Under the pieces are notes generated by a model. The model was given only the letters and a program-made list of their open reading frames with translations. It ran no database searches and had not been told where the DNA came from. Both the position numbers and the translations under genes were made by a program. This document shows positions 1 to 64,000 of a stretch of 64,000 nucleotides of DNA, piece after piece (the stretch's first letter is position 1; every line of letters starts with the position of its first letter). The DNA is from Methylomonas montana (GTDB lineage Bacteria; Pseudomonadota; Gammaproteobacteria; Methylococcales; Methylomonadaceae), in NCBI RefSeq assembly GCF_030490285.1, contig NZ_CP129884.1, positions 3,596,001 through 3,660,000 of the forward strand, read 5' to 3'.

Positions 1-1029
1 GCCGACTTCGGCCCCCGACAGCGAAGCGTTTTCTTTATAAAGAATCGCAATCGCCGCAGCCGTCAATAAGAAACGGATCACGCCATCTTCGTTCGCTCCC
101 TCGCAAAACCGCCAATAATAATGCAAGACCGCCGGAATGATGCCCGCCGCACCATTCGTCGGTGCCGTCACTACCCGACCGCCCGAGGCGTTTTCCTCGC
201 TGACCGCCAGCGCGAACAAATTCACCCAATCCAATGTACCGACCGGTACGCCAGGCGTTTGTTGCGGTATTTCGCCGCTCAGTTGTCGATAAAGATTCGC
301 GGACCGGCGCTTCACTTTCATGCCACCCGGCATCACGCCTTCCTGGTGCATACCCCGGTCGACGCAAGCCTGCATGACCCGCCAGATTTTCAGCAAATCC
401 TGACGTATTTGCGCTTCGCTCAACCAAGCCTTTTCATTGCTCATTATCAAGCTGCTGATCGACTTGTTATGCAGGGTGCACAGTTTTAGCATCGCTGCAC
501 CAGTTTTGAATGGGTACGGCAGGCAGGTATCGTCATTATTCAAACGATCGGCCGCCGCAATCGCGTCGGTTACCACAAAACCGCCGCCAACCGAATAGTA
601 ATCGGCTTGCAACAATTCAGCGCCACCGGCATCGAAGACCGTAAAGCGCATACCGTTCGAATGGTAGGGCAACACCTTGCGCTGAAACAACAAATCGGCT
701 TTTTCATTGAATTGTATCGGGTAGCGCTGTAGCAAACTCACAATCCCTGTATCGCGTATCGTCTGTAGCCGTTGCGGAATCAGATCGGGATCGACCGAAT
801 CCGGCGCCTCGCCTTCCAGCCCCAACAATACGGCCTTATCGGTGCCGTGCCCCTTACCGGTTGCGCCGAGAGAGCCGAATAACTCTACCCGCAGACGGGC
901 AACTCGACCGATGATACCCTGTTGCTCCAGATTGCCGACAAAGGTCTTCGCCGCCCGCATGGGCCCCACTGTATGCGAACTGGAAGGTCCAATTCCGATT
1001 TTAAAAATATCGAAAACGCTGATAGCCAT
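1..1029 (-). CDS. sdaA: L-serine ammonia-lyase (partial, C-terminus off window)
   Basis: The reading frame opens with [20 protein letters not shown] at 1029 and runs off the left edge without a stop. This is the single-chain, iron-sulfur type L-serine dehydratase that deaminates L-serine to pyruvate and ammonia in the cytoplasm. Visible family motifs are the N-terminal [11 protein letters not shown] block and, near the window edge, [20 protein letters not shown], which belongs to the catalytic alpha domain. About 343 codons are present against roughly 455-460 in the family, so the last quarter, with most cluster-ligand cysteines, is outside the window. No frameshift is visible in the part present. 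The next gene upstream is 186 bp away on the same strand. Confidence 0.95.
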
Positions 1030-1215
1030 GCTCGCCCCGCAAAAGTGTAAAAACGCTATCAACCCGGCATCTAGGACAAGCCAAGTTAATCTCACCAATA
1101 ATCAAGCAATGATCATACCGCGGCTGTTGGGCCAAAGCGGCAGAGATTGGCTTCTTAACTGGATGCCCGTTAAATTTGGGCAGGATCAGAGGCACATTAG
1201 GGTTTTGTTCACAGA

Positions 1216-1443
1216 TCAACCCAATTTTTTAATGCCTACAAACTTGTTTTGCGCGGTCAATTCCATTTCAAAATAGCCCTGAATTCCATCCTTGGTCAAA
1301 TACCGCCTGACGTTCCCGGCCGGAAATGCGATGCGGCGGCCGTCGTCGGCGATCACCGTCACGGTTTTAGCAACGCCTTGGTAAAAGCTTAGATACTGGT
1401 CGGAACTCAGATAGAGTTGGAAGCGGATGAATTGATTGGACAT
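1216..1443 (-). CDS. DUF2835 family small protein
   Basis: A 75-residue protein starting MSNQFIRFQLYLSSDQYL. It matches my recollection of the DUF2835 family: short gammaproteobacterial proteins with a YxxxYxGxAK segment, an RRIAFPAxxVRRYLT block and a GIxGxFEM ending. An ATG 13 codons earlier (1482) overlaps the hairpin ahead of the gene and lacks a good ribosome site, so 1443 is preferred. It lies directly downstream of htpX on the same strand (44 bp gap containing a GC-rich hairpin). Function unknown. Confidence 0.8.
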   Translation of the reverse strand: MSNQFIRFQLYLSSDQYLSFYQGVAKTVTVIADDGRRIAFPAGNVRRYLTKDGIQGYFEMELTAQNKFVGIKKLG

Positions 1444-1453
1444 GGAAACAACC

Positions 1454-1472
1454 GCGCCGGCATGGCCGGCGC
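1454..1472. terminator. GC-rich hairpin between htpX and the DUF2835 gene
   Basis: Perfect 8-bp stem GCGCCGGC/GCCGGCGC with a 3-base loop, in the 43-bp gap downstream of htpX. On the minus strand it is followed by GGTTGTTTCC and then the DUF2835 start. The weak U tract makes it a possible attenuator or mRNA-stabilising stem rather than a clear terminator. Confidence 0.45.
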
Positions 1473-1486
1473 AGCTAAACAATGAA

Positions 1487-2362
1487 TTAACGGTTGTTTT
1501 GCAAGGCTTCGATACGTTCTTCCAACGGCGGATGACTCATAAACAAACGTTGCACGCCGCCGCCGTTGATGCCGAAAGCCGCCAGTTCGCCGGGCAATTG
1601 CGCCGGTTCGTGCGAACGCTGTAAAGCCCTTAACGCACCTATCATTTTTTGACGACCGGCCAAGCTGGCACCGCCGGCGTCGGCACGGAATTCGCGGTAA
1701 CGCGAGAACCACATGACCAACATCGAAGCCAGAATCGACAAGGCGATTTGGGCGACCATCTGGGTGATGTAATAAGCCGGGCCGTAACCGCGCTCGGTTT
1801 TAAATACTACTCTGTCCACCACATGGCCGATGATGGTGGCGAAGAAGTACACGAAGGTGTTGACCACACCTTGCATCAAGGCCATCGTGATCATATCGCC
1901 GTTAGCGACGTGGCTGATTTCATGGCCGACTACCGCTTCCACTTCGTCGGCGCTCATACTGTGCAGCAGGCCGGTACTGACCGCCACCAGGGCGTTATCG
2001 CGGCTGGCGCCGGTGGCAAAGGCGTTGGCTTCGGCGGCGTCGAAAATACCGACTTCCGGCATACCGATGCCGGCTTGTTTCGCTTGTTGGGCGACGATGC
2101 CGACCAACCATTGTTCGGTTTGGTTTTGCGGACGGTCGATCACATGCACGCCCATCGCGTTTTTTGCCGACCATTTGGACATGAATAGGGAAATAACCGA
2201 ACCGGTCATGCCGATCACCGCCGACATGGCCAGCAGGCCTTCCAAATTCAAGTTGACGCCTTGGGCGTCCAACGCCCCTTTCAAGCCTAGTACATTAAAT
2301 ATGATGCTGATCGCAATCATAATGGCCACGTTGGTGGCCAGAAACAGCAATATTCTCATCAT
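1487..2362 (-). CDS. htpX: HtpX membrane zinc metalloprotease
   Basis: A 291-residue inner-membrane M48B protease that degrades damaged membrane proteins alongside FtsH. The sequence shows two N-terminal membrane segments (about residues 4-25 and 38-60), the zinc motif HEISH at residues 147-151 (His147, Glu148, His151), two further membrane segments after it, and the downstream FRADAGGASLAGR block that carries the third zinc ligand. Length fits the family (about 285-295). A GGAAAG ribosome site precedes the tandem ATG-ATG start. The gene is followed by a hairpin and a DUF2835 gene. Confidence 0.96.
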   Translation of the reverse strand: MMRILLFLATNVAIMIAISIIFNVLGLKGALDAQGVNLNLEGLLAMSAVIGMTGSVISLFMSKWSAKNAMGVHVIDRPQNQTEQWLVGIVAQQAKQAGIGMPEVGIFDAAEANAFATGASRDNALVAVSTGLLHSMSADEVEAVVGHEISHVANGDMITMALMQGVVNTFVYFFATIIGHVVDRVVFKTERGYGPAYYITQMVAQIALSILASMLVMWFSRYREFRADAGGASLAGRQKMIGALRALQRSHEPAQLPGELAAFGINGGGVQRLFMSHPPLEERIEALQNNR

Positions 2363-2474
2363 GGTGTAACTTTCCTGTGTTGTTATGGTGTGGAAGCAAT
2401 CTGGGGTGCTGAAAGATTAAATTCAAGGCTATAGAGTGTTAACATCAAGCAAAGTTTACTTGAGGGACATAAAA

Positions 2475-3584
2475 ATGAAAATTATAAAGTCGCTGTTATT
2501 GATGCTTGTCGTCGCTCCGTCGTGCCTGGCGGCCAGCCTGGAACAAGAAGCCGTGTTAAAGCAGTTAAAGCTGCCTGCTGGTTTTAATATCAGTATTTTC
2601 GCCGACAATATTCCCAATGCCCGGCAGATGGCGCTAGGCGATGACGGCGTAGTGTACGTAGGCTCTCGGCAAGGGCATGTCTATGCGGTGCAAGACAAGG
2701 ACGGCGACGGCATCGCCGAACAACGCTATCTAATCGCCCAACAGCTCAACCTGCCCAACGGCGTGGCCTATAAGGACGGCTCGCTGTACGTCGCCGAAAT
2801 CCAACGCATCATTCGCTTCGACAACATCGGCACCCGCCTGACCAATCCTCCACAACCGACCACGGTATTCGACCAACTGCCTTCCGACCGCCACCACGGC
2901 TGGAAGTATTTACGTTTCGGCCCGGACGGCAAGCTGTATACCGCGGTCGGCGCACCTTGCAATGTCTGCGACCCGGACAAACCGATCTACGGCTCGTTGA
3001 TTCGCATGAATGCCGACGGCAGCAATATGGAAATACTGGCGCGCGGCATTCGCAACACGGTGGGATTCGACTGGGAAACGCGTAGCGGCCATCTGTTCTT
3101 CAACGACAACGGTCGCGACTATCTAGGCGATGACACCCCGCCCGACGAACTGAACGAATGGAACCAAGTCGGCCAACATTTTGGCTTCCCTTACTGCCAC
3201 GCCGGCAGCATCGCCGACCCCGATCATGCCGGCGACAAAAAATGCTACAAATTCACCGCCCCGATTTGGAAGTACAAAGCGCATATCGCGCCATTGGGCA
3301 TGCGTTTTTACACCGGCAAACAGTTTCCCGACACTTATTTCCGGCAACTATTCGTCGCCCAACACGGCTCCTGGAACCGCAGCGAACCGCAAGGCTATCA
3401 AGTTAACGTGGTCAAAATCCGCGAAGGCCAACCGTATAACGAACAAACTTTCATCAGCGGCTGGTTGACCGCGCAAGGCACGGTATTGGGACGGCCGAAC
3501 GACATCGTGCAAATGCGCGACGGCAGCTTACTGATCAGCGACGACAGCTTGGGCGTGATCTACCGGGTGAGCTACGGAAAATGA
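2475..3584 (+). CDS. Exported sorbosone/glucose dehydrogenase-like (PQQ-type beta-propeller) protein
   Basis: A 369-residue protein starting MKIIKSLLLM with a Sec signal peptide (hydrophobic to about residue 15, likely cut after SCLAA). The mature part resembles soluble aldose sugar dehydrogenase or L-sorbosone dehydrogenase beta-propellers: an LPxGFxIxxxA opening, a DGxVYVGSRQG blade, a DRHHGWKYLRFGPDGKLY stretch and the late HGSWNR segment. Periplasmic PQQ-dependent oxidation of a sugar or aldehyde is the family expectation; the substrate is unknown. The start at 2475 follows a GAGGGA ribosome site, and the earlier in-frame ATG at 2436 would bury the signal peptide. The gene overlaps the next by an ATGA junction, suggesting an operon with the Nudix gene. 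Confidence 0.85.
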   Translation: MKIIKSLLLMLVVAPSCLAASLEQEAVLKQLKLPAGFNISIFADNIPNARQMALGDDGVVYVGSRQGHVYAVQDKDGDGIAEQRYLIAQQLNLPNGVAYKDGSLYVAEIQRIIRFDNIGTRLTNPPQPTTVFDQLPSDRHHGWKYLRFGPDGKLYTAVGAPCNVCDPDKPIYGSLIRMNADGSNMEILARGIRNTVGFDWETRSGHLFFNDNGRDYLGDDTPPDELNEWNQVGQHFGFPYCHAGSIADPDHAGDKKCYKFTAPIWKYKAHIAPLGMRFYTGKQFPDTYFRQLFVAQHGSWNRSEPQGYQVNVVKIREGQPYNEQTFISGWLTAQGTVLGRPNDIVQMRDGSLLISDDSLGVIYRVSYGK

Positions 3585-4195
3585 TGGACGAGCAATTCGA
3601 AATACTGAACAGCCGCACCGTCTACGCGGGTTTTTTCCGGTTGGAGCAATACACGCTAAAACACACTTTATTCAACGGCGGCTGGAGCTCGCCTCTCACC
3701 AGGGAATTGTTCCGGCGCGGCAATTGCGTGGCGGTATTGCTGTACGATCCGAATCGCGACGAAGTCGTCGTCATCGAACAATTCCGGGTCGGCGCGATCC
3801 TGCAACCGCAACGGGCCTGGTTACTGGAAATCGTCGCCGGCGCCATCGAGGAAGGCGAGACCGCCGAGGAAGTCGCTTATCGCGAAGCCCGCGAGGAAGC
3901 CGGCTGCGAAATTCTCGATCTTATCGAGATACAAAGCTTCTACACCACGCCCGGCGGTTCTTCTGAGTGGCTCACACTATTCTGCGGCCGGGTCGATAGC
4001 AGCAAAGTCGGCGGCATCCACGGCCTGAACGAGGAAGACGAAGACATCCGCGTCAATGCGGTCAAATTCGAGGTGGCATTTCAAATGCTGGAAGACGGCA
4101 AATTCGAATCCGGCATCCCCATCATCGCCATCCAATGGCTGTACATTCATCGCGGCAAGCTGCGCGAAAATTGGCTAAACAGGGCTACTACCTAA
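3581..4195 (+). CDS. nudF: Nudix hydrolase, ADP-ribose pyrophosphatase type
   Basis: A 204-residue NudF/TrgB-like Nudix protein expected to split ADP-ribose into AMP and ribose-5-phosphate. The Nudix box is intact: GAIEEGETAEEVAYREAREE followed by AGC (G-x5-E-x7-REUxEExGU). The downstream FYTTPGGSSEWLTLF stretch is typical of this subfamily. It starts on an ATG overlapping the previous stop (ATGATG; either ATG possible), so it is probably translationally coupled to the upstream dehydrogenase. Its stop overlaps the convergent lipoprotein gene by 8 bp. Confidence 0.9.
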   Translation: MMDEQFEILNSRTVYAGFFRLEQYTLKHTLFNGGWSSPLTRELFRRGNCVAVLLYDPNRDEVVVIEQFRVGAILQPQRAWLLEIVAGAIEEGETAEEVAYREAREEAGCEILDLIEIQSFYTTPGGSSEWLTLFCGRVDSSKVGGIHGLNEEDEDIRVNAVKFEVAFQMLEDGKFESGIPIIAIQWLYIHRGKLRENWLNRATT

Positions 4196-5504
4196 GCTGT
4201 AAGGAACCTGCCCTGTCCAGCCATTTAGTGGCTTTTTCGTTGAGCCAGGCTTGGGCGAATTGGTCTTTTTTGATCAGCATATCCAAAAACGCACTGGAAA
4301 CACTAGCCACGGCAGCGACCTGCTTGTAACCCAAATTGGGATCGTATCGCTGGGCTTTGTCGAACAAGCCACTGGCTGGTTCGCCAGTATTCAACGCTCG
4401 ACGACGGGCAGCGCCTGTGCCACCCGATTCAACTCCCCCCATGCTTCGCGCCTGCCGTCTCGAACCGCTCAGCCCAAAGCGTCCGCCCAATTCGTTACCC
4501 GCCAACAATCGGTGCCCGGCGCCGCGCAACAACAACAGATATTTACCGCCGGCCGGCGCGTGCTCCCAGACAGCCGTCCGCACCGCCGCCGAACTGATCG
4601 CATAAGGATCGTTGTCCTCGCTGCCGGTGATCACTAGCATCGGCAAATTCAATTTCTGATACCGGCTGCCGACATTACCCTCCGCCAGGTCCACCGACGG
4701 ACTCAGCACTATCGCCGCGATGGGCTTGAGTTCATCGCCAATCGGCAAACTGGCATCGAAACGCTCACCGGATACCGCCGCTACGGTTTGCGCGCCCAAA
4801 TCGTAACCGGCCAGAATCACCTTGGACACATCCGCTGCCGCATACGCTGGCTGATGCAAGCCGGCCCGAATTTTCAGCTGCCGATACGCCCAGAACAAAT
4901 GCGCCATCCGTTGTTTAAGATTCTCGGTCGCGAAATACTGATGTCCCACGTAACGTAGCTCGCTTTCGCGAGCCGTCCGCGAAGGCTGACGCGGTTTGTT
5001 GCCGAACCAACCGCCGCTCTCCGGCTCCCGACGCGGCTCCTCCATGTCATCCACCGGTTCCATGCCTTCTTCGTCTGGCATTTCCAGCGGTTCGTCGAAT
5101 CTGCGCTCCGCTTCCAACGCCTTCAGTGCCTGACTGATCGCCAAGGGCTGCATGCTGAATACCGCGTAACCGGCCTTGGCCCAGGCCTCCCGCCACAAGC
5201 GGCCGGCCCTGGCGTCCTCGCCCAAGCTGGGCAAATAAATAATCAAGGGATAGCTGCCCGGCGCGCTCGGCCCGGTGATTTCCACGTCCAACTCGGTGCC
5301 GTCGTGCGTCCAGATATCATGACTGCTATCTATCGCAAAACCGCGTGCCGGTTTATAGACACCGCTGTTCATCGCCTCTTCCAGTTTCTCCAGTTGGCTT
5401 TCCTGACTGGGCAAGGATGGCCGCGCGGAACAAGCGCTCAATAACGGCAGACAGCAGACTAACAGCAAGCGGAACGATAGGCGCGATGTAAAACATTGGG
5501 GCAT
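4188..5504 (-). CDS. Lipoprotein with alpha/beta-hydrolase fold
   Basis: A 438-residue protein with an N-terminal lipoprotein signal (hydrophobic LLLVCCLPLLSAC, lipobox L-S-A-C at about residue 25), so likely membrane anchored. The body resembles dienelactone-hydrolase/PAF-acetylhydrolase-like folds: YPLIIYLPSLGED (oxyanion strand), the nucleophile elbow LAGYDLGAQT, a late ITGSEDNDP acid loop and GAGHRLL for the catalytic His. The elbow carries Asp (residue 235) where serine is usual, so the enzyme may be inactive or use a dehalogenase-like Asp nucleophile. A low-complexity Glu/Pro/Arg insert (about residues 140-180) and a Gly/Ser/Arg-rich stretch near residue 355-385 are unusual. Substrate unknown. 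Confidence 0.75.
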   Translation of the reverse strand: MPQCFTSRLSFRLLLVCCLPLLSACSARPSLPSQESQLEKLEEAMNSGVYKPARGFAIDSSHDIWTHDGTELDVEITGPSAPGSYPLIIYLPSLGEDARAGRLWREAWAKAGYAVFSMQPLAISQALKALEAERRFDEPLEMPDEEGMEPVDDMEEPRREPESGGWFGNKPRQPSRTARESELRYVGHQYFATENLKQRMAHLFWAYRQLKIRAGLHQPAYAAADVSKVILAGYDLGAQTVAAVSGERFDASLPIGDELKPIAAIVLSPSVDLAEGNVGSRYQKLNLPMLVITGSEDNDPYAISSAAVRTAVWEHAPAGGKYLLLLRGAGHRLLAGNELGGRFGLSGSRRQARSMGGVESGGTGAARRRALNTGEPASGLFDKAQRYDPNLGYKQVAAVASVSSAFLDMLIKKDQFAQAWLNEKATKWLDRAGSLQLR

Positions 5505-5866
5505 GATTTTGCGACTCCGGCAACAAGATAAACTGGAAGGATAGACGATTTATAGTATCGCCCAGACACCGGCAAATCGCCGCTGATAAATTGTAAATTT
5601 GGGTAAACAAAAATAGAGCGGGGAACAGCATCTAAATAACTGCCGCTGCTCCCGCCAGACTAGGCAGCGCGGACCCTCAAAAAGCGGCCACCGCGCCGAC
5701 AAAACCATCGGCGCCTTGCCAAGCTGTTAAACGCCGACGCCCCGCAACACGCCCAGTGCCCGATCGAATTCGCGACCTGAAAAAGCGATTCCCATTGGTA
5801 TGAACGAATTCATTGGGGCTCGGCAGGAGGACGGGGAATGCAGGCTAGCGCCCACTCGCCCTGCAC
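5505..5866. other. Intergenic stretch left of the CRISPR relics
   Basis: No supported gene. The first part is the probable promoter region of the lipoprotein gene. The part nearest 5866 is continuous with the decayed cas4/cas1 relic but diverges from the family after VQGEWA, so the relic's junction lies near 5848. No CRISPR-type repeat was seen here. Confidence 0.6.
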
Positions 5867-6001
5867 CTATGCCAGGTACGCCAGACGTGGGCAATACTGA
5901 TATTCGTTGATCATCCGCGCCGGTAATAACGGCATATCGCCAGACAGCTCCGAAAACGGTAGCGGTAGTTCTAGCTGAATGGGCGGGCGTTCGTCATTCA
6001 T
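5867..6001 (-). pseudogene. 5' relic of a cas4/cas1 fusion gene (type I-G/I-U-like)
   Basis: A 44-codon frame beginning at 6001. After an ELPLPFSEL leader comes MPLLPARMINEYQYCPRLAY and then LA, an amber stop, and VQGEWA in the same frame. The block P-L-L-P-A-R-M-x-N-E-x-x-Y-C-P-R-L plus W/xVQGEWA is the hallmark start of Cas4 domains, especially the Cas4-Cas1 fusions of type I-G (old I-U) systems. The amber codon replaces a residue that is usually Trp (one-base TGG to TAG). Similarity stops after GEWA, so only the first ~50 codons survive. It faces away from the antitoxin gene at 6048. Family assignment is from memory of the motif. Confidence 0.72.
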
Positions 6002-6047
6002 TTTGTAATACAATCCGTATTCATCATTGCGTTACTCGGAGCATGCC

Positions 6048-6356
6048 ATGCCAGCCATCAGCCTACGTCTACCCGACGATGTCGAAGCCCATTTGAAAGC
6101 CGAAGCCCAATTGGAAGGTAAAAGCCAATCGGAAATCGCCCGGCTGGCGATTACCGAATACCTGGCCCGCCGCGAGCGCGAGCGGTTTATGGCGGAAATG
6201 GTGGAAGCGGCACGCGCCTTGGCCAACGATCCGCAAGCCAGGGCGGAAGCGCTACAAATTGCCGAAGATTTCGACGCGGTGGACGATGGTCTTGACCGCT
6301 TGATTGCCGAAGAGCGCGCCGCCGACATAAACCCCGATGAAAAGTGGTGGGAATGA
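6048..6356 (+). CDS. Ribbon-helix-helix antitoxin (CopG/MazE-like)
   Basis: A 102-residue acidic protein. Residues 1-45 (MPAISLRLPDDVEAHLKAEA then KSQSEIARLAITEYLARR) form a ribbon-helix-helix DNA-binding domain. The Glu/Ala-rich tail ends ADINPDEKWWE, typical of antitoxins that wrap a MazF-type toxin. The ATG at 6048 follows a CGGAG ribosome site; an ATG seven codons earlier is less likely. The stop TGA overlaps the toxin ATG at 6356 (ATGA-type coupling). It presumably neutralises the toxin and represses its own promoter. Since the toxin is broken, it may now be an orphan antitoxin. Confidence 0.85.
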   Translation: MPAISLRLPDDVEAHLKAEAQLEGKSQSEIARLAITEYLARRERERFMAEMVEAARALANDPQARAEALQIAEDFDAVDDGLDRLIAEERAADINPDEKWWE

Positions 6357-6979
6357 TGCGACGCGGCGAAGTGTGGACCGCCAATCTTAACCCCAACATC
6401 GGGGAGTCGCTATTTTTGCGAAAGCTTGTTTTGGGCATCCCAGCCCAATCAAGCGGCAAAAATTACGCGACCGCTTATGCCTCCGGCGGCCCCGATTCGT
6501 CCGCGTCACCTCGTTTCGACCCAACAAGGGGTCGAAACATTGGCTCTCGCATGACTTGACGCCGTTTCGCGATGCCTTGCAGGTTTTCTCCGCTTCACTA
6601 CGAAAACCCGCCCGGCGCTACGGCTATCGCGGTCTAAAAATCTTCACTTCGCTATCGCTCCGTTTCCAAGATTTTCAGCGAAAGCGGCGAGATTGGCAAG
6701 ACCAGACCGGTATTGATTTTGCAGGACGACGCGATGATAGGCAGCGGCTTGCCCACCATTTTGGTGGCACCGCTGACCAGTCAATTTCGGCCAATCCTGG
6801 CACCGCTGCGAGTTCTTGTGACTCCGCGCGGCCAACTGAAAAACCTCAGCTACGTGATGATCGAACACGTCCGCGCCCTTGACCGCTCCCGCTTCGGTGA
6901 AGGTCCACTCGCCACCGTCACCGCCGAAGAAATGGCGGCGGTGGAGAAGAGTTTGAGAGGGGTTTTGGGGTTGTGGTGA
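6356..6979 (+). pseudogene. MazF/PemK-type toxin gene interrupted by a 285-bp insertion
   Basis: The gene starts MRRGEVWTANLNPNIGE and resumes at 6692 as IGKTRPVLILQDD, continuing through APLTSQFRPILAPLRVLVTP and SYVMIEHVRALDR to a stop at 6979. Joined, these give an ordinary ~112-residue MazF/PemK endoribonuclease. Between GAG at 6404-6406 and GAG at 6689-6691 lies 285 bp of unrelated DNA. It keeps the frame (a multiple of three) but brings an in-frame TGA at 6557-6559. As read, the product is a 67-residue stub without the catalytic fold, so the toxin should be dead unless the insert is removed. Confidence 0.85.
6407..6691. mobile_element. Small insertion inside the toxin gene
   Basis: A 285-bp noncoding insert flanked by GAG on both sides (possible 3-bp target duplication). 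The 8-mer GCGAAAGC occurs close to both ends in direct orientation. Inside is a perfect 10-bp hairpin, GTTTCGACCC at 6513-6522 and GGGTCGAAAC at 6529-6538. No transposase and no clear terminal inverted repeats, so it is either a non-autonomous element or a recombined fragment. Confidence 0.5.
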
Positions 6980-7003
6980 GGCAACGGTTGAATGCATCCC
7001 CAG

Positions 7004-7202
7004 TTACCCTTTGGCGCTCAATGGTACAAACAAACCCAAACCAAAATGGCAGCCAAAGCAATGCCAGCGGGCCGGTAACCGGTTCGGCGAACGTCAGTTG
7101 CCAGAACGAACCGCGAGTATCCGGCTGAACTAGACCTCTTTTGCTTCGAAAGCGGTGAAAGTCAATCGGACGGAGTTCTCGGCCGTGAAGTTTAATGGTC
7201 GG
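7004..7202 (-). pseudogene. 3' relic of a csb2-like cas gene (type I-G/I-U Cas5-Cas6)
   Basis: Read leftward from 7202 the frame gives RPIDFHRFRSKRGLVQPDTR, then GSFWQLTFAEPVTGPLAL. Restoring two bases after this point (near 7060) continues as GFGCHFGLGLFVPLSAKG and a stop at 7004. The ending F-x-EPV-x-GPLALG-x-x-CHFGLGLF is the C-terminal RAMP signature of the Csb2 (GSU0054) family of type I-G/I-U systems, as I recall it. The relic lacks most of the gene, carries a frameshift and is closed by a stop just upstream (TAA at 7203-7205), 16 bp from the first type II repeat. In type I-G operons csb2 is followed by cas4/cas1, the order preserved here. Confidence 0.7.
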
Positions 7203-7220
7203 TTACAACACACCTGTATT

Positions 7221-7850
7221 GTTGTGATTTGGCGGTAGACCTTAGTCGGTTACACTGCTGCTTGTTGCCCACCACCCCAGTTAGGTGTTGTGATTTGGCG
7301 GTAGACCTTAGTCGGTTACACTAAACGGAAAATACGTTGCCACAGTTTGCGGTTGTGATTTGGCGGTAGACCTTAGTCGGTTACACTGCGCGGTGGCGGG
7401 TGCGTTAACGGGCGGTGGTTGTGATTTGGCGGTAGACCTTAGTCGGTTACACTTTGCCGAAAACAGTTGTCGCAAACCTTTACAGTTGTGATTTGGCGGT
7501 AGACCTTAGTCGGTTACACTCTAAATCGTCAATCATCCTTCGCGTGGAACGTTGTGATTTGGCGGTAGACCTTAGTCGGTTACACTGGCGGCGATGGTTG
7601 TACGGGTGCGCCCCCTGTTGTGATTTGGCGGTAGACCTTAGTCGGTTACACTGGTAGGTCTAGCCTTGATGCCCTATGCAAAGTTGTGATTTGGCGGTAG
7701 ACCTTAGTCGGTTACACTTTGAAGGTTCCCGGTTGTTTGTGAAGGTAAGTTGTGATTTGGCGGTAGACCTTAGTCGGTTACACTCGGCTAACGCGGCGGA
7801 ATGATGTGCTCATTGTTGTGATTTGGCGGTAGACCTTAGTCGGTTACACT
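7221..7850 (+). CRISPR. Type II-C CRISPR array, 10 identical repeats, 9 spacers
   Basis: Ten identical 36-nt repeats beginning GTTGTGATTTGGCGG and ending TTAGTCGGTTACACT start at 7221, 7287, 7352, 7418, 7485, 7551, 7617, 7683, 7749 and 7815. Spacers are 30, 29, 30, 31, 30, 30, 30, 30 and 30 nt, all different. The plus strand is the crRNA strand, because the tracrRNA anti-repeat at 12257-12280 is its exact reverse complement over 24 nt and has a terminator on the plus strand. The array therefore runs toward cas2, convergent with the cas operon, as in Neisseria-type II-C loci. Even the last repeat is undegenerated. There is almost no leader: csb2 relic sequence ends 18 bp before repeat 1. Confidence 0.98.
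7229..7256 (+). promoter_or_regulatory. Candidate promoter inside each CRISPR repeat
   Basis: Within repeat 1, TTGGCG (7229-7234) and TACACT (7251-7256, the last six bases of the repeat) are spaced 16 bp apart and resemble -35 and -10 boxes. Transcription would start inside the following spacer. Neisseria and Campylobacter II-C arrays are known to have repeat-embedded promoters with the -10 at the repeat end; here the same layout recurs in all ten repeats. Confidence 0.5.
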
Positions 7851-7878
7851 ACCCGCCGGGTAATTCATTGAAACACCT

Positions 7879-7920
7879 GAACAATTGGTTGCTTTTAATT
7901 TAAAAAAGCGCCAATTGTTC
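7879..7920. terminator. Bidirectional terminator between CRISPR array and cas2
   Basis: Inverted repeat GAACAATTGG (7879-7888) / CCAATTGTTC (7911-7920) with an inner GCTTTT/AAAAGC stem around an AT loop. The right arm overlaps the last codons of cas2 (stop at 7900-7902). Placed between convergent transcripts, it could end both the cas operon and the crRNA transcript. Confidence 0.65.
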
Positions 7921-8205
7921 GGGCGTTCTTTCGATCGGTTGCGGTTTCGGACCATAAAACACCTCGATTTTGCCGAATTGCTTGTCGGTGATTTTGACGA
8001 TACGTACTTCCCCATCCGCCGGCAATTTGGCTTTGACCCGCTTGACGTGGACTTCGGCGTTTTCGTCGCTAGCGCAATGGCGCATGTAGACCGAATACTG
8101 CATCATCGTATAGCCGTCGTCCAACAGAAACCCGCGAAAGTCGGTATAGCGCTTACGGTCTTCGTGTGTTTCGGTTGGCAGGTCGAAAAGTACTATGACC
8201 CACAT
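7900..8205 (-). CDS. cas2: Cas2 spacer-acquisition endoribonuclease
   Basis: A 101-residue Cas2, starting MWVIVLFDLPTETHEDRKRY. The ferredoxin-like fold signature is visible: first beta strand with catalytic-type Asp (VLFDLP), then RGFLLDDGYTMMQYSVYMR. Cas2 forms the Cas1-Cas2 integrase that inserts new spacers. An ATG at 8229 overlaps the cas1 stop, but a GGAGG ribosome site sits 10 nt before the ATG at 8205, so the shorter form is preferred. It is the last gene of the cas9-cas1-cas2 operon. Confidence 0.95.
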   Translation of the reverse strand: MWVIVLFDLPTETHEDRKRYTDFRGFLLDDGYTMMQYSVYMRHCASDENAEVHVKRVKAKLPADGEVRIVKITDKQFGKIEVFYGPKPQPIERTPEQLALF

Positions 8206-8225
8206 GCTGTCCAATCCTCCGAAAT

Positions 8226-9125
8226 TCATGGTTCCAGCACCGTCCAGCGCGGGTATTCCAATTTGGCCGATCTATCGGCATAGGCCCGCTTGAAATCGGC
8301 CAGCAAATAGTGGCAGGCCACCATCAGCGGCAACGTTTGCTTTCCAAAAATCACCGGCTCGCTCAACAAGTTCAGTAGCGCCACTTTACTGCGCTTGTCG
8401 ATAGCCAAGTCGGCCGATTCCTCGGCCAATCGATACACTTGGTAATCGATCCAGGGGCGAAACGGTTCCATCAGATCGTCGGCCAGACAAAGGCCGTCGT
8501 ATTGGCTGCTGTGATTGACGCCCAAGGCCGGATGCAAGCCGCTGGCAACTATGGCACGGGCCACCAGCGCTCGCATGATCGCGTAACCGTAATTGAGCAA
8601 ACTGTTGATACCGGCGGCTTCGCTATCTCGTCTGAATTGATCGCCGAACAGCAAGCGCCAGTATTTTTGCGCGGCTTGCGCTTCCAGATTGTCACCATCT
8701 CCGCTCTTGACTTGCGCGGCCAGTCGCTCCAACGCAACGGTGTTCTTGTTTAAGCGCTTCAAGACGATAGCTTGCGCCGCGATTTTCTGACGAACAATCT
8801 GCTGCCATAAGCGTTTGCGAGTGGGCAGATTCACCGCAATCTGCTGGCGAATGATTTTGCTGTGCAGGCTGTTAGCCTCGGTCAGCGGCAGTAACACCGA
8901 ATAGGGCAAATGCCGCTGGTCGCACAACACTACTGCCACATTGTTTTGCTGGCAAGCCAGCAGTGCGGCTTGGGTCGCGACAATTGCCGGGTTCTGTAAA
9001 ATCAGCACGCCCAGGTCTTCGATCGGAATTTGCCCAACCGCTTCGCCTTTTTGCTCGATGATTAATTGTTTATGAGCCAGATGCAGATATGACGGCTCGC
9101 TAACGTCAACAATGCGTTTAATCAT
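8226..9125 (-). CDS. cas1: Cas1 integrase, type II-C
   Basis: A 299-residue Cas1 of the type II lineage (MIKRIVDVSEPSYLHLAHKQ start). The alpha-helical domain shows the metal-ligand pattern: Glu in DNLEAQAAQKYWRLLFG, His in GVNHSSQYDGL and Asp in LADDLMEPFRPWID. It catalyses integration of protospacers at the array. It overlaps cas9 by 4 bp (ATGA) and reaches to the possible upstream cas2 start, so the three genes are translationally coupled. Length and motifs are normal. No csn2 or intact cas4 is present, as expected for subtype II-C. Confidence 0.97.
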   Translation of the reverse strand: MIKRIVDVSEPSYLHLAHKQLIIEQKGEAVGQIPIEDLGVLILQNPAIVATQAALLACQQNNVAVVLCDQRHLPYSVLLPLTEANSLHSKIIRQQIAVNLPTRKRLWQQIVRQKIAAQAIVLKRLNKNTVALERLAAQVKSGDGDNLEAQAAQKYWRLLFGDQFRRDSEAAGINSLLNYGYAIMRALVARAIVASGLHPALGVNHSSQYDGLCLADDLMEPFRPWIDYQVYRLAEESADLAIDKRSKVALLNLLSEPVIFGKQTLPLMVACHYLLADFKRAYADRSAKLEYPRWTVLEP

Positions 9126-12100
9126 AAAATCGGTTTTCCGATAGCATTGATCTCGTACTTTGTTAAACCAACATTAAGCAATGCATCGATGGAAGATAGA
9201 CGATCTGGAAGAGTTTCTGTGTCATCAATCAAAGTAGCGGCAGTGTGTATCCGAAGTTTTAAGCGTTTGTTTGCCGCATCAAGTTTTTGAATTCGATAAA
9301 AACGTGTTAATCCATTTTCCTGAATGCTGACGATATCATTAATGTGTAACGCCATAACAAATTCGTTCCCTTCGCCATGATCAATTTTGATAATCGGTTG
9401 ACGCTCCATGCCTATGCCTTTGACGCGCCGACTGGCTTCCATCATGGTCACGAATTCGCCGAAGTACTTGCCGCTGACCTTGTCCTTTAAGATTTCGACA
9501 TGGTGAAGGTTGCCATAAGCCAGCCACTTGAAAACGTCGCCTTGGCGATTGCGAACACCGAATTTGCTTTTTTGCAGTTTCTCCAGCGTAGTTTTGGATT
9601 GCAAAATTCTGACCCGCTTGATCGGCGTTTTGCCGTCCTTATGCAACACCGTATTGCCCGGTGCGAACGCTTCCTTGGGTTTTCCGCCGAATCGTGCTAA
9701 ATGTCGTTCCACCAAGGCCTTGACGGTCGGATCGAGTATTTTGTCGGTTTGGGTAAAGCCACCATCCAGTGTTTTACGATGCACATTGCCAATACCCTCG
9801 ATAAACCCGGCACCGGTGACTTCGTGCAATTCGCCGTTTAGTTTGCGTTGCGGCGCGTGGCTGACGATCATGTTAGCCAATGCGTGGTCTAAATCGTCCC
9901 GCAACGTCGACCAGCAGGGATCGACGTGAATATCACGCGGGTCCAATTGAGATTTTCGGCGTTCCAAGTCCTTGGCGTTATCCACCAGCGCTTTGTAAAA
10001 CCGCCTGTCCACGCAAGCGACTACTGTGGCGTCGATAGCATGGTGGCGATGGTCGGTGCGGTCCTTTTCGGCGCTATCGCCCACCAAGTTATTGAGTCCC
10101 CATTGGTGGCGCACCCAGGCGGTCGTGATGCCTTTGCTGACCGATACGTCCGCCCCCAGTTGTTTTAAATAATCCAGCGCGACCCGGCTAATGTAGCGGG
10201 TATCGTTCAGTTGGCTATTGATGAAGTCCCGCTGTTGAACCTCGGCGGCCGTCATGAAAAAGCGGTTACGCTTGGCGATCATGCGTTTGTCCCAGCGGCT
10301 GATGGCCTGGGCGATTTGATTCCAGCGTTCTGAATCGCCGCCGAAGGCGTCAATCGGCGTGCGTTGTCCCTTGGCTCGGTTTTCGGCGGTGAAGCACACC
10401 ACCTTGTTCATGTACGAATCGTCCAGCGATTCGCTGTAAGGCAAAATGTGGTCGATTTCGACTTCTGGCCCGAACAATGTCGCCAGGCTGATACTCCTTC
10501 CGGAATAGGCGCAGCTATGGTTTTGATCTTTCCATAGTCGGTATTTGATCTTGTCGTTGCGGCTGGCTTTATGGCTGAGGGCCAAATGCGGGTTTTGCCC
10601 GCGTATTTCGGCGAATTTGGTTTCGGCTTCTTCGTTGGCCTTGGTATTGGCTTTTTGTTGTTTCTCGTGTTCGGCGTAGCGTTTGGTATTCATCTCCAAA
10701 TCGCGGGCCATTTCCACGCGGATTGCGTCGGGTTTGCCGTATTCGGCGATGACGGCATTCACCACTCGACGTAATTCATGTAGCGCTTTTTGGACGATCG
10801 GATTGTTGACTTCCGGCGGTTGCGGCAGTTTTTTAAAGGGCTTCAGTACGTCGATTTCGTAGCCGTAGCCGGCGCTGACGCGTGCCTCGGAAAATAGCTG
10901 GCCTTGTTCGAGATACGGCAGTAATTTGCGGATCGCTTTACTGGACAGGTTGCTATGTCCTGGCTCGAATTCCAGCAAACACAGTTTTACCGCAATCCCG
11001 GCGTCGAATCCCCAATGCTGCATCAGGCGTTTTTTCAAGATCGATTTTTTCTGAATAGTCAATAAATCCTCGACCAGGGCTTGTCGCTGCTCCGACGCAA
11101 AACCATCCCACGCTGACGACAACACCGTACGAATTTTGCACGCCGTGGTATTGCCTTTGAGTTTTTTATTGCCTCTTTCCAGATTGAATTCGGTACGTTT
11201 GTCTAAACCAAGGGTTTTGCGGATTTTGGCGAAGCTAGGCGCGGCTTCATGCTCAAACAGCGCGACCAGCTTCTGGCGATCCGCTTCGCTTAAGGGTAAC
11301 CATTGCTCGGAATGCCGTTCGAAATAGCGCAGATTGTTGATGTCTTGCAGATAGCGGAAACGTTGGCATTCCAGCCGGGCGATGTTGGCCCGGTTGTTTT
11401 TTGGTTCCAACGAACATTTACCGATGCGGTCCGCCCGCAGTTTTAAAGGCCGCTGGTAAAAAATGATGTGTTCGATTTGTTCTTTGACGCTGTCGGTTAA
11501 TACAAGATGATGCCTTTGCTGGCCTTGCCAGATTAATTCCAGTTCTTCGCGGTACATAGCGCGATCAGTGCGTAAATGGCCGCCGTCATGGCTACGGTTG
11601 CGTTGGCATTGATGGCGGTCGAAGCCTGCAAGATATTCGCCTAAGGTCCGGCAGCCCGCATTCACAATCGCGGCACGGAGTTCGGCAATGTCGTGTTTGA
11701 AGGCCGACTCTTCCTTGGCGCGTTCGTCGTCGGCATCGTCAGTGTTTTCCAGGGCATCCAGTTCCGCCAATACATCCGGATCGTCCAGCATGTCACCGAG
11801 CAGAGTCTTTCGACTACTCAAAAAACCGCGCCGTTGCACCAAATGCAATAACGCCCGGCCTAGTTCATGGGCAGTCAGCGCGTGATCCAAGCCTTTGGCG
11901 CGCAACGGATACGGGTCGCCAAGTGAATTCAGAACGAGTTCGGGATGAGGATGATTTTGCAGTTCGGCAGGCAGTAAGTCTAATTTGATTAGATAATTTT
12001 GCAGCCGTTGTTTGCGCCTTGTGCGCCGCTGTAATATCCGCCTGGCGAGACGCGCGCGACGACGTTTCGCGTTTTTGGGCGTGGGCGTTTTTTCTTCCAC

Positions 12101-12226
12101 CGCCTTGATAAAAATCCGACAACCCAAATCGATGATCCTGCTCGGCTTGCCATCGTTTTCCTCCAATAACGCCCAACCGATGGAATTGCTGCCCAAATCC
12201 AGGCCCAAAACTTTCTTGTTCTGCAT
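9122..12226 (-). CDS. cas9: Cas9 endonuclease, type II-C
   Basis: A 1034-residue compact Cas9. RuvC-I is LGLDLGSNSIGW with Asp10. The arginine-rich bridge helix follows (KRRRARLARRILQRRTRRK, about residues 55-75). RuvC-II is IRVEMARDLE with Glu505, HNH is VEIDHILPYSES with Asp592-His593 and a downstream Asn (SYMNKV), and RuvC-III is HHAIDATVVACVD with Asp732. All nuclease residues are present, so it should cleave both strands. A C-terminal PAM-interacting region of about 250 residues follows. Length is close to Neisseria and Campylobacter II-C proteins. It is first in the operon; its start lies 28 bp from the divergent tracrRNA start. Confidence 0.98.
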   Translation of the reverse strand: MQNKKVLGLDLGSNSIGWALLEENDGKPSRIIDLGCRIFIKAVEEKTPTPKNAKRRRARLARRILQRRTRRKQRLQNYLIKLDLLPAELQNHPHPELVLNSLGDPYPLRAKGLDHALTAHELGRALLHLVQRRGFLSSRKTLLGDMLDDPDVLAELDALENTDDADDERAKEESAFKHDIAELRAAIVNAGCRTLGEYLAGFDRHQCQRNRSHDGGHLRTDRAMYREELELIWQGQQRHHLVLTDSVKEQIEHIIFYQRPLKLRADRIGKCSLEPKNNRANIARLECQRFRYLQDINNLRYFERHSEQWLPLSEADRQKLVALFEHEAAPSFAKIRKTLGLDKRTEFNLERGNKKLKGNTTACKIRTVLSSAWDGFASEQRQALVEDLLTIQKKSILKKRLMQHWGFDAGIAVKLCLLEFEPGHSNLSSKAIRKLLPYLEQGQLFSEARVSAGYGYEIDVLKPFKKLPQPPEVNNPIVQKALHELRRVVNAVIAEYGKPDAIRVEMARDLEMNTKRYAEHEKQQKANTKANEEAETKFAEIRGQNPHLALSHKASRNDKIKYRLWKDQNHSCAYSGRSISLATLFGPEVEIDHILPYSESLDDSYMNKVVCFTAENRAKGQRTPIDAFGGDSERWNQIAQAISRWDKRMIAKRNRFFMTAAEVQQRDFINSQLNDTRYISRVALDYLKQLGADVSVSKGITTAWVRHQWGLNNLVGDSAEKDRTDHRHHAIDATVVACVDRRFYKALVDNAKDLERRKSQLDPRDIHVDPCWSTLRDDLDHALANMIVSHAPQRKLNGELHEVTGAGFIEGIGNVHRKTLDGGFTQTDKILDPTVKALVERHLARFGGKPKEAFAPGNTVLHKDGKTPIKRVRILQSKTTLEKLQKSKFGVRNRQGDVFKWLAYGNLHHVEILKDKVSGKYFGEFVTMMEASRRVKGIGMERQPIIKIDHGEGNEFVMALHINDIVSIQENGLTRFYRIQKLDAANKRLKLRIHTAATLIDDTETLPDRLSSIDALLNVGLTKYEINAIGKPIL

Positions 12227-12247
12227 TGTTGCTCCATAGTGTAGAAT
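12219..12247 (+). promoter_or_regulatory. Candidate tracrRNA promoter
   Basis: TTCTGC (12219-12224) and TAGAAT (12242-12247) with a 17-bp spacer precede the anti-repeat. The -35 box overlaps the cas9 start codon on the other strand. The -10 lies in a short inverted repeat GTAGA/TCTAC (12241-12256). Confidence 0.4.
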
Positions 12248-12253
12248 CCAGTC

Positions 12254-12373
12254 TACAGTGTAACCGACTAAGGTCTACCGATTAACCTTTTCATACCAAT
12301 GGAATGTTTTTCCGTAGGCAACGCTTTCAGGCGACCGGAGCCCTCGCAAGGTAAAACCTAAGGGGGCTTTTTT
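12254..12373 (+). ncRNA. tracrRNA of the type II-C system
   Basis: The anti-repeat at 12257-12280 is perfectly complementary to the last 24 nt of the CRISPR repeat. After a small unpaired AU, UAAC can pair with the repeat's 5' GUUG, giving the usual bulged repeat:anti-repeat duplex. Next come a nexus-like hairpin CAUACC-AAU-GGAAUG (12292-12306), a linker and a terminator hairpin with a run of six T. About 120 nt in total. It diverges from cas9, the standard Neisseria-like position. The exact 5' end is inferred from the candidate -10. Confidence 0.88.
12340..12373 (+). terminator. Rho-independent terminator of tracrRNA
   Basis: GCCCTC (12340-12345) pairs with the GGGGGC end (12362-12367), enclosing an inner AGGT/ACCT stem, followed by TTTTTT at 12368-12373. 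Confidence 0.85.
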
Positions 12374-12902
12374 ATGCCCATCGTTTTTACATCAATTTCG
12401 AGCCGCACTCACTCATTTGCGTTCCGGAAATCGGCGTACGCCGGTGTTTCAGCAAGTTGTGAAGTTTGACGATTTTGTCGATGTGCTGCATGGCTGAAAT
12501 CTCTGTCCCTGATGATTTGTGGCTAACAGCGTATACCAGCATCCCTAACATGAGAAGCTGGCCGAAAATAAAAAACATCCGCTTCGATACGCCATAACTA
12601 CCCGTTGAAGAATGAGTTGTATAGTCATCGCACTTCAAATTTCGGTTTTTTGAATCTCCTCACCCTAACCCTCTCCAGCAGGAGAGGGGATTGCGGCGCC
12701 GAAATTTGATGCGCAAAAGGTATAAAAACATCGTTTCCGCCGGCATCGACCGCAGGCCGGAACAAGACTTTTGTGAAAATAACCCGTTGGCGCGGCATGC
12801 AAATTATGTCAACCTTTCCACCGCTTATTCGAGATTGAAAACGACGCCAGGAATTGTGTATTCCGTCCGCCAACCCCTATTTTTGGAAAAACCCTTAACA
12901 CC
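12374..12902. other. Intergenic stretch right of the CRISPR locus
   Basis: No confident gene. A minus-strand frame at 12387-12638 could encode 83 residues with one hydrophobic segment (FFIFGQLLMLGMLVYAV), but it has no family resemblance I know. A REP-like hairpin lies at 12669-12688. The end of the stretch (12880-12902) leads into the ABC ATPase pseudogene. No cas remnants were recognised on this side. Confidence 0.5.
12669..12688. repeat. REP-like palindrome (CCCTCTCC/GGAGAGGG)
   Basis: Perfect 8-bp inverted repeat with loop AGCA, embedded in CACCCTAACCCTCTCC, a sequence style common in dispersed intergenic repeats of proteobacteria. Copy number elsewhere cannot be judged from the window. 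Confidence 0.6.
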
Positions 12903-13408
12903 ATGAGTTCTTCGCCTCTTGTTCTTGAAGCCCGCCAATTAGTCGTCAAATACAAACAGCACCGCGCCATCGACGCCTTGAATCTCGGCGTACCCAGGGG
13001 CTGCGTCTACGCCTTGCTGGGCGGCAACGGTGCCGGCAAGTCCAGCACCATCAGCACCTTTTTAACCTTTAACCGCCCGACTAGCGGCCAAGTGCTGATC
13101 GAAGGCGAGTCGCCGCACGACCACCCCGATCTGGTGCGGGCGAAAAATCGCCTATCTGCCGGAGAACGTCGCGCTGTACGAGTTGATGAGCGGCCTGGAG
13201 AACCTGAACTTTTTTTTGCACGCTGGCCGGCATTCATATCGGCCGCGAGCAAGCCGGACAATTGTTGAGCGATAGCGGTCTGCAAGCCGACGCCCACGCC
13301 AAGCGCGTCGCCACCTATTCCAAGGGCAACTGTTCAACCCTTTGATGCATGAATTGGGCATGCTGGATACTGTTAGTGGGTTTGCGCCGCCGCTTCGGCA
13401 AAATATAA
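12903..13408 (+). pseudogene. Decayed ABC transporter ATPase (NosF-like) fused to a remnant of a membrane-protein end
   Basis: The start MSSSPLVLEARQLVVKYKQH and the Walker A segment LLGGNGAGKSSTIS are intact. A one-base expansion of an A run (around 13145) shifts the frame away from KIAYLPENVALYELMSGLEN. A second expansion in a T run (around 13212) shifts it before CTLAGIHIGREQAGQLLSDS. After ATYSKG, where MRQKV and the Walker B region should follow, the sequence jumps to a short hydrophobic tail WILLVGLRRRFGKI ending at 13408. The signature, Walker B and H-loop are deleted. It probably derives from a NosF-type ATPase of an ABC-2 exporter. Confidence 0.82.
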
Positions 13409-13681
13409 GGTAGCGAGGACTATCGCGTGATGCCCCCCGGCGTCAGAATCGTTGTCGATCAACCCAAGACGATACTTCACCCATCAGTTGAACGCAGTCC
13501 GCACCGATAGCCCACGCTTGCCGCCGATGGCTCAGGATAACGGAACGGACCGATTTGATCCAAACCGCCGGTTTAGCTAAAGCCACTTGCTAATCTGGCG
13601 CCTTTTGGAATTGCCAGCCACAATCCCAGCCAAATGTTTTATCATTGGGCGGAGATATGCCCAGCAACGACAAGAATAACA

Positions 13682-15910
13682 ATGAATAGCACTCCGCAGC
13701 CCGCCAGCAACCCCCTGATTTCCCCGGTTATTTTATTCGCCGCCACCCTGTTCATCAGCGCGACGCTGATGTTCGTACTGCAGCCGATGTTCGGCAAGAT
13801 TCTGCTGCCGCTGCTGGGCGGCACGCCGGCAGTATGGAATACCTGCATGGTGTTTTACCAAACCTTGTTGTTTCTGGGTTATCTCTACGCGCACTGGCTG
13901 AGTTCGCGATTGGGCAGCCAGCGGCAGATTCAGATTCATACCGCGTTGCTGATTTTCAGCGCGATTGCGCTGCCGGTGGCACTGCCACCCGATTCGGCAC
14001 CGCCCACCAGCGGCGATCCGACCTTGTGGCTGGTGTGGACCTTATTCCTGGCCATCGGCCTGCCCTTTTTCGTGGTCTCCACCACCGCGCCGCTGCTGCA
14101 AAAATGGTTTTCCCTTAGCGGTCATCATAGTAGCGACGATCCTTACTATTTATATGCCGCCAGCAACGCCGGCAGCCTGTTGGCTTTGTTGAGCTATCCA
14201 TTTCTGATCGAGCCGAATCTGGGTCTGGTCAACCAAAGACTGATCTGGAGCGGCGGCTATATCGGTTTGTGCGCGTTGATTCTAGTTTGTGCGGTCAGCT
14301 TCTGGCGCAGTCAAGCCGACAAAGAAGACGACGCTGTGTTAATGGATGCCGGCGTTGAACCGCCTTCAACGCTGCTGCAATTGCGCTGGCTGGCACTGGC
14401 TTTCGTGCCCTCCAGCTTGTTGCTGGGTTTGACGCAATTCATCAGCACCGACATAGCCGCCGTGCCCTTGCTGTGGATCGTGCCGCTGACGCTGTATTTG
14501 TTGACCTTTATCCTGGTGTTCAGCAACTGGGCCGACCGCATCCGGCCGTGGATGCTGGCCGCGCAGCCCGCGGTATTGACGGTATTTATCGCGTATTCCT
14601 TCATCAATCCCGCCACCCTACCCTACTGGCTGGATTTGATTCTGCATTTAATGGCCTTCTTCCTGGCGGTGATGGTTTGCCACGGCGAATTGGCGAAAAG
14701 TCGGCCGCATCCGCAATATCTGACCCGCTTTTATCTGGTGATGTCGTTTGCCGGCATGCTGGGCGGCTTGTTCAATACCTTCGTCGCGCCGTTTATCTTT
14801 AATGCGGTGTACGAATATCCGATCATGATCGTCGCCGCTTTGCTGCTGCGTCCGGGCTTTTTCAACGGCAAATGGTTTTTGCAGCCGATTTTTCCGATGT
14901 TGGTGCTAATTACTGGCCTGACGATTTATTTCAGCACCGACCAGCTATTCGATTATCTGGACTTGATCGGCGGTGCACTGATTCTACTGGCAGGCTTGAG
15001 TTATTCCCTGCGGCATAGCCCCATCGGCCTGGGTGTGCTGACCGGGGTGATTTTATTATTCACGCTGGGCTTGCATAGCATGGCCTCCAATACCTTGTAT
15101 CAAGAACGCACTTTCTTCGGCGTCATGTCGGTGCGCGATACCGTGATCCCTGACGAAAACCAGCGGCCGGAGAAAGTTCACGAGTTATACCATGGCACCA
15201 CCAAACATGGCGCTCAGCGCTTGACGCCGGCCAACGTCACCACGCCTTTAACCTATTACAGCCGCCCTGGCCCCATCGGCCAGCTGTTTGCGGAGTTCGA
15301 CAACGAAAATCGGCACTGGCATATCGGTGCGGTAGGCTTGGGCGCCGGCGCCTTGGCTTGCTACAACCAGGAAGGACAGCATTGGAAGTTCTACGAAATC
15401 GACCCGTTAGTCGTAGAAGTGGCGCAGAATCCGGCTTGGTTTAGCTATCTGAGCCGCTGCAACAAACAAGCGGAAATGATCGTCGGCGACGCGCGTTTGT
15501 CGCTGCTCAAGGAAGCCGACGCCAGCTTCGATTTGTTGATCATGGACGCCTTCAGCTCGGATGCGGTGCCCACGCATTTGCTGACGCGCGAGGCATTGCA
15601 GCTATACTTCAGCAAGCTGAAAGACAACGGTTTGCTGGCCTTCCACATCACCAACCGCCACCTGGCCCTGAAAAAAGTGCTGGCCGACCATGTCAATCAA
15701 CTGCATTTGGCGGCCTTGTTGCAGGAATTTAAACCGGAAACCGATGTCCCTCTGGTGGTCGCCACCGACTGGGTGGTCATCGCTAAGCAGCCCGAGCGCT
15801 TACAACGGCTACAACAAAGCCGGCTCGGGCATTGGCAGAAACTGCCGCTGACGTTTGGTCTGCAACCTTGGACCGACGACTTCACTCATATTATTGGCAT
15901 TTGGAAATAG
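13682..15910 (+). CDS. Polytopic membrane protein fused to a spermidine-synthase-like methyltransferase domain
   Basis: A 742-residue protein. The first ~480 residues are a hydrophobic region with ten or more membrane segments, including the family opening ATLFISATLMFVLQPMFGKI and VVSTTAPLLQKWF. The last ~270 residues form a Rossmann-type spermidine-synthase-like domain: GAVGLGAGALACY (cofactor loop), FYEIDPLVVEVAQ, IVGDARLSLL and FDLLIMDAFSSDAVPTHLLT. No polyamine-specific residues can be claimed; such fusions are widespread and uncharacterised. The ATG at 13682 is preferred over 13634 because it starts right before the first hydrophobic segment. The stop is 8 bp before lpxD. Confidence 0.85.
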   Translation: MNSTPQPASNPLISPVILFAATLFISATLMFVLQPMFGKILLPLLGGTPAVWNTCMVFYQTLLFLGYLYAHWLSSRLGSQRQIQIHTALLIFSAIALPVALPPDSAPPTSGDPTLWLVWTLFLAIGLPFFVVSTTAPLLQKWFSLSGHHSSDDPYYLYAASNAGSLLALLSYPFLIEPNLGLVNQRLIWSGGYIGLCALILVCAVSFWRSQADKEDDAVLMDAGVEPPSTLLQLRWLALAFVPSSLLLGLTQFISTDIAAVPLLWIVPLTLYLLTFILVFSNWADRIRPWMLAAQPAVLTVFIAYSFINPATLPYWLDLILHLMAFFLAVMVCHGELAKSRPHPQYLTRFYLVMSFAGMLGGLFNTFVAPFIFNAVYEYPIMIVAALLLRPGFFNGKWFLQPIFPMLVLITGLTIYFSTDQLFDYLDLIGGALILLAGLSYSLRHSPIGLGVLTGVILLFTLGLHSMASNTLYQERTFFGVMSVRDTVIPDENQRPEKVHELYHGTTKHGAQRLTPANVTTPLTYYSRPGPIGQLFAEFDNENRHWHIGAVGLGAGALACYNQEGQHWKFYEIDPLVVEVAQNPAWFSYLSRCNKQAEMIVGDARLSLLKEADASFDLLIMDAFSSDAVPTHLLTREALQLYFSKLKDNGLLAFHITNRHLALKKVLADHVNQLHLAALLQEFKPETDVPLVVATDWVVIAKQPERLQRLQQSRLGHWQKLPLTFGLQPWTDDFTHIIGIWK

Positions 15911-15918
15911 GAAAGCAC

Positions 15919-16947
15919 ATGCTCATTACGGAACTTGCCCAGCGTTGCGACGCCACCACCCAAGGCGGCGACGCGAACCTGTTTATTAATTCCGCGGCCG
16001 ACATCATGTCCGCCCACTCACACCAAGTTACCGTGCTCAGCGACGGTAAATACAAAAAATATTTAAAAGACTCGAAAGCCTCGGCTTGTTTCATTGCCGA
16101 GCAACTGGTGGACGGCGACATTCCGGACAGCCTGACCTTGCTGATCTGCAAGGATCCGGAAATCAGCTTCCTGAATGCGGTTAAATTGTTGCATCCGGAA
16201 CCGGTATTTAAGCGCCAGGTTTCCGAACATACGGTGTTAGCCGATACCTCGACACTGGGCTACGACGTACATGTCGGACCGTTCGCCAGCATCGGCCAGC
16301 ACAGCAGTATCGGCGACAGCAGCACGATAGAGGCCGGCGTCCGCATCGGCAACCACGTCGCCATTGGCAAACACTGCCATATCCATCCCAACGCGGTGAT
16401 CTACGACCACAGCATCATCGGCAACAACGTCATTATCCATGCCGGCGCGGTGATCGGCGCCGACGGCTTTGGTTATAAATTTAGAGACAACCAGCACGTC
16501 AAGGTGCCGCATGTCGGCCATGTCGAAATAGACGATAATGTCGAGATCGGCGCCAACACCTGCATCGACCGTGGCGCACTGGGCGCCACGCGCATCGGCG
16601 TCGGCAGCAAGATCGACAATCTGGTGCAACTCGGCCATAACAATATCGTCGGCCGCAATGTGATTATCTGCGGCCAATCCGGCATTTCCGGTTCCTGCAC
16701 CATTGGGGACGGCGCGATCCTGGCCGGCAGCACCGGAGTGGCCGATCATGTCAAGATCGGCGCGCGGGCAGTAATAATGGCGCGTAGCGGCATTTCCGGC
16801 GACGTCGATCCCGGCGCGCAAGTATTCGGCAGCCCGGCCAAGGATAGAAAAGTCGCCTGGCGCGAATTAGCGGCACTGGCCAAACTGCCCGAGTTGCTGC
16901 AGAAATTCAAGGCTCTGGAAGCCAAGGTCAACAAACTGGAAGAGTAA
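15919..16947 (+). CDS. lpxD: UDP-3-O-(3-hydroxyacyl)glucosamine N-acyltransferase LpxD
   Basis: A 342-residue LpxD that adds the N-linked hydroxyacyl chain in lipid A synthesis. The N-terminal uridine-binding domain (about 1-100) is followed by a left-handed beta helix of hexapeptide repeats. The catalytic His region HAGAVIGADGFGYKF, CIDRGALGATRIG, and a helical C-terminus (LLQKFKALEAKVNKLEE) are visible. The start at 15919 has a GGAAAG ribosome site. The gene lies outside the usual bamA-skp-lpxD-fabZ-lpxA cluster; lpxA is 35 kb away at 51.2 kb. It may be a second copy or simply displaced. Confidence 0.95.
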   Translation: MLITELAQRCDATTQGGDANLFINSAADIMSAHSHQVTVLSDGKYKKYLKDSKASACFIAEQLVDGDIPDSLTLLICKDPEISFLNAVKLLHPEPVFKRQVSEHTVLADTSTLGYDVHVGPFASIGQHSSIGDSSTIEAGVRIGNHVAIGKHCHIHPNAVIYDHSIIGNNVIIHAGAVIGADGFGYKFRDNQHVKVPHVGHVEIDDNVEIGANTCIDRGALGATRIGVGSKIDNLVQLGHNNIVGRNVIICGQSGISGSCTIGDGAILAGSTGVADHVKIGARAVIMARSGISGDVDPGAQVFGSPAKDRKVAWRELAALAKLPELLQKFKALEAKVNKLEE

Positions 16948-16954
16948 ACAGGCT

Positions 16955-16982
16955 TGTAGGGGCGAATGAATTCGCCCCTACA
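16955..16982. repeat. 28-bp perfect palindrome between lpxD and rpiA
   Basis: TGTAGGGGCGAAT and ATTCGCCCCTACA flank a GA centre. This GGGGCGAATxxATTCGCCCC type of dispersed intergenic palindrome occurs in many proteobacterial genomes. It follows the lpxD stop by 7 bp and may also act in 3'-end stabilisation. Confidence 0.75.
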
Positions 16983-17020
16983 GCGCGACAGATTTCTATA
17001 CAACTTTGCAGGATAGCATC

Positions 17021-17698
17021 ATGAACGACAAACAACGCGTTGCCCAGCATGCCGTCCAACAAGTACAAAGCGGCATGATCGTCGGCTTGGGGACCGGCTC
17101 CACCGCCAATTTTTTCATCGAGGAACTGGCCCGCCGCCATCAGCAGGAAGGCCTGAAATTCAAAACCGTAGCCAGTTCGGTAGTCAGTACCATCAGGGCC
17201 CAACAACTGGGGCTGCCTATGCTCGCCATCGAGCACATCGACGGCCTGGATCTGTATGTGGACGGCGCCGACGAAGTCGCACCGGACCTGACCTTGCTAA
17301 AGGGGCGCGGCTACGACCTGGTTCGCGAGAAACTGTTAGCCAAGGCCGCCGACTCGTTTTTGGTGCTGATCGACAACAGCAAACGCGTGAAACGCATCGG
17401 CGAGAATTTTCCGATCCCGATAGAAGTGACGCCGTTTGCCTGGAAGCTGGTGCAACGCAGCGTCGCAGCCATCGGCGGTCACGGCACCCTGCGGCAAACG
17501 CCCAATCAAGACGGCCTATCGGTGACTTCTCACGGTAGCCTGGTGCTGGATGTCGTGTTCGAAGCCAATATCGACGGCAAGACCTTGAACGAACGCCTGA
17601 ACGCGATACCGGGCATCGTCGAACACGGTATTTTTTGTGGCCTGACCCGCGCGGTATTTTGTGGACACGACGGCCAAGTCGAAGAACAATGGGCATAG
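17021..17698 (+). CDS. rpiA: Ribose-5-phosphate isomerase A
   Basis: A 225-residue RpiA interconverting ribose-5-phosphate and ribulose-5-phosphate in the cytoplasm, a step of the pentose phosphate pathway. Motifs: MIVGLGTGSTANFFIEEL (phosphate loop), LYVDGADEVAPDLTLLKGRG (catalytic Asp-Gly-Ala-Asp), REKLLAKAA and GLFxG-like GIFCGLT ending. The start at 17021 (MNDKQRVAQHAV) follows an AGGATAG ribosome site; an in-frame ATG at 17006 is less likely. Standard length. Confidence 0.96.
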   Translation: MNDKQRVAQHAVQQVQSGMIVGLGTGSTANFFIEELARRHQQEGLKFKTVASSVVSTIRAQQLGLPMLAIEHIDGLDLYVDGADEVAPDLTLLKGRGYDLVREKLLAKAADSFLVLIDNSKRVKRIGENFPIPIEVTPFAWKLVQRSVAAIGGHGTLRQTPNQDGLSVTSHGSLVLDVVFEANIDGKTLNERLNAIPGIVEHGIFCGLTRAVFCGHDGQVEEQWA

Positions 17699-18034
17699 TC
17701 CTCATCCGGCTTCGGAGAGTCTGCGCCCGCTCCAGATATTCGGGAAATTCGCGCCATTTCTAGCACGGTCTATCGAGACCAAGCCCCCCTTCCGTCTCAC
17801 CCGGAACAGGCTTGCGTCTCTACCCTGCCGATCGAATTACCTAGCCTTTGTCTCACCACTTTTGTGGTAGAAGCCGGCGAAAGAGTTAGTTCATAATCAA
17901 CCCAGTCGGCTTTTACTTAGAAAAGCCTTCCAGTTTCAACGACTCATCGTCGTGAAAATACGGTGCCGCCGCCAGACGCCGCCGACCTACCCAAGCGCCG
18001 GAGCTTTTCCGGCCGAAATCAAGAGGAGAATCGC
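17699..18034. other. Intergenic, rpiA to peroxiredoxin
   Basis: No gene supported in 336 bp. The last 20 bases contain the AAGAGGAGA ribosome site for the peroxiredoxin; no convincing promoter or terminator was recognised. Confidence 0.5.
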
Positions 18035-18526
18035 ATGTCACCATTATTAGAAAAAAACCAGGAAGCGCCCTTTCTCAGATCCGCCAATCAAGACAACAAA
18101 TTGATTTATTTGTCCGATTACAAGGGCGAAAAAAATGTAGTGTTGTACTTCTACCCCAAAGACGACACCCCCGGCTGCACGATAGAAGCCAACGACTTCA
18201 CCGCGCTGGCTGGCGAATTCGACGCCCAGGACACCGTGATCATCGGCGTCAGCAAGGACGATTGCCAAAGTCATAGAGACTTCATCGGCAAATACGGCCT
18301 GAACGTGCAGCTGCTGGCCGACACCTCCGGCGACCTTTGCGATGCTTACGGCGTCTGGCAGGAAGTGGAAAAAGACGGCGTAAAAAAATGGAAAATCGTC
18401 CGCTCGACCTTCATTATCGATAAAGACGGCAAACTGGTTGAAGCACTGTACGGCGTCAACCATGAGGGCCATGCGCTGGCGGTGTTAGAGATTATCAAAG
18501 GCTTAACAGCGCCGGTAGAAGCGTAA
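18035..18526 (+). CDS. bcp: Bcp/PrxQ-type peroxiredoxin
   Basis: A 163-residue thiol peroxidase reducing hydrogen and organic peroxides with thioredoxin. The peroxidatic Cys48 lies in YPKDDTPGCTIEANDF. The residue five positions on, which in E. coli Bcp is the second Cys, is Asn53, so an adjacent disulfide cannot form. Cysteines in DDCQSH and DLCDAY are alternative resolving candidates. VRSTFIIDKDGKLVEALYGV is the conserved C-terminal beta strand pair. The ATG at 18035 has a strong AAGAGGAGA ribosome site; the longer frame from 17963 is rejected. Confidence 0.93.
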   Translation: MSPLLEKNQEAPFLRSANQDNKLIYLSDYKGEKNVVLYFYPKDDTPGCTIEANDFTALAGEFDAQDTVIIGVSKDDCQSHRDFIGKYGLNVQLLADTSGDLCDAYGVWQEVEKDGVKKWKIVRSTFIIDKDGKLVEALYGVNHEGHALAVLEIIKGLTAPVEA

Positions 18527-19377
18527 ATCGGATCGGCAATCGATCGGGTAATGGCCAAAGCCTAACCCGATCTTTGCCAAATATTACCGTTCGAAAAAGC
18601 CTTAGCCAAATTGCATTACTTTCGGCGGTCATCGGCCAAGGTCTGTCGTTCCAATGCAGACAAAATCCCAACTTTCGATGACTGGTCTAGGCCAATAAGC
18701 AGTCCTTTTCTCCCCACGGTTTTGCCTGCATCCGGTGGCATGTATCCGCGTGCCCTCTAAGAAAATCCATACTACTCAGCGGCTTATTTTGATAGAAAAT
18801 TCGGATTTTTACGATATAGGCGCATATGCCTTACCGGCAATAGTACCGATGAATTACTTGTTTCATCCTCACAAATCATCGGAGCTGACTGGGGGGATGT
18901 ACATGTCCGCTGAGCCTCGCTCCCGACCCTCTAGGAAGCCATCTATGGCGAATAGAGAAAACTTTGATTATGCTGCCATACAGAAAGCATTGGCGACCAA
19001 CATGCCGGCAAATAAGGCGTGACAAATGCGAGCAAAAAGCTAGTGGCAGATACCAAACAATTCGTTGACGATCCTGCGGTTTAGAATGGTTTTGCAATCT
19101 GGTATAGGGTAGGGATTTTCACCCATCGCTGATTCATGGCTGTGCTGGATGGATTTGTGTTGGTGCCGTTATTGGCTAGTTGCCCAGACAAGGCTTAGTC
19201 ATCACGATCGGCCTGTATGTTTTTTGGTCGAGTGAACGCACTGCATTGGCTTGTGCCATAGTTTGGCTGGATTATGCGGTTGTAAGGTGAGCCGCACCTG
19301 ACTTACCGAGCGCGATGTCGACGCAGCTTTATCTGGGGTGGGTGTTGGCCGGACTTCGTTCAAAATAGGGCTACCAT
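18527..19377. other. 851-bp stretch without a supported gene
   Basis: One frame (18735-19022) could encode 95 residues but has no ribosome site, odd composition and no recognised family. The segment from about 19000 to 19377 may carry the regulatory region of the large kinase gene. No hairpin with a T tract after the peroxiredoxin stop was clear. Confidence 0.5.
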
Positions 19378-22300
19378 ATGCAGGCGCTTCCAAAACTACA
19401 GTCTTACACACTGACTGCGAAAATCGGCGAGAGCCTGCAATCTTTGGTGTATATGGGCTACCACAAGAGCCAGCCGGAACAGCCTCTGGTACTCAAGCGG
19501 CTCAAACTGCTTTCTAGCTGGGATGAGCAGTCGCGCCATCTGCGGCAGAAAATAGAAAGGCTCAAAGTACTGCACGACCCGCGTGTTTGCACGCCGTTGG
19601 CGCTGGAGTCGGATGGGGATGAGCAGTTCATCGTGCAGCCATGGTTTACTGGTCAGCCGCTGAATGTCTGGGTGGCACAGCAGCCGAATCTCCGGCTGGA
19701 GGATTTCCTTAGTATCGCTTGCACGCTGACCGACATTTTGCAGGCCGTTCATGATGCCGGCATCACCCACGGTGGTGTCAAACCGCATAACATCCTGGTG
19801 CAGCAAGGCACGCTGACGCTGCACCTCACCGATTTCATCACGCCGCTGGACATCCGCGACGTCAGCCATTTCATCTACGACCCGGAATTCGTGCGCGGTA
19901 CGCTGGCCTATACCTCGCCAGAGCAGACCGGTCGCATCAATTATCGCGTGGATTTTTCAACCGATCTCTATTCGCTCGGTATCGTGTTCTACGAACTGCT
20001 GACCGGGGCCCTGCCGTTTTTCGCCGACGATCCACTGGAGCTGATTCATGCACACCTTGCCGAAGAAGCTCCCAGGGTGCATGAGAACAACCCGGCTATT
20101 CCGCGCCAATTGGGCGAAATCGTTGCCAAGCTCTTGCTCAAGCAGCCGGAAAAGCGTTATCAGAGCGCCGCGGGGCTGCTGGCCGATCTGATGCGCTGCC
20201 GTGACGAGTTCGCCGCCAGCGGTATCGTCTCCAACTTTCCTGTTGGCTCGAAAGACCGGACCCGGCGCGTCATTTTTATCTCCAAAATGGTCGGTCGCCA
20301 GGCAGAAAGCGTTCTGATCCGGCGCGAATACGATGCCGTCAGTCATGGTGCCTTTCGCTCCGTATTTATTTCGGGCCTTTCCGGCATCGGCAAGACGCGC
20401 CTGATTCAGGAACTGCAAAAACCCCTGGTACAAAATCGCAGCTATTTCACCTCCGGCAAGTTCGACCAGTATCAGAAAAACATCCCCTACAGCTCGTTGA
20501 TTCAGGCCCTGCGTAACCTGATGCGTATTTTTCTCACCGAGAGCGATGCCCAAGTGGCGCAGTGGCAAGAAAAAATCCTCGGGGCCGTGGAAAATAACGG
20601 CGGCGTGATTACCGATGTTGTTCCGGAACTGAAATTTATTATCGGCGCGCAGCCGGAAGTGCCGCCGTTGCCGCCGGTGGAGGCGCGCAACCGCTTCAAT
20701 AATCTGTTCGGCCGCTTTTTATCCTGCCTAGCCGGCACCGACAATCCGCTGGTGCTGTTCATCGACGACCTGCAATGGTGCGACAGCGCCACGTTTGATT
20801 TTCTGACCAGTGTCTTTGCCAACCATGACGAACACCCCTACCTGTTCTTCATCGGCGCATACCGCCATAACGAGGTCGATCCCAGCCACCCGCTCACCAA
20901 ACTGATCCGTAACATAATCGAGAATGAAGGCCCCTTGCAGGAAATCCGCTTGGAGGCGCTCAGCGACGACGATACTCACGAAATGGTGTCCTACATCTTG
21001 GATGCCTCACTCGACGAAACTGCGAGCCTGTCTGCGTTTATCGCCCGATTGACCGAGGGCAACCCGCTGTTCGTCAGTGAGAGCCTGACCTGGCTCTACA
21101 ACGAAAATCTGTTGCACACAGACGAACAGCACCACTGGCGCTGGGATATTGCCAGTATCCGCGAAACCCAGATGCCGACCACGGTGGTCGAACTGTTCAG
21201 CACCAAGGTACGCAGGCTGCCGCCGGACACGCTGCACATCCTCAAGCACTGCGCCTGCATGGGCAATCGTTTCACTTCCGAAGAATTGGTGTTGGTGCTC
21301 GACATCGGCCTCGAGCAACTGTTTGAAGCGCTGAAACCTGTGTTGAGCCTGGGGCTTTTGCTGGAGAACAAAACCGATCTACAGTTCGTGCATGACCGTG
21401 TACAAGAAGCCGTATTACGTCAGATCGACATGCAAACTCGCCCTGAAATTCATTGGCGTATCGGCAAACGCTTGCTTGACGCAAAGACGGATAAGGACAG
21501 TCAGGAAAACAGTAATATCCTGACCGTGGGTATGACTGAATATCAATGCGCTATCAAGCATAACGTCAATCCTGAAAACCTGGACAATCTGTTCCCCATC
21601 GCCGCCCACCTCAATCAAGGTTGCCCCGATAATCTGGATAACGATACGGCTTACTGGCTGGCGGATATCAACTTTCACGCCGGCAACAAGGCGCTGGATG
21701 CGCTGGCCAGCGAGGCTGCCAACGATTTTTTCCTGAAAGCCCATGATTATCTGCTGGAAGATTGTTGGGAAATCGTCTATCCACTGACCTACAGAATTTA
21801 TCAACGGCTGGCCAAAACCGATTTGATGTGCGGCCGCTACGATGAATCGGAAACGCTACTCAACAAACTGATCGAACATGCCGATAGCGACCTGGACAAG
21901 GCCGAGGCACTGGCGGAGCAGACCACTTCGCTGTCTTCCTTCGGCAACTTCATCAAGGCCATAGCAACTGCCAACCGTGGCCTCGCCTATTTCGACAAGG
22001 CCATTCCCGAGGATGCTGGTGAGGCCACGCAACGTATGCAGGCGCTGATGGCTCAAGTCAGAGAACACGGCGACGTTTGGAAAAAAATCTTGCATATGCC
22101 TTTCACCAAAGAGCGCAAGAACAAAATCGAACTTGCCTTCTATAGCGAACTGATTCCTGACCTCTACATGTCGGGGCTGGTGCCGCAGCTCTACCTTTCG
22201 GCCGCGCAGTCCACCTTACATTGCCTACAGGGCGGCATGGACGAATCGGTGATTTATTCGTTTTCCATCATGGGCCTCAACCTGGGCGAACAGGGCGACT

Positions 22301-24927
22301 TCGAGTTAGCCTACCAGTACGAAGATCTGGCTCACGACCTGTGTGCAAAATATCCCAATACCTTCGGTGCCACGAGAGGGATGAACGGCATCGTCTGGTG
22401 CAATATGCATTCGCGCAGCCACCCGGCGGACATTGTCGATTATGCCCTGAAGGGTATCCAGTGCGGCAAGAACTGTGGCGATCTCTACAACGCCGGCTTA
22501 TCCTACGGCCCGCTGATGTGGAATCTGGCAGTGCAAGGCAAAAGCATGCGCCAGATCGAAGAAACCGCCGAAGAATGCCTGAGCTTCTCGAAAAAGAACC
22601 AGCTTTCGTTCTCGGTCGGCCTGGCGGAGGCGGTGCTGGCAGGCTGGGTGGCACCGATGAGGCCGGATTACGAGCCTGTTGCCATAGCAGAAACTCTGGC
22701 GCACTGGGAGGCTGAAAATTACGTGTCCGCATCCGGCAGTTATTTTGCACTGCTTGGTTTTGCCCAATATTTCATGGGCGATTATGCGGCTGCGGCAGTT
22801 TCCCTACAGACTGTCGACCGTTACCTGCACGGACTTACCGATAACGTTCTGAAGCGTCTATGGTATGTGTTCCGCATCCTCAACCGGCTGCGCTCGCCGG
22901 AAAATACCTCTTGGCCGGAAATCGAGGCGGAAATCGCCCCCTTGCTGCAAAAATTAGAAACGTGGGCTATCCTCGGCCCGCTGTTGCAGCCCTATCTTGC
23001 CTTTATTCATGCCGAGATAGCCCGTGTGCGGGGAGATATGCGCGAAACGCGAAACCTTTATCTCGATGCCATCGCCGAGGCGGCCATGCATGACTACCGC
23101 CTACTCGCCGGACATCTGCACGAATGCCTGGCCGACCTGTTGAGCGATACGGGACATGCCGATGCTGAAATTTTTTATGCCGAGGCAAGACGGTTTTATC
23201 GGATCTGTCGTGCGGAGGGCAAAAGCGCCCGATTACAGAAGAGACACCCTTATGTACCGTTAGACAAGGCGCTGCGTATTGGCCGAACCGCCGTCGAGAA
23301 AGCCCATGAAAACATCGACTCGTACACACTGCCCAACCTGGACATCAATTACCTGATGAAATCGGCACTCGTGCTTTCTGCCGAAATCGACCTTGCGCAA
23401 TTGCTGAAGAAGATTATGAACGTGGTGCTGGAAAGTTCCGGTGCCCAGCACGGCTATCTGCTGATCCGGGAGCAGGAAGAACTGGTTGTGGCGGCTGAAA
23501 ACCATGTGGGAAAAAGTCAAAAGCCACTGGAGCGACATTACAACTTCACCGATGCTCCCGGCATCTGCCAGGCTATCGTCAACTATGTTTTCCGTACGCG
23601 TGAAAAAGTCGTGTTGCGCGATGCGGCACACGAAGGTGATTTTCGCGATACGCCCGAAGTGACTATGTACGGCCTGCGATCGGTGCTGTGTCTACCGCTG
23701 GTCAAACAGGCGGAACTGATCGGCGTGCTTTATCTGGAGAACCGGCTTTCAGAAGGTATTTTCACCCAAGAGAAAATCGGCATGACAGAGTTACTGACCT
23801 CCCATGCTGCTATCTCACTGGAAAATGCCCGCCTACTGGAAAAAATGCGACGCTACCAAGATCACCTCGAAGAAGAAGTGCAGTATCGCACCACCGATCT
23901 CGTAATGGCCCGCGATGCCGCCGAAGCCGCCAATCGCGCCAAAAGCGTATTCCTGAACAACATGGGCCACGAGCTGCGCACACCGCTTAACGCGATTCTC
24001 GGCTTTTCCAGCATGATGCGAAATAATGCGCGGCTGGAACAGTCGGCGCGTGACAACCTCGACATCATCAACCGTAGCGGTGTACGTCTATTAAGAATAG
24101 TCAACGATGTACTGGAAATGGCCAAGATCGAAACAGGGCACCTACAACTAGCAGAAAGTCAATTCGATTTTGGTGGCATGGTGAGCGAGGCTATGCACAT
24201 ATTCACGATACACGCCGAGGGAAAAGAATTGCAGTTACTGCTCGACCCCTCTTCGCAATTTCCACGTTTCATCACGGGCGACGAAGCCCGTTTGCGCCAG
24301 ATACTGATCAACCTGCTCGACAATGCCATCAAATTCACTGCAAGAGGCTGCGTCACCTTGCGTCTTGGGATCAGACAAAACGCCACCCAACATTTGCTGA
24401 TAGAAGTCGAAGATACTGGTCCCGGAATTTCATTAGAAGACCAGCAGCGTATCTTCCAGCCGTTTGTGCAGTTGAGCGAGGACTCCCTCAACCTGGGCAC
24501 CGGCCTCGGTTTGACCGTTACCCGCCAATTCGTCCAAATGATGGGCGGCAGCCTCACGCTGGAAAGCACGCCGGCCAAGGGCTCTTTATTCCGGGTTGAA
24601 CTGCCTTTGAAAGAGGCGCTGGAGCGCAGAGATAACATCCAAACGGCAGAACATATCAAAAATGAGGTGATCCGTTTGCAAACAGCCACAGCCGCAACCG
24701 CAACGCCATTGACGGCCGAAATGCTATCCGTGGTGCCACCTGAACTGCGCAACAAGCTACGCGAAGCATTAGAAATTTTGGAGACTGAACGCATTCATGA
24801 TGTCATTCAACAAGTGGCAAACTATGATGTGAGCTTGCAGCAGAGGCTTTCACAACTAACGGATAACTTTGATTATCCTGCTATCCTGAAGGCGCTGGGG
24901 ACGGACTCATCGGACTACGACAGATGA
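19378..24927 (+). CDS. Giant hybrid: Ser/Thr (pseudo)kinase - AAA ATPase - GAF - histidine kinase
   Basis: A 1849-residue cytoplasmic-looking signalling protein. Order: protein-kinase fold (about 10-280; EQPLVLKRL for the ATP Lys, LTDFITPLD for the DFG position, GTLAYTSPEQTGR activation end), AAA/NACHT-like ATPase (Walker A GLSGIGKT at 333-340, Walker B-like LVLFIDDLQWCDSA), a long alpha-helical repeat region (about 650-1300), GAF (about 1345-1490), HisKA (NNMGHELRTPLNAILGF with His1531) and HATPase (LINLLDNAIKFT, DTGPGIS, GTGLGLTV), then a ~110-residue tail. The catalytic loop reads H131-G-G-V-K-P-H-N, with Gly133 where the catalytic Asp belongs. No receiver domain or adjacent response regulator. 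Confidence 0.9.
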   Translation: MQALPKLQSYTLTAKIGESLQSLVYMGYHKSQPEQPLVLKRLKLLSSWDEQSRHLRQKIERLKVLHDPRVCTPLALESDGDEQFIVQPWFTGQPLNVWVAQQPNLRLEDFLSIACTLTDILQAVHDAGITHGGVKPHNILVQQGTLTLHLTDFITPLDIRDVSHFIYDPEFVRGTLAYTSPEQTGRINYRVDFSTDLYSLGIVFYELLTGALPFFADDPLELIHAHLAEEAPRVHENNPAIPRQLGEIVAKLLLKQPEKRYQSAAGLLADLMRCRDEFAASGIVSNFPVGSKDRTRRVIFISKMVGRQAESVLIRREYDAVSHGAFRSVFISGLSGIGKTRLIQELQKPLVQNRSYFTSGKFDQYQKNIPYSSLIQALRNLMRIFLTESDAQVAQWQEKILGAVENNGGVITDVVPELKFIIGAQPEVPPLPPVEARNRFNNLFGRFLSCLAGTDNPLVLFIDDLQWCDSATFDFLTSVFANHDEHPYLFFIGAYRHNEVDPSHPLTKLIRNIIENEGPLQEIRLEALSDDDTHEMVSYILDASLDETASLSAFIARLTEGNPLFVSESLTWLYNENLLHTDEQHHWRWDIASIRETQMPTTVVELFSTKVRRLPPDTLHILKHCACMGNRFTSEELVLVLDIGLEQLFEALKPVLSLGLLLENKTDLQFVHDRVQEAVLRQIDMQTRPEIHWRIGKRLLDAKTDKDSQENSNILTVGMTEYQCAIKHNVNPENLDNLFPIAAHLNQGCPDNLDNDTAYWLADINFHAGNKALDALASEAANDFFLKAHDYLLEDCWEIVYPLTYRIYQRLAKTDLMCGRYDESETLLNKLIEHADSDLDKAEALAEQTTSLSSFGNFIKAIATANRGLAYFDKAIPEDAGEATQRMQALMAQVREHGDVWKKILHMPFTKERKNKIELAFYSELIPDLYMSGLVPQLYLSAAQSTLHCLQGGMDESVIYSFSIMGLNLGEQGDFELAYQYEDLAHDLCAKYPNTFGATRGMNGIVWCNMHSRSHPADIVDYALKGIQCGKNCGDLYNAGLSYGPLMWNLAVQGKSMRQIEETAEECLSFSKKNQLSFSVGLAEAVLAGWVAPMRPDYEPVAIAETLAHWEAENYVSASGSYFALLGFAQYFMGDYAAAAVSLQTVDRYLHGLTDNVLKRLWYVFRILNRLRSPENTSWPEIEAEIAPLLQKLETWAILGPLLQPYLAFIHAEIARVRGDMRETRNLYLDAIAEAAMHDYRLLAGHLHECLADLLSDTGHADAEIFYAEARRFYRICRAEGKSARLQKRHPYVPLDKALRIGRTAVEKAHENIDSYTLPNLDINYLMKSALVLSAEIDLAQLLKKIMNVVLESSGAQHGYLLIREQEELVVAAENHVGKSQKPLERHYNFTDAPGICQAIVNYVFRTREKVVLRDAAHEGDFRDTPEVTMYGLRSVLCLPLVKQAELIGVLYLENRLSEGIFTQEKIGMTELLTSHAAISLENARLLEKMRRYQDHLEEEVQYRTTDLVMARDAAEAANRAKSVFLNNMGHELRTPLNAILGFSSMMRNNARLEQSARDNLDIINRSGVRLLRIVNDVLEMAKIETGHLQLAESQFDFGGMVSEAMHIFTIHAEGKELQLLLDPSSQFPRFITGDEARLRQILINLLDNAIKFTARGCVTLRLGIRQNATQHLLIEVEDTGPGISLEDQQRIFQPFVQLSEDSLNLGTGLGLTVTRQFVQMMGGSLTLESTPAKGSLFRVELPLKEALERRDNIQTAEHIKNEVIRLQTATAATATPLTAEMLSVVPPELRNKLREALEILETERIHDVIQQVANYDVSLQQRLSQLTDNFDYPAILKALGTDSSDYDR

Positions 24928-25635
24928 CTTATAGAAACAGCATCACGGTAGTTACCTCACATACCAGCCACCTTGAAGCTATTGGCGGATAATTACCGTG
25001 TCGATTGGATGTCAGCTAAGGTTTCAGAATCGGACGCACGGTCAATTTAATGCCGAACGTCGGGTGTTGAGTGTTGGGTCGGTTTTGCTGATTCGATTTC
25101 GACAGAACACTAACGGCCAATTTTTGACGCTTATTTCCATGAATTGAAGCCAAGTCAAACGGCAAAAGCCGTCATTTGCAACACTGGAGGTTACCAATCC
25201 AATACACCATTTCTTATACCCGTACCATCATAGAGTAACAGACGAATATAGCGCTTGATTATAGATCGTCACTGAATGTTCATCTATGTGAATTATTTTC
25301 AGCTGCATTATAGACTGGCTGGCAATATTTCGAAGAGGCATCTTAAGATCGAGCAATCTCAATACTGTGCTTTCCCTGCAATACTATTCATAAAATATAT
25401 GCATACTCTATTTACTTCTCGTCATTTGCAGATTATTACGTAAACAAAAAACCACATTTTGTCTTTTTTGCGGATACTATGCTAAAGGCGGCATGATAAC
25501 TGGATTGCACTTTTGAATTGAATCCGCAGCCTGGCTAATATTCGCTGAAACGGGGCAATTATATTTTTATCGTCGCAGCGATTAAATATATCCAAGCCAT
25601 CGACTTTTCTCTGCACATTAAATGGGCCACAAAAT
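24928..25635. other. 708-bp AT-richer stretch without a gene
   Basis: No coding frame with a ribosome site or family resemblance on either strand. Base composition becomes AT-richer from about 25.2 kb toward the flavin reductase gene, so this is probably the border of a transferred patch. Confidence 0.5.
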
Positions 25636-26118
25636 ATGAGTAAAGATTTAGCCAATGTATGCAAGTATTTAACGCATGGGGTGTACGTCATTGCAGTTAA
25701 AAACAAGGAGCGCGAGCATGCATTTACTGCCGCGTGGGTAATGCAGGTTTCATTTGATCCGCCATTACTCGCGTTCAGCATTAATCCACAGCACTATTCC
25801 TATCAGATTTTAAAAGATGGCGGGCAATGCAGCATCAATGTATTGGCCAAAGCGCAATTACCGATTGCCGCTCATTTTGGCGATTCTAATATTCGAAATA
25901 AAATGACGGGCTATAGCTGGCAAGCTGCACCCAGTGGTGTGTCGGTGTTGACCGAAGCGTTAGCCTATTTTGATTGTGTTGTCAGCCATAGCACGCCGGC
26001 AGGAGATCATGAAATTGTGATTTGTCGGGTGTTGGACGCGGGTATTTTGAATGCTGGCGTACCGATGCATTATAGCGATACCGATAATATGGATGGCTCA
26101 GATGAATTGTATGCTTAA
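25636..26118 (+). CDS. Flavin reductase-like FMN-binding protein
   Basis: A 160-residue protein of the flavin reductase domain (split-barrel FMN-binding) family. Typical elements are LTHGVYVIAVKN, FTAAWVMQVSFDPPLLAFSI (the T-x-x-W-V-x-x-x-S-x-x-P-P flavin-binding block), the Ser-Ile-Asn-Val SINVLA strand and CVVSHSTPAGDHEIVICRVL (GDH motif). It may supply reduced flavin or act as a small oxidoreductase. Codon use is more AT-rich than in neighbours. It overlaps a short downstream frame by 8 bp and precedes a deaminase gene, suggesting a small operon. Confidence 0.88.
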   Translation: MSKDLANVCKYLTHGVYVIAVKNKEREHAFTAAWVMQVSFDPPLLAFSINPQHYSYQILKDGGQCSINVLAKAQLPIAAHFGDSNIRNKMTGYSWQAAPSGVSVLTEALAYFDCVVSHSTPAGDHEIVICRVLDAGILNAGVPMHYSDTDNMDGSDELYA

Positions 26119-26272
26119 GTTATTAGAATGGATGTTATTGGCCCAAACCAAAGTTGGTGCTAGTTTAGAAATAAGCGCGCGAGGATTTTGCGGCAGCATT
26201 GTGATGGTTATCGGCAATTATTTAATTAAAAAACATCACGAACTCATCCCGCATTATGTTATTAATAATTAG
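26111..26272 (+). CDS. Short hypothetical protein (53 aa)
   Basis: A 53-codon frame starting MLKLLEWMLLAQTKVGASLE and ending IPHYVINN, overlapping the flavin reductase stop (ATGCTTAA) and ending 13 bp before the deaminase start. The tight fit between two real genes supports translation. No family is recognised; it could also be the relic of a longer gene. Confidence 0.35.
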   Translation: MLKLLEWMLLAQTKVGASLEISARGFCGSIVMVIGNYLIKKHHELIPHYVINN

Positions 26273-26285
26273 GTAGGCTAATCAA

Positions 26286-26750
26286 ATGAATCATGAATAC
26301 TTTATGCGCAGAGCCATAGAACTGGCTTTAGAAGTACCTCCGTTTCCATTTGGCGCAATCCTCGTAAAACGAGAAACCGGTGAGATTGTTGCTGAAGGTT
26401 TTAATCAGTCTGCACTTAACCCAACTTTTCATGGCGAAATGGTGGCCATTAACCGTTGCGCCGAATTACTGCAACCCACAGATTGGAGCGGATTTGATCT
26501 ATATACAACAGCAGAGCCGTGCCCCATGTGTCAAAGTGCCATTCAATGGGCTGGCATTGCCTGCGTTTATTATGGAACGTCCATTCCTTATTTAACAGAA
26601 CATAATTGGCAGCAAATTAATATTCGCGCATCTGAAGTGATCGCTCAAACCACTTTTCGTAAGACTACTATCGTTGGCGGTATTTTGGAGGCCGAATGCA
26701 ATGCGCTATTCGACAATGCACCTAAAGGCATATTTCATCAACACATTTAA
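26286..26750 (+). CDS. Nucleoside/guanine deaminase-type zinc enzyme
   Basis: A 154-residue protein of the cytidine deaminase superfamily, closest by eye to bacterial guanine deaminases and TadA-like enzymes. The zinc site is intact: FHGEMVAINRC (His ligand plus catalytic Glu) and EPCPMCQSAIQWAG (PCxxC). An FPFGAILV segment and GTSIPYLTE are also typical. Expected reaction: hydrolytic deamination of a purine or related base. It lies in an AT-richer patch with the flavin reductase gene; substrate cannot be fixed from sequence. Confidence 0.88.
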   Translation: MNHEYFMRRAIELALEVPPFPFGAILVKRETGEIVAEGFNQSALNPTFHGEMVAINRCAELLQPTDWSGFDLYTTAEPCPMCQSAIQWAGIACVYYGTSIPYLTEHNWQQINIRASEVIAQTTFRKTTIVGGILEAECNALFDNAPKGIFHQHI

Positions 26751-26893
26751 CTAGCAACACTCGGCATTAATGTCCTAGCAGCCGATTGAATAATATTCAC
26801 GCCAGGCCGTTTTGGCTCGCTATCCTCGACCCTTAGAAATATATCTTGCTAACAATCGGCGAACGGTCGCATTTGCCAACATCTATTGCTATC

Positions 26894-28714
26894 TCAGCAA
26901 ACCACCTCTTCGGGCAAAAAACCACCGGCTTGCATGGTCCACAACCGGTAATAAAAACCCTGTTTGTCCAATAGGTCCTGATGGCTGCCGTCCTCGACAA
27001 TATGCCCCTGATCGAATACCAAAATCCGGTCCAGATGGGCAATCGTCGATAGACGGTGGGCGATGGCGATGACGGTCTTGCGGCCCATCACTCGATCCAG
27101 GTTTTCCTGGATGGTTTTTTCGGTAACCGAATCCAGGCTGGAGGTGGCTTCGTCCAGGATCAGGATCGGGGCGTCTTTTAACATCACCCTGGCGATGGCG
27201 ATGCGTTGGCGCTGGCCGCCGGACAGCTTGACGCCGCGCTCGCCGACCAGCGACTCGTAGCCTTCCGGCATCGCCGCGATAAACTCTTCGGCGTGGGCCA
27301 GCTTGGCGGCGAAGCTGATTTGCGCGTCGTCGGCATCCAGTTTGCCGTAGCCGATGTTTTCCTTCAGGCTACGGTGAAACAGGCTGGGGTCTTGCGGAAT
27401 CAGGCTGATTTGCGCATGCAAGGAATCCTGGGTAGCCGCCGTAATATCTTGACCGTCGACCAGAATCTGCCCGACTTGCGGTTCGAAATTGCGGAGGATC
27501 AAGTTCACAAACGTGGATTTGCCGGAGCCGGAGAAACCGACCAAGCCGACCCGCTGCCCTGGTTCTATCGCGACATTCAAATGATCGAACACGCGCCGGC
27601 CCGGTTCGTAGCTAAAGCAGACGTCTTTAAACTCGATACGGCCTTGGCTGATTTGCAAGAGCTTGGCATCCGGCACGTCGATGATTTCGTGGCTTTGGAT
27701 GATGGTATCCACGCCGTTGGCGACGTTGCCGACGTATTCGAAAAACTCCAAAAACCGCCGACTCAAATTGCGGGCATCACCGATCACCAAAATCGCCAGG
27801 CCGGTGCTCATCGCAAACGCGCCGACGCTGATTTCGCCAGCCTGCCAGAGTTGCAAGGCATAGCCGATGGTGCCGATTTTCAGGATAGCTGCGGCTGTAA
27901 ATTGAAACCAGCGCACCCGCTCCATGTACCAAAAAGTGCGGCGGGCGCTTTTTAATTCGGTCGCCAGAAAACCGTCCAGATACTCGCGTTCGTGACGCAA
28001 ACGGGCGAACAACTTGGCATTGAGAATATTGGTCACCGCATCGACGATCTTGCCATTGACCATGCTGCGGGTGGCGGCGAACTCCTGGGCGTAAGGCTGA
28101 CAACGGGTCGCCAGCCAATATGAGATCAGCACATACATCAATACCCAGCAGGCCACGAACAAGCCCAGGCCTTGATGCACGCCCAGCAGTAAGGTCACCG
28201 ACACCGAGAAGGTCACCGCGATCGGCCAGAAATCGCAGATGATGGACCAGGTGGTGTGATTGACGCTCATCGCGGTTTCGCTGATCCGGTGCGCCAGCGC
28301 GCCGGCGAAATGGTTACCAAAATAGCGCGGCGCATGGTTTTGCAGATAAGCAAACAACAGCCGACTGGTGCCTTGCCGCAGCAGCGGCCCCATGGTGATC
28401 AACACAGCACCACTGGCGCGGCTGAAAATAATCTCGGCCAGATTCAGGCCGGCGAGTAATAGCAAGGGTTGTTCGAAAGTTTCCAGCCAATCGCCGCTCG
28501 GCATGGGCTGACTGGCGACCGCATCCATCAAGGCTTTAATCGCGTAAGGCACCAGAATGCTGCCGGCGGCCTGACCGGTTTCCAGTACCAGCATCAACAG
28601 CAACAGCCAGCGAAACGGCTTTAGGCAAAACAGGATAAAACGCCAGGGACTGGTAGGTAACGGCGGCGCTTCCGCCGCGCGACGGAAACCCTCCTTGGTT
28701 GACGATTTGGACAT
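26894..28714 (-). CDS. ABC exporter, fused permease-ATPase
   Basis: A 606-residue half transporter of the MsbA/HlyB-like exporter class. Residues about 25-330 form the six-helix membrane domain; the C-terminal ATPase shows Walker A GFSGSGKST, Q-loop ISLIPQDPSLF, signature VKLSGGQRQRIAIAR, Walker B PILILDEATSSLD and the His switch AIAHRLSTI. It should act as a homodimer or with a partner exporting a lipid, peptide or drug; the substrate is unknown. No obvious accessory protein gene is adjacent. The convergent deaminase gene ends 143 bp away. Confidence 0.93.
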   Translation of the reverse strand: MSKSSTKEGFRRAAEAPPLPTSPWRFILFCLKPFRWLLLLMLVLETGQAAGSILVPYAIKALMDAVASQPMPSGDWLETFEQPLLLLAGLNLAEIIFSRASGAVLITMGPLLRQGTSRLLFAYLQNHAPRYFGNHFAGALAHRISETAMSVNHTTWSIICDFWPIAVTFSVSVTLLLGVHQGLGLFVACWVLMYVLISYWLATRCQPYAQEFAATRSMVNGKIVDAVTNILNAKLFARLRHEREYLDGFLATELKSARRTFWYMERVRWFQFTAAAILKIGTIGYALQLWQAGEISVGAFAMSTGLAILVIGDARNLSRRFLEFFEYVGNVANGVDTIIQSHEIIDVPDAKLLQISQGRIEFKDVCFSYEPGRRVFDHLNVAIEPGQRVGLVGFSGSGKSTFVNLILRNFEPQVGQILVDGQDITAATQDSLHAQISLIPQDPSLFHRSLKENIGYGKLDADDAQISFAAKLAHAEEFIAAMPEGYESLVGERGVKLSGGQRQRIAIARVMLKDAPILILDEATSSLDSVTEKTIQENLDRVMGRKTVIAIAHRLSTIAHLDRILVFDQGHIVEDGSHQDLLDKQGFYYRLWTMQAGGFLPEEVVC

Positions 28715-28870
28715 GATGGTATCGGATAAGCAAAGCAGGCGGCCATTATATCCAATTGGCCGCCGTCCGCGCCTTGTCTCGGTATGGATTGCTGGGCGCG
28801 GCGACTTCTAACGAAAACTCTTTTGCTTCAAAAAATCGGAAAATTCATCGATAGTCGTTCTCCGTCTATA

Positions 28871-29629
28871 TCAATAGCGAATACGATACCAAAGCATGCC
28901 TATCGTTTCATGCGCTAACAGGTAGCTGTTTGCCCAGGCCGAGGGAGTCGGCAGCCAATCATGCCAGCGGGATTCGCCAGCATGGCCGATAAACGCGGTC
29001 GGCGCCGGCAATACCTGGAAACCGGCCTTGCGAAACTCCAGAGCTGCGCGCGGCATATGGTAAGCCTGGGTCACCAGCACGATGTTATTCACGCCAAGTT
29101 CCTGCAACAACCGGCGGCTAAAGCGGGCGTTTTCCGCGGTATTGGTGCTATCCGGTTCCAGCCAATCCACCGGCGTCTTAAATTCGCTACCCAGCACTTG
29201 CGCCATCAGCTCCGCCTCGGAAATATTTTCGAGCTCGGCGCTGCTGCCGCCGGACACCAGAATCGGCAATCCCAACTCCTTGGCTAATTTGGCGGCATAG
29301 CGCACCCGCACCAAACTGCGCGGATGCAAGGTGATCTGACCAGGGTACTCCTCCGCATCGCCGATCAAGCCGCCGCCGATTACCACCAATGCTTCCGGTT
29401 TAAAAGACCTGACCGCTTCCGCAGTGATCGGTGGGATTTGCTCCCATAGCACAGCCCATTGCTTCACCACGACCGGTAAACTCAATAGCCACAATAATGC
29501 TAAACAGACAACAGCGACAGTCATCCCCGATTTACGCTTACCCCACAATAATCCTGCGGTCGCCAACAGCAACAAGGAAACCGGCGGCAACAGCAGGAGT
29601 TTGATGACATACGTGATGGTTATAAACAT
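28871..29629 (-). CDS. YdcF/ElyC-like DUF218 membrane protein
   Basis: A 252-residue protein with two N-terminal membrane segments (about 5-25 and 33-52) and a DUF218 Rossmann-like domain: ALVVIGGGLIGDAEEYPG, RVRYAAKLAKELGLPILVSG, EPDSTNTAENARFSRRLL and VTQAYHMPRAALEFRKAG. ElyC of E. coli belongs to this group and affects undecaprenyl-phosphate use in envelope synthesis, so an envelope role is likely. Length and motifs are normal. Confidence 0.9.
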   Translation of the reverse strand: MFITITYVIKLLLLPPVSLLLLATAGLLWGKRKSGMTVAVVCLALLWLLSLPVVVKQWAVLWEQIPPITAEAVRSFKPEALVVIGGGLIGDAEEYPGQITLHPRSLVRVRYAAKLAKELGLPILVSGGSSAELENISEAELMAQVLGSEFKTPVDWLEPDSTNTAENARFSRRLLQELGVNNIVLVTQAYHMPRAALEFRKAGFQVLPAPTAFIGHAGESRWHDWLPTPSAWANSYLLAHETIGMLWYRIRY

Positions 29630-29702
29630 GCAAACTCTTCGCCCAGAAACGCCACCGAGCCAGAACTATTCACCTAGACCATGCAACGGCTGAACCGTTA
29701 CG

Positions 29703-29912
29703 TTAAGACTTGGACTTTCTGGTAATCAAGGTGTACAGCAACCCACCCATGAATCCAATCACGACAGAGTACCCCGCGACAGACAAGCGATCAGCATTTT
29801 CCGGGAAAAAATGCCAGAAACCGATTGCAAACAAAACACCCAGCAGGGTTCCCACCTAGATAGGCCAAGGGATCATAAACAGCATCTCGAGGACGACGTC
29901 GAATAAGTCCAT
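29703..29912 (-). pseudogene. Small membrane protein gene with in-frame amber codon
   Basis: A 70-codon frame starts MDLFDVVLEMLFMIPWPI, then has TAG at codon 19 (29856-29858), then continues VGTLLGVLFAIGFWHFFPEN and AGYSVVIGFMGGLLYTLITR to a stop at 29703. Two good membrane segments lie after the amber codon. Either this is a recently inactivated gene, or translation begins at the GTG directly following the TAG, giving a ~50-residue protein. It lies between trpS and the ydcF-like gene on the same strand. Confidence 0.55.
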
Positions 29913-29956
29913 GGCTATAGCCTTCTATTGCAACGACCAACTTTCCAAAGAGTCCC

Positions 29957-30970
29957 TTAGCCTGCCAGCTTGGAAATCCCCACCGCTGCCCGCAAGGTTT
30001 CAACAAATGGCCGGCTGATTGCTCTGGCTTTTTCGGCGCCTTCCAGCAATTGCTGTTCGATATGCTCCGGGGCTTCCAGCAAAGCTTCGTAACGCTCTCG
30101 AGCAGGGGCAATTTCGTCGTTGATTTTCTCGAACAACACCTGCTTCATCTCCCCCCAGCCTATGCCTTCCGCGTAACGCTGGCGAATCGCAGCGACTTCG
30201 TGGTGATTGGCAAAGGCCTGATAGATGCCAAACAAGGTACAACCTTCCGTATCCTTGGGTTCACCGGGTTCCAGCGAGTTGGTTTTGATTTTGTTGATCA
30301 GCTTGCGCAGTTTCTTTTCCGGTTCGAATAACGGGATGGTGTTGTTGTAGCTTTTGCTCATCTTGCGGCCGTCGAGGCCCAGCAAGGTAGCAGCGTTGTC
30401 GTCCAGCACCGCTTCCGGCAACACGAAATGCTCGCCATAGATATGATTAAAACGGCTGGCGATGTCGCGGGCCATTTCGATGTGCTGGATTTGGTCCTTG
30501 CCGACCGGCACCTTGTTGGCGTTGAACATCAAAATATCGGCAGCCATCAAAATCGGGTAACTAAACAAGCCCATCGTGATGCCTTTATCGGGATCGTTGC
30601 CTTCGGCTTCCTCGTTTTCCGCCACGGCGGCTTTATAAGCATGGGCGCGATTCATTAAACCTTTCGCGGTGACGCAGGTCAGCATCCAGGTCAGTTCCAG
30701 GATTTCCGGCACATCGGATTGCCGGTAAAACACCGCATTGGAGGTATCCAATCCCAGTGCCAGCCAGGTAGCGGCGATTTCCAGACTGGATTGTTTCACC
30801 CGCGCCGGTTCGCTGCATTTGATCAGCGCATGATAATCAGCCAGGAAATAAAAAGGCCTGACCTGCTCGTCTTTGCTGGCATTGATCGCCGGACGGATCG
30901 CCCCGGCATAATTGCCTAAATGCGGCGTGCCGGTGGTGGTGATACCGGTAAGGACAATGGATTTACTCAT
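29957..30970 (-). CDS. trpS: Tryptophanyl-tRNA synthetase
   Basis: A 337-residue class I synthetase that charges tRNA-Trp. The HIGH-type motif is [11 protein letters not shown], the KMSKS loop is [12 protein letters not shown], and the ATP/Trp pocket stretches [11 protein letters not shown] and PVGKDQIQH are present. The start at 30970 ([20 protein letters not shown]) is preferred; the longer frame from 31021 adds residues foreign to the family. Length is normal for the bacterial short form. Confidence 0.97.
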
Positions 30971-31215
30971 GCTGCTGCCTGCGCTGTCTGTAAAGTGAAA
31001 AAGTGGCGGAATTTTACACAAATAGCCAGGGATAGTCAGGCACTAATGCCGACCCAGCGCACTGGCCACCAAACCGAGAATGCCAGCGAAGCGGCAGGCT
31101 GTACACGCTAATGTAGGTTTGTTTCGGACGCCGGCAATGTTAGAGTGACTCAGCTTAGTCCATGCTTGAAGGGTTTTTGCCCTGTTTTATCATCATTTCT
31201 AAAGGAGCAGCCCGC

Positions 31216-31710
31216 ATGACACAGTCTCTCAAGATTCAATGGCCCGATCATTACCAGCCCGACCATTGTCCGGTGCATGTTCGAAACGAGTTGGATATGA
31301 CGACGGCACCGGCTTGTGTCTGGGCCTGGTTGACGCACCCCACGCTGTGGCCCGCTTGGTACGTCAATGCGTCGAATGTGCAAATGTTGGAAAGTAGCGG
31401 ACCAGATTTACAACAAGGCACGCGCTTCCGCTGGAAGACATTCGGTGTGACGATCACATCCACGGTGCTGGAGTATATTCCCGGCAAGCGGATTGCCTGG
31501 AACGCCAAGGGGCTGGGCGTAGACGCTTATCACGCCTGGCTGCTGCAACCATCCGCGTTAGGCTGTTGGGTACTGACCGAAGAAACCCAACATGGCTGGT
31601 TGGCAAGGCTGGGCAATCTGTTCCTGCCCAAGCGCATGCACAAGTATCATCAAGTCTGGTTGGAAGGGCTGGCGCGCAAAGCCGGAGAGGGCCTGCCTCC
31701 GGTATCGTAA
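31216..31710 (+). CDS. SRPBCC/START-like polyketide cyclase family protein
   Basis: A 164-residue protein with the hydrophobic-cavity SRPBCC fold: TTAPACVWAWLTHPTLWPAW (first helix-grip elements), then GPDLQQGTRFRWKTFGVTIT, EYIPGKRIAWNAKGLG and a final long helix (MHKYHQVWLEGLARKAGE). These proteins bind or transport lipophilic ligands; no function is assigned. The ATG at 31216 follows an AAGGAG ribosome site. It stands alone, divergent from trpS and convergent with the Fe-S protein gene. Confidence 0.82.
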   Translation: MTQSLKIQWPDHYQPDHCPVHVRNELDMTTAPACVWAWLTHPTLWPAWYVNASNVQMLESSGPDLQQGTRFRWKTFGVTITSTVLEYIPGKRIAWNAKGLGVDAYHAWLLQPSALGCWVLTEETQHGWLARLGNLFLPKRMHKYHQVWLEGLARKAGEGLPPVS

Positions 31711-31746
31711 TGCCACGTCCAGCCGCCGACCTTACGCCACGAAGAA

Positions 31747-33021
31747 CTAAACCCGGTCGGCCAACAGCTGCAAGGGATGCACCAGTTTAAGCGCGGTTTC
31801 CGCTTGATCCGCGTTCAAATAAAACGTGCAACCGAAATTACTGCTGACCACCACGTCGGCGCCGCACGCTTCGATAGCTTGGCGCTTCGCAAACCGCAGC
31901 CGCTCGGCGTTGTCGGGATGGCTGAGCATATAGCTACCGCCGGCGCCGCAACATAATTGATTGTCCGGCAAAGCTTCGATATTCAGGCCGGGGATTTTCC
32001 GCAGCAGCTCGTGAACGGCCCTACCGTTTTTCAAGACGTTGCGCTGGCTGCACGGCTCGTGCACCGCCACATTCAGATTAGAGGCAGCCGGCTGCAAATT
32101 GGCGGGCCAATGCGCCAATAAGAACTCGTTAATGTCTTGCGCGCTACGCCGAAACCAACCGGCGGTTTCCTGATCCTCGCCCTGATATTCACTCAGCATC
32201 GCGCCACAACCGCTGGCGGTATAAATCACCGCTTCGACTTCCAGCGCATAAAACGTTTCGATATTTTTATCGATCAGCGCCTGAGCGGATCGGCCGTTAT
32301 GTTGATGGATAGCCCCGCAACAAACCTGGCTCTCCGGCACCACCACTTCGTAACCGATGGTATTGAGTAACTTGATCGCCGAACGCTGAGTCGCCCGGTC
32401 GAAATGTTCGGCCAGGCAACCGGTAAACAAGGCCACGCGCCCTTTTCTACGCGCGCGCTTGGCTAACGGATAAACGCCGGCCAAACTACCCAGCGCCGGC
32501 TCGCTGACCAAACGCTCCGCTACGGCTAGATTTAATTTTGCCAATAAGCCGCTGGCCCGTAGCGGTTTTTGCAAACCGGACCGCAAATACAGCGATACCA
32601 AGGGCAGTAGCATCCGCCGCCGGCGCTTATGTTCGATCAAACGTAAGCCCAGCCCGGCCAACCAGGACGGAAAACCGGTTTGATGCAATTTCGCTTTAGC
32701 TTGGTCGAACAGCGCGCCATAGCTCATCCGGCTCGGGCAGGCGGTTTCGCAGGCACGGCATTGCAGACAGTTGTCCAGGTGGCCGCGCTCTTCGTCGCTG
32801 ATCGGCGCGTCCTCGACCAATATCTTGCTGATGGTGCGAATCCGTTGGCGCGGGGTTTCCGCGTCGATTTGAAATAACCGAAAAGTCGGGCAAGTGCTGA
32901 TGCACATGCCGCAACGCATACATTCCGAGGCTTCGGGGATGTAGGGACCGTTAGCGGCAGGCTGTGCCGAGCCGCTATCGCCCGTCGAATCGCCCATGCT
33001 AAAGTCCATCATGTCGAACAT
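31747..33021 (-). CDS. Two-[4Fe-4S] CCG-domain oxidoreductase subunit (GlcF-like)
   Basis: A 424-residue protein. The N-terminus has two ferredoxin motifs, CMRCGMCISTCPTF and CLQCRACETACPSR, for two [4Fe-4S] clusters. Two CCG domains follow (QVCCGAIHQHNG and QLCCGAGGSYML). This is the layout of glycolate oxidase subunit GlcF and HdrD-like proteins, which relay electrons. No glcD or glcE flavoprotein gene is in the window. It is the last gene of a tightly packed six-gene operon next to nif genes, so a role in electron delivery rather than glycolate oxidation is plausible. Confidence 0.85.
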   Translation of the reverse strand: MFDMMDFSMGDSTGDSGSAQPAANGPYIPEASECMRCGMCISTCPTFRLFQIDAETPRQRIRTISKILVEDAPISDEERGHLDNCLQCRACETACPSRMSYGALFDQAKAKLHQTGFPSWLAGLGLRLIEHKRRRRMLLPLVSLYLRSGLQKPLRASGLLAKLNLAVAERLVSEPALGSLAGVYPLAKRARRKGRVALFTGCLAEHFDRATQRSAIKLLNTIGYEVVVPESQVCCGAIHQHNGRSAQALIDKNIETFYALEVEAVIYTASGCGAMLSEYQGEDQETAGWFRRSAQDINEFLLAHWPANLQPAASNLNVAVHEPCSQRNVLKNGRAVHELLRKIPGLNIEALPDNQLCCGAGGSYMLSHPDNAERLRFAKRQAIEACGADVVVSSNFGCTFYLNADQAETALKLVHPLQLLADRV

Positions 33022-33022
33022 T

Positions 33023-33472
33023 TCAACCCTCCATCACATTGACGTAAGCGCGCCGCAACAGCTCCATTTCCGCTGGCGGCCGGCCGCGTAATTCCGGCAG
33101 CGTGCGCATCCGGCAATCCAGGCTATGCATCAAGCGATGCGGCGGATCCAGTAATTTGAAGCGGGCCATATAGACGGTGACGATACCGCCAGGCGTATCG
33201 ATCAATTCCTTGAAACCCGCTTCGACCTGCAATAAATCGTTATCGAGCCGCAAAATCCGGTTGATTGCGCTGACCAAGGACGAAGGATGCACGCTGACTT
33301 TTTCCGATTCGCTGGCATCTTCTTCCAGCGCGCTGGACAAGGCCGGCAACGGCCTGGGGAAGCAGACGCTACCGCCGGCCTGTTGCGCAAACAGAGTCAG
33401 GGCGCTGATATCGCCTTTGTAATACAACAGCAGTCTGTGGCTCTCGAAGGCGTCCGGAGTGACGCTTGTCAT
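33023..33472 (-). CDS. Unknown 149-aa protein in nif-linked operon
   Basis: A soluble 149-residue protein with no membrane segment. Visible features: RLLLYYKGDISALTLFAQQA near the start, a Ser/Glu-rich middle, SAINRILRLDNDLLQVEAGF, a GGIVTVYMARFKLLDPPHRL strand-like region and an Arg-rich C-terminus (ELRGRPPAEMELLRRAYVNV). Spacing is 1 bp to the downstream Fe-S gene and 3 bp to the DUF364 gene. No family is recognised, but the operon position is tight enough to regard it as real. Confidence 0.75.
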   Translation of the reverse strand: MTSVTPDAFESHRLLLYYKGDISALTLFAQQAGGSVCFPRPLPALSSALEEDASESEKVSVHPSSLVSAINRILRLDNDLLQVEAGFKELIDTPGGIVTVYMARFKLLDPPHRLMHSLDCRMRTLPELRGRPPAEMELLRRAYVNVMEG

Positions 33473-33475
33473 TGC

Positions 33476-34438
33476 TTACCCGGCGGCATAGTTATCCCAT
33501 AGTGATTTAAAACTGCTATCCAAGCGCGACAAGCGGCCGTTAATCTGATCCAGCAAAGGGTACTGCGGAAAGCGGGCCTGGTTGCCGTCGCGATACCATT
33601 GTTCCATCGCCTCGGTAAGCTGAGTTCTTTCGGCAAAGCAATCGGCGATTTGCTGCTTCAGCCAACTGATGCTGCGTTGCGGCGCCAATTCGGCAACCCG
33701 GTAGCGCAAACCGTTGTTAAAAATCCGCACGCCGCCGCCTTGCGCCGCCGTGTGGTATAGCGCTTCGGTATCGACGATTTCCACGCCAGCCAGATAATCG
33801 ATGCCAAACTCGTGCAACTGCGGCAACCACGGCACGGTCGGCCCCATCAAGACGGTCTTGGCATGGCTAGACAATTCCACCAGCCTGGGAAAGGTCTTGT
33901 TGGGGATGCTGCTGGCGGTCAGAAACACCCAGTCGGCTTGCGGCAATAAAAACTCGCAGGCCGAATCCGGCAAATCGGCGGCCGATGGCTGCCGCTCCAG
34001 AATGGTCAAATGCATCTTGTCTTGATAGCAATCGATACCCGGATAACGGCCGATCACCACCACGTTTTTACCCTGCAATTGGGGCAAAAAATAATCGAAC
34101 ACGGCCAGATTGGCATGCTCGTCGTGACTGTCCAGCTCCACCGATTCCGGCAACGGTCTGGCATTGATGCAGCTATTGATAGCAGCCATCGCCACGGTGG
34201 CCTTGTAAGGCTCCCATTCGCTAATCCAGGCAGCCAAATCGGTGACCGGCTTGCCGACTAAAGTACCCGACCACGGCAGGGTACGCGTGCTCAAGCCCGG
34301 ACTCATCGCCAAACCGGCGGTAGCCTTGCCCTGGCATTGGCACAGCGTCCACACCAAGCCTATCATCAGGTTGTCCACCACGGCATCGCTGCTGCAATAA
34401 TCCAGCAGTAATTCGTACAGTCGTTTTGGGTTAGCCAT
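33476..34438 (-). CDS. DUF364/DUF4213 putative metal-chelation protein
   Basis: A 320-residue protein. The N-terminal half (TLPWSGTLVGKPVTDLAAWI, then VAMAAINSCINARP) matches the enolase-N-like DUF4213 part; the C-terminal half (KNVVVIGRYPGIDCYQDKMH, QADWVFLTASSIPNKTFPRL, LMGPTVPWLPQLHEFGIDYL) matches DUF364, a Rossmann-like domain annotated as possible heavy-metal chelation. The N-A-x-x-N-A-type AAINSCINA motif is characteristic. Its place between two unknown genes in a nif-linked operon suggests metal or metallocofactor handling, possibly molybdenum; that is inference. Confidence 0.85.
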   Translation of the reverse strand: MANPKRLYELLLDYCSSDAVVDNLMIGLVWTLCQCQGKATAGLAMSPGLSTRTLPWSGTLVGKPVTDLAAWISEWEPYKATVAMAAINSCINARPLPESVELDSHDEHANLAVFDYFLPQLQGKNVVVIGRYPGIDCYQDKMHLTILERQPSAADLPDSACEFLLPQADWVFLTASSIPNKTFPRLVELSSHAKTVLMGPTVPWLPQLHEFGIDYLAGVEIVDTEALYHTAAQGGGVRIFNNGLRYRVAELAPQRSISWLKQQIADCFAERTQLTEAMEQWYRDGNQARFPQYPLLDQINGRLSRLDSSFKSLWDNYAAG

Positions 34439-34447
34439 TGCCCCCCC

Positions 34448-34828
34448 TTATTGCGGCACGTCCAGCAATTTTGCTTCGGTTTTGATGTTGTCCTGCTGTC
34501 CCCAAGCATTGATCCCTTCGACGAACCATTGCTTCTTGGTCGGGTGCGGCTGCACGACATCGTATTCGGCATAAAAACTGCCGTCGCCATGAAACTTGAT
34601 CTGGCCGATGCGCTGCTTAGTGGCGCTATACCAATAGCCGACCAAATCCTGGCTTTGCGTAAACGGGTCGGTGACCAAACTGAATTCCGCGGCATCGAAA
34701 TCCGGCAAACTCAATTGTGTCTGCACCGAAAAACCCAGCTTGACGATGTTTTCGGTGATGCGTTGGCAGACGGCCTTGCCGAAAGCGCGTCTGGCTTCGA
34801 CCTGCTCGGCAACGTTATTGCTGCTCAT
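34448..34828 (-). CDS. Unknown 126-aa protein in nif-linked operon
   Basis: A 126-residue soluble protein: an N-terminal helical segment (EARRAFGKAVCQRITENIVK), then a strand-rich region with aromatic residues (DLVGYWYSATKQRIGQIKFH, GDGSFYAEYDVVQPHP, KQWFVEGINAWG). It overlaps the upstream TPR gene by 4 bp (ATGA) and precedes the DUF364 gene by 9 bp. I do not recognise a named family. Translational coupling and normal codon use support a real gene. Confidence 0.72.
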   Translation of the reverse strand: MSSNNVAEQVEARRAFGKAVCQRITENIVKLGFSVQTQLSLPDFDAAEFSLVTDPFTQSQDLVGYWYSATKQRIGQIKFHGDGSFYAEYDVVQPHPTKKQWFVEGINAWGQQDNIKTEAKLLDVPQ

Positions 34829-35331
34829 GCCGCATCCTCCAGCACGGCTTCGGCCAGATCCATGATTACCGAAGCGCCGGACCGGTCTTCCGGATCGAAT
34901 TGGCGCATCAGCGACAGAATCAGTTGCGCTTCCGCGTCGAGCTGTAGGCGTAACTTGATAAACGCCAGCGCCTTCAAGCTATACAGATAAAACAACGCGA
35001 TGTCGCTAGCATACATATCCCATTGTCCCAACTCACGCCCCAAGCGCTGATAGTCGGCCGGGAAGCCGCCTTGCCTGGCAGCCTCCTCCAGCGCGGCCAT
35101 CACCTCGCGCTCCGCCTCCAGCAAACGACCTTGATAAAAATAAAACTTATACAAGGCAAAATAGGTTTGCAGACAACTGCCATCCAATTGTTGCGCCTGT
35201 TTGAAATACTTTTCCGCCAAAGGCTTATCGGCATGACTGGCTGCTACCGCCATCTGTAAGAGTTTATTCACCTCTTCCGGCACATCCGGACTGAATAAAA
35301 CCCGCTCTTCGAGAAACGCAACCCGGCTCAT
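34825..35331 (-). CDS. TPR-like helical protein in nif-linked operon
   Basis: A 168-residue all-helical protein with tetratricopeptide-like pairs: LLQMAVAASHADKPLAEKYF, TYFALYKFYFYQGRLLEAER and IALFYLYSLKALAFIKLRLQ. Such repeats scaffold protein contacts. Start is 3 bp after the [2Fe-2S] ferredoxin stop; the end overlaps the next gene by 4 bp. The partner is unknown; being wedged between a ferredoxin and unknown genes suggests an assembly or adaptor role. Confidence 0.8.
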   Translation of the reverse strand: MSRVAFLEERVLFSPDVPEEVNKLLQMAVAASHADKPLAEKYFKQAQQLDGSCLQTYFALYKFYFYQGRLLEAEREVMAALEEAARQGGFPADYQRLGRELGQWDMYASDIALFYLYSLKALAFIKLRLQLDAEAQLILSLMRQFDPEDRSGASVIMDLAEAVLEDAA

Positions 35332-35334
35332 TAT

Positions 35335-35658
35335 TTACCAAACCTCGGCAGGCACTTTTAAGGCTTCCACCGGCGTACCGCCCAACAGATGCTGTTCGAT
35401 GATGGTTTTCACATCGTCCTTGCCGACCTTGCCGTACATAATCCCTTCCGGGTACACCAGTACGCTCGGTCCCATCATGCAGGGCCCCATGCAACCGGTA
35501 TTGGTCAGCGCGATGCGCTCGAACAGATTGCGGCTCTGAATTTCGGCCATGAATTCGTTCATCACTTCGGCGCAACCGCTGGCGGCGCAAGAGCCGCGCG
35601 GATGACCTTGCGGACGGTTTTGAGTACAGACGAAAACGTGTTTTTCGGGACGTGGCAT
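35335..35658 (-). CDS. Thioredoxin-like [2Fe-2S] ferredoxin
   Basis: A 107-residue ferredoxin with the thioredoxin-like fold (Azotobacter FeSII/FdIV-type, NuoE-like). The cluster ligands fit CTQNRPQGHPRGSCAASGC and CMGPCMMGP. KHVFVCTQNRP and PEGIMYGKVGKDDVKTIIEQ are family hallmarks. Related ferredoxins sit in nif regions and are proposed to donate electrons or protect nitrogenase. It is the first gene of the six-gene operon and lies just downstream of the 720-bp inverted element. Confidence 0.92.
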   Translation of the reverse strand: MPRPEKHVFVCTQNRPQGHPRGSCAASGCAEVMNEFMAEIQSRNLFERIALTNTGCMGPCMMGPSVLVYPEGIMYGKVGKDDVKTIIEQHLLGGTPVEALKVPAEVW

Positions 35659-35691
35659 GATAGTTTTCCTATTTAGTTAGGCTGAAAAGTT

Positions 35692-36413
35692 CGTGTCGCT
35701 ATCGCGACGAATTCTTTTAATGCCGGTTCCCGCACCGGCGGGCGGGATACTTTTCTTTGCTTGTCCAAAGAAAAATATCCAAAAGAAATGACACCCTATG
35801 CCGCTTATCCCCTTGTGCTCCTCGCTTTTGAACGGGGTTGCCGAAAGGGGCTCCTGCCCCTTCGTCAACGCGCCGCATCCTTGCGGCGCCCCTAACGGGC
35901 CGTTCACTCGGTACATCCATGTACCTCGCCCTTCGGGTGCTACGCATGCAAATCGGCTATCCTGCCGATTTGTCCGTTCAAAAACTCCGGTGCTCGGCGC
36001 GACATAAGGGAACCGGCCCCAACCTTTGTAGCAAAGGTTGAAACACACCATTGCTGATCGAAGCTAAATACTTTTGCTTACTTAACATCCACATACCTAC
36101 CGGATTGGTTTTCGTCCCGTATGCCGCGCCGAGCACCGGAGCTTTCGGCGAGATCAGCCCGTGAGGGGAGCGGCAGGAAGCCGCTCGTCGGCAGAGGGCC
36201 AAGGATGGCCCTTCTGTCGACCCTCGTCGAAAGCTTCGGAGCGCAGGGAATAAGCGGCATCCGGGTCGCCTTTTCTTTGGTGACTTTCTTTTCGACTGCA
36301 TGGATGCAGGAGCTAGGGCAACGCATGGAGCAGTTGCCGAGGCGAAGCAAAAGAAAGTTACTCGCTGGCCGGTGCGAGAACCGGCTTCAAATCATCGTCG
36401 CGACAGCGACACA
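35692..36413. repeat. Pair of inverted ~300-bp noncoding elements
   Basis: The left copy (35692 to about 36006) and the right copy (about 36120 to 36413) are imperfect inverted repeats. Matching blocks are GCCGGTTCCCGCACCGGC versus GCCGGTTCTCGCACCGGC at the outer ends, ATGCCGCTTATCCC versus ATGCCGCTTATTCC in the middle, and CTCCGGTGCTCGGCGCG at the inner ends (CGCGCCGAGCACCGGAG in the right copy). About 110 bp separate the copies. Frames inside are out of context and not considered genes. The pair separates fdxB from the [2Fe-2S] ferredoxin gene. Probably a dispersed non-autonomous element family; copies elsewhere cannot be seen. Confidence 0.8.
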
Positions 36414-36444
36414 ACATAGTGCTCGCAGAGACATTGAAAAACGT

Positions 36445-36762
36445 TTAAGCCGCAGCCTTATGCTGATGCGTAAAACAATCCTTCGGACAAACCTTGGAAC
36501 ACGCCTCGCAACCGATACAGTCGGCGGCGTTTTTCAAGCTCATCACCATGGTGTTATCGTCATCGTCCTCAAAGTCGCCGTAGTCGTCGCCGAAATCCTC
36601 GGCCGACAACACCTCGTCTTTTTCGACTAAATCGAACACATCGCGCGGGCAAACCTTGAAACAACGGCCGCAGCCGATGCAACTACGCTGATTAATGTCT
36701 GTGACATAGGAAGGCGTCCAGACCGTGCCGCCAAAAGTAACGCCAGTTACAAAATCGCTCAT
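36445..36762 (-). CDS. fdxB: Nif-specific ferredoxin III (2[4Fe-4S])
   Basis: A 105-residue ferredoxin starting MSDFVTGVTFGGTVWTPSYV. It has two cluster motifs, CIGCGRCFKVCPRD and CIGCEACSKVCPKD, separated by an acidic insert (FGDDYGDFEDDDD). This is the FdxB family found next to nifX, thought to serve FeMo-cofactor synthesis or electron supply to nitrogenase. Nine bp separate it from the CCE_0567-family gene upstream, so it ends the nifE operon. Confidence 0.94.
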   Translation of the reverse strand: MSDFVTGVTFGGTVWTPSYVTDINQRSCIGCGRCFKVCPRDVFDLVEKDEVLSAEDFGDDYGDFEDDDDNTMVMSLKNAADCIGCEACSKVCPKDCFTHQHKAAA

Positions 36763-36771
36763 TATCGCCCC

Positions 36772-36987
36772 CTAAGCCGCCGCGCTGCTGGCAGCCAAGA
36801 ATTTCTTATTGGCTTCATCCCAGGCTTTGCAAGCATCGTAAGTCGCCTGAGCAATCCCCATCAATTCGCCATAGGCGTCAGGCAGTCTATCTTCGATTAA
36901 ATCGTGGAGTACCGACGCCGCCTCGTTGGCCTGACGTTTGGTTTTCTTCACTTCTTTTTCCAGTGCTTTAAGTTCTTCGTCGCTCAT
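36772..36987 (-). CDS. CCE_0567 family small protein (nif-linked)
   Basis: A 71-residue helical protein (LKALEKEVKKTKRQANEAAS, then LHDLIEDRLPDAYGELMGIA). It belongs to the DUF683/CCE_0567 family, short helical-hairpin proteins consistently located between the DUF269 gene and fdxB in nif clusters. The biochemical role is not established. Eight bp separate it from the DUF269 gene. Confidence 0.9.
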   Translation of the reverse strand: MSDEELKALEKEVKKTKRQANEAASVLHDLIEDRLPDAYGELMGIAQATYDACKAWDEANKKFLAASSAAA

Positions 36988-36995
36988 AATTCACC

Positions 36996-37469
36996 TCAAG
37001 CTTCGGCTACTTCTCTATATTGTTCGATCAACTCGACAGCTTTTTCGACAACCTTCGCGGTTTTTTCCGACATATCTTCCAGGCTGGGAAAACCAAAACG
37101 GTGCACATCGCGCAACACTTTGTCGACCACGATCAGCTTGCCGACCAATACCAGGGCCCGGCCGAAACCTTCGTGAGTGATATTGATCACCGGCACCGCC
37201 ATCAGCCCCCCTTTTTTCTCGACCATGGATGCGATGGAGTTGTAATACGCCTTCACCCTGGCCAGCGTGATTTCATCGGGATCGCCGATAATCGGGGTTT
37301 CGCGTTTACGTTCCTTGGTCATCACCAGCGGATCGATGATTTTTTCTTCCGACCAACCGTCATAAGTATCGTAGGTATCGAGCGCCCGAAGTTGTTTGAT
37401 CATTTCGACGACGATTTCCGAAGTCATGAATGGGTCGCCGGTTTCGACGACGAGTGCGGGTTGTGCCAT
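36996..37469 (-). CDS. NifX-associated DUF269 protein
   Basis: A 157-residue protein (FMTSEIVVEMIKQLRALDTY, WSEEKIIDPLVMTKERKR, YYNSIASMVEKKGGLMAVPV, HEGFGRALVLVGKLIVVDKV). This is the NifX-associated (DUF269) family found directly after nifX in most nif clusters and implicated indirectly in FeMo-cofactor work. A TAGGAG-type ribosome site precedes it, and a hairpin lies 22 bp upstream in the 131-bp gap from nifX. Confidence 0.92.
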   Translation of the reverse strand: MAQPALVVETGDPFMTSEIVVEMIKQLRALDTYDTYDGWSEEKIIDPLVMTKERKRETPIIGDPDEITLARVKAYYNSIASMVEKKGGLMAVPVINITHEGFGRALVLVGKLIVVDKVLRDVHRFGFPSLEDMSEKTAKVVEKAVELIEQYREVAEA

Positions 37470-37490
37470 GGTGGTTCTCCTAAGTTTTTG

Positions 37491-37507
37491 GGTGGGTAAA
37501 ACCCACC
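37491..37507. other. Hairpin between nifX and the DUF269 gene
   Basis: Perfect 7-bp stem GGTGGGT/ACCCACC with a 3-base loop, 22 bp ahead of the DUF269 start. On the nif coding strand no T tract follows, so it more likely marks an mRNA processing or stabilising site than a terminator. Confidence 0.5.
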
Positions 37508-37600
37508 GAGCTGTTTGAATTCGTTAAAGTCTCTGTTTCCGGTTAGGCGGTAGCCACTGCCCGACTTGACTGGCTAAAATATGCTGCTAGCAAAACGCAA

Positions 37601-38032
37601 TTACTCATCCCAACCCTCTTCTTCCATCGCATTGAACCTTTCCGGACTCGGTCCCTTATGTTGGTTGATGGCTTTTGCCAGCCAGCTGGATGGACCAGCC
37701 TTCATTTCGGCCTGTAAATCCGCGATCAAATCCTTGATGGTGCTGCCTTCGTGGACCTTGATCGGCTGGATGCCTTGCGAAATGATTTGTTTGACCGCCG
37801 AAGCGCCAATGGCCTGACAATAGACCGCTGCGCAACCGTCCAATAACTGAATCTTGACCGACAATTTGTCTTCGTTACCGTCCTGCGCCAACTCGCCAAA
37901 CTGGGCGGCTTCCATTAACTCCGACTGCTCCGGATCGACCGCGTAAACGGCAAACGATTTGGCGGAACCGAAGTGCTGATTCACATAAACCATGTCGGTG
38001 GTGGCAAAAGCGACTTTGATGGCGGTTTCCAT
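37601..38032 (-). CDS. nifX: NifX, FeMo-cofactor carrier protein
   Basis: A 143-residue NifX/NafY-NifB-C-like protein. METAIKVAFATTDMVYVNQH and FGSAKSFAVYAVDP form the first strand-loop, and LDGCAAVYCQAIGASAVKQI, GIQPIKVHEGSTIKDLIADL the rest of the ribonuclease-H-like fold. NifX binds NifB-co and VK-cluster intermediates moving between NifB and NifEN. The start at 38032 is chosen because the longer frame from 38086 reaches back over the nifN end. It is third in the nifE operon. Confidence 0.94.
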   Translation of the reverse strand: METAIKVAFATTDMVYVNQHFGSAKSFAVYAVDPEQSELMEAAQFGELAQDGNEDKLSVKIQLLDGCAAVYCQAIGASAVKQIISQGIQPIKVHEGSTIKDLIADLQAEMKAGPSSWLAKAINQHKGPSPERFNAMEEEGWDE

Positions 38033-38076
38033 GGAAATCCTCTGTTCGTGAGTATGCAAAACTTGTATACGGCGCG

Positions 38077-39474
38077 TTAATGACATGACGGCGAGCTGGC
38101 TAATCGTTCGGATTCGGGTTTTTGCGCATACGGCGAGTAGTAAGGATCGATCTCTTCATGGGCGAAATTGATCACCAGATTGGCCAGATCGAACAGGGTT
38201 TGCCGGGTGCCGCGATAACCAATCCAGGTTTTTTGGTAACCGCCGATGATGTCATACAGCGGAAAGCCGATGCGCAAGATGGGGATGTCCAGCCGCTCGG
38301 CGCTGGCGACGGCATGCGAGTTGCCAATCAGCAATTGCGCCTTGCGCTCTTTCGCCATCACTTCCAAATCTTCCAAATCGCCGATCTTGATGCTGTCCAC
38401 CGGCGCCGTCGCCAACACAGGAGTGTTGCCGGCGCATACCGCGGTCACCACCTCCGCGCCCATGCCTTGCACCAAATGAATCAGGGCATTTAGCTGATCG
38501 GGATCGGCGGCGATGGCAACCCGCAGTTGACCGAGCATGAAATGAGTATCCAGCATCGCGTCCTGCAACTGGGCGCGCTGACGCTCGATCTTTTGCGGCA
38601 CCGGCATTTCGCTGATGTCGGCCAAGGTCGAGATCAAAGCATCGTTGGCTTGCAGGCCATAGAGGTGATCGAAATAGTGGCTAGGCACGCCGGTTTTTTC
38701 CTGCAACAGCTCGCCGGACTTACGCAGGGATGCACCAATTATCAAGCTTGCTCTGGCTTCGCCTAAGGTCGCCAATTCCGAGACCGGCGTACCGCCAATA
38801 GTCACCGGCGAAAAATCGTCGTCGGTCAGGCTACCGTCCAGGGAGTCGGATAAATCCGGCACCAATACCGGGCGTAAATTGAATTGCTCGATCAAATCCC
38901 GCAATGCTTCCAGATCGCCCGGCGTCAGCATAGGACTGACCAAACAGTTGACCTGGCGCTGGCGATTGCCCGGCTTGGTGCCGGCACTAGCCGCGTCCGG
39001 CACCAGGGCCTTGACGATTTCGTAAATCGTAGCGGCGTAACCGGTTTCCACGCAGCCGGTGAAATCGGGCGTATTGACCGCAACCACCGCCACGTGGGCG
39101 TATTCGGGGTAACGTTCGCGAAACTCGCGGACGTTGCGATGCACGTCGCAACCCTGGGTTTCCGCCAAACCGGTGGTCAACACCGCAATCAGGGCCGGAT
39201 TGGATTTCTCGGCGATAGACCGAATACCTTCCACGACGTTCTCATCGGCGCCCAATACCGAGCTAGCTTGGTCCATCGCGGTGGTTTGCAACGGGATCGG
39301 CTCGCGAAAATGCCGCACGAAAAACACCTTGGCAAACGCGGTGCAACCTTGCGAACCATGTAGCATCGGAATCGCCCGATCGAAGCCCAGGCAAGCCAAG
39401 GAACCGCCGGTAGGCTGACTGGCCTTTAACGGATTAACCGACAGGGCTTTGTTGCGTTTGACGATGTTGGCCAT
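38077..39474 (-). CDS. nifN: NifN, nitrogenase cofactor scaffold subunit
   Basis: A 465-residue NifN, the beta-like half of the NifEN scaffold on which FeMo-cofactor is matured. Visible: NPLKASQPTGGSLACLGFDR near the N-terminus, then MLHGSQGCTAFAKVFFVRHF (cluster-ligand Cys region), the ADENVVEGI loop and VNTPDFTGCVETGYAATIYE. Length is normal. It begins 1 bp after nifE ends, consistent with tight coupling and 1:1 synthesis. Confidence 0.97.
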   Translation of the reverse strand: MANIVKRNKALSVNPLKASQPTGGSLACLGFDRAIPMLHGSQGCTAFAKVFFVRHFREPIPLQTTAMDQASSVLGADENVVEGIRSIAEKSNPALIAVLTTGLAETQGCDVHRNVREFRERYPEYAHVAVVAVNTPDFTGCVETGYAATIYEIVKALVPDAASAGTKPGNRQRQVNCLVSPMLTPGDLEALRDLIEQFNLRPVLVPDLSDSLDGSLTDDDFSPVTIGGTPVSELATLGEARASLIIGASLRKSGELLQEKTGVPSHYFDHLYGLQANDALISTLADISEMPVPQKIERQRAQLQDAMLDTHFMLGQLRVAIAADPDQLNALIHLVQGMGAEVVTAVCAGNTPVLATAPVDSIKIGDLEDLEVMAKERKAQLLIGNSHAVASAERLDIPILRIGFPLYDIIGGYQKTWIGYRGTRQTLFDLANLVINFAHEEIDPYYSPYAQKPESERLASSPSCH

Positions 39475-39475
39475 G

Positions 39476-40918
39476 TTATGCCGCCTGAGCCGACAAAGGC
39501 TCTGCTGGAATATCCGTAGCAGCAGACTTTTTCAGGCCACCGGTCCGCCAGGGCGGCGTCGCCCGCACGGCTTCCCAAACGGGGCTTTCCAAGGTCAAGG
39601 CCAATTGCCGGACCAGTTCCAGCATGCCTTGATAACCTTCGTAACCGAATTCGCGCTCTTGGTTAATGTCCAGGAACGGGATGCGTGCCTTCAAAGCGGT
39701 GTACATATTGCGGCCACCGGCGATCAGGATGTCGGCTTTGTAATCGGCGACCACTTTTAATAGTGCTTTGGGACTGCCGTCTTCGATCATCAGGGTTTCT
39801 TCACCCATCAGTTCGCGGATACGGGCCTTGTCTTCTTCGGTGGATTTTTTGGTACCGGTCGCCACCACCACCATGCCTAAATCTTGGAGCGCCGAGATCA
39901 CCGACCAGCTTTTCACGCCTCCGGTAAACAGCAATACCCGTTTACCTTTCAATCGCTCTCTCCAGGGCGTCAAGGCCTCACGGATGCGGCTTTCTTCGCG
40001 GGCGATGATGGCTTCAGTGCGTTCGATAAGTTCCGGATCGTTGATCACTCTGGCAAAGTCACGCAAAGCCTGACTGGTGTCGGTAATGCCGTAGAAACTG
40101 CCTTCGAACCACGGTGTACCGTAGCTTTGTTGCAGCTTGCGGGCCACGTTGACCATCGCCTTGGAACACACCATCATGTTCACTTCGGCTTTGTGCATGG
40201 TCTGCACTTCGCGGAAACGGGCGTCGCCGGACAAGGTGCACAATACGCGCAAGCCCATTTCGTCTAGCAGCGGCAATACATGCCAGAACTCGCCGGCGAT
40301 GTTGTATTCGCCGACTAAATTAACATCGTGAACCTTGATGCCGGGCCGTTCGGTACCGAGCGGCAATGGGTCGGGATCGCGGGTGCCGATCACATGATTG
40401 ACCATCGCGTCGCCGGCGATACGGTTACCCAGATTTTTGGTGCCGTAAAAACCAGCGCAATCGATAGGCACGACCGGCACGCCCCAACGTTCGGCGGCGG
40501 ATTTGCAGGTCGCGTTGATGTCGTCACCCACCAAGGCCGGCACGCAAGTGTTATAAACAAACACCGCCGGCGGATTGTAGGTTTCGATGGCTTGTTTAAT
40601 GGCGTGAAACAGGCGTTTTTCGCTACGCCCCATCACCACGTCTTGTTCGGTCAAATCGGTGGTCATACCGATTCGGTATAATTCCGAGCCGGAGGAACGG
40701 GTGCCGCGGTTGTCCCAGGAACTACCGGCGCAGGCGATAGGGCCGTGGACGATATGAGCGACGTCGGCGATCGGTAGCAACGCGATCTGCGCGCCGTCGA
40801 AAGCACAGCCGCCGGCCGCCGAACCGGGTTTAGGTTTAGCGCAGCCGGACTTTTCCTTCTTGTTATGCTCGCAAGCCGGTTCGTCCAGCAATTCCGCAAT
40901 GTCTTTGGTCGATTTCAT
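39476..40918 (-). CDS. nifE: NifE, nitrogenase cofactor scaffold subunit
   Basis: A 480-residue NifE, the alpha-like partner of NifN. Motifs: [40 protein letters not shown] (Cys ligands of the P-cluster-like [4Fe-4S]), [20 protein letters not shown] and [18 protein letters not shown]. The start at 40918 ([18 protein letters not shown]) is fixed by a GAGGTG ribosome site and by the sigma-54 promoter whose -12 box lies 32 bp upstream; the longer frame from 40978 would cross that promoter. First gene of the nifE operon. Confidence 0.97.
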
Positions 40919-40949
40919 GGCATGACACCTCGCTTTTTGTAAATAACAA

Positions 40950-40965
40950 AGCAACCGGTGTGCCA
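40950..40965 (-). promoter_or_regulatory. Sigma-54 promoter of the nifE operon
   Basis: On the minus strand TGGCAC (40965-40960), five bases, then TTGCT (40954-40950): a perfect -24/-12 match. Transcription should start about 20 bp before the nifE ATG. Sigma-54 dependence fits a NifA-activated nif operon. Confidence 0.92.
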
Positions 40966-41009
40966 TCTGATAAGACACTGATTTTTATCTGATTTTATTA
41001 ACTTTAAAT

Positions 41010-41025
41010 TGTAGCAAATACGACA
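41010..41025. promoter_or_regulatory. NifA upstream activator sequence (TGT-N10-ACA)
   Basis: TGT at 41010-41012 and ACA at 41023-41025 with exactly ten bases between, the canonical NifA half-site pair. Its edge lies about 45 bp beyond the -24 box, closer than the usual 80-150 bp. An AT-rich stretch lies between. Confidence 0.75.
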
Positions 41026-41129
41026 AAACCCGTTTAACAGGGAATGATGACTACAATTGACAGCAATCCTAAGCCACAAATATGCTGATCCCCTGAAACA
41101 GCAGCTTAATTTTCTACCGGCAATCTGCG

Positions 41130-41987
41130 ATGACACGAAAACGCAAGCAAACATCACATTACAACCAAGGCGCCTCATTGCCGGTCTGGCGCGAGTCGCT
41201 GAATCAAATCGTGTTTGGTTCGGAAAGCCGTGCCGGCAGGGCCTTCGACATCGTGTTGATTGTCGCGATCCTGCTCAGCATAGGCACGGTCATGTTGGAT
41301 AGCGTCGAAGCATTGCACAAACACTACGCATCCAGCCTGTTATTGGCGGAATGGTTTTTTACGGTGTTGTTTACAGGGGAATATTTACTGCGCTTGGTTT
41401 GCGTCCGCCGGCCCTGGCTCTATGTTCGCAGCTTCTTCGGCATCATCGATCTATTGTCGATTCTGCCGACTTATATCGGCTTGCTGATGCCCGGCGTCGA
41501 ATACATGTTGGCCTTGCGCATTTTGCGCTTGTTGCGAATTTTCAGAATTTTGAAATTGTCCGAATACCTACAAGAAGCGCATATTCTGATGGATGCGCTA
41601 GCCAACAGTTTTCGGAAGATCACGGTGTTTTTATACGTGGTTTTGACGCTGGTAGTGGTGTTTGGCGCCTTGATGTATGTGGTGGAAGGCAGCGCCTCCG
41701 GCTTTACCAGCATACCGACCTCGGTGTATTGGGCCATCGTCACGATTACCACGGTAGGCTACGGCGATATCGCCCCGAAAACTCCGCTGGGTCAAATGAT
41801 CGCCTCGGCCATCATGATTATGGGTTATGGCATCATCGCCGTGCCCACCGGTATTTACAGCGCGGAATTAATGAAAAGCCGCAAACAGGATAAAACCGAC
41901 AATCAAGCCTGCCCCGACTGTGGAGCGGCCGGCCATGATTTCGATGCCGCTTATTGCAAACATTGCGGACACCCGCTGGATGAATAA
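41130..41987 (+). CDS. Voltage-gated-type K+ channel with C-terminal zinc ribbon
   Basis: A 285-residue six-helix channel. The voltage-sensor S4-like helix LALRILRLLRIFRILKLSEY is rich in regularly spaced arginines. The pore helix and selectivity filter TITTVGYGDIAPKTPLGQM define K+ selectivity, followed by the S6 helix IMIMGYGIIAVPTGIYSAEL. The cytoplasmic tail (about 250-285) is short and has no RCK domain; instead it ends with a zinc ribbon, CPDCGAAGHDFDAAYCKHCG. Divergent from nifE, with the nif promoter in the shared gap. Confidence 0.92.
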   Translation: MTRKRKQTSHYNQGASLPVWRESLNQIVFGSESRAGRAFDIVLIVAILLSIGTVMLDSVEALHKHYASSLLLAEWFFTVLFTGEYLLRLVCVRRPWLYVRSFFGIIDLLSILPTYIGLLMPGVEYMLALRILRLLRIFRILKLSEYLQEAHILMDALANSFRKITVFLYVVLTLVVVFGALMYVVEGSASGFTSIPTSVYWAIVTITTVGYGDIAPKTPLGQMIASAIMIMGYGIIAVPTGIYSAELMKSRKQDKTDNQACPDCGAAGHDFDAAYCKHCGHPLDE

Positions 41988-42145
41988 GAACTCTCGATTC
42001 CGCCGCAGTCCGCGATAGCCGGCCTAATAATCAAATCAAGCCGCCGTGGCTCGCCATTCAGCTGCCGCCGTATAGTCGATTCGATTTACACAAAAAGAGG
42101 GCCGAATCGCGGCGGAATGCCGACGACTCGACCGAGGGGAACAAC

Positions 42146-42346
42146 TTAGAACGCGCAACCCGATTTGACGCCGAGTTTCTTCAAGATAATTGCCATCGGA
42201 CAAAATCCGCTGAACGAAGCTTGCAGCAAATTGGCGCCGACGAACGCGGTAAACCACAGCCAATTCGGCGAATGCCAGTGCGCCAGCGCCAAACTGATCA
42301 GGATGAACGAGCCGGCAAACGCCATTACCATACGATCTATAGACAT
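42146..42346 (-). CDS. DUF2892 (YgaP-like) small membrane protein
   Basis: A 66-residue protein with two membrane segments ([20 protein letters not shown] and [20 protein letters not shown]), followed by [18 protein letters not shown]. This is the DUF2892 family, whose G-F-C-P-x-x-x-x-L-x-x-L-G motif is conserved and which often accompanies sulfur-transfer or sulfide-oxidation genes. Start is 9 bp after the SQR stop, so co-transcription with SQR is likely. Confidence 0.9.
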
Positions 42347-42355
42347 GGCCGCCTC

Positions 42356-43633
42356 CTATTTCAAACGCACCACGCCCATCAGTTTCAGCATCATCCGTTC
42401 GTAAAACGGTTCGCTGATGCCTTTTCTGACTTTGCGCATGAAGTACTTTTCGAAACCGATTTTGGCCAGATGCACCCATTTACCTTGATTCGACCAGGTC
42501 GTGTTACGTGGCGGAATCTGCGGCACCGCTAGAAACGCCACCCCGCTGTCGCCCAAATCGGCCAGACACAGCGCGCTCAGACTGGGAATATCGGAAGGCT
42601 CCTTGCCGGCCAGTTCGTCGCGAATGTTGTGCGCGGTCGCGGTGACCATGGATTCGATCATGTAGCCGGTTTTCGGGGTACCGGTCGGCACCGGGGTTTT
42701 TTCCACAGGCGGCAGTGCCACGCAGACGCCGACCGAATAGATGTTTTTGTAAGTCGGATTGCGTTGATGCTTGTCGACGATGACGAAACCGCGCGGATTG
42801 GTCAAACCCTCCGCTCCGCTATTGCGCACCGCATCGACGCCGGTAAAGGCCGGCAGCATCATGGAATGCTTGAACGGCACTTCATGTTTTTTCTTTTCGT
42901 TGCCGTCGTCGTCGACTTCGGTGACATACATCATGCCCGCTTCGATGCGATCCACCTTGGCATTGGTGATCCATTTGACGGTTTTATCCCGCAGCGCGCT
43001 TTCCAGCAAGCCTTTGGTGTCACCGACGCCGCCCAGGCCTAAATGGCCGATATAAGGTTCGGAAGTCACGAAGGTCATCGGCACCCGGTCGCGGATTTTG
43101 CGTTTACGCAGTTCGGTTTCCAGAATCATCAGATATTCGTAAGCCGGGCCGAAACAGGAGGCGCCTTGTACCGCGCCGACGACGATCGGCCCCGGATCAT
43201 CCATGAATCTGTCCCAATCCTGTGCGGCAACCGCGGCATGATCGACATGACAAACTGAGGAGGTGTAGCCGCCATGCGGACCCATGCCCGGCACTTCGTC
43301 AAACGCCAGACGTGGGCCGGTGGCGATGACCAGATAGTCGTATTCGACTGAAGAGCCGTCGGCCAGATCGATTTTATTGTTGGCCGGATCCACTTTAGTG
43401 GCGGCTTTTTGAATAAAGTTGATGCCCTTTTTCGCCATCACCGGCGCCAGTTCGATTTTTAAATCTTCCGGTTTGCGCCATTTCGGCGGCACCCAAGGGT
43501 TGGACGGCACAAAGTGGAAGGTCGGCGAATCCGAAATCACCACCACTTCATGCGCCTTGCCGACAATTTCCTTCATTTCGTACGCCATCGGCACACCGCC
43601 GATGCCCGCGCCTAACACTACGATTCTAGCCAT
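42356..43633 (-). CDS. Sulfide:quinone oxidoreductase-like flavoprotein
   Basis: A 425-residue FAD protein. The dinucleotide motif VVLGAGIGGVPMAYEM is at the N-terminus; YDYLVIATGPRLAFDEVPGM and IYSVGVCVALPPVEKTPVPT are typical of the SQR/flavocytochrome c sulfide dehydrogenase group. Cysteines expected for the catalytic polysulfide bridge are present (SSVCHVDH, GASCFGPAYE, VGVCVAL). The C-terminal amphipathic region (YFMRKVRKGISEPFYERMML) suits monotopic membrane binding. Role: oxidation of sulfide to polysulfide/sulfur with electrons to quinone. It precedes a DUF2892 gene. Confidence 0.9.
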   Translation of the reverse strand: MARIVVLGAGIGGVPMAYEMKEIVGKAHEVVVISDSPTFHFVPSNPWVPPKWRKPEDLKIELAPVMAKKGINFIQKAATKVDPANNKIDLADGSSVEYDYLVIATGPRLAFDEVPGMGPHGGYTSSVCHVDHAAVAAQDWDRFMDDPGPIVVGAVQGASCFGPAYEYLMILETELRKRKIRDRVPMTFVTSEPYIGHLGLGGVGDTKGLLESALRDKTVKWITNAKVDRIEAGMMYVTEVDDDGNEKKKHEVPFKHSMMLPAFTGVDAVRNSGAEGLTNPRGFVIVDKHQRNPTYKNIYSVGVCVALPPVEKTPVPTGTPKTGYMIESMVTATAHNIRDELAGKEPSDIPSLSALCLADLGDSGVAFLAVPQIPPRNTTWSNQGKWVHLAKIGFEKYFMRKVRKGISEPFYERMMLKLMGVVRLK

Positions 43634-43840
43634 GACATTCTCCTCGCTGCTGTTTAGATGAACACTATTGAAGTATTTATTATTTTTATAGCGTTGTTAT
43701 ATGCTTCAAAACCGTGCAACTCAAGAATATTAGAATTTCATGATATACGCAACCGAAATTTTCGGCTTTTTAAGCGGCTTTTGATCCCGATTAAGACTGA
43801 GTACAATGCCCGATAGACTTAGCCACTGCGGAACAACACC

Positions 43841-44236
43841 ATGACCGATCGACACGACCCCGAACAAGCCTGGCGCGAGAAGCTAACCCCCGAACAATTT
43901 CATGTCTGCCGTGAAAAAGGCACCGAACCGCCATTTACCGGCAAATATACCGATTGCGACGACGCCGGCATTTACCGCTGTGTCTGCTGCGGCCATGCCC
44001 TGTTTACCTCAGAGCATAAATTTCATTCCGGTTGCGGCTGGCCTAGCTTCTGGAATCCAGTCGATGCTGACAGCCTCGATCAACAACCGGATACCAGCCA
44101 CGGCATGCAGCGAATCGAAGTGACCTGCCAATCCTGTGGCGCCCATCTCGGGCATGTGTTTGAGGACGGTCCGCAACCGACCGGCTTGCGCTATTGCATC
44201 AATTCCGTGGCGCTGACCCTGGAAAAAAAATCATGA
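43841..44236 (+). CDS. msrB: Peptide methionine (R)-S-oxide reductase MsrB
   Basis: A 131-residue MsrB repairing methionine-R-sulfoxide with thioredoxin. The zinc-binding CxxC pairs are CVCCGHALF and [16 protein letters not shown]; the substrate site is [11 protein letters not shown]; the catalytic Cys is in RYCINS near the C-terminus. Length is standard. Its stop overlaps the next start (ATGA), so the pair is probably translated together. Confidence 0.96.
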
Positions 44237-45537
44237 CGGCTCGGGAACACGTACGGGATTTGCTGGATTTTATCGACGCCAGCCCCAGCCCTTGGCATGC
44301 GGTCGCGACAATAGAACAACGCTTGCAGGCGTCCCAATTCCAACGCATCCAGGAAAGCGACTCGTGGTCGCTAGTGCCTGGCGGCCGTTACTATGTGATC
44401 CGCGACGATTCGTCGATCGCCGCGTTTGCGATCGGCAAACAGGATTTGGCGGAAACCGGCTTCAAGATACTCGGCGCTCACACCGATTCACCGAGCCTAC
44501 GCGTCAAACCGCAACCCGTGCTCGACTCCGACAAACTGCTGCGACTGGCTGTGGAAGTCTACGGCGGTCCGATCCTGGCGACGTTTACCGACCGCGACCT
44601 GAGTCTAGCCGGCCGTGTTGCCTATCAGGAAAGCGATGGTCGTATTGCCAGCCGGCTGCTCCGTTTCGACGAACCTCTGCTAAGGCTGCCGAACCTGGCC
44701 ATTCATATGAATCGCGGCGTCAACGAAGACGGCCTAAAATTGAAAAAGCAAGCCGAGTTGCCACTGATTTTCTCTGCCAGCGTCGAACAACAACTACCCG
44801 CCGACCGGTTTAAGCAATTGCTGGAACGCGCCAGCGGCATCGCCACCGAGCAAATTTTGAGCTGGGAACTGAATGTTTACGACACTCAGAAAGGCGCATT
44901 CTGGGGCGACGACCAATTGTTTTATGCCGATAGCCAGTTGGATAACCTGGCATCCTGCCATGCCGGCTTGAGCGCATTGCTGGACGATAACGCGCTAAAC
45001 AGCGGCAACACGCTGGTTTGCGCTTTTTTCGACCACGAAGAAATCGGCAGCGAGAGTTGCAAGGGCGCCGCCGGCAGCTTTTTACCCGACGTATTGGAGA
45101 GAATCGCCAACTCGATTGGTAATAAGCCGGACGATTTCCGGCGCGCGTTAGCCAATAGCTTTATGGTCAGCGCCGATATGGCTCACGCCTATCATCCGAA
45201 CTTCCCGTCCAGCTACGAGCCCGGCCATAAAGTCATCGTCAATCAAGGGCCGGTCATCAAGGTAAATGTTAATCACCGTTACGCGTCCGAATGTGTTTCC
45301 GAGGCGACTTTCATCCGCATTTGCCAACAAGCGGAAGTGCCTTATCAAAAATACGCGCATCACGGCGACTTGCCCTGCGGCAGTACCATCGGCCCGATCG
45401 CCTCGGCCAAATTGGGCATCCGTAGCGTCGATGTCGGCTCGCCGATGTGGGCCATGCACAGCCTCCGGGAAAGTGCCGGTGTACTCGATCATCTCTATAT
45501 GATTCAGGCCTTGCGGGGATTTTTCAGCAGCCGATAA
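44233..45537 (+). CDS. apeB: M18 family aspartyl aminopeptidase
   Basis: A 434-residue cytoplasmic zinc aminopeptidase. Motifs: [12 protein letters not shown] at the N-terminus, [17 protein letters not shown] (first zinc His/Asp), [18 protein letters not shown] (bridging Asp), [20 protein letters not shown] (catalytic Glu-Glu), [13 protein letters not shown] and the final His in [14 protein letters not shown]. It cuts N-terminal acidic residues. The start overlaps the msrB stop. Length normal for the bacterial family. Confidence 0.93.
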
Positions 45538-45584
45538 TTTTTCAACTATCCTTGCCTGATGATTTTATCCGGTAGGGAATAACC

Positions 45585-46166
45585 TTGGTTTCCGTCTTTT
45601 CCACTGATGACGCATTGTTGCTGCGGCGCACCGTTGTGCTCGTCAAATGGCTGCTGCTGTGTTGCTGCGTTAGTCATCCGTCGCAAGCCGACGAAAACAA
45701 TATGGAATATAAAGTAAAGGCAGCCTACCTTTATAACTTTACCAAATTTATCACCTGGCCGGAAAAAGCCAGTCCAACATTTAATATTTGCATCATAGGC
45801 AACGATCCCTTTGGCAAATTGCTGGATCCGCTAGAAAGCAAAACCGTGCTGGACAAGCCGATTCGCTTATACCGATTCGAGTCGGCCAAACAGGCCAAAG
45901 ATTGCGATATCGTCTATTTTGACAACACCGATCAGCGTGCGGACCTCGCCATACCTGGCGTATTGTTGATCGGCTCGTTGAAAAAAGCATTGACCGTTAG
46001 CAGCCAGCCGTTCTTTGCCGAATCCGGCGGCATGATAGGCTTCGCGCTAGACGATGAAAAAGTCAAACTACACATCAACCTTAAGGCGTTAAAGCAAAGT
46101 GGACTCAATGTTAGCGCCAAACTGCTGGAAGTCGCCACACTAGTGGAAGGAGGCGAACATGAGTGA
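45585..46166 (+). CDS. YfiR-like (DUF4154) periplasmic regulator
   Basis: A 193-residue exported protein. The signal peptide is VVLVKWLLLCCCVSHPSQAD; the mature domain shows EYKVKAAYLYNFTKFITWPE and GMIGFALDDEKVKLHINLKA, hallmarks of DUF4154/YfiR. In Pseudomonas, YfiR in the periplasm represses the diguanylate cyclase YfiN. Translation appears to start at TTG (45585) after a TAGGGA ribosome site, because no ATG precedes the signal peptide. It overlaps the downstream GGDEF/EAL gene by 8 bp. Confidence 0.88.
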   Translation: MVSVFSTDDALLLRRTVVLVKWLLLCCCVSHPSQADENNMEYKVKAAYLYNFTKFITWPEKASPTFNICIIGNDPFGKLLDPLESKTVLDKPIRLYRFESAKQAKDCDIVYFDNTDQRADLAIPGVLLIGSLKKALTVSSQPFFAESGGMIGFALDDEKVKLHINLKALKQSGLNVSAKLLEVATLVEGGEHE

Positions 46167-48519
46167 ATTGTTCGCCCATCTTTCCATAAAAGCCAAACTA
46201 TTTACGATTGCCATTACGTCCAGCCTATTTTCAATGCTGCTGGCTTTGGTGATTTTAGTCACGGTTAACATTTCGGATGTCAAAAATAAGGCCCAGGATG
46301 ACTTACTGGCGGTAGCCGGCTTGATCGCCAACCGTAGCGTGGCCGCCATCATGTTTGACGATGCCAATTTGGCTAAAGAAAACCTAGTGTCGTTGAATAG
46401 TCTGCCGGACCTACGCAGCGCCTGTGTTTACACCAAAAAAGGCCTGATTTTTACCTCGTTGGACAAGCAAACCGATGCCTGTCCAAGCAGCTCGGAAGGT
46501 TTGCATACCCATTACGATAGACTCAATCTCTATGTTTACCAGCCGATGCAGGTGGACAACGATATTGTCGGTGCGATTTTTCTGGCGTCCGATCTCAGCA
46601 CGGTTTTCTGGCGTGAGCTGAAGTTTGTCGGCGTGGTATTGATTGTATTGTTTGTAGCACTATCCATTACCTTCCTACTGACAGCACCATTGTTAAACCG
46701 GGTTGCCAAGCCGATCGCGCAACTAGCCAGGACGGCTCAGAAGGTCAGCACCGATCACGATTACTCCCTGCGCGCCGCCAGGCACAGTAGCGATGAAATG
46801 GGCATTCTGGTCGATGCCTTTAACGACATGCTGGATACCGTTGAGATTCAGAATAAAGCTCTGGTTAGCGTCAAAAACAATTACCAAGCACTTTACGATA
46901 ATAATCCGACCATGGTCTTCAACCTGGACATGCAAGGACAAATCATATCGGTGAATCGTTTTGGTGCTAGACAGCTAGGTTTGAGCGTTGAAGAATTGCA
47001 AGGCTGTTCGATTTTCAATTTCGCCCATCCCGAAGACATTAACAACTGTCACCAACTCTTCCAGCATTGCCGCAATCACCCGGAAAAAGTGCATAAGCTG
47101 GAAAGCCGTATTGTCTGCCGCAACGGCAATATCATTTGGGCGAGGGAAACCGCGCGCCTAGTCAAAGACGAAAGCCATCGCCAACACCTGTTGCTGGTCT
47201 GCGAGGATATTACCGAAACCCGGCGCCTGTCTGAAAAAATCGCCTACCAGGCCAGCCACGACGAATTGACCGGCCTGGTTAACCGGCGCCAATTCGATAT
47301 CCATATTCAAAACTTGGTGCTGCAGGCGCAAAGTGACAATAGCGAACATGTATTGTGCTATCTGGATCTGGATCAATTCAAAATCGTCAATGATACTTGC
47401 GGCCATCTGGCCGGCGACGAATTGTTGAGACAACTCGGCGAGGTACTTAGGCAACAAATACGAAAAATGGACATCCTGTCCCGGCTGGGGGGCGACGAAT
47501 TCGGCATCCTGATGTCCTACTGCTCACTGGACCAGGCCGTCATCACCGGCGAAAAATTGCGTACTGCCGTTTGCGACTTCCAATTTGCTTGGGAAAACCG
47601 CAGTTTCAATATTGGCGTCAGTATCGGCATCGCCCCGATCAATCGCGCCTGCGGCAACGCGGTGGATGTGTTGAAAGAAGCCGATGCCGCTTGTTACGCC
47701 GCCAAGGAAAAAGGCCGCAATCGGGTACATGTATTTAGTCCGGACGACGAAGAATTGACGATGCGCCAGGGCGAGATGCAATGGGTCGAAAAAATCCGCC
47801 TAGGCATCGAGCAAAACCGTTTCCAATTATTCGGCCAATTGATTGTACCGATAGCCGATAGCCATGAAGGTTTACATTTTGAAACCTTGATCCGCTACCG
47901 CGACGATCAAGGCAAAATCATCCCGCCTGGCGCCTTCCTACCCGCGGCGGAACGTTACAACATGGCCGCCCCCTTGGACCGCTGGGTAATCGCCCGCTTG
48001 TTCGAATATTTGGCGACCGCCCCCGATTTTTTGCAGCGCTTGGAAATGTGCTCGGTCAATCTGTCCGGCCTATCGCTATCGGATCAGACCATGCTGGGCT
48101 TTATTGACGAACAATTCCAAAAATGGCAGATACCGACCCACAAAATTTGCTTCGAAATTACCGAAACCGCCGCGATCAGCAATTTATCCTACGCCCGGCA
48201 ATTTATCGATTCGCTACGCAAAAAAGGCTGCTCTTTCTCGTTGGATGACTTTGGTAGCGGCTTATCGTCATTTGCTTATCTGAAAAATCTACCGGTCGAT
48301 TACCTGAAGATAGACGGTCTATTTGTTAAGGATATTTTGGAAGATCGGGTGGATTTGACTATGGTTAAAGCGATCAATGAAGTGGCGCATGTGATGGGCA
48401 AAAAGACTATCGCCGAATTTGTGGAAAACCAGAATATTTTCGATCTGTTACAAACCTTGGGTGTGAATTACGCGCAAGGCTACGGTATTGCCAAACCTGT
48501 ACCCTTGCGCGAATTATGA
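46159..48519 (+). CDS. Membrane GGDEF-EAL protein (YfiN-like sensor with HAMP and PAS)
   Basis: A 786-residue cyclic-di-GMP enzyme. Two membrane helices (about 15-37 and 155-180) bracket a ~120-residue periplasmic domain; HAMP (about 180-235), PAS (about 250-360), GGDEF (365-530; intact GGDEF at 444-448, I-site RKMD five residues before it) and EAL (545-786) follow. The EAL motif reads FETLIRY, with the catalytic Glu kept but Ala changed to Thr; NLSGLS, FEITET, LDDFGSG, LKIDG and the late Glu and Gln are present. Both activities are possible. The gene is sandwiched between yfiR-like and TonB receptor genes with overlaps. Confidence 0.93.
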   Translation: MSELFAHLSIKAKLFTIAITSSLFSMLLALVILVTVNISDVKNKAQDDLLAVAGLIANRSVAAIMFDDANLAKENLVSLNSLPDLRSACVYTKKGLIFTSLDKQTDACPSSSEGLHTHYDRLNLYVYQPMQVDNDIVGAIFLASDLSTVFWRELKFVGVVLIVLFVALSITFLLTAPLLNRVAKPIAQLARTAQKVSTDHDYSLRAARHSSDEMGILVDAFNDMLDTVEIQNKALVSVKNNYQALYDNNPTMVFNLDMQGQIISVNRFGARQLGLSVEELQGCSIFNFAHPEDINNCHQLFQHCRNHPEKVHKLESRIVCRNGNIIWARETARLVKDESHRQHLLLVCEDITETRRLSEKIAYQASHDELTGLVNRRQFDIHIQNLVLQAQSDNSEHVLCYLDLDQFKIVNDTCGHLAGDELLRQLGEVLRQQIRKMDILSRLGGDEFGILMSYCSLDQAVITGEKLRTAVCDFQFAWENRSFNIGVSIGIAPINRACGNAVDVLKEADAACYAAKEKGRNRVHVFSPDDEELTMRQGEMQWVEKIRLGIEQNRFQLFGQLIVPIADSHEGLHFETLIRYRDDQGKIIPPGAFLPAAERYNMAAPLDRWVIARLFEYLATAPDFLQRLEMCSVNLSGLSLSDQTMLGFIDEQFQKWQIPTHKICFEITETAAISNLSYARQFIDSLRKKGCSFSLDDFGSGLSSFAYLKNLPVDYLKIDGLFVKDILEDRVDLTMVKAINEVAHVMGKKTIAEFVENQNIFDLLQTLGVNYAQGYGIAKPVPLREL

Positions 48520-50666
48520 GAGACATTATGTTAGACACTCTGAAAAATCGGCTTTTCAAACCTTCTCTATTACTGAGCATACTGGGTCAACCCGCCTTTG
48601 CCGAGCAAACGATGAACGACTTGATGGACTTGTCGCCAGCCGAATTAGCGAATATTTCGGTCAGCATCGCCTCCGGCACCGCCAAGCCGATATCGCATTC
48701 GGCAGCGGTAACCAGCGTCATCACCGCCGAGCAAATTTCCGCAATGGGCGCAACCGAACTACATGAGGTATTGGAAACCGTACCCGGCATGCATGTCACC
48801 ATCCAACCGGTGACGAACGATTACAATTACACCATGCGCGGCATGCGTAACGACACCAATGCCGAAGTGTTGCTCATGCTCAATGGCACCCGTTTCTCGG
48901 TACCTTATCAAGGCACACACATGGCGGGAATGATCATTCCCGTCGAGAACATCCAGCGGGTTGAAGTGATCAGGGGTCCAGGCTCGGCGCTTTATGGCGC
49001 TGATGCGTTTGCCGGCGTGATCAATATCGTCACGAAAAAGGCGGCTGATATAGACGGCTTTAACGTTGGCGCGCGCGGCGGCAATGCCGACACCAAGAGT
49101 ACCTGGGGACAATACGGCGGTAAATGGCAAGGTTGGGATGTGGCTGGTAGCCTGCAATATAGCCATAACGGCATCGATCCGGATCGAGTCATTACCGCCG
49201 ATGCGCAAACCCAGCTCGACCAAGCGCTCGGCACGAATATATCGCTGGCACCCGCGCCCATGCAAAACCAGAATGAGCGCTGGAACGGCCATCTCAATCT
49301 ACAACGCAAGCACTGGGATTTAGGATTTTGGGCATTTAACGAATCGGATTACGGATTCAGATCCGGTGCTTTCGGCGCTTTAGACAATAAAGGAAAAGGC
49401 AACGGCAGCAATTATCTTGCGGACGTACGTTATTCCACCGAAGACGACTTAGAAGACTGGGAACTGCAAGCCCATGCCAGCTTGTTACATACCGATGTCT
49501 CCGCCAATATTTACGGATTTCCGGCTGGTGCTATTTTACCGATCGGAGCGGACGGCAACATCAATCCGTTTGCACCTCGTGGGCTAGTGGCATTTCCGGA
49601 CGGTCTGCGCTTCATTCCGGGCTTTAAAAACACCGTCCCAAGCTTCGAATTTACCAGCATTTACAAAGGCTTGCCTGACCACTTAATACGCCTGATCACG
49701 GGCTTCCGCTATGAAGAAATGAATACCCAGGAAGCCCGAAATTACGGTGCCGGCATTCTGGACCGCTTTCCTTTACCGGCCGTAGCGGGCGGCCTGCAGG
49801 ATGTAACCGGCACGCCATTAACACTGATAGACGATCACCACAGAGACATATGGTCGATGGCGATCCAGGACGAATGGCAGTTTGCCGAAGATTGGCATCT
49901 CACCACCGGTCTGCGTTACGACCATTACTCCGACTTCGGCAGCACCTGGAATCCACGCGCCGCCCTGGTTTGGGATATCAATCCACAGTTAACCGGCAAA
50001 CTGCTTTATGGCCAAGCTTATAGAGCACCCAGCTTCCTGGAGCAATATCAGCAAAATAGCCCGCTTTTCCTGGGCAATCCGACCTTGCGCCCGGAAACCA
50101 TCGAAACCACCGAACTGGCATTTGATTATCGCCCGACGAAAAGCCTCAGGACAGCCCTGAATTTATATCATTATGAGATCCACGATTTAATCAGCGGCCC
50201 AATTTCAAGCGCCACCACGCTTACCGAGCAAAACACACTCGGGCAGGATGGCTACGGTAGTGAATTCGAATGGGATTGGAAGTTTCATCCGGACTGGAAT
50301 CTGCGCGGTAATTACGCTTGGCAATTTGCCCGATACGAAGCAACCCATGAGCGGGTTAGCAATGTGCCGGAGCATCATGTCTACACCGCACTAGCCTGGA
50401 ATTTTATGCCGAAATGGCAGATTCAAACGCAAATCAACTGGGTAGGTCACCGCGTTAGCAGCCCGGACGATACGCGAGTTTTAAAAGATTATGAAACCGT
50501 CGATTTGACTTTAAACGCTAAAAAGCTGATGGGTTACTTGGATATAACCGCATCGGCTCGCAACCTGTTAGATAGTCATGGCAAGGAGCCGGCGACTTCC
50601 AGCTACCCCTATAATCTGCCGATCGCTGGACAAACTTTCTATTTCGAAGCGGCTATACACTTTTAG
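48516..50666 (+). CDS. TonB-dependent outer-membrane receptor
   Basis: A 716-residue receptor. A signal peptide (LFKPSLLLSILGQPAFA) precedes LMDLSPAELANISVSIASGT, the usual lead into a plug domain (AVTSVITAEQISAMGATELH, RVEVIRGPGSALYGADAFAG, INIVTKK). The C-terminal beta-barrel ends AGQTFYFEAAIHF with a terminal Phe. Resembles vitamin B12/colicin-type receptors by plug sequence; the ligand is unknown. It overlaps the GGDEF-EAL stop by 4 bp, so one operon links c-di-GMP signalling to an outer-membrane receptor. Confidence 0.92.
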   Translation: MRDIMLDTLKNRLFKPSLLLSILGQPAFAEQTMNDLMDLSPAELANISVSIASGTAKPISHSAAVTSVITAEQISAMGATELHEVLETVPGMHVTIQPVTNDYNYTMRGMRNDTNAEVLLMLNGTRFSVPYQGTHMAGMIIPVENIQRVEVIRGPGSALYGADAFAGVINIVTKKAADIDGFNVGARGGNADTKSTWGQYGGKWQGWDVAGSLQYSHNGIDPDRVITADAQTQLDQALGTNISLAPAPMQNQNERWNGHLNLQRKHWDLGFWAFNESDYGFRSGAFGALDNKGKGNGSNYLADVRYSTEDDLEDWELQAHASLLHTDVSANIYGFPAGAILPIGADGNINPFAPRGLVAFPDGLRFIPGFKNTVPSFEFTSIYKGLPDHLIRLITGFRYEEMNTQEARNYGAGILDRFPLPAVAGGLQDVTGTPLTLIDDHHRDIWSMAIQDEWQFAEDWHLTTGLRYDHYSDFGSTWNPRAALVWDINPQLTGKLLYGQAYRAPSFLEQYQQNSPLFLGNPTLRPETIETTELAFDYRPTKSLRTALNLYHYEIHDLISGPISSATTLTEQNTLGQDGYGSEFEWDWKFHPDWNLRGNYAWQFARYEATHERVSNVPEHHVYTALAWNFMPKWQIQTQINWVGHRVSSPDDTRVLKDYETVDLTLNAKKLMGYLDITASARNLLDSHGKEPATSSYPYNLPIAGQTFYFEAAIHF

Positions 50667-51086
50667 CTAAACCGTTTGAACCAGATAATTTTGATGAATG
50701 GCATCCAGCACATAAGTTACGATCTTGCGGCTTAACCAAGCCTCGCCGGCAGCCACCGCCCGGATCATCCTGTTGATATACGCGGCCAGAGATTGACTAT
50801 TTTGATAGCCTTTAGCCCCGGCCATCACGCAATCCAGAATTTGTTCTTCCCGTAGATCATCACCGATGATGACTATATTGCTCAACGGACTAGCGCGGAG
50901 CAATAGGTTGGTATAGTCGGCGGTTTCACTGCCGCGCATTGCAAAACTCAATAAAATCAATCCGGGTTGATATCGTTCGGCGGCATTAAGCGCCTGGATC
51001 TCGTCAGAATAAAAATCAACATCCGCTTCCGCCATTAACAGGTGCGGTTGTATTTGTCCGACGTTATCGATTACTTGAATTTTCAT
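50667..51086 (-). CDS. Degenerate LuxR-type receiver protein without output domain
   Basis: A 139-residue protein starting MKIQVIDNVGQIQPHLLMAE. The fold follows NarL/FixJ receivers: AERYQPGLILLSFAMRGSET (strand 3 region), SNIVIIGDDLREEQILDCVM, AGAKGYQNSQSLAAYINRMI and the linker AVAAGEAWLSRKIVTYVLDA. The phosphoacceptor position holds Ser47 (LILLSFAMRG) instead of Asp, the N-terminal acidic pocket is poor, and the HTH region is absent; it stops right after the linker. Possibly a phosphorylation-independent regulator or a decayed gene. Convergent with the TonB receptor gene, stops adjacent. Confidence 0.7.
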   Translation of the reverse strand: MKIQVIDNVGQIQPHLLMAEADVDFYSDEIQALNAAERYQPGLILLSFAMRGSETADYTNLLLRASPLSNIVIIGDDLREEQILDCVMAGAKGYQNSQSLAAYINRMIRAVAAGEAWLSRKIVTYVLDAIHQNYLVQTV

Positions 51087-51179
51087 GGTGAAACTTGTGT
51101 TTTTAGCTGGTTTGACGGTGAGCAAGCTTGGTTATCGAAAACCGATAATCGTTACCCAACCGACTAAACTTTAAAATAA

Positions 51180-51953
51180 TCAGCTGGTAACGTCGATAAA
51201 ACCATGCAATCCACGCTTGGAATCGACTGCCAGCCACTGCTTTAAGTATTGCAGCTCTTCGGTAGATTGCAATTCATCCAAGCTTTTTTTATTTTTCAGC
51301 AACCTGAATGCCGCCGACAATACTTTGTAATTTTCGCCAACAATTCCGGCCCGTCTCAAGCCGACAATATTGAGCCGATAATGTTTGGCCGGGCGTCCAC
51401 CGATCAGCATAAAGGGAATCACGTCCATGTTGATGCCGGTGGTGCCTTGAACGATGGCATAAGAGCCGATCCGGCAAAATTGGTGCACGACTACAGCCCC
51501 GCCCATAAACACGTTGTTGCCGACTTCGACATGGCCGCCGATCGCCACGTTGTTGGCAAAAATAGTCTTATCGCCAACCGCACAGTCATGCGCAACATGG
51601 CTGTTATTCATAAAATAACAGCCCGAACCGATCTTGGTGGCTCCGCCTTCCTTGGTGGCGCGATGCGCGGTAAATCCTTCCCGAAACACATTGTTATCGC
51701 CGATTTCCAACCACGACTCGGTCTGCGCTTGGAAACCGAGATCCTGCGGCAAACCACCCAGTACGGCATGCGGATGCAGGATGTTACCGTCGCCCATTTT
51801 GACACGGCCATGCACCACGGCATGCGCGCCGATCTGGCTGTTCGCGCCAATTGCCGCTCCGGACTCGATCACCGCAAACGGCCCAATACTGACATTTTCG
51901 CCCAATATTGCGCCGGCTTCGATAAAAGCCGTTGGATGAATCAGTGTCGTCAT
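51180..51953 (-). CDS. lpxA: UDP-N-acetylglucosamine acyltransferase LpxA
   Basis: A 257-residue LpxA, first enzyme of lipid A synthesis. The hexapeptide left-handed helix runs through HPTAFIEAGAILGENVSIGP; NSHVAHDCAVGDKTIFANNV carries the catalytic His region; GGHVEVGNNVFMGGAVVVHQ follows, and the helical C-terminus has LRRAGIVGENYKVLSAAFRL. Length fits the family (about 255-265). It sits 2 bp after xerD rather than in the usual lpx cluster, and lpxD is also separate in this window. Confidence 0.95.
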   Translation of the reverse strand: MTTLIHPTAFIEAGAILGENVSIGPFAVIESGAAIGANSQIGAHAVVHGRVKMGDGNILHPHAVLGGLPQDLGFQAQTESWLEIGDNNVFREGFTAHRATKEGGATKIGSGCYFMNNSHVAHDCAVGDKTIFANNVAIGGHVEVGNNVFMGGAVVVHQFCRIGSYAIVQGTTGINMDVIPFMLIGGRPAKHYRLNIVGLRRAGIVGENYKVLSAAFRLLKNKKSLDELQSTEELQYLKQWLAVDSKRGLHGFIDVTS

Positions 51954-51955
51954 GG

Positions 51956-52840
51956 TTAGCCTCTTGGATGATGTTGGGTATGTAATGCTTTCAATCGCTG
52001 CTGGGCGATATGTGTATAAATTTGGGTAGTCGATAAGTCAGAATGACCGAGCAATAACTGGACGACGCGAAGGTCAGCACCATGATTCAGCAAATGCGTG
52101 GCAAACGCATGCCTCAAGGTATGAGGCGACAAGTGTTTATCGATACCCGCCAACTGAGCATAACGTTTGATAATATGCCAAAAGGCCTGCCGGGTCATAC
52201 AACTGCCTCTGGCAGTCACGAACAAATAATCGCTTTGTCTGTTCCCCAGAGTGACTTGCCTAGCACCGTTCAGATAACGCTCCGCCCAATCCATGGCTTC
52301 CTCGCCCACCGGCACCAAACGTTCCTTGTCGCCTTTCCCGACGATACGGACACACCCCTGCCGAAAGTTGATCTGACTGAATTTGAGCTCGACCAGCTCG
52401 GAAACCCGCAAACCGGTAGCGTACAACATCTCCAGCATGGCTCTGTCTCTGAAACCTAGCATATCGCTGATTTCGGGAGTCTGTAACAACAGTTCGACAT
52501 CGGCTTCGGACAACGATCCAGGCAGGGAGCGCCCAAGCTGCGGCGCATCGATTAGTTGAGTAGGATCGACGCTGATTTTGCCTTCGCGCAGCATATAACC
52601 GTAAAAGCGCCGCAAACAAGACAATATCCTGGCCGAGGAACGGCTTGTGATACCTTGCTGCTGCCGGTTAGCCAGAAAGTCCTTGATGCAAGCTTCGTCT
52701 ACCGCCGTTAAATCCTTTTCCTTCACCCATTTCACGAATAGCCTGAGGTCGCTACCGTAGGCCGACAGGGTATTGTCGCTCAATCCGAACTCCAGCCAGA
52801 GCGCGTTTAAAAAATGCTCTATCGTCTGCCCCGAATTCAT
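51956..52840 (-). CDS. xerD: Tyrosine recombinase XerD
   Basis: A 294-residue tyrosine recombinase acting with XerC at dif to resolve chromosome dimers. The N-terminal SAM-like domain is about 1-90. Catalytic signature: Arg in LYATGLRVSELVELK, Lys in VRIVGKGDKERLVPV, HTLRHAFATHLLNHGADLRV (His-x-x-Arg), and GHSDLSTTQIYTH (His and nucleophilic Tyr). Length and wording match XerD rather than a phage integrase. Overlaps ogt by 1 bp. Confidence 0.95.
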   Translation of the reverse strand: MNSGQTIEHFLNALWLEFGLSDNTLSAYGSDLRLFVKWVKEKDLTAVDEACIKDFLANRQQQGITSRSSARILSCLRRFYGYMLREGKISVDPTQLIDAPQLGRSLPGSLSEADVELLLQTPEISDMLGFRDRAMLEMLYATGLRVSELVELKFSQINFRQGCVRIVGKGDKERLVPVGEEAMDWAERYLNGARQVTLGNRQSDYLFVTARGSCMTRQAFWHIIKRYAQLAGIDKHLSPHTLRHAFATHLLNHGADLRVVQLLLGHSDLSTTQIYTHIAQQRLKALHTQHHPRG

Positions 52841-53343
52841 TACCCGGCTAAACTTACCTTACGTTCATATTCCAGTAGGCGGCGCTTGAATTCCACAAAT
52901 TCACCATCAGCCTGCCCCATAAAACCACCAATACCATTTTTTGCCACCACACGATGGCAGGGAATAATCCCGGCATAGGGGTTATTACGGCAAGCACCGG
53001 CCACCGCCCTTGGCCCCGAACTCAACATACGCGCCAGTCCCGAGTAAGTTTGGGCTTGACCAACTGGAATAGCCAATAGTGCTTTCCAAACCGCATTGCT
53101 ATAGGCGCTACCCTGACTTAGCAACGTAACATTCAGCTCGGTACCTGCCGGATCGAGCAAATAGCGCCGCACTTGTGCCGCCAACGGAGATAGAGCCTCC
53201 GTAGAGTCAACGCCGATATGCCAAGATGAGTCAATCACCACTTCGCCAACCAGAGTTAACTTCAACTCGGCGTCCAGCAGTGGCACGCTGACCGCCAACG
53301 TTTCCCCGCTCGCAACGGTTTGCCAAACAATATTTAGCGGCAT
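52840..53343 (-). CDS. ogt: Methylated-DNA-protein-cysteine methyltransferase
   Basis: A 167-residue DNA repair protein that removes O6-methyl groups from guanine. The active-site motif IIPCHRVVAKNGIGGFMG contains the acceptor Cys; NPYAGIIPCHR and WKALLAIPVGQAQTYSGLAR form the HTH-like DNA-binding part. The N-terminal Ada-like domain (PLLDAELKLTLVGEVVIDSS) is present. Start 53343 (MPLNIVWQTVASG) preferred; the longer frame from 53412 crosses the rplS terminator. Confidence 0.93.
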   Translation of the reverse strand: MPLNIVWQTVASGETLAVSVPLLDAELKLTLVGEVVIDSSWHIGVDSTEALSPLAAQVRRYLLDPAGTELNVTLLSQGSAYSNAVWKALLAIPVGQAQTYSGLARMLSSGPRAVAGACRNNPYAGIIPCHRVVAKNGIGGFMGQADGEFVEFKRRLLEYERKVSLAG

Positions 53344-53364
53344 AACAATTCTCTTGCTGTCGGC

Positions 53365-53394
53365 AAAAAAAAAGGCAGCTCGGGCCGCCTTTTT
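53365..53394 (-). terminator. Rho-independent terminator after rplS
   Basis: On the minus strand GGCGGC-CCGA-GCTGCC followed by nine T (53373-53365), 39 bp beyond the rplS stop. It also reads as the start of the ogt upstream region. Confidence 0.88.
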
Positions 53395-53433
53395 CCTATA
53401 GATCAGAAGCAACCGATCAGGTTACTCTCCGTA

Positions 53434-53781
53434 TCAAGAAAGTCTTTCTTTGATACGAGCCGCTTTACCGGTCAAATCGCGCAGGTAATACAGTTTCGCG
53501 CGACGAACATCGCCACGACGTTTAACTTCGATGCTGCCAACCGATGGGCTGTGGGTTTGGAAAACACGCTCAACACCAACGCCATGCGAAATTTTTCTGA
53601 CGGTAAATGCTGAATTCAAACCGCGATTACGTTTGGCAATCACGATACCTTCAAAAGCCTGTAATCTTTCGCGAGTGCCCTCGGTAACCCTTACTTGCAC
53701 CACGACAGTATCGCCAGGGCCGAATTCCGGCACATCTTTTTTCAGCTGTTCAGCTTCCAATTCTTCAATAATTTTACTCAT
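53434..53781 (-). CDS. rplS: 50S ribosomal protein L19
   Basis: A 115-residue L19, at the 30S-50S interface. [20 protein letters not shown] and [59 protein letters not shown] are textbook. Last gene of the rpsP-rimM-trmD-rplS operon, followed by a strong terminator. Start taken at 53781 rather than the ATG two codons earlier. Confidence 0.98.
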
Positions 53782-53793
53782 AACCACACCCTA

Positions 53794-54534
53794 TTAAACA
53801 ACTTCAGTTCTAAATTCTTTCAACAAAGCATCCTGCTCTGCGCTTAACGTTATTTTTTCAAGCAAATCCGGCCGTTTCAACCAAGTCCGCCCCAAAGCCT
53901 GCTTCATGCGCCATCGCTTGATTTCTGCGTGATTCCCGCCTAGCAACACTTCCGGGACATCACCAAACTCGTCGCGCTCGGGCCGGGTATAGTGCGGACA
54001 GTCCAACAAACCATCAACATGCGAGTCTTGTTTAGCCGATTCCTCGTCGCCCAGCACACCTGGAATCAAACGCGTAACTGCGTCGATCACAATCAAAGCC
54101 GCCAGTTCGCCACCGCTGATCACATAATCGCCCAGCGACCATTCTTCATCGCAAACGTTCTGGATAAAACGTTCGTCAATTCCCTCATAGCGGCCCGCAA
54201 CAAGAATCAATTGTTCGCAGCGACTGGCATCCTGCAATAATTCCTGACTAATTAACCGTCCCTGAGGACTCAGATAAACTACTTTACGGGTGGCAAAGAC
54301 CTTATGCTGCTTAGCCGCATTGACCGCATCGAGCAAGGGCTGACATTTCATTACCATGCCCGGCCCGCCGCCATAGGGTCTATCATCCACGGTTCTGTGT
54401 TTATCGTGGGTATAATCGCGAGGATTCCAAATGGACAACCCAACCAAGCCACGCTCGATGGCTCTACCAGTTACTCCGTAACCAGCCGCATCTGACACCA
54501 TCTCGGGAAAGAGACTGACAACATCGAACCGCAT
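53794..54534 (-). CDS. trmD: tRNA (guanine-N1)-methyltransferase TrmD
   Basis: A 246-residue SPOUT methyltransferase making m1G37 in tRNAs. [46 protein letters not shown] and [20 protein letters not shown] (SAM knot) plus [19 protein letters not shown] are intact. Twelve bp from rplS, 8 bp from rimM; normal length. Confidence 0.98.
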
Positions 54535-54542
54535 ATCTTGAC

Positions 54543-55052
54543 TTAAAAATCAGGATCCCAATCGACGACAATCACGCCACCGTCAAGATCGACTTTCAAG
54601 ATGGTGCTTTGCTGCAAAAATGGAATCAGACGTTCGATATCGCCATCGACGACGACCAATACATCATTAGCGCCGGTTTCCAGCAAATGATCGACCTTCC
54701 CTAACTTGCAGCCCTCTTGATTTTGCACCTCAAGCCCAATCAAATCAGCCCAATAATATTCGTCGGCATCAGGCTTAGGCAATTGCTGTCGGAGTATCAG
54801 GATATCCGATCCCATCAATTCGGCCGCCGCATCCCTATCGTTAATATCCTGCAAGTTGGCAACCACCAAGCTACCTTGACGGCGACCACCAAGCAGTTTA
54901 ACTTCGTGGATTTGGTTATTTTTCCGCAAAATCCATGGCGAATACTGCAATATATTTTCGCGGGGATCGGTGAAAGAATACACTTTTACCCATCCTTTTA
55001 CACCGAAAACGCCAGACACTTGTCCGACGTTCAAATAATCACTCGTCGGCAA
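54543..55052 (-). CDS. rimM: 16S rRNA processing protein RimM
   Basis: A 169-residue ribosome maturation factor that binds S19 during 30S head assembly. Two domains: RimM N ([20 protein letters not shown]) and a PRC barrel ([40 protein letters not shown]). Ten bp from rpsP upstream; usual operon position. Confidence 0.97.
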
Positions 55053-55062
55053 AGCTTAGACT

Positions 55063-55314
55063 TTAAGCGACAGTTTTAGCGGCGTCTTTAATCAATCTAG
55101 CAACACGATCAGTCGGTTGAGCACCATTGGTTTTCCAATATTGGACACGTTCGCTGTCCAAAACCAATCTTTGCTCGCCACCGCGCGCCAAAGGATTGAA
55201 AAAACCTACGCGCTCAATGTAACGACCATCGCGACTGCTTCTGCTGTCGGTAACAACAACATGATAGAAAGGACGATTCTTAGCGCCGCCTCTGGACAAA
55301 CGAATGCTTACCAT
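55063..55314 (-). CDS. rpsP: 30S ribosomal protein S16
   Basis: An 83-residue S16: [40 protein letters not shown] and [20 protein letters not shown] are all conserved. First gene of the rpsP-rimM-trmD-rplS operon; 88 bp separate it from ffh, probably holding the operon promoter. Confidence 0.98.
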
Positions 55315-55402
55315 TTGGATACCTTAAAAAACATTGAATCAAAAAACTTAATCAAACTATTCTACGCGATTTTTACAATAAGTGAAGAACAAATTACGAG
55401 AA

Positions 55403-56758
55403 TCACATTCTCATGCCACGCATATTGCTCTTCAAGCCGCGCATCATGTTAGCAATATTGCCCTTGCTGAACTTCTTCATCATTTTTTCCATCATTTGAT
55501 GCTGCTTCAGAACACGGTTCACGGCCTGCAAATCCAACCCGCAACCATCGGCTATTCGCTGTTTACGGCCACCTTTAATTAGATCGGGGAAACGCCTCTC
55601 CTGCTTGGTCATCGAGTTAATAACGGCAATTTGATGCGCCAAATCTTTGTCATTGACTTTGTCTTTGATGTCCTTGGGCACACCGCCCATACCCGGCAAC
55701 TTATCCATCATAGCGCCGAGTCCACCCATATTCTGCATCTGTTCTAGCTGCTCCTTCAGATCGTTCAAATCGAAGCTCTTGCCTTTTTGCAGTTTTTTGG
55801 CCAGCTGCTCGGCTTTTTTCTTGTCGACTTTCTGCTCGATATCCTCGATCAGCGACAACATATCGCCCATACCCAGGATGCGCGAGGCAAGTCGATCGGG
55901 ATAGAAAGGCTCCAAGGCATCGGTTTTTTCGCCGACACCGATAAATTTGATCGGTTTGCCGGTAATATGCCGGATAGACAGCGCCGCACCACCACGCGCA
56001 TCGCCATCGGCCTTGGTCAGAATCACGCCGGTTAAGGGCAAGGCATCATGGAAAGCCTTTGCGGTATTCGCCGCATCCTGACCAGTCATGCTATCCACCA
56101 CGAACAAAGTCTCGATAGGCTTGATCGCCGCATGCAGCGCCTTAATCTCCGCCATCATCTCGTCATCGACATGCAAACGACCGGCGGTATCGACGATCAC
56201 CACATCCAAAAACTGGCGTTTAGCCGCGTCTATGGCTCTGTTGACGATATCAACCGGATTTTCGCTGGCATCGCTTTCGAAAAATTTCAATCCAACATCA
56301 GCGGCCAATGTCTCTAATTGCTTAATCGCCGCCGGACGATAAACGTCGACGCTGACCACACCGACTTTTTTCTTTTTCTTTTCCTTAAGGTGGCGACCTA
56401 ATTTTGCCACCGTCGTGGTTTTACCGGCACCTTGCAGGCCGGCCATCAACACGATCGCTGGTGGATTGGTGCGCAGATTTAGCTCTTCGTTGGCGGAACC
56501 CATCACCTTGACCAATTCCGATTGCACCACCTTGATCAGAGCCTGCCCCGGCGTCAAACTAGTTTGGACTTCCTGACCCAGTGCTCGCTGGGTAACCTGC
56601 TCAATAAAATCGGTTACCACCGGCAAGGCAACATCAGCTTCCAGAAGCGCCATTCGCACTTCGCGCATGGTGTCCTGGATATTGCTCTCGGTCAGACGAC
56701 CCTGGCCTTTAATTTTTTTTAATGTGCCACTCAGGCGATCGGATAAATTATCAAACAT
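55403..56758 (-). CDS. ffh: Signal recognition particle GTPase Ffh
   Basis: A 451-residue SRP54 protein. N domain, then GTPase G domain (GLQGAGKTTTVAKLGRHLKE, DTAGRLHVDDEMM, TKADGDARGG), then a methionine-rich M domain (LEQMQNMGGLGAMMDKLPGM, then the C-terminal RNA-binding part) ending SNMRGMRM. It escorts nascent membrane proteins with 4.5S RNA to FtsY. Conventionally upstream of rpsP, as here. Confidence 0.97.
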   Translation of the reverse strand: MFDNLSDRLSGTLKKIKGQGRLTESNIQDTMREVRMALLEADVALPVVTDFIEQVTQRALGQEVQTSLTPGQALIKVVQSELVKVMGSANEELNLRTNPPAIVLMAGLQGAGKTTTVAKLGRHLKEKKKKKVGVVSVDVYRPAAIKQLETLAADVGLKFFESDASENPVDIVNRAIDAAKRQFLDVVIVDTAGRLHVDDEMMAEIKALHAAIKPIETLFVVDSMTGQDAANTAKAFHDALPLTGVILTKADGDARGGAALSIRHITGKPIKFIGVGEKTDALEPFYPDRLASRILGMGDMLSLIEDIEQKVDKKKAEQLAKKLQKGKSFDLNDLKEQLEQMQNMGGLGAMMDKLPGMGGVPKDIKDKVNDKDLAHQIAVINSMTKQERRFPDLIKGGRKQRIADGCGLDLQAVNRVLKQHQMMEKMMKKFSKGNIANMMRGLKSNMRGMRM

Positions 56759-56885
56759 ATCTGCGTCTTTATTTTTCTATGATTCCGGCGAATGTTTGCC
56801 AACACAAACGGATTACAACAATTGGATCGCTTAGTTTAACATAACCGTATCCCAACACCTTTTGATTATTCCCCAAGCTATTGCC

Positions 56886-57683
56886 ATGTATACCATACCC
56901 GCCGGCCTATTTTCGATACTGTGCTATGCAATCGCTACACTCCTGATCGTCAAAGAAATTTTTGCCGCCAAACAGCATCGTACTTCGATAAAACTGGCTT
57001 GGCTGGGCGTGGGATTGCATAGCACCTATACCGTTCTGAACATTCAAAACCATGGTGGCTTTAATTTCAGCTTTTCCAGCACCGCATCATTGGCCGCGCT
57101 GGTCATTAGCTTGTTACTGTTATTCGCAGCACAAGACAAACCTGTGACCAAGCTGGGCGTATTGATTTTCCCGGTCGCGGCGGCGATGTTGATTTTGGAC
57201 GTAAGCTATCCAACCAGACCACACCCGCTGATTAACCACAATTGGCAGATGAGCACTCATATCCTGACCTCGATACTGGCATTCAGCCTGCTCAATATCG
57301 CAGCCTTACAAGCTATTTTACTGGCTATTCAGGACCAGCAACTACGCCACCACCATCCTAAGCGTTTCATGCTGGCCCTGCCGCCCTTACAGGCGATGGA
57401 ATCTTTACTATTTCAGATGATTGCGACAGGCTTGCTATTTTTGACCGCATCCTTAATCAGCGGCTTCTTTTTCATAGAAGATTTGTTTGCTCAGCACTTG
57501 GTGCACAAAACCGTACTGTCAATTCTGGCGTGGATAATTTTTTCCGCCCTGCTAATTGGCAGAGTTCGCTATGGTTGGCGCGGTCAAAGCGCCATTCAAT
57601 GGACGCTGATCGGATTTACATCATTGTTGCTGGCCTATTTCGGCAGCAAAATGGTATTGGAGTTGATATTGAAAAAAATCTGA
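56886..57683 (+). CDS. CcsA/YpjD-like cytochrome c assembly membrane protein
   Basis: A 265-residue protein with about eight membrane helices. The core block LINHNWQMSTHILTSILAFS and the region up to HHPKRFMLALPPLQAMESLL resemble the inner-membrane CcsA/ResC-type domain and E. coli CorE-like YpjD proteins that sit next to ffh in proteobacteria. Heme-handling Trp-rich WWD motif is not evident, so a role in cytochrome c biogenesis is uncertain. ATG 56886 preferred over an upstream TTG. Divergent from ffh. Confidence 0.85.
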   Translation: MYTIPAGLFSILCYAIATLLIVKEIFAAKQHRTSIKLAWLGVGLHSTYTVLNIQNHGGFNFSFSSTASLAALVISLLLLFAAQDKPVTKLGVLIFPVAAAMLILDVSYPTRPHPLINHNWQMSTHILTSILAFSLLNIAALQAILLAIQDQQLRHHHPKRFMLALPPLQAMESLLFQMIATGLLFLTASLISGFFFIEDLFAQHLVHKTVLSILAWIIFSALLIGRVRYGWRGQSAIQWTLIGFTSLLLAYFGSKMVLELILKKI

Positions 57684-57790
57684 TCTGAAAATGCAAAAAC
57701 AGGCCTTGATCAAATTAGCCCACCGAATCAGGAACGTACAACGATCAAAGAACCTCGACAAACCCAAAATCTTACCCAACTACAAGATCC

Positions 57791-57991
57791 CTAGACGCGA
57801 ACATCAATCCTGTCCGGCTCCACTATATTTGCCGCGGCATCGATCAACTTTAAGGCTGCTTCACCCTGCATTTTTTCGACTTCCTGGGCTTTTTTGACTA
57901 CCGCCACATCAAGGTTCTGCTGCGCCAGAGTCTCTTTCATTAACGCCGCCAGCAAAGCCGAAGAACCACTACTTTCAACCGAAGACACCAT
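57791..57991 (-). CDS. YjfB family putative motility protein
   Basis: A 66-residue helical protein (MVSSVESSGSSALLAALMKE, then QNLDVAVVKKAQEVEKMQGE, AALKLIDAAANI). It matches the YjfB/putative motility protein family found next to flagellin genes; function unknown. It is the last gene of the flagellar block, 65 bp after the maf-like gene. Confidence 0.78.
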   Translation of the reverse strand: MVSSVESSGSSALLAALMKETLAQQNLDVAVVKKAQEVEKMQGEAALKLIDAAANIVEPDRIDVRV

Positions 57992-58056
57992 GAGACACCT
58001 ACCAATCAATGACTAACAGATACGGATATCGACACTATCCACCCAATCTTTAACCT

Positions 58057-60558
58057 CTAACCCTTCATCGCCGCCAATTGCCGCTTCATGCCGATTGCCG
58101 CCTCAAAATCTGGCTTTTGCTGCAAAATATAATCCAACATGATCTCGGCGCCATCGTATACCTGACATTCGACATAAAGGCTCGCCAACTTCATTTGCAC
58201 CAGTGTATCAGCCGGAAATTGATGCACGTATGCGCTATAAGTATCTATCGCACCCAACACATTGCCTTGTAAACGCTGTATCTCTGCATAAAAAGGCAAA
58301 AAGACCGGATTTAACTGCGACAGACATTGCAAAGCCAAATCGACATTACCGACATCATTGCTTTCAATGCCGATGCTGGCGATTCTAATTAACGCCTCTT
58401 CCAGCAAAATATCGCCACCATCAATAATCTGATGATAAGCCTCAAGAGCAAGTTCAAGCTTGTTTTCCAGCTCAGCTAGATAGCCATCGATCAAATGCCG
58501 GTATGGCACAGCTGCTTCCTGTTCAGCGTGTTTATCCAGGCTAGCCAACAAATCCGACAATTCATCCACTTTTTTATGCTTAAACAGCAAACTTGCCCTC
58601 TGCCTGACAAGAGCCAAATTGCTGTGCGCTTTTATCAATGCAAAATGCCGAGTATCCTTTTGATCAAGAATCTCTACAAAGTTGCGTTCGAACTCAGCAA
58701 ATACCGATACCACTTCTGGAGATACAACCACCGACGTATGCTGAGCACGCCATAACCGTACCCGCCCAAAACTTTTATCTTTGCGCCACTGTTCGAACAG
58801 CACATTGAAATCGGGCGCCGCAGACACTTCTTGCTGACGGGCTATAACACGTTGAATGGCATCTTTTATCAACTGCTGCAATTTCGCGGCACCTTCTTGA
58901 TAAGCTTCGTAATAGGTATTACCTAATTGTCGAGCCTCTTCCGCCGTCCAGTCTTCATCATTAAAAGGCTTGACGACCTGCATAAAGCGCCTGATGCCGA
59001 ACCTTTTCACAAGTCTGGCAAAACTACGGTGTTCGCGTTTGAATTTTTTCTCGATACGGTCAAGCTGCTTCTTGTCTTTGTAATTTTCCAAGATACCGGA
59101 TGCGTTATACATAGCATCGTTGATTCGCCGCGCTTGCTCGGCCAGTCGAGCAATAGCACGCACCTGAAATTCGGCGCGTTTCAATTCGGCCAACACCGCT
59201 TTCAAATAATCTCCGGCATTCGCTGGCCCAGCGAGTTTCGCCGCTATCACGGCAGCTCCATCTATACTGGTTTCCTCAAGCTGGATATCGGCTAGCGGAA
59301 TATAGCTCACACCGTCAATCTTAGCCGCCCCCGCCGAACCGTTAATTACTTCAGCCCCAGCCGCAGTCAATCTCCGCGCTTGCCATCCTAGACTGGTGAT
59401 CGCCTGGGCATAGTCGTTCCCGGTCGGCGCCATACCGCCACCATTGGTCTCCACTTGCAGCGAAGTGAGGTTAAGCTTTGGTCCCGCCAATTGCTCGTTA
59501 CTACCTTTAGCATGCGTAAATCCGTCTCTGGTAAAGCATAAATCAACGCCAGCCAGAATGACGCGACCAAACCCTAAGTCATAAGCAGTATTGAGCGCCG
59601 TATTGGTAACCGTTGGCCCCGCACTGCCGAGATTAACCACATTTAATTCAGAAATCCACGGCAAACGTTGCCCCAAATAAAACATTAACCCCGGCCATTG
59701 GTTCACCAATGTCGATGCTGCATGATAAGAACAAACAAATGCCGTTCGCCGGCCAAAACTGAACATTTCCTTACCAATGTCGAAGCTGATATCTTGCGGA
59801 TCGACCGAAAAAACAATATCTGGCTCTATGCCGGCACCCAGCAATTGACGGGAAATTCTGGAAACCGAGAAAACTACAAATTTCTGCCTATGCTGTTTTA
59901 CCCAAGGCAACGCATCATCCAACGAAGGCCCCCCGGCCAATATCACGACTGTTTTTCCGCGAAAAGCATTCTGCAGCAATTTCGCCGGCAGTCGATTATC
60001 GGCAATATTCTTAATCTGCCGATCAATAAAGGCTTCTTGCCCAATTGCAGTATTATTTTCCCAATGCAATTGGGACAAAATTTCAACGATACCCCAACTC
60101 AACTCGGCGTATTCATTGATAAAATCGTCCTGTGCGCAGATAGCATTGAACGAACGGACCGCGTTGATATATAGGTAATCGGCCATCTTAAAGTTTCGAA
60201 TCGCCGTCACCCAGTCTTGCAAGCTAATGCAAACAATGCGCTCGCTCAGACCGTCAAGCAACTCATACTCTTGTAGTGCCTGTAAAACGGCTTCTGGCTC
60301 GATGAATATATAGCGCGTCCCTTTCGGCAGCGATTTGTTCTGTACATAGTGAGGGAGCAATCCAGAATCGGTGCCGATAATAATATTCAAGGTATTTTCC
60401 TTGAACAGCGCCTCACCAAATCTGGCATCGAACAACGCAGCAGCACTCACTTTGTCAAAATTATGACGACTCAGGTTAAATAGAAATTTCTCCCCAAATC
60501 CATTGACCGTCAACGGTCCGAGCAGGTGCTCGCTTACCAAATGAGTTTCATCGTTCAT
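58057..60558 (-). CDS. Maf-type (DUF115, MptE-like) flagellin glycosylation protein
   Basis: An 833-residue motility accessory factor. The central DUF115 domain has GKTVVILAGGPSLDDALPWV, DIVFSVDPQDISFDIGKEMF, LNVVNLGSAGPTVTNTALNT and AYDLGFGRVILAGVDLCFTR. The C-terminal ~250 residues are helical TPR-like repeats (YRHLIDGYLAELENKLELAL, AYVHQFPADTLVQMKLASLY). Maf proteins transfer nonulosonic acids to flagellin in Campylobacter and Aeromonas. It starts 22 bp after the flagellin stop, so its likely acceptor is the adjacent FliC. Confidence 0.9.
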   Translation of the reverse strand: MNDETHLVSEHLLGPLTVNGFGEKFLFNLSRHNFDKVSAAALFDARFGEALFKENTLNIIIGTDSGLLPHYVQNKSLPKGTRYIFIEPEAVLQALQEYELLDGLSERIVCISLQDWVTAIRNFKMADYLYINAVRSFNAICAQDDFINEYAELSWGIVEILSQLHWENNTAIGQEAFIDRQIKNIADNRLPAKLLQNAFRGKTVVILAGGPSLDDALPWVKQHRQKFVVFSVSRISRQLLGAGIEPDIVFSVDPQDISFDIGKEMFSFGRRTAFVCSYHAASTLVNQWPGLMFYLGQRLPWISELNVVNLGSAGPTVTNTALNTAYDLGFGRVILAGVDLCFTRDGFTHAKGSNEQLAGPKLNLTSLQVETNGGGMAPTGNDYAQAITSLGWQARRLTAAGAEVINGSAGAAKIDGVSYIPLADIQLEETSIDGAAVIAAKLAGPANAGDYLKAVLAELKRAEFQVRAIARLAEQARRINDAMYNASGILENYKDKKQLDRIEKKFKREHRSFARLVKRFGIRRFMQVVKPFNDEDWTAEEARQLGNTYYEAYQEGAAKLQQLIKDAIQRVIARQQEVSAAPDFNVLFEQWRKDKSFGRVRLWRAQHTSVVVSPEVVSVFAEFERNFVEILDQKDTRHFALIKAHSNLALVRQRASLLFKHKKVDELSDLLASLDKHAEQEAAVPYRHLIDGYLAELENKLELALEAYHQIIDGGDILLEEALIRIASIGIESNDVGNVDLALQCLSQLNPVFLPFYAEIQRLQGNVLGAIDTYSAYVHQFPADTLVQMKLASLYVECQVYDGAEIMLDYILQQKPDFEAAIGMKRQLAAMKG

Positions 60559-60580
60559 CTTTGCCGTTTTCGGTAAATTC

Positions 60581-61435
60581 TTATTGCAATAATTGCAACA
60601 CGTTCTGGGTGGATTGGTTTGCCTGTGCCAGCATCGCTGTCCCCGCTTGTTGTAAAATCTGCGCCCGACTCAAGTTTGCCGTTTCCGTTGCAAAATCAGC
60701 ATCCATAATCCGCGAACGGGCAGCACTTTGATTCTCGATAGACGACTGTAAATTGGAAATAGTTGCCGAAAAACGATTTTGGATTGCACCCAGTGTAGCG
60801 CGAAAGTTATCGATCTTCGAAATAGCGGTATCGATATGCGCTATCGCGGACATCACATTCGAGAATAACGCATTGCTGCCAATTGACGCCACATCGCCGA
60901 ACAGCTGATTCAGACCAGACATCAATTCCAGATTAGACACAGTAATGCTAATCTGATTGTTAGTACTGGTATTTGGGCCGACTTGGAAAACCGCATTCGA
61001 CAAGGAGCCGTTGAGGATTTTTTTGCCGTTGAACTCGGTGTTTTCGATGATCCGCAGCACTTCCGTGCCGAGTTGTTTGAATTCGGTTTGGAGCTTCTCC
61101 CGGTCTCCGGAACTCACAGATCCGAAGTTAGCCGCTTGCAAAGCAAGGTCGCGCATTCTTTGCAGCGTTTCGGTTATATTCCCCATTCCGGCTTCGGCAG
61201 TCTGCGCCATGGAGATACCGTCGTTGGCATTTCTCATGGCTACCGTCATACCTCTTATTTGCGAAGTCATACGGTCAGCGATAGACAAACCCGCCGCATC
61301 ATCTTTAGCGCTGTTGACCCGCAAGCCCGAAGAAAGCCTTTCCATGGAGGTTTGCAGACCTTCGTTAGTTTTACTCAACATCCGTTGACTATTCAACGAT
61401 GCAATATTGGTATTGATGACCATAGCTGATGGCAT
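60581..61435 (-). CDS. fliC: Flagellin
   Basis: A 284-residue flagellin. The conserved D0/D1 N-terminus is MVINTNIASLNSQRMLSKTN, SGLRVNSAKDDAAGLSIADR and MRNANDGISMAQTAEAGMGN; the C-terminal D0 is ANLSRAQILQQAGTAMLAQA and NQSTQNVLQLLQ. The variable middle is very short (about residues 140-190), so the filament surface domain is minimal. Start at 61435 follows GGGAGA. Its own promoter probably lies in the 426-bp gap upstream. Confidence 0.97.
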   Translation of the reverse strand: MPSAMVINTNIASLNSQRMLSKTNEGLQTSMERLSSGLRVNSAKDDAAGLSIADRMTSQIRGMTVAMRNANDGISMAQTAEAGMGNITETLQRMRDLALQAANFGSVSSGDREKLQTEFKQLGTEVLRIIENTEFNGKKILNGSLSNAVFQVGPNTSTNNQISITVSNLELMSGLNQLFGDVASIGSNALFSNVMSAIAHIDTAISKIDNFRATLGAIQNRFSATISNLQSSIENQSAARSRIMDADFATETANLSRAQILQQAGTAMLAQANQSTQNVLQLLQ

Positions 61436-61861
61436 GATAATTCTCCCGATGAATCTTGAATGAAATAGGCTTTATTGCCGCCACCCCATCTCACACACTT
61501 CTCATGCCATTTTTTAAAAAATATTACATATCAATTTGTTACAATAAAACAAACGTCTTCCGACATTTTTTTGACATCTTGCCCCAGCAAGGATTAACGC
61601 CACACTCCCGCCAACATCGGCAGTAATTCGCCGTCCACATAGAGGGCAAGGATGGAAAAAACACTGACTCCCGATCAAATGTTTTGACACGGAAATAACC
61701 ACCCACGCCAAATACCATTTCACGGAAAAAAATGATCGCTACGAAAAAAACGCAGCTGGGGAAGTGATAATTGAGGAAAAAGGAAAAGAAACGCAACTCT
61801 AACAAATTCGCCAGAGTACGTTGTTTATCACCGCTAATAAGCGGAAGCCAATTCTAAAGTG
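61436..61861. other. Flagellin upstream region
   Basis: No gene supported. It should hold the fliC promoter. No exact sigma-28 (TAAA-N15-GCCGATAA) or sigma-54 site was found; the closest is a partial TGGCAT-N5-GTGT at about 61495-61510 on the minus strand. The part near 61840 has a small CCGCT/AGCGG hairpin after fliT. Confidence 0.5.
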
Positions 61862-62203
61862 TTACTGATTGCGATATGCTTGCACTGCTTGACGCCCGCG
61901 ATCAAAAGCTAATTGCTGCTGGGCGACAATGCGTTTCTGCTCTTCGACTCTTGACTTAAACAGCACATCTTGCTGCAAAACCAATTCCGCAAGCTGTTTG
62001 AGAGATGCTTGCCACTCAAAGGGAATCGCTGGAGAAAACAACTGTTGCAAATAGGTATGTCTCGACTCCAAAACCATCGTCAGTGTTTCCCAATCCGCAT
62101 GACTTATACAGAACTCAATTTTATCCGAATAAGCCAGTAAGGCGTTTCTTTGCTCTTCTAGCCAATGCTCGTCCAAACTGTTTGAATCCTCAGGCGATAG
62201 CAT
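61862..62203 (-). CDS. fliT: FliT-like flagellar chaperone
   Basis: A 113-residue helical protein (EEQRNALLAYSDKIEFCISH, LAELVLQQDVLFKSRVEEQK, RIVAQQQLAFDRGRQAVQAY). By size, helicity and position directly after fliS it is a FliT-type export chaperone for FliD; sequence conservation is low in this family. It overlaps fliS by 14 bp. Confidence 0.7.
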   Translation of the reverse strand: MLSPEDSNSLDEHWLEEQRNALLAYSDKIEFCISHADWETLTMVLESRHTYLQQLFSPAIPFEWQASLKQLAELVLQQDVLFKSRVEEQKRIVAQQQLAFDRGRQAVQAYRNQ

Positions 62204-62576
62204 CCCAGGCTTCCTTGATATCTTTCATCAGAAAGACAACCTCGTCCAGCTTGTCTTCGCTATTTTCTTGACTGGCTTGCAGAAGACGGGAATTCATATA
62301 GTCATACAACTGGTGTAAATTTGCGGCCAATTCGCCACCTTGCTCAAGATTCAAGGCTTCGTTCAAGCCCCCGACAATACCAATCGCCTTGGAAATATAA
62401 ATACTTTTAGCTTCCAAATCACCGTGAGCCATCGCACCTTTCGCCGAATTGACTCTGGCCAGAAAACCTTCCATCAACATTTGTATCAAGCGATGGGGAG
62501 AATCGTCCCCTACTCCTCCAGCGTTATGTACGTCGGCATATTGTTTGATACCTTTCTTGTTAGCAGAAACATGCAT
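62190..62576 (-). CDS. fliS: Flagellin chaperone FliS
   Basis: A 128-residue FliS that caps unexported flagellin. The family core is GVGDDSPHRLIQMLMEGFLA, RVNSAKGAMAHGDLEAKSIY and LIQMLxxG-type helix bundle, then ELAANLHQLYDYMNSRLLQA. Sixteen bp downstream of fliD, overlapping fliT; the fliD-fliS-fliT order is standard. Confidence 0.95.
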   Translation of the reverse strand: MHVSANKKGIKQYADVHNAGGVGDDSPHRLIQMLMEGFLARVNSAKGAMAHGDLEAKSIYISKAIGIVGGLNEALNLEQGGELAANLHQLYDYMNSRLLQASQENSEDKLDEVVFLMKDIKEAWDAIA

Positions 62577-62592
62577 AGAAAGTTCCTCGTGG

Positions 62593-64000
62593 TTACGAAT
62601 TTTGGATCCAATTGTTTAAAAAAGTACTAGTCGAATTAAACGCTCCAACCGCCACGTCCATCGCCGTAAACTGTTTCAACAGCATCGCCTCGTAATCGCT
62701 TTGCCTCGCCTCTATGGCAAGTTTCCGGCTTTCCAAAGCTGATAGCTGTTTCTTTAGAGAATTTTGTTGGGTGTCCAACGCCCCACCCGATTCCAAGAAT
62801 GAGTTCAACGAATCATTCATCCGAGTCGCAACGCCGTTAGCGGAGGTAAAAATCTCACTCACCGCAGGTAATTCAGTACTTAATACACTATTCAATTTCG
62901 CGCTATCCAGAGACATTACTCCGTCCTTGACCGTGATACCAATCATTGCCAAGGAGTTATAAGTCTTGTCATAGCGCGCCGAGACCGATTGAACTTTAGC
63001 GGTGGCATCCTGACGGAGCAAACTGCTAGTAAGGCGTAGCGTCGAATTACCGATCAATGGGCCATTGCCAGAACCGCTACCATCAGAGGATCCGCCATAT
63101 TGCCCCAGGCTTTTACTGGTCGAGCTGAATTTATTGTAGGCCGTGACAAATTCGTTAATAGCCGCAGTAATTGTGTCATTATCTAAACTGATATCGACAT
63201 TAGTCGTTTTACCCTCGCTTCCAGCCTTCAATTCAAGGGTGACGCCAGACAGAACATCCGTGATGCTATTACTACTTCGAGTTGCAATTTGTCCATCAAC
63301 TTCAATCTGGGCATCTTTGGGTGTAACCTGGGATTCAAGATTACCCGTGACAAACCTCGACAACCCGGATGCATCGGTGTGGTTTCCATCAATATCGGTT
63401 GCGCTAACTGTAAAGCCGTTCTCTGCGCCTGTATTCTTGCCTGTCAAAACCAATTTGGAAACCGTAGTTCCATATAGCGGATCATCAGTACCGTATAACG
63501 GATCACCTACAGGATAGGCGCTGTTAGTCTTATGATCGATATTAACGATGGTGGCCGTCACGAAGCTATTGCCAGATGCCTGATTGATAGCATCCCGCAA
63601 GCCCTCCAAAGTTGTAGTACTCGTGGCATTAACTTTGAAGGACAAGCCCGAATTCGTCCCGAATGTCAGCTCTCCTTCACCGACTTTCGCTTCTCCACCA
63701 CCGATCTTTTGGGGGTCATCATTGATAAACTCGGTTGTGGTAATAGATTTTTGCGCCGTCGCCAGCTGATTAACCTTAAAAGAATATGAGCCAGGCACCG
63801 CTCCAAGGCCAGTGGTAACTTTTAAAACGGATTCATCGGAAGACGTGGACTTGTAGGTCTTGAATAAGCTACCGTTTTTCAGTTTAGCCACCGCCGTGCG
63901 CAAATCAGACAACGCACTTTTCAATGTTCCCAAACCGCTCAACCGAGTATTGGCGACGTTTTTTTGACGGCTGACTGCATTTAACCCTGGCTGGGCCTCG
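62593..64000 (-). CDS. fliD: Flagellar hook-associated protein FliD (partial, N-terminus off window)
   Basis: The frame enters at the right edge as EAQPGLNAVSRQKNVANTRL and ends at 62593, giving about 469 residues of the filament cap protein. Motifs: RLSGLGTLKSALSDLRTAVA, the LPQVSE-like ELPAVSEIFTSANG, and the C-terminal helices QQNSLKKQLSALESRKLAIE and LKQFTAMDVAVGAFNSTSTF. Only some 20-30 N-terminal residues should be missing, judging from the family's pattern (short leader, then VxxEAQP). A start at 63942 would be a TTG inside the conserved region and is rejected. Confidence 0.96.
   Translation of the reverse strand, partial: EAQPGLNAVSRQKNVANTRLSGLGTLKSALSDLRTAVAKLKNGSLFKTYKSTSSDESVLKVTTGLGAVPGSYSFKVNQLATAQKSITTTEFINDDPQKIGGGEAKVGEGELTFGTNSGLSFKVNATSTTTLEGLRDAINQASGNSFVTATIVNIDHKTNSAYPVGDPLYGTDDPLYGTTVSKLVLTGKNTGAENGFTVSATDIDGNHTDASGLSRFVTGNLESQVTPKDAQIEVDGQIATRSSNSITDVLSGVTLELKAGSEGKTTNVDISLDNDTITAAINEFVTAYNKFSSTSKSLGQYGGSSDGSGSGNGPLIGNSTLRLTSSLLRQDATAKVQSVSARYDKTYNSLAMIGITVKDGVMSLDSAKLNSVLSTELPAVSEIFTSANGVATRMNDSLNSFLESGGALDTQQNSLKKQLSALESRKLAIEARQSDYEAMLLKQFTAMDVAVGAFNSTSTFLNNWIQNS

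Follow-up and report, generated by a model that had tools for sequence, protein, structure and literature searches.

In situ replacement of one CRISPR-Cas type by another is already known from Corynebacterium, Clostridium and Dolosigranulum. At the thiD-pknB locus of Corynebacterium diphtheriae, type II-C was replaced in situ by type I-E; in its available text, the study suggests that such replacement might be common, rests the case on gene content and trees, and mentions no leftover pieces of the system that was displaced (Puigbo et al. 2017, PMC5379612). According to the same text, III-D took the place of III-B in Clostridium botulinum Okra while cas6 was kept (PMC5379612). The CS1 site of Dolosigranulum pigrum holds either II-A or I-E and, unlike the locus described here, has no relics or breakpoints described in the available text (PMC8547433). 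As far as these texts go, published replacements are described only as a before and an after.

Here, we analyze a locus of Methylomonas montana, a methane-oxidising bacterium, within a window of 64,000 nt, the whole stretch of DNA considered (GCF_030490285.1, contig NZ_CP129884.1, positions 3,596,001-3,660,000 of the forward strand). The best explanation is that a type II-C system replaced a resident type I-G system in place, which we hold to be very probable. As in C. diphtheriae, related strains carry different CRISPR types at one place and II-C is one of the partners, but here I-G is the displaced system and, beyond what the available text describes there, both broken junction genes are visible. 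As in C. botulinum Okra, the effector genes were exchanged and an old edge gene stayed, but cas6 is intact in that report's text, whereas the edge genes in the window are broken. Since both broken genes still preserve the ends of the old system, one can measure how large the swap was, where its borders lie and roughly how old it is. The first-pass annotation had considered frozen swaps of this kind rare, a view that has to give way to the in situ cases in the available literature (PMC5379612, PMC8547433); the present case is nevertheless new and unusually well preserved, and its composite is known from one genome.

The type II-C unit and the type I-G fragments

The locus contains the following features, from left to right.
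4188-5504, minus strand: lipoprotein gene (name from the first-pass annotation), left conserved flank, matched in 32 of 37 genus genomes
5809-5841, plus strand: relic of one I-G CRISPR repeat that abuts the cas4/1 relic
5840-6001, minus strand: relic of the cas4/cas1 fusion gene (cas4/1), N-terminal residues 2-55, with one in-frame stop
6048-6356, plus strand: RHH-type antitoxin gene, frame open (PF01402)
6344-6979, plus strand: PemK/MazF-like toxin gene, interrupted (PF02452, E 3.4e-17 on its second part)
6399-6680, no strand assigned: 282-bp repeated element inside the toxin gene
7026-7202, minus strand: csb2 relic, C-terminal residues 440-491, with a 2-nt gap
7198-7207, plus strand: left junction, a 10-nt stretch that occurs identically within the II-C repeat
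7221-7850, plus strand: II-C CRISPR array, ten identical 36-nt repeats with spacers of ~30 nt
7900-8229, minus strand: cas2 (TIGR01573, E 1e-20)
8226-9125, minus strand: cas1 of the type II (NMENI) kind (TIGR03639, E 4e-83)
9122-12226, minus strand: cas9, 1034 aa, RuvC and HNH motifs kept (TIGR01865, E 4e-203)
12256-12373, plus strand: probable tracrRNA, with anti-repeat, stem-loops and a G+C-rich stem followed by six T
12411-12491, minus strand: WYL regulator relic, N-terminus (tblastn 78%, E 7e-8)
13634-15910, plus strand: spermidine-synthase-like gene (name from the first-pass annotation), right conserved flank, matched in 37 of 37 genus genomes

The cas9, cas1 and cas2 genes lie back to back, no gene besides these, such as csn2 or cas4, was recognised between the array and the anti-repeat, and by this gene content the system can be named type II-C. 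The Cas9 motifs GLDLG, EIDH and HHAIDA align with those of the solved Cas9 9ar4, and we take their residues to be the catalytic ones. The anti-repeat (12256-12280) is an exact 25-nt match to the II-C repeat and the candidate tracrRNA has a fold z of -2.2; a simple terminator scan did not flag it, and it had no Rfam match. The II-C genes look intact and the unit compact, and from these intact genes it would follow that CRISPR immunity here now depends on Cas9, with the new array supplying its guides. Comparison of the II-C spacers with phages gave 14 records at chance level, with E of at least 2 among the matches listed.

The two I-G relics that had been reported in I-G order to the left of a compact II-C system are borne out by comparison with intact relatives, as the cas4/1 and csb2 fragments each match them at 83% by tblastn (E 5e-22 and 8e-23, respectively), and the array does abut the csb2 relic, beginning 18 bp past it. 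The cas4/1 relic also matches the cas4g_cas1g profile (NF049935, E 4.4e-9). The csb2 relic matches TIGR02165 at positions 446-478 with an E of 0.06, and neither fragment has a Pfam match; family profiles alone were too weak to name the csb2 fragment, and its identity was settled by the intact relatives, with 87-92% DNA identity to three of them (G201, G209 and G210). Three further features had been passed over in the first reading: the I-G repeat relic (5809-5841), the toxin-antitoxin pair (6048-6979) and the WYL relic (12411-12491). The repeat relic is identical to the G209 repeat in 28 of 34 aligned columns with one gap; its alignment score is 21, compared to 13 for the next best of 3197 segments elsewhere in the window, and blastn against the G209 array gives an E of 8e-4.

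Only fragments of cas4/1 and csb2 are left in the window, compared to the intact cas4/1, csb2, cas7, cas8g and cas3g of a functional I-G system. Searches of the genome for Csb2 and Csx17 gave no match, with no signal from the controls of both searches; the tool used for the own-genome search found Csb2 in 12 of the 37 genus genomes. A relocation of the I-G genes within the genome, considered through these same two proteins, was therefore unsupported. For the I-G repeat, the genome gave one 20-mer with 3 mismatches, outside the window.

The same chromosomal place in related genomes

We compared 37 Methylomonas genomes and read the swap locus itself, between the lipoprotein and spermidine-synthase-like genes, in 12 of the 36 relatives (in G107 and G038 it is divided between two contigs). 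A single-gene tree was built from the 30 of 37 genomes that have a spermidine-synthase match with an accompanying locus. This place holds I-G in four relatives, I-E in one, no CRISPR system in two and II-C in the window. The four intact I-G operons are those of G201, G205, G209 and G210 (4 of 37, including LW13 and M. fluvii EbB), and no CRISPR gene was seen at the locus in G177 and G199; strains of both kinds had been predicted by the first-pass annotation. Neither of the outcomes it had named against its reading (relics elsewhere in relatives, or II-C here with I-G in no strain) was seen at the swap locus, as relatives do carry I-G there.

The I-E system lies across two contigs, and another relative has restriction-modification genes and a cas4/1 relic at the locus. 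The lipoprotein and synthase genes are side by side in G213, G094 and G135. Histidine-kinase and P450 genes flank the locus in most relatives read; in the window, neither the histidine-kinase gene (left) nor the P450 gene (right) had a match at the locus. More distant members carry I-G at other chromosomal places (e.g. G061 and G147). Outside the genus, a Pseudomonadales bin (L258) has an N-terminal Cas9 fragment adjoining an I-G operon.

The fragments are the relic of an I-G locus, collinear with intact I-G at the orthologous place. In G201, segments 5849-6398, 6681-7203 and 12415-12553 of the window match in order, the last two on opposite sides of the I-G effector genes, and G209 and G210 are alike. 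The presence of cas2 was confirmed in G201 and G209; in G205 and G210 it is a 98-aa frame at the same position. Broken I-G genes on both sides of an intact II-C unit indicate that I-G preceded II-C at this locus. The antitoxin and part of the toxin gene are 94-95% like those of G205, but csb2, which aligns to G201, G209 and G210, does not align to G205; this points to a mosaic region in which more than one exchange happened.

Junctions and the course of the replacement

The WYL relic derives from the resident gene, since its DNA is 82-88% identical (blastn) to that of five relatives with I-G or I-E neighbours at the swap locus and the relic itself has no match in 12 II-C loci. Its DNA homology, including the upstream region, spans 12415-12573, and a WYL regulator heads the intact I-G locus. 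An arrival of the relic together with II-C was rejected on this DNA identity; the idea had come from G093, in which cas9 is broken and has a WYL gene of 47% immediately upstream.

From the extent of homology, the borders of the swap can be placed to about 18 bp and 24-43 bp, since II-C homology to other family members stops at 12371-12391 in 11 of 12 loci and, on the left, mostly at the first repeat. A few II-C alignments extend further left than that repeat, reaching 7204 in G085 and 7214-7216 in G031 and G095. The first 5-6 nt of the left-junction match (7198-7207) also occur in csb2 of relatives, and 13 nt, shorter than a normal spacer, separate the match from the first full repeat. Among the 63,182 segments of 30 nt in the window, 66 contain a 10-nt repeat match of the kind seen at the left border, a count that applies to a match found post hoc.

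The place and extent of the swap are readable because broken I-G ends remain on both sides. The ancestral I-G layout would have been array, cas2, cas4/1, toxin-antitoxin pair, csb2, cas7, cas8, cas3 and WYL regulator. A compact II-C unit, from the array to the tracrRNA terminator, would have come from another lineage; as synteny and the junctions show, it displaced the stretch from csb2 codon ~440 to WYL codon ~27. Lost to II-C are the greater part of csb2, the entire cas7, cas8 and cas3 genes and the greater part of the WYL gene, which makes up almost all of the I-G effector operon. As the two relics show, a separate deletion fused a repeat of the I-G array to cas4/1 codon ~55, removing cas2 and most of cas4/1, and the 282-bp element broke the toxin gene.

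As for mechanism, we lean, with little more than even confidence, towards double-ended recombination of incoming DNA that shared little or no homology with the locus, its left end having joined within the short stretch that csb2 and the II-C repeat have in common. The earlier proposal that II-C recombined into csb2 and that I-G genes were lost is upheld as a replacement by synteny and the junctions, while its single step is something we infer. A course of several steps has a chance somewhat short of even: II-C could have entered beside or into I-G and coexisted with it until the I-G effector genes were deleted, or I-G was lost first and II-C entered the scar. The array-cas4/1 junction indicates that separate deletions do occur at this locus, sites in G107, G126, G177 and G199 are eroded or CRISPR-free, and the Cas9 fragment beside the I-G operon of L258 suggests that both types can be neighbours. 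However, both borders fall very near the ends of the II-C unit, for which one exchange is the simpler explanation, and no genome among the 37 of the genus has both Csb2 and Cas9 matches.

It is unlikely that the composite formed in another Methylomonas and arrived already assembled, together with its relics, when the flanks underwent homologous exchange. The mosaic identity along the locus and the restriction of the composite to one genome would fit such a transfer, but the 37 genomes include no other with Cas9, and the event would merely be moved elsewhere. That II-C was there first and I-G pieces came to surround it later is very improbable: L258 presents the converse case, an I-G operon with an N-terminal piece of Cas9 beside it, but in the genus Cas9 occurs in 1 of 37 genomes compared to I-G Csb2 in 12, and the window fragments are broken and in I-G order on both sides while II-C is whole. 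Chance similarity, at which the weak Csb2 profile score and the missing Pfam matches might hint, has practically no probability, being refuted by nucleotide alignments of 135-553 bp at 77-94% with four relatives at the orthologous place.

Origin, age and a possible I-G frame

The rarity of Cas9 in the genus and the identity of only 72% to the nearest Cas9 among 201 sampled family genomes argue for import of the II-C unit. No plasmid donor was found, as all 56 plasmid-borne Cas9 records were below 60% identity, with at most about 33% in the best ten of the 56. A Cas9 pattern scan of genome contigs found no relative, while a separate genome search did find family members; no donor close enough to show the extent of the incoming DNA was found, and no intermediate strain was seen. 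Across the three codon positions (58, 59 and 58 sites, respectively), the csb2 relic differs from G210 at 0, 1 and 12 sites, from G209 at 0, 3 and 17, and from G201 at 3, 3 and 17, much as intact copies differ from one another. Because these substitutions fall mostly at third codon positions, the I-G genes were lost recently relative to the split from the sequenced relatives.

A parallel replacement occurs at a different chromosomal place in Methylomonas koyamae SM2 (NZ_PPPU01000018.1; G011, L166/L250), where cas4/1 is cut at residue 305 beside an exact I-G repeat. Like the window, SM2 has the toxin-antitoxin pair, a csb2 C-terminus (330-504) and a WYL N-terminus (1-159). Unlike the window, its gap has no II-C and encodes two proteins, of 850 aa (ATPase-like by eye) and 151 aa, along with a HigA-type antitoxin. 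A toxin-like frame beside HigA in L166 matched no family.

The Methylomonas I-G locus is edged by array, cas2, cas4/1 and toxin-antitoxin genes on one side and by the WYL regulator on the other. Between both edges lie three I-G effector sets, the II-C unit of the window, or the ATPase-like and HigA cassette of SM2; I-E lies beside the WYL edge, and restriction-modification genes beside the opposite one. Tentatively, and with a probability well below even, we suggest a fixed frame with a repeatedly swapped slot, in which the toxin-antitoxin pair may hold the frame and the WYL regulator may serve the adjacent effector. With the SM2 parallel and varied systems at the same place, the Methylomonas set makes the mechanism and rate of replacement directly testable, along with the roles of the embedded pair and regulator.

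In the window, the toxin-antitoxin pair sits between the cas4/1 and csb2 relics, its antitoxin 91% identical to the G107 copy and placed as in intact I-G loci. The toxin gene gives two tblastn pieces (6344-6412 and 6677-6976), and the 282-bp element within it has nine full-length copies in the genome, the toxin-gene copy included, at 95-100% identity. In the available account of the Thioalkalivibrio sulfidiphilus I-G locus (PMC9638904), csb2 and cas4/1 are likewise separated by toxin-antitoxin genes, the arrangement seen in Methylomonas; that locus is intact, with five genes between the two. A count of the toxin-antitoxin pair over 79 loci, some of which end before the gene, gave 14 positives, several with other genes between csb2 and the pair. 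The pair outlives I-G in G107 and G126, and in the window its antitoxin does.

A type I-G locus displaced by a type II-C unit

The 64-kb window belongs to a 4.63-Mb genome assembled as a single contig, and its II-C unit comprises an array, cas2, cas1, a cas9 gene for 1034 aa, and a tracrRNA candidate in divergent orientation. By comparison with proteins of intact I-G relatives, we located broken genes of a I-G locus on both sides of this unit.

Features of the II-C unit and the I-G relics
5809-5841: degenerate I-G repeat with identity in 28 of the 34 aligned columns; it adjoins the cas4/1 piece
5840-6001 (-): cas4/1 relic, residues 2-55
6048-6353 (+): complete RHH-type antitoxin
6344-6412 and 6677-6976 (+): PemK/MazF-like toxin, in two pieces
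7026-7202 (-): Csb2 relic, residues 440-491
7221-7850: II-C array, ten identical 36-nt repeats
12256-12280: anti-repeat of the tracrRNA candidate
12411-12491 (-): WYL regulator relic, residues 1-27

The cas4/1 and csb2 pieces, already recognized in the first-pass annotation, are both confirmed, while the I-G repeat, toxin-antitoxin and WYL pieces had been missed. The repeat relic scores 21, compared to 13 at the next best place among 3197 segments. The toxin is split at 6399-6680 by a 282-bp repeated element, which has nine full-length copies in the genome (95-100% identity) and may be a MITE; a 243-bp stretch of it is present at 90% identity in the relative G126. To the right of the locus, 12903-13268 encodes the N-terminus of an ABC-transporter ATPase (PF00005), which is probably a further decayed gene, because the sequence beyond it looks frameshifted.

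The RuvC and HNH motifs of Cas9 can be aligned to those of one solved Cas9 structure. In its predicted fold, the tracrRNA candidate has a G+C-rich stem preceding the T-tract at 12368-12373; a simple terminator scan did not flag this tract, and the candidate has no Rfam match. Cas9 is present in one of the 37 genus genomes and, counting the genome of the window itself, in 27 of the 201 family genomes sampled, the nearest other being 72% identical and from another genus. The simplest reading of this distribution is an import from outside Methylomonas; a search for Cas9 across the 37 genus and 201 sampled family genomes found no donor.

The same chromosomal place in relatives

We sought the flanking genes, the lipoprotein gene (4188-5504, -) and the spermidine-synthase-like gene (13634-15910, +), in all 37 genus genomes, finding them in 32 and 37 genomes, respectively, and read the intervening stretch in 12 relatives. 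The expectation from the first-pass annotation, that some relatives carry an intact I-G operon at this place and others no CRISPR, was borne out: I-G is intact in G201 (M. fluvii EbB), G205, G209 and G210 (Methylomonas sp. LW13), while in G177 and G199 kinase and P450 genes are adjacent, with no CRISPR genes between them. G201, G209 and G210 contain the I-G array, cas2, cas4/1, the toxin-antitoxin pair, csb2, cas7g, cas8g1/Csx17, cas3g and WYL (in G201, cas genes named by NCBIfam and WYL by Pfam; in G209 and G210, genes identified by tblastn, and cas2 of G209 additionally checked). Between these same edges, G205 holds a different effector set: Cas8g2, a Csb2 of 711 aa, and cas7g and cas3g genes that have diverged.

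Other relatives hold other contents. In G038, type I-E genes adjoin the WYL gene on one contig, and an array, I-E-like in look, adjoins a histidine kinase on another. G126 carries type I restriction-modification genes together with the toxin-antitoxin pair and a relic of the cas4/1 N-terminus; G107 carries the pair and a 116-bp remnant resembling the hsdR start of G126. The pair persists in both after I-G loss. In a tree built from a single gene of 30 genomes, these three genomes, the four with I-G, G177 and G199 form a nine-genome clade (support 100/99), and the window lineage falls outside it. G213, G094 and G135 have the lipoprotein gene next to the synthase gene, the former being broken in G135.

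Junctions and age of the loss

The window is collinear with G201 in three blastn blocks (5849-6398, 6681-7203 and 12415-12553), the last two of which flank the I-G effector genes of G201 on both sides. Rightward, the II-C alignment ends at 12371-12391 in 11 of the 12 other family genomes' loci, and at 11729 in G093, whose cas9 is broken. Leftward, most array alignments with these 12 genomes start at 7220-7221 and a few at 7204-7216. The ends of the two sets of alignments place the II-C borders at about 7203-7221 on the left and within about 12372-12415 on the right. The sequence at the left border, GTCGGTTACA, matches 10 nt of the II-C repeat exactly, and csb2 reads GTCGGT at this position in G201 and G210 and GTCGGC in G209. 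Among the window's 63,182 segments of 30 nt, a comparable match is present in 66. This match, noticed post hoc, suggests that the left end was joined at a short similarity between csb2 and the II-C repeat. The gap before the first full repeat is 13 nt, less than a spacer length.

Compared to G210, the csb2 relic has 0, 1 and 12 differences by codon position (58, 59 and 58 sites, plus two gap columns), with 0, 3 and 17 against G209 and 3, 3 and 17 against G201. Intact csb2 genes of G201 and G210 show the same pattern (2, 0 and 11 differences, 68 sites each), and the cas4/1 relic differs from G205 by 2, 2 and 11 (45 sites each). Since differences are concentrated at the third codon position, most relic divergence built up while the genes were functional, and the I-G loss is recent.

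Identity to G205 is 95% for the antitoxin, 94% for the toxin's second part and 88% for the synthase gene, while the csb2 relic gave no alignment to G205. Judged from sequence, the locus has a history of more than one exchange. The higher antitoxin and toxin identities, relative to the synthase gene, point to a recent between-species exchange of 6048-6979.

Precedents and parallel cases

The first-pass annotation had regarded such a swap as rare. In the available text of Puigbo et al. 2017 (PMC5379612), in-situ replacements are described for two species, involving II-C and I-E in C. diphtheriae and III-B and III-D in C. botulinum, and are said to be possibly common; in D. pigrum, according to the portion available, a single site is occupied by II-A or I-E (PMC8547433). 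In-situ CRISPR replacement is therefore a known kind of event. As far as those texts extend, the window differs in its I-G/II-C pairing and in the persistence of broken genes at both borders; a literature search, with most subscription journals outside it, found no published replacement with both junction genes visible.

From its gene order, locus L166 of M. koyamae SM2 (6029-12962) reads as a second, parallel replacement of I-G. There, cas4/1 residues 1-305 adjoin an exact copy of the I-G repeat, and the toxin-antitoxin pair and csb2 residues 330-504 come next. Genes for proteins of 850 and 151 aa and for a HigA-type antitoxin then precede WYL residues 1-159. Family matches of the 850-aa protein are weak; by eye, it looks like an ATPase with C-terminal repeats. 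At L258 (884-4132), from an uncultured Pseudomonadales bin, a truncated Cas9 adjoins a I-G operon; its frame of 335 aa matches profile positions 2-322 of 1070 (E 4e-61). This N-terminal third of Cas9 lies about 130 bp from the csb2 3′ end, a mirror image of the arrangement in the window. In G141 (SURF-1) and G165 (SURF-2), the WYL and toxin-antitoxin edges enclose yet another, third I-G arrangement, which includes a Cas3-extension protein. Within one genus, the three distinct I-G effector sets at L144, L138 and L161 have WYL and toxin-antitoxin/cas4-1 edges in common.

By tblastn, 14 of the 79 named I-G loci (L181-L259, the SM2 relic locus counted) gave a match to the Methylomonas toxin-antitoxin pair, lying on the opposite strand and upstream of cas4/1, towards csb2; this count is a lower bound because other toxin families would escape. 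Several of the 14 have further genes between csb2 and the pair. The arrangement is already published, as far as a figure legend conveys: csb2 and cas4/1 of T. sulfidiphilus have two toxin-antitoxin systems between them (PMC9638904). At L012 (358-4167), from another genus of the same family, a 47% identical WYL gene sits immediately upstream of a cas9 that is broken, and WYL regulators are thus seen next to I-G, I-E and type II loci.
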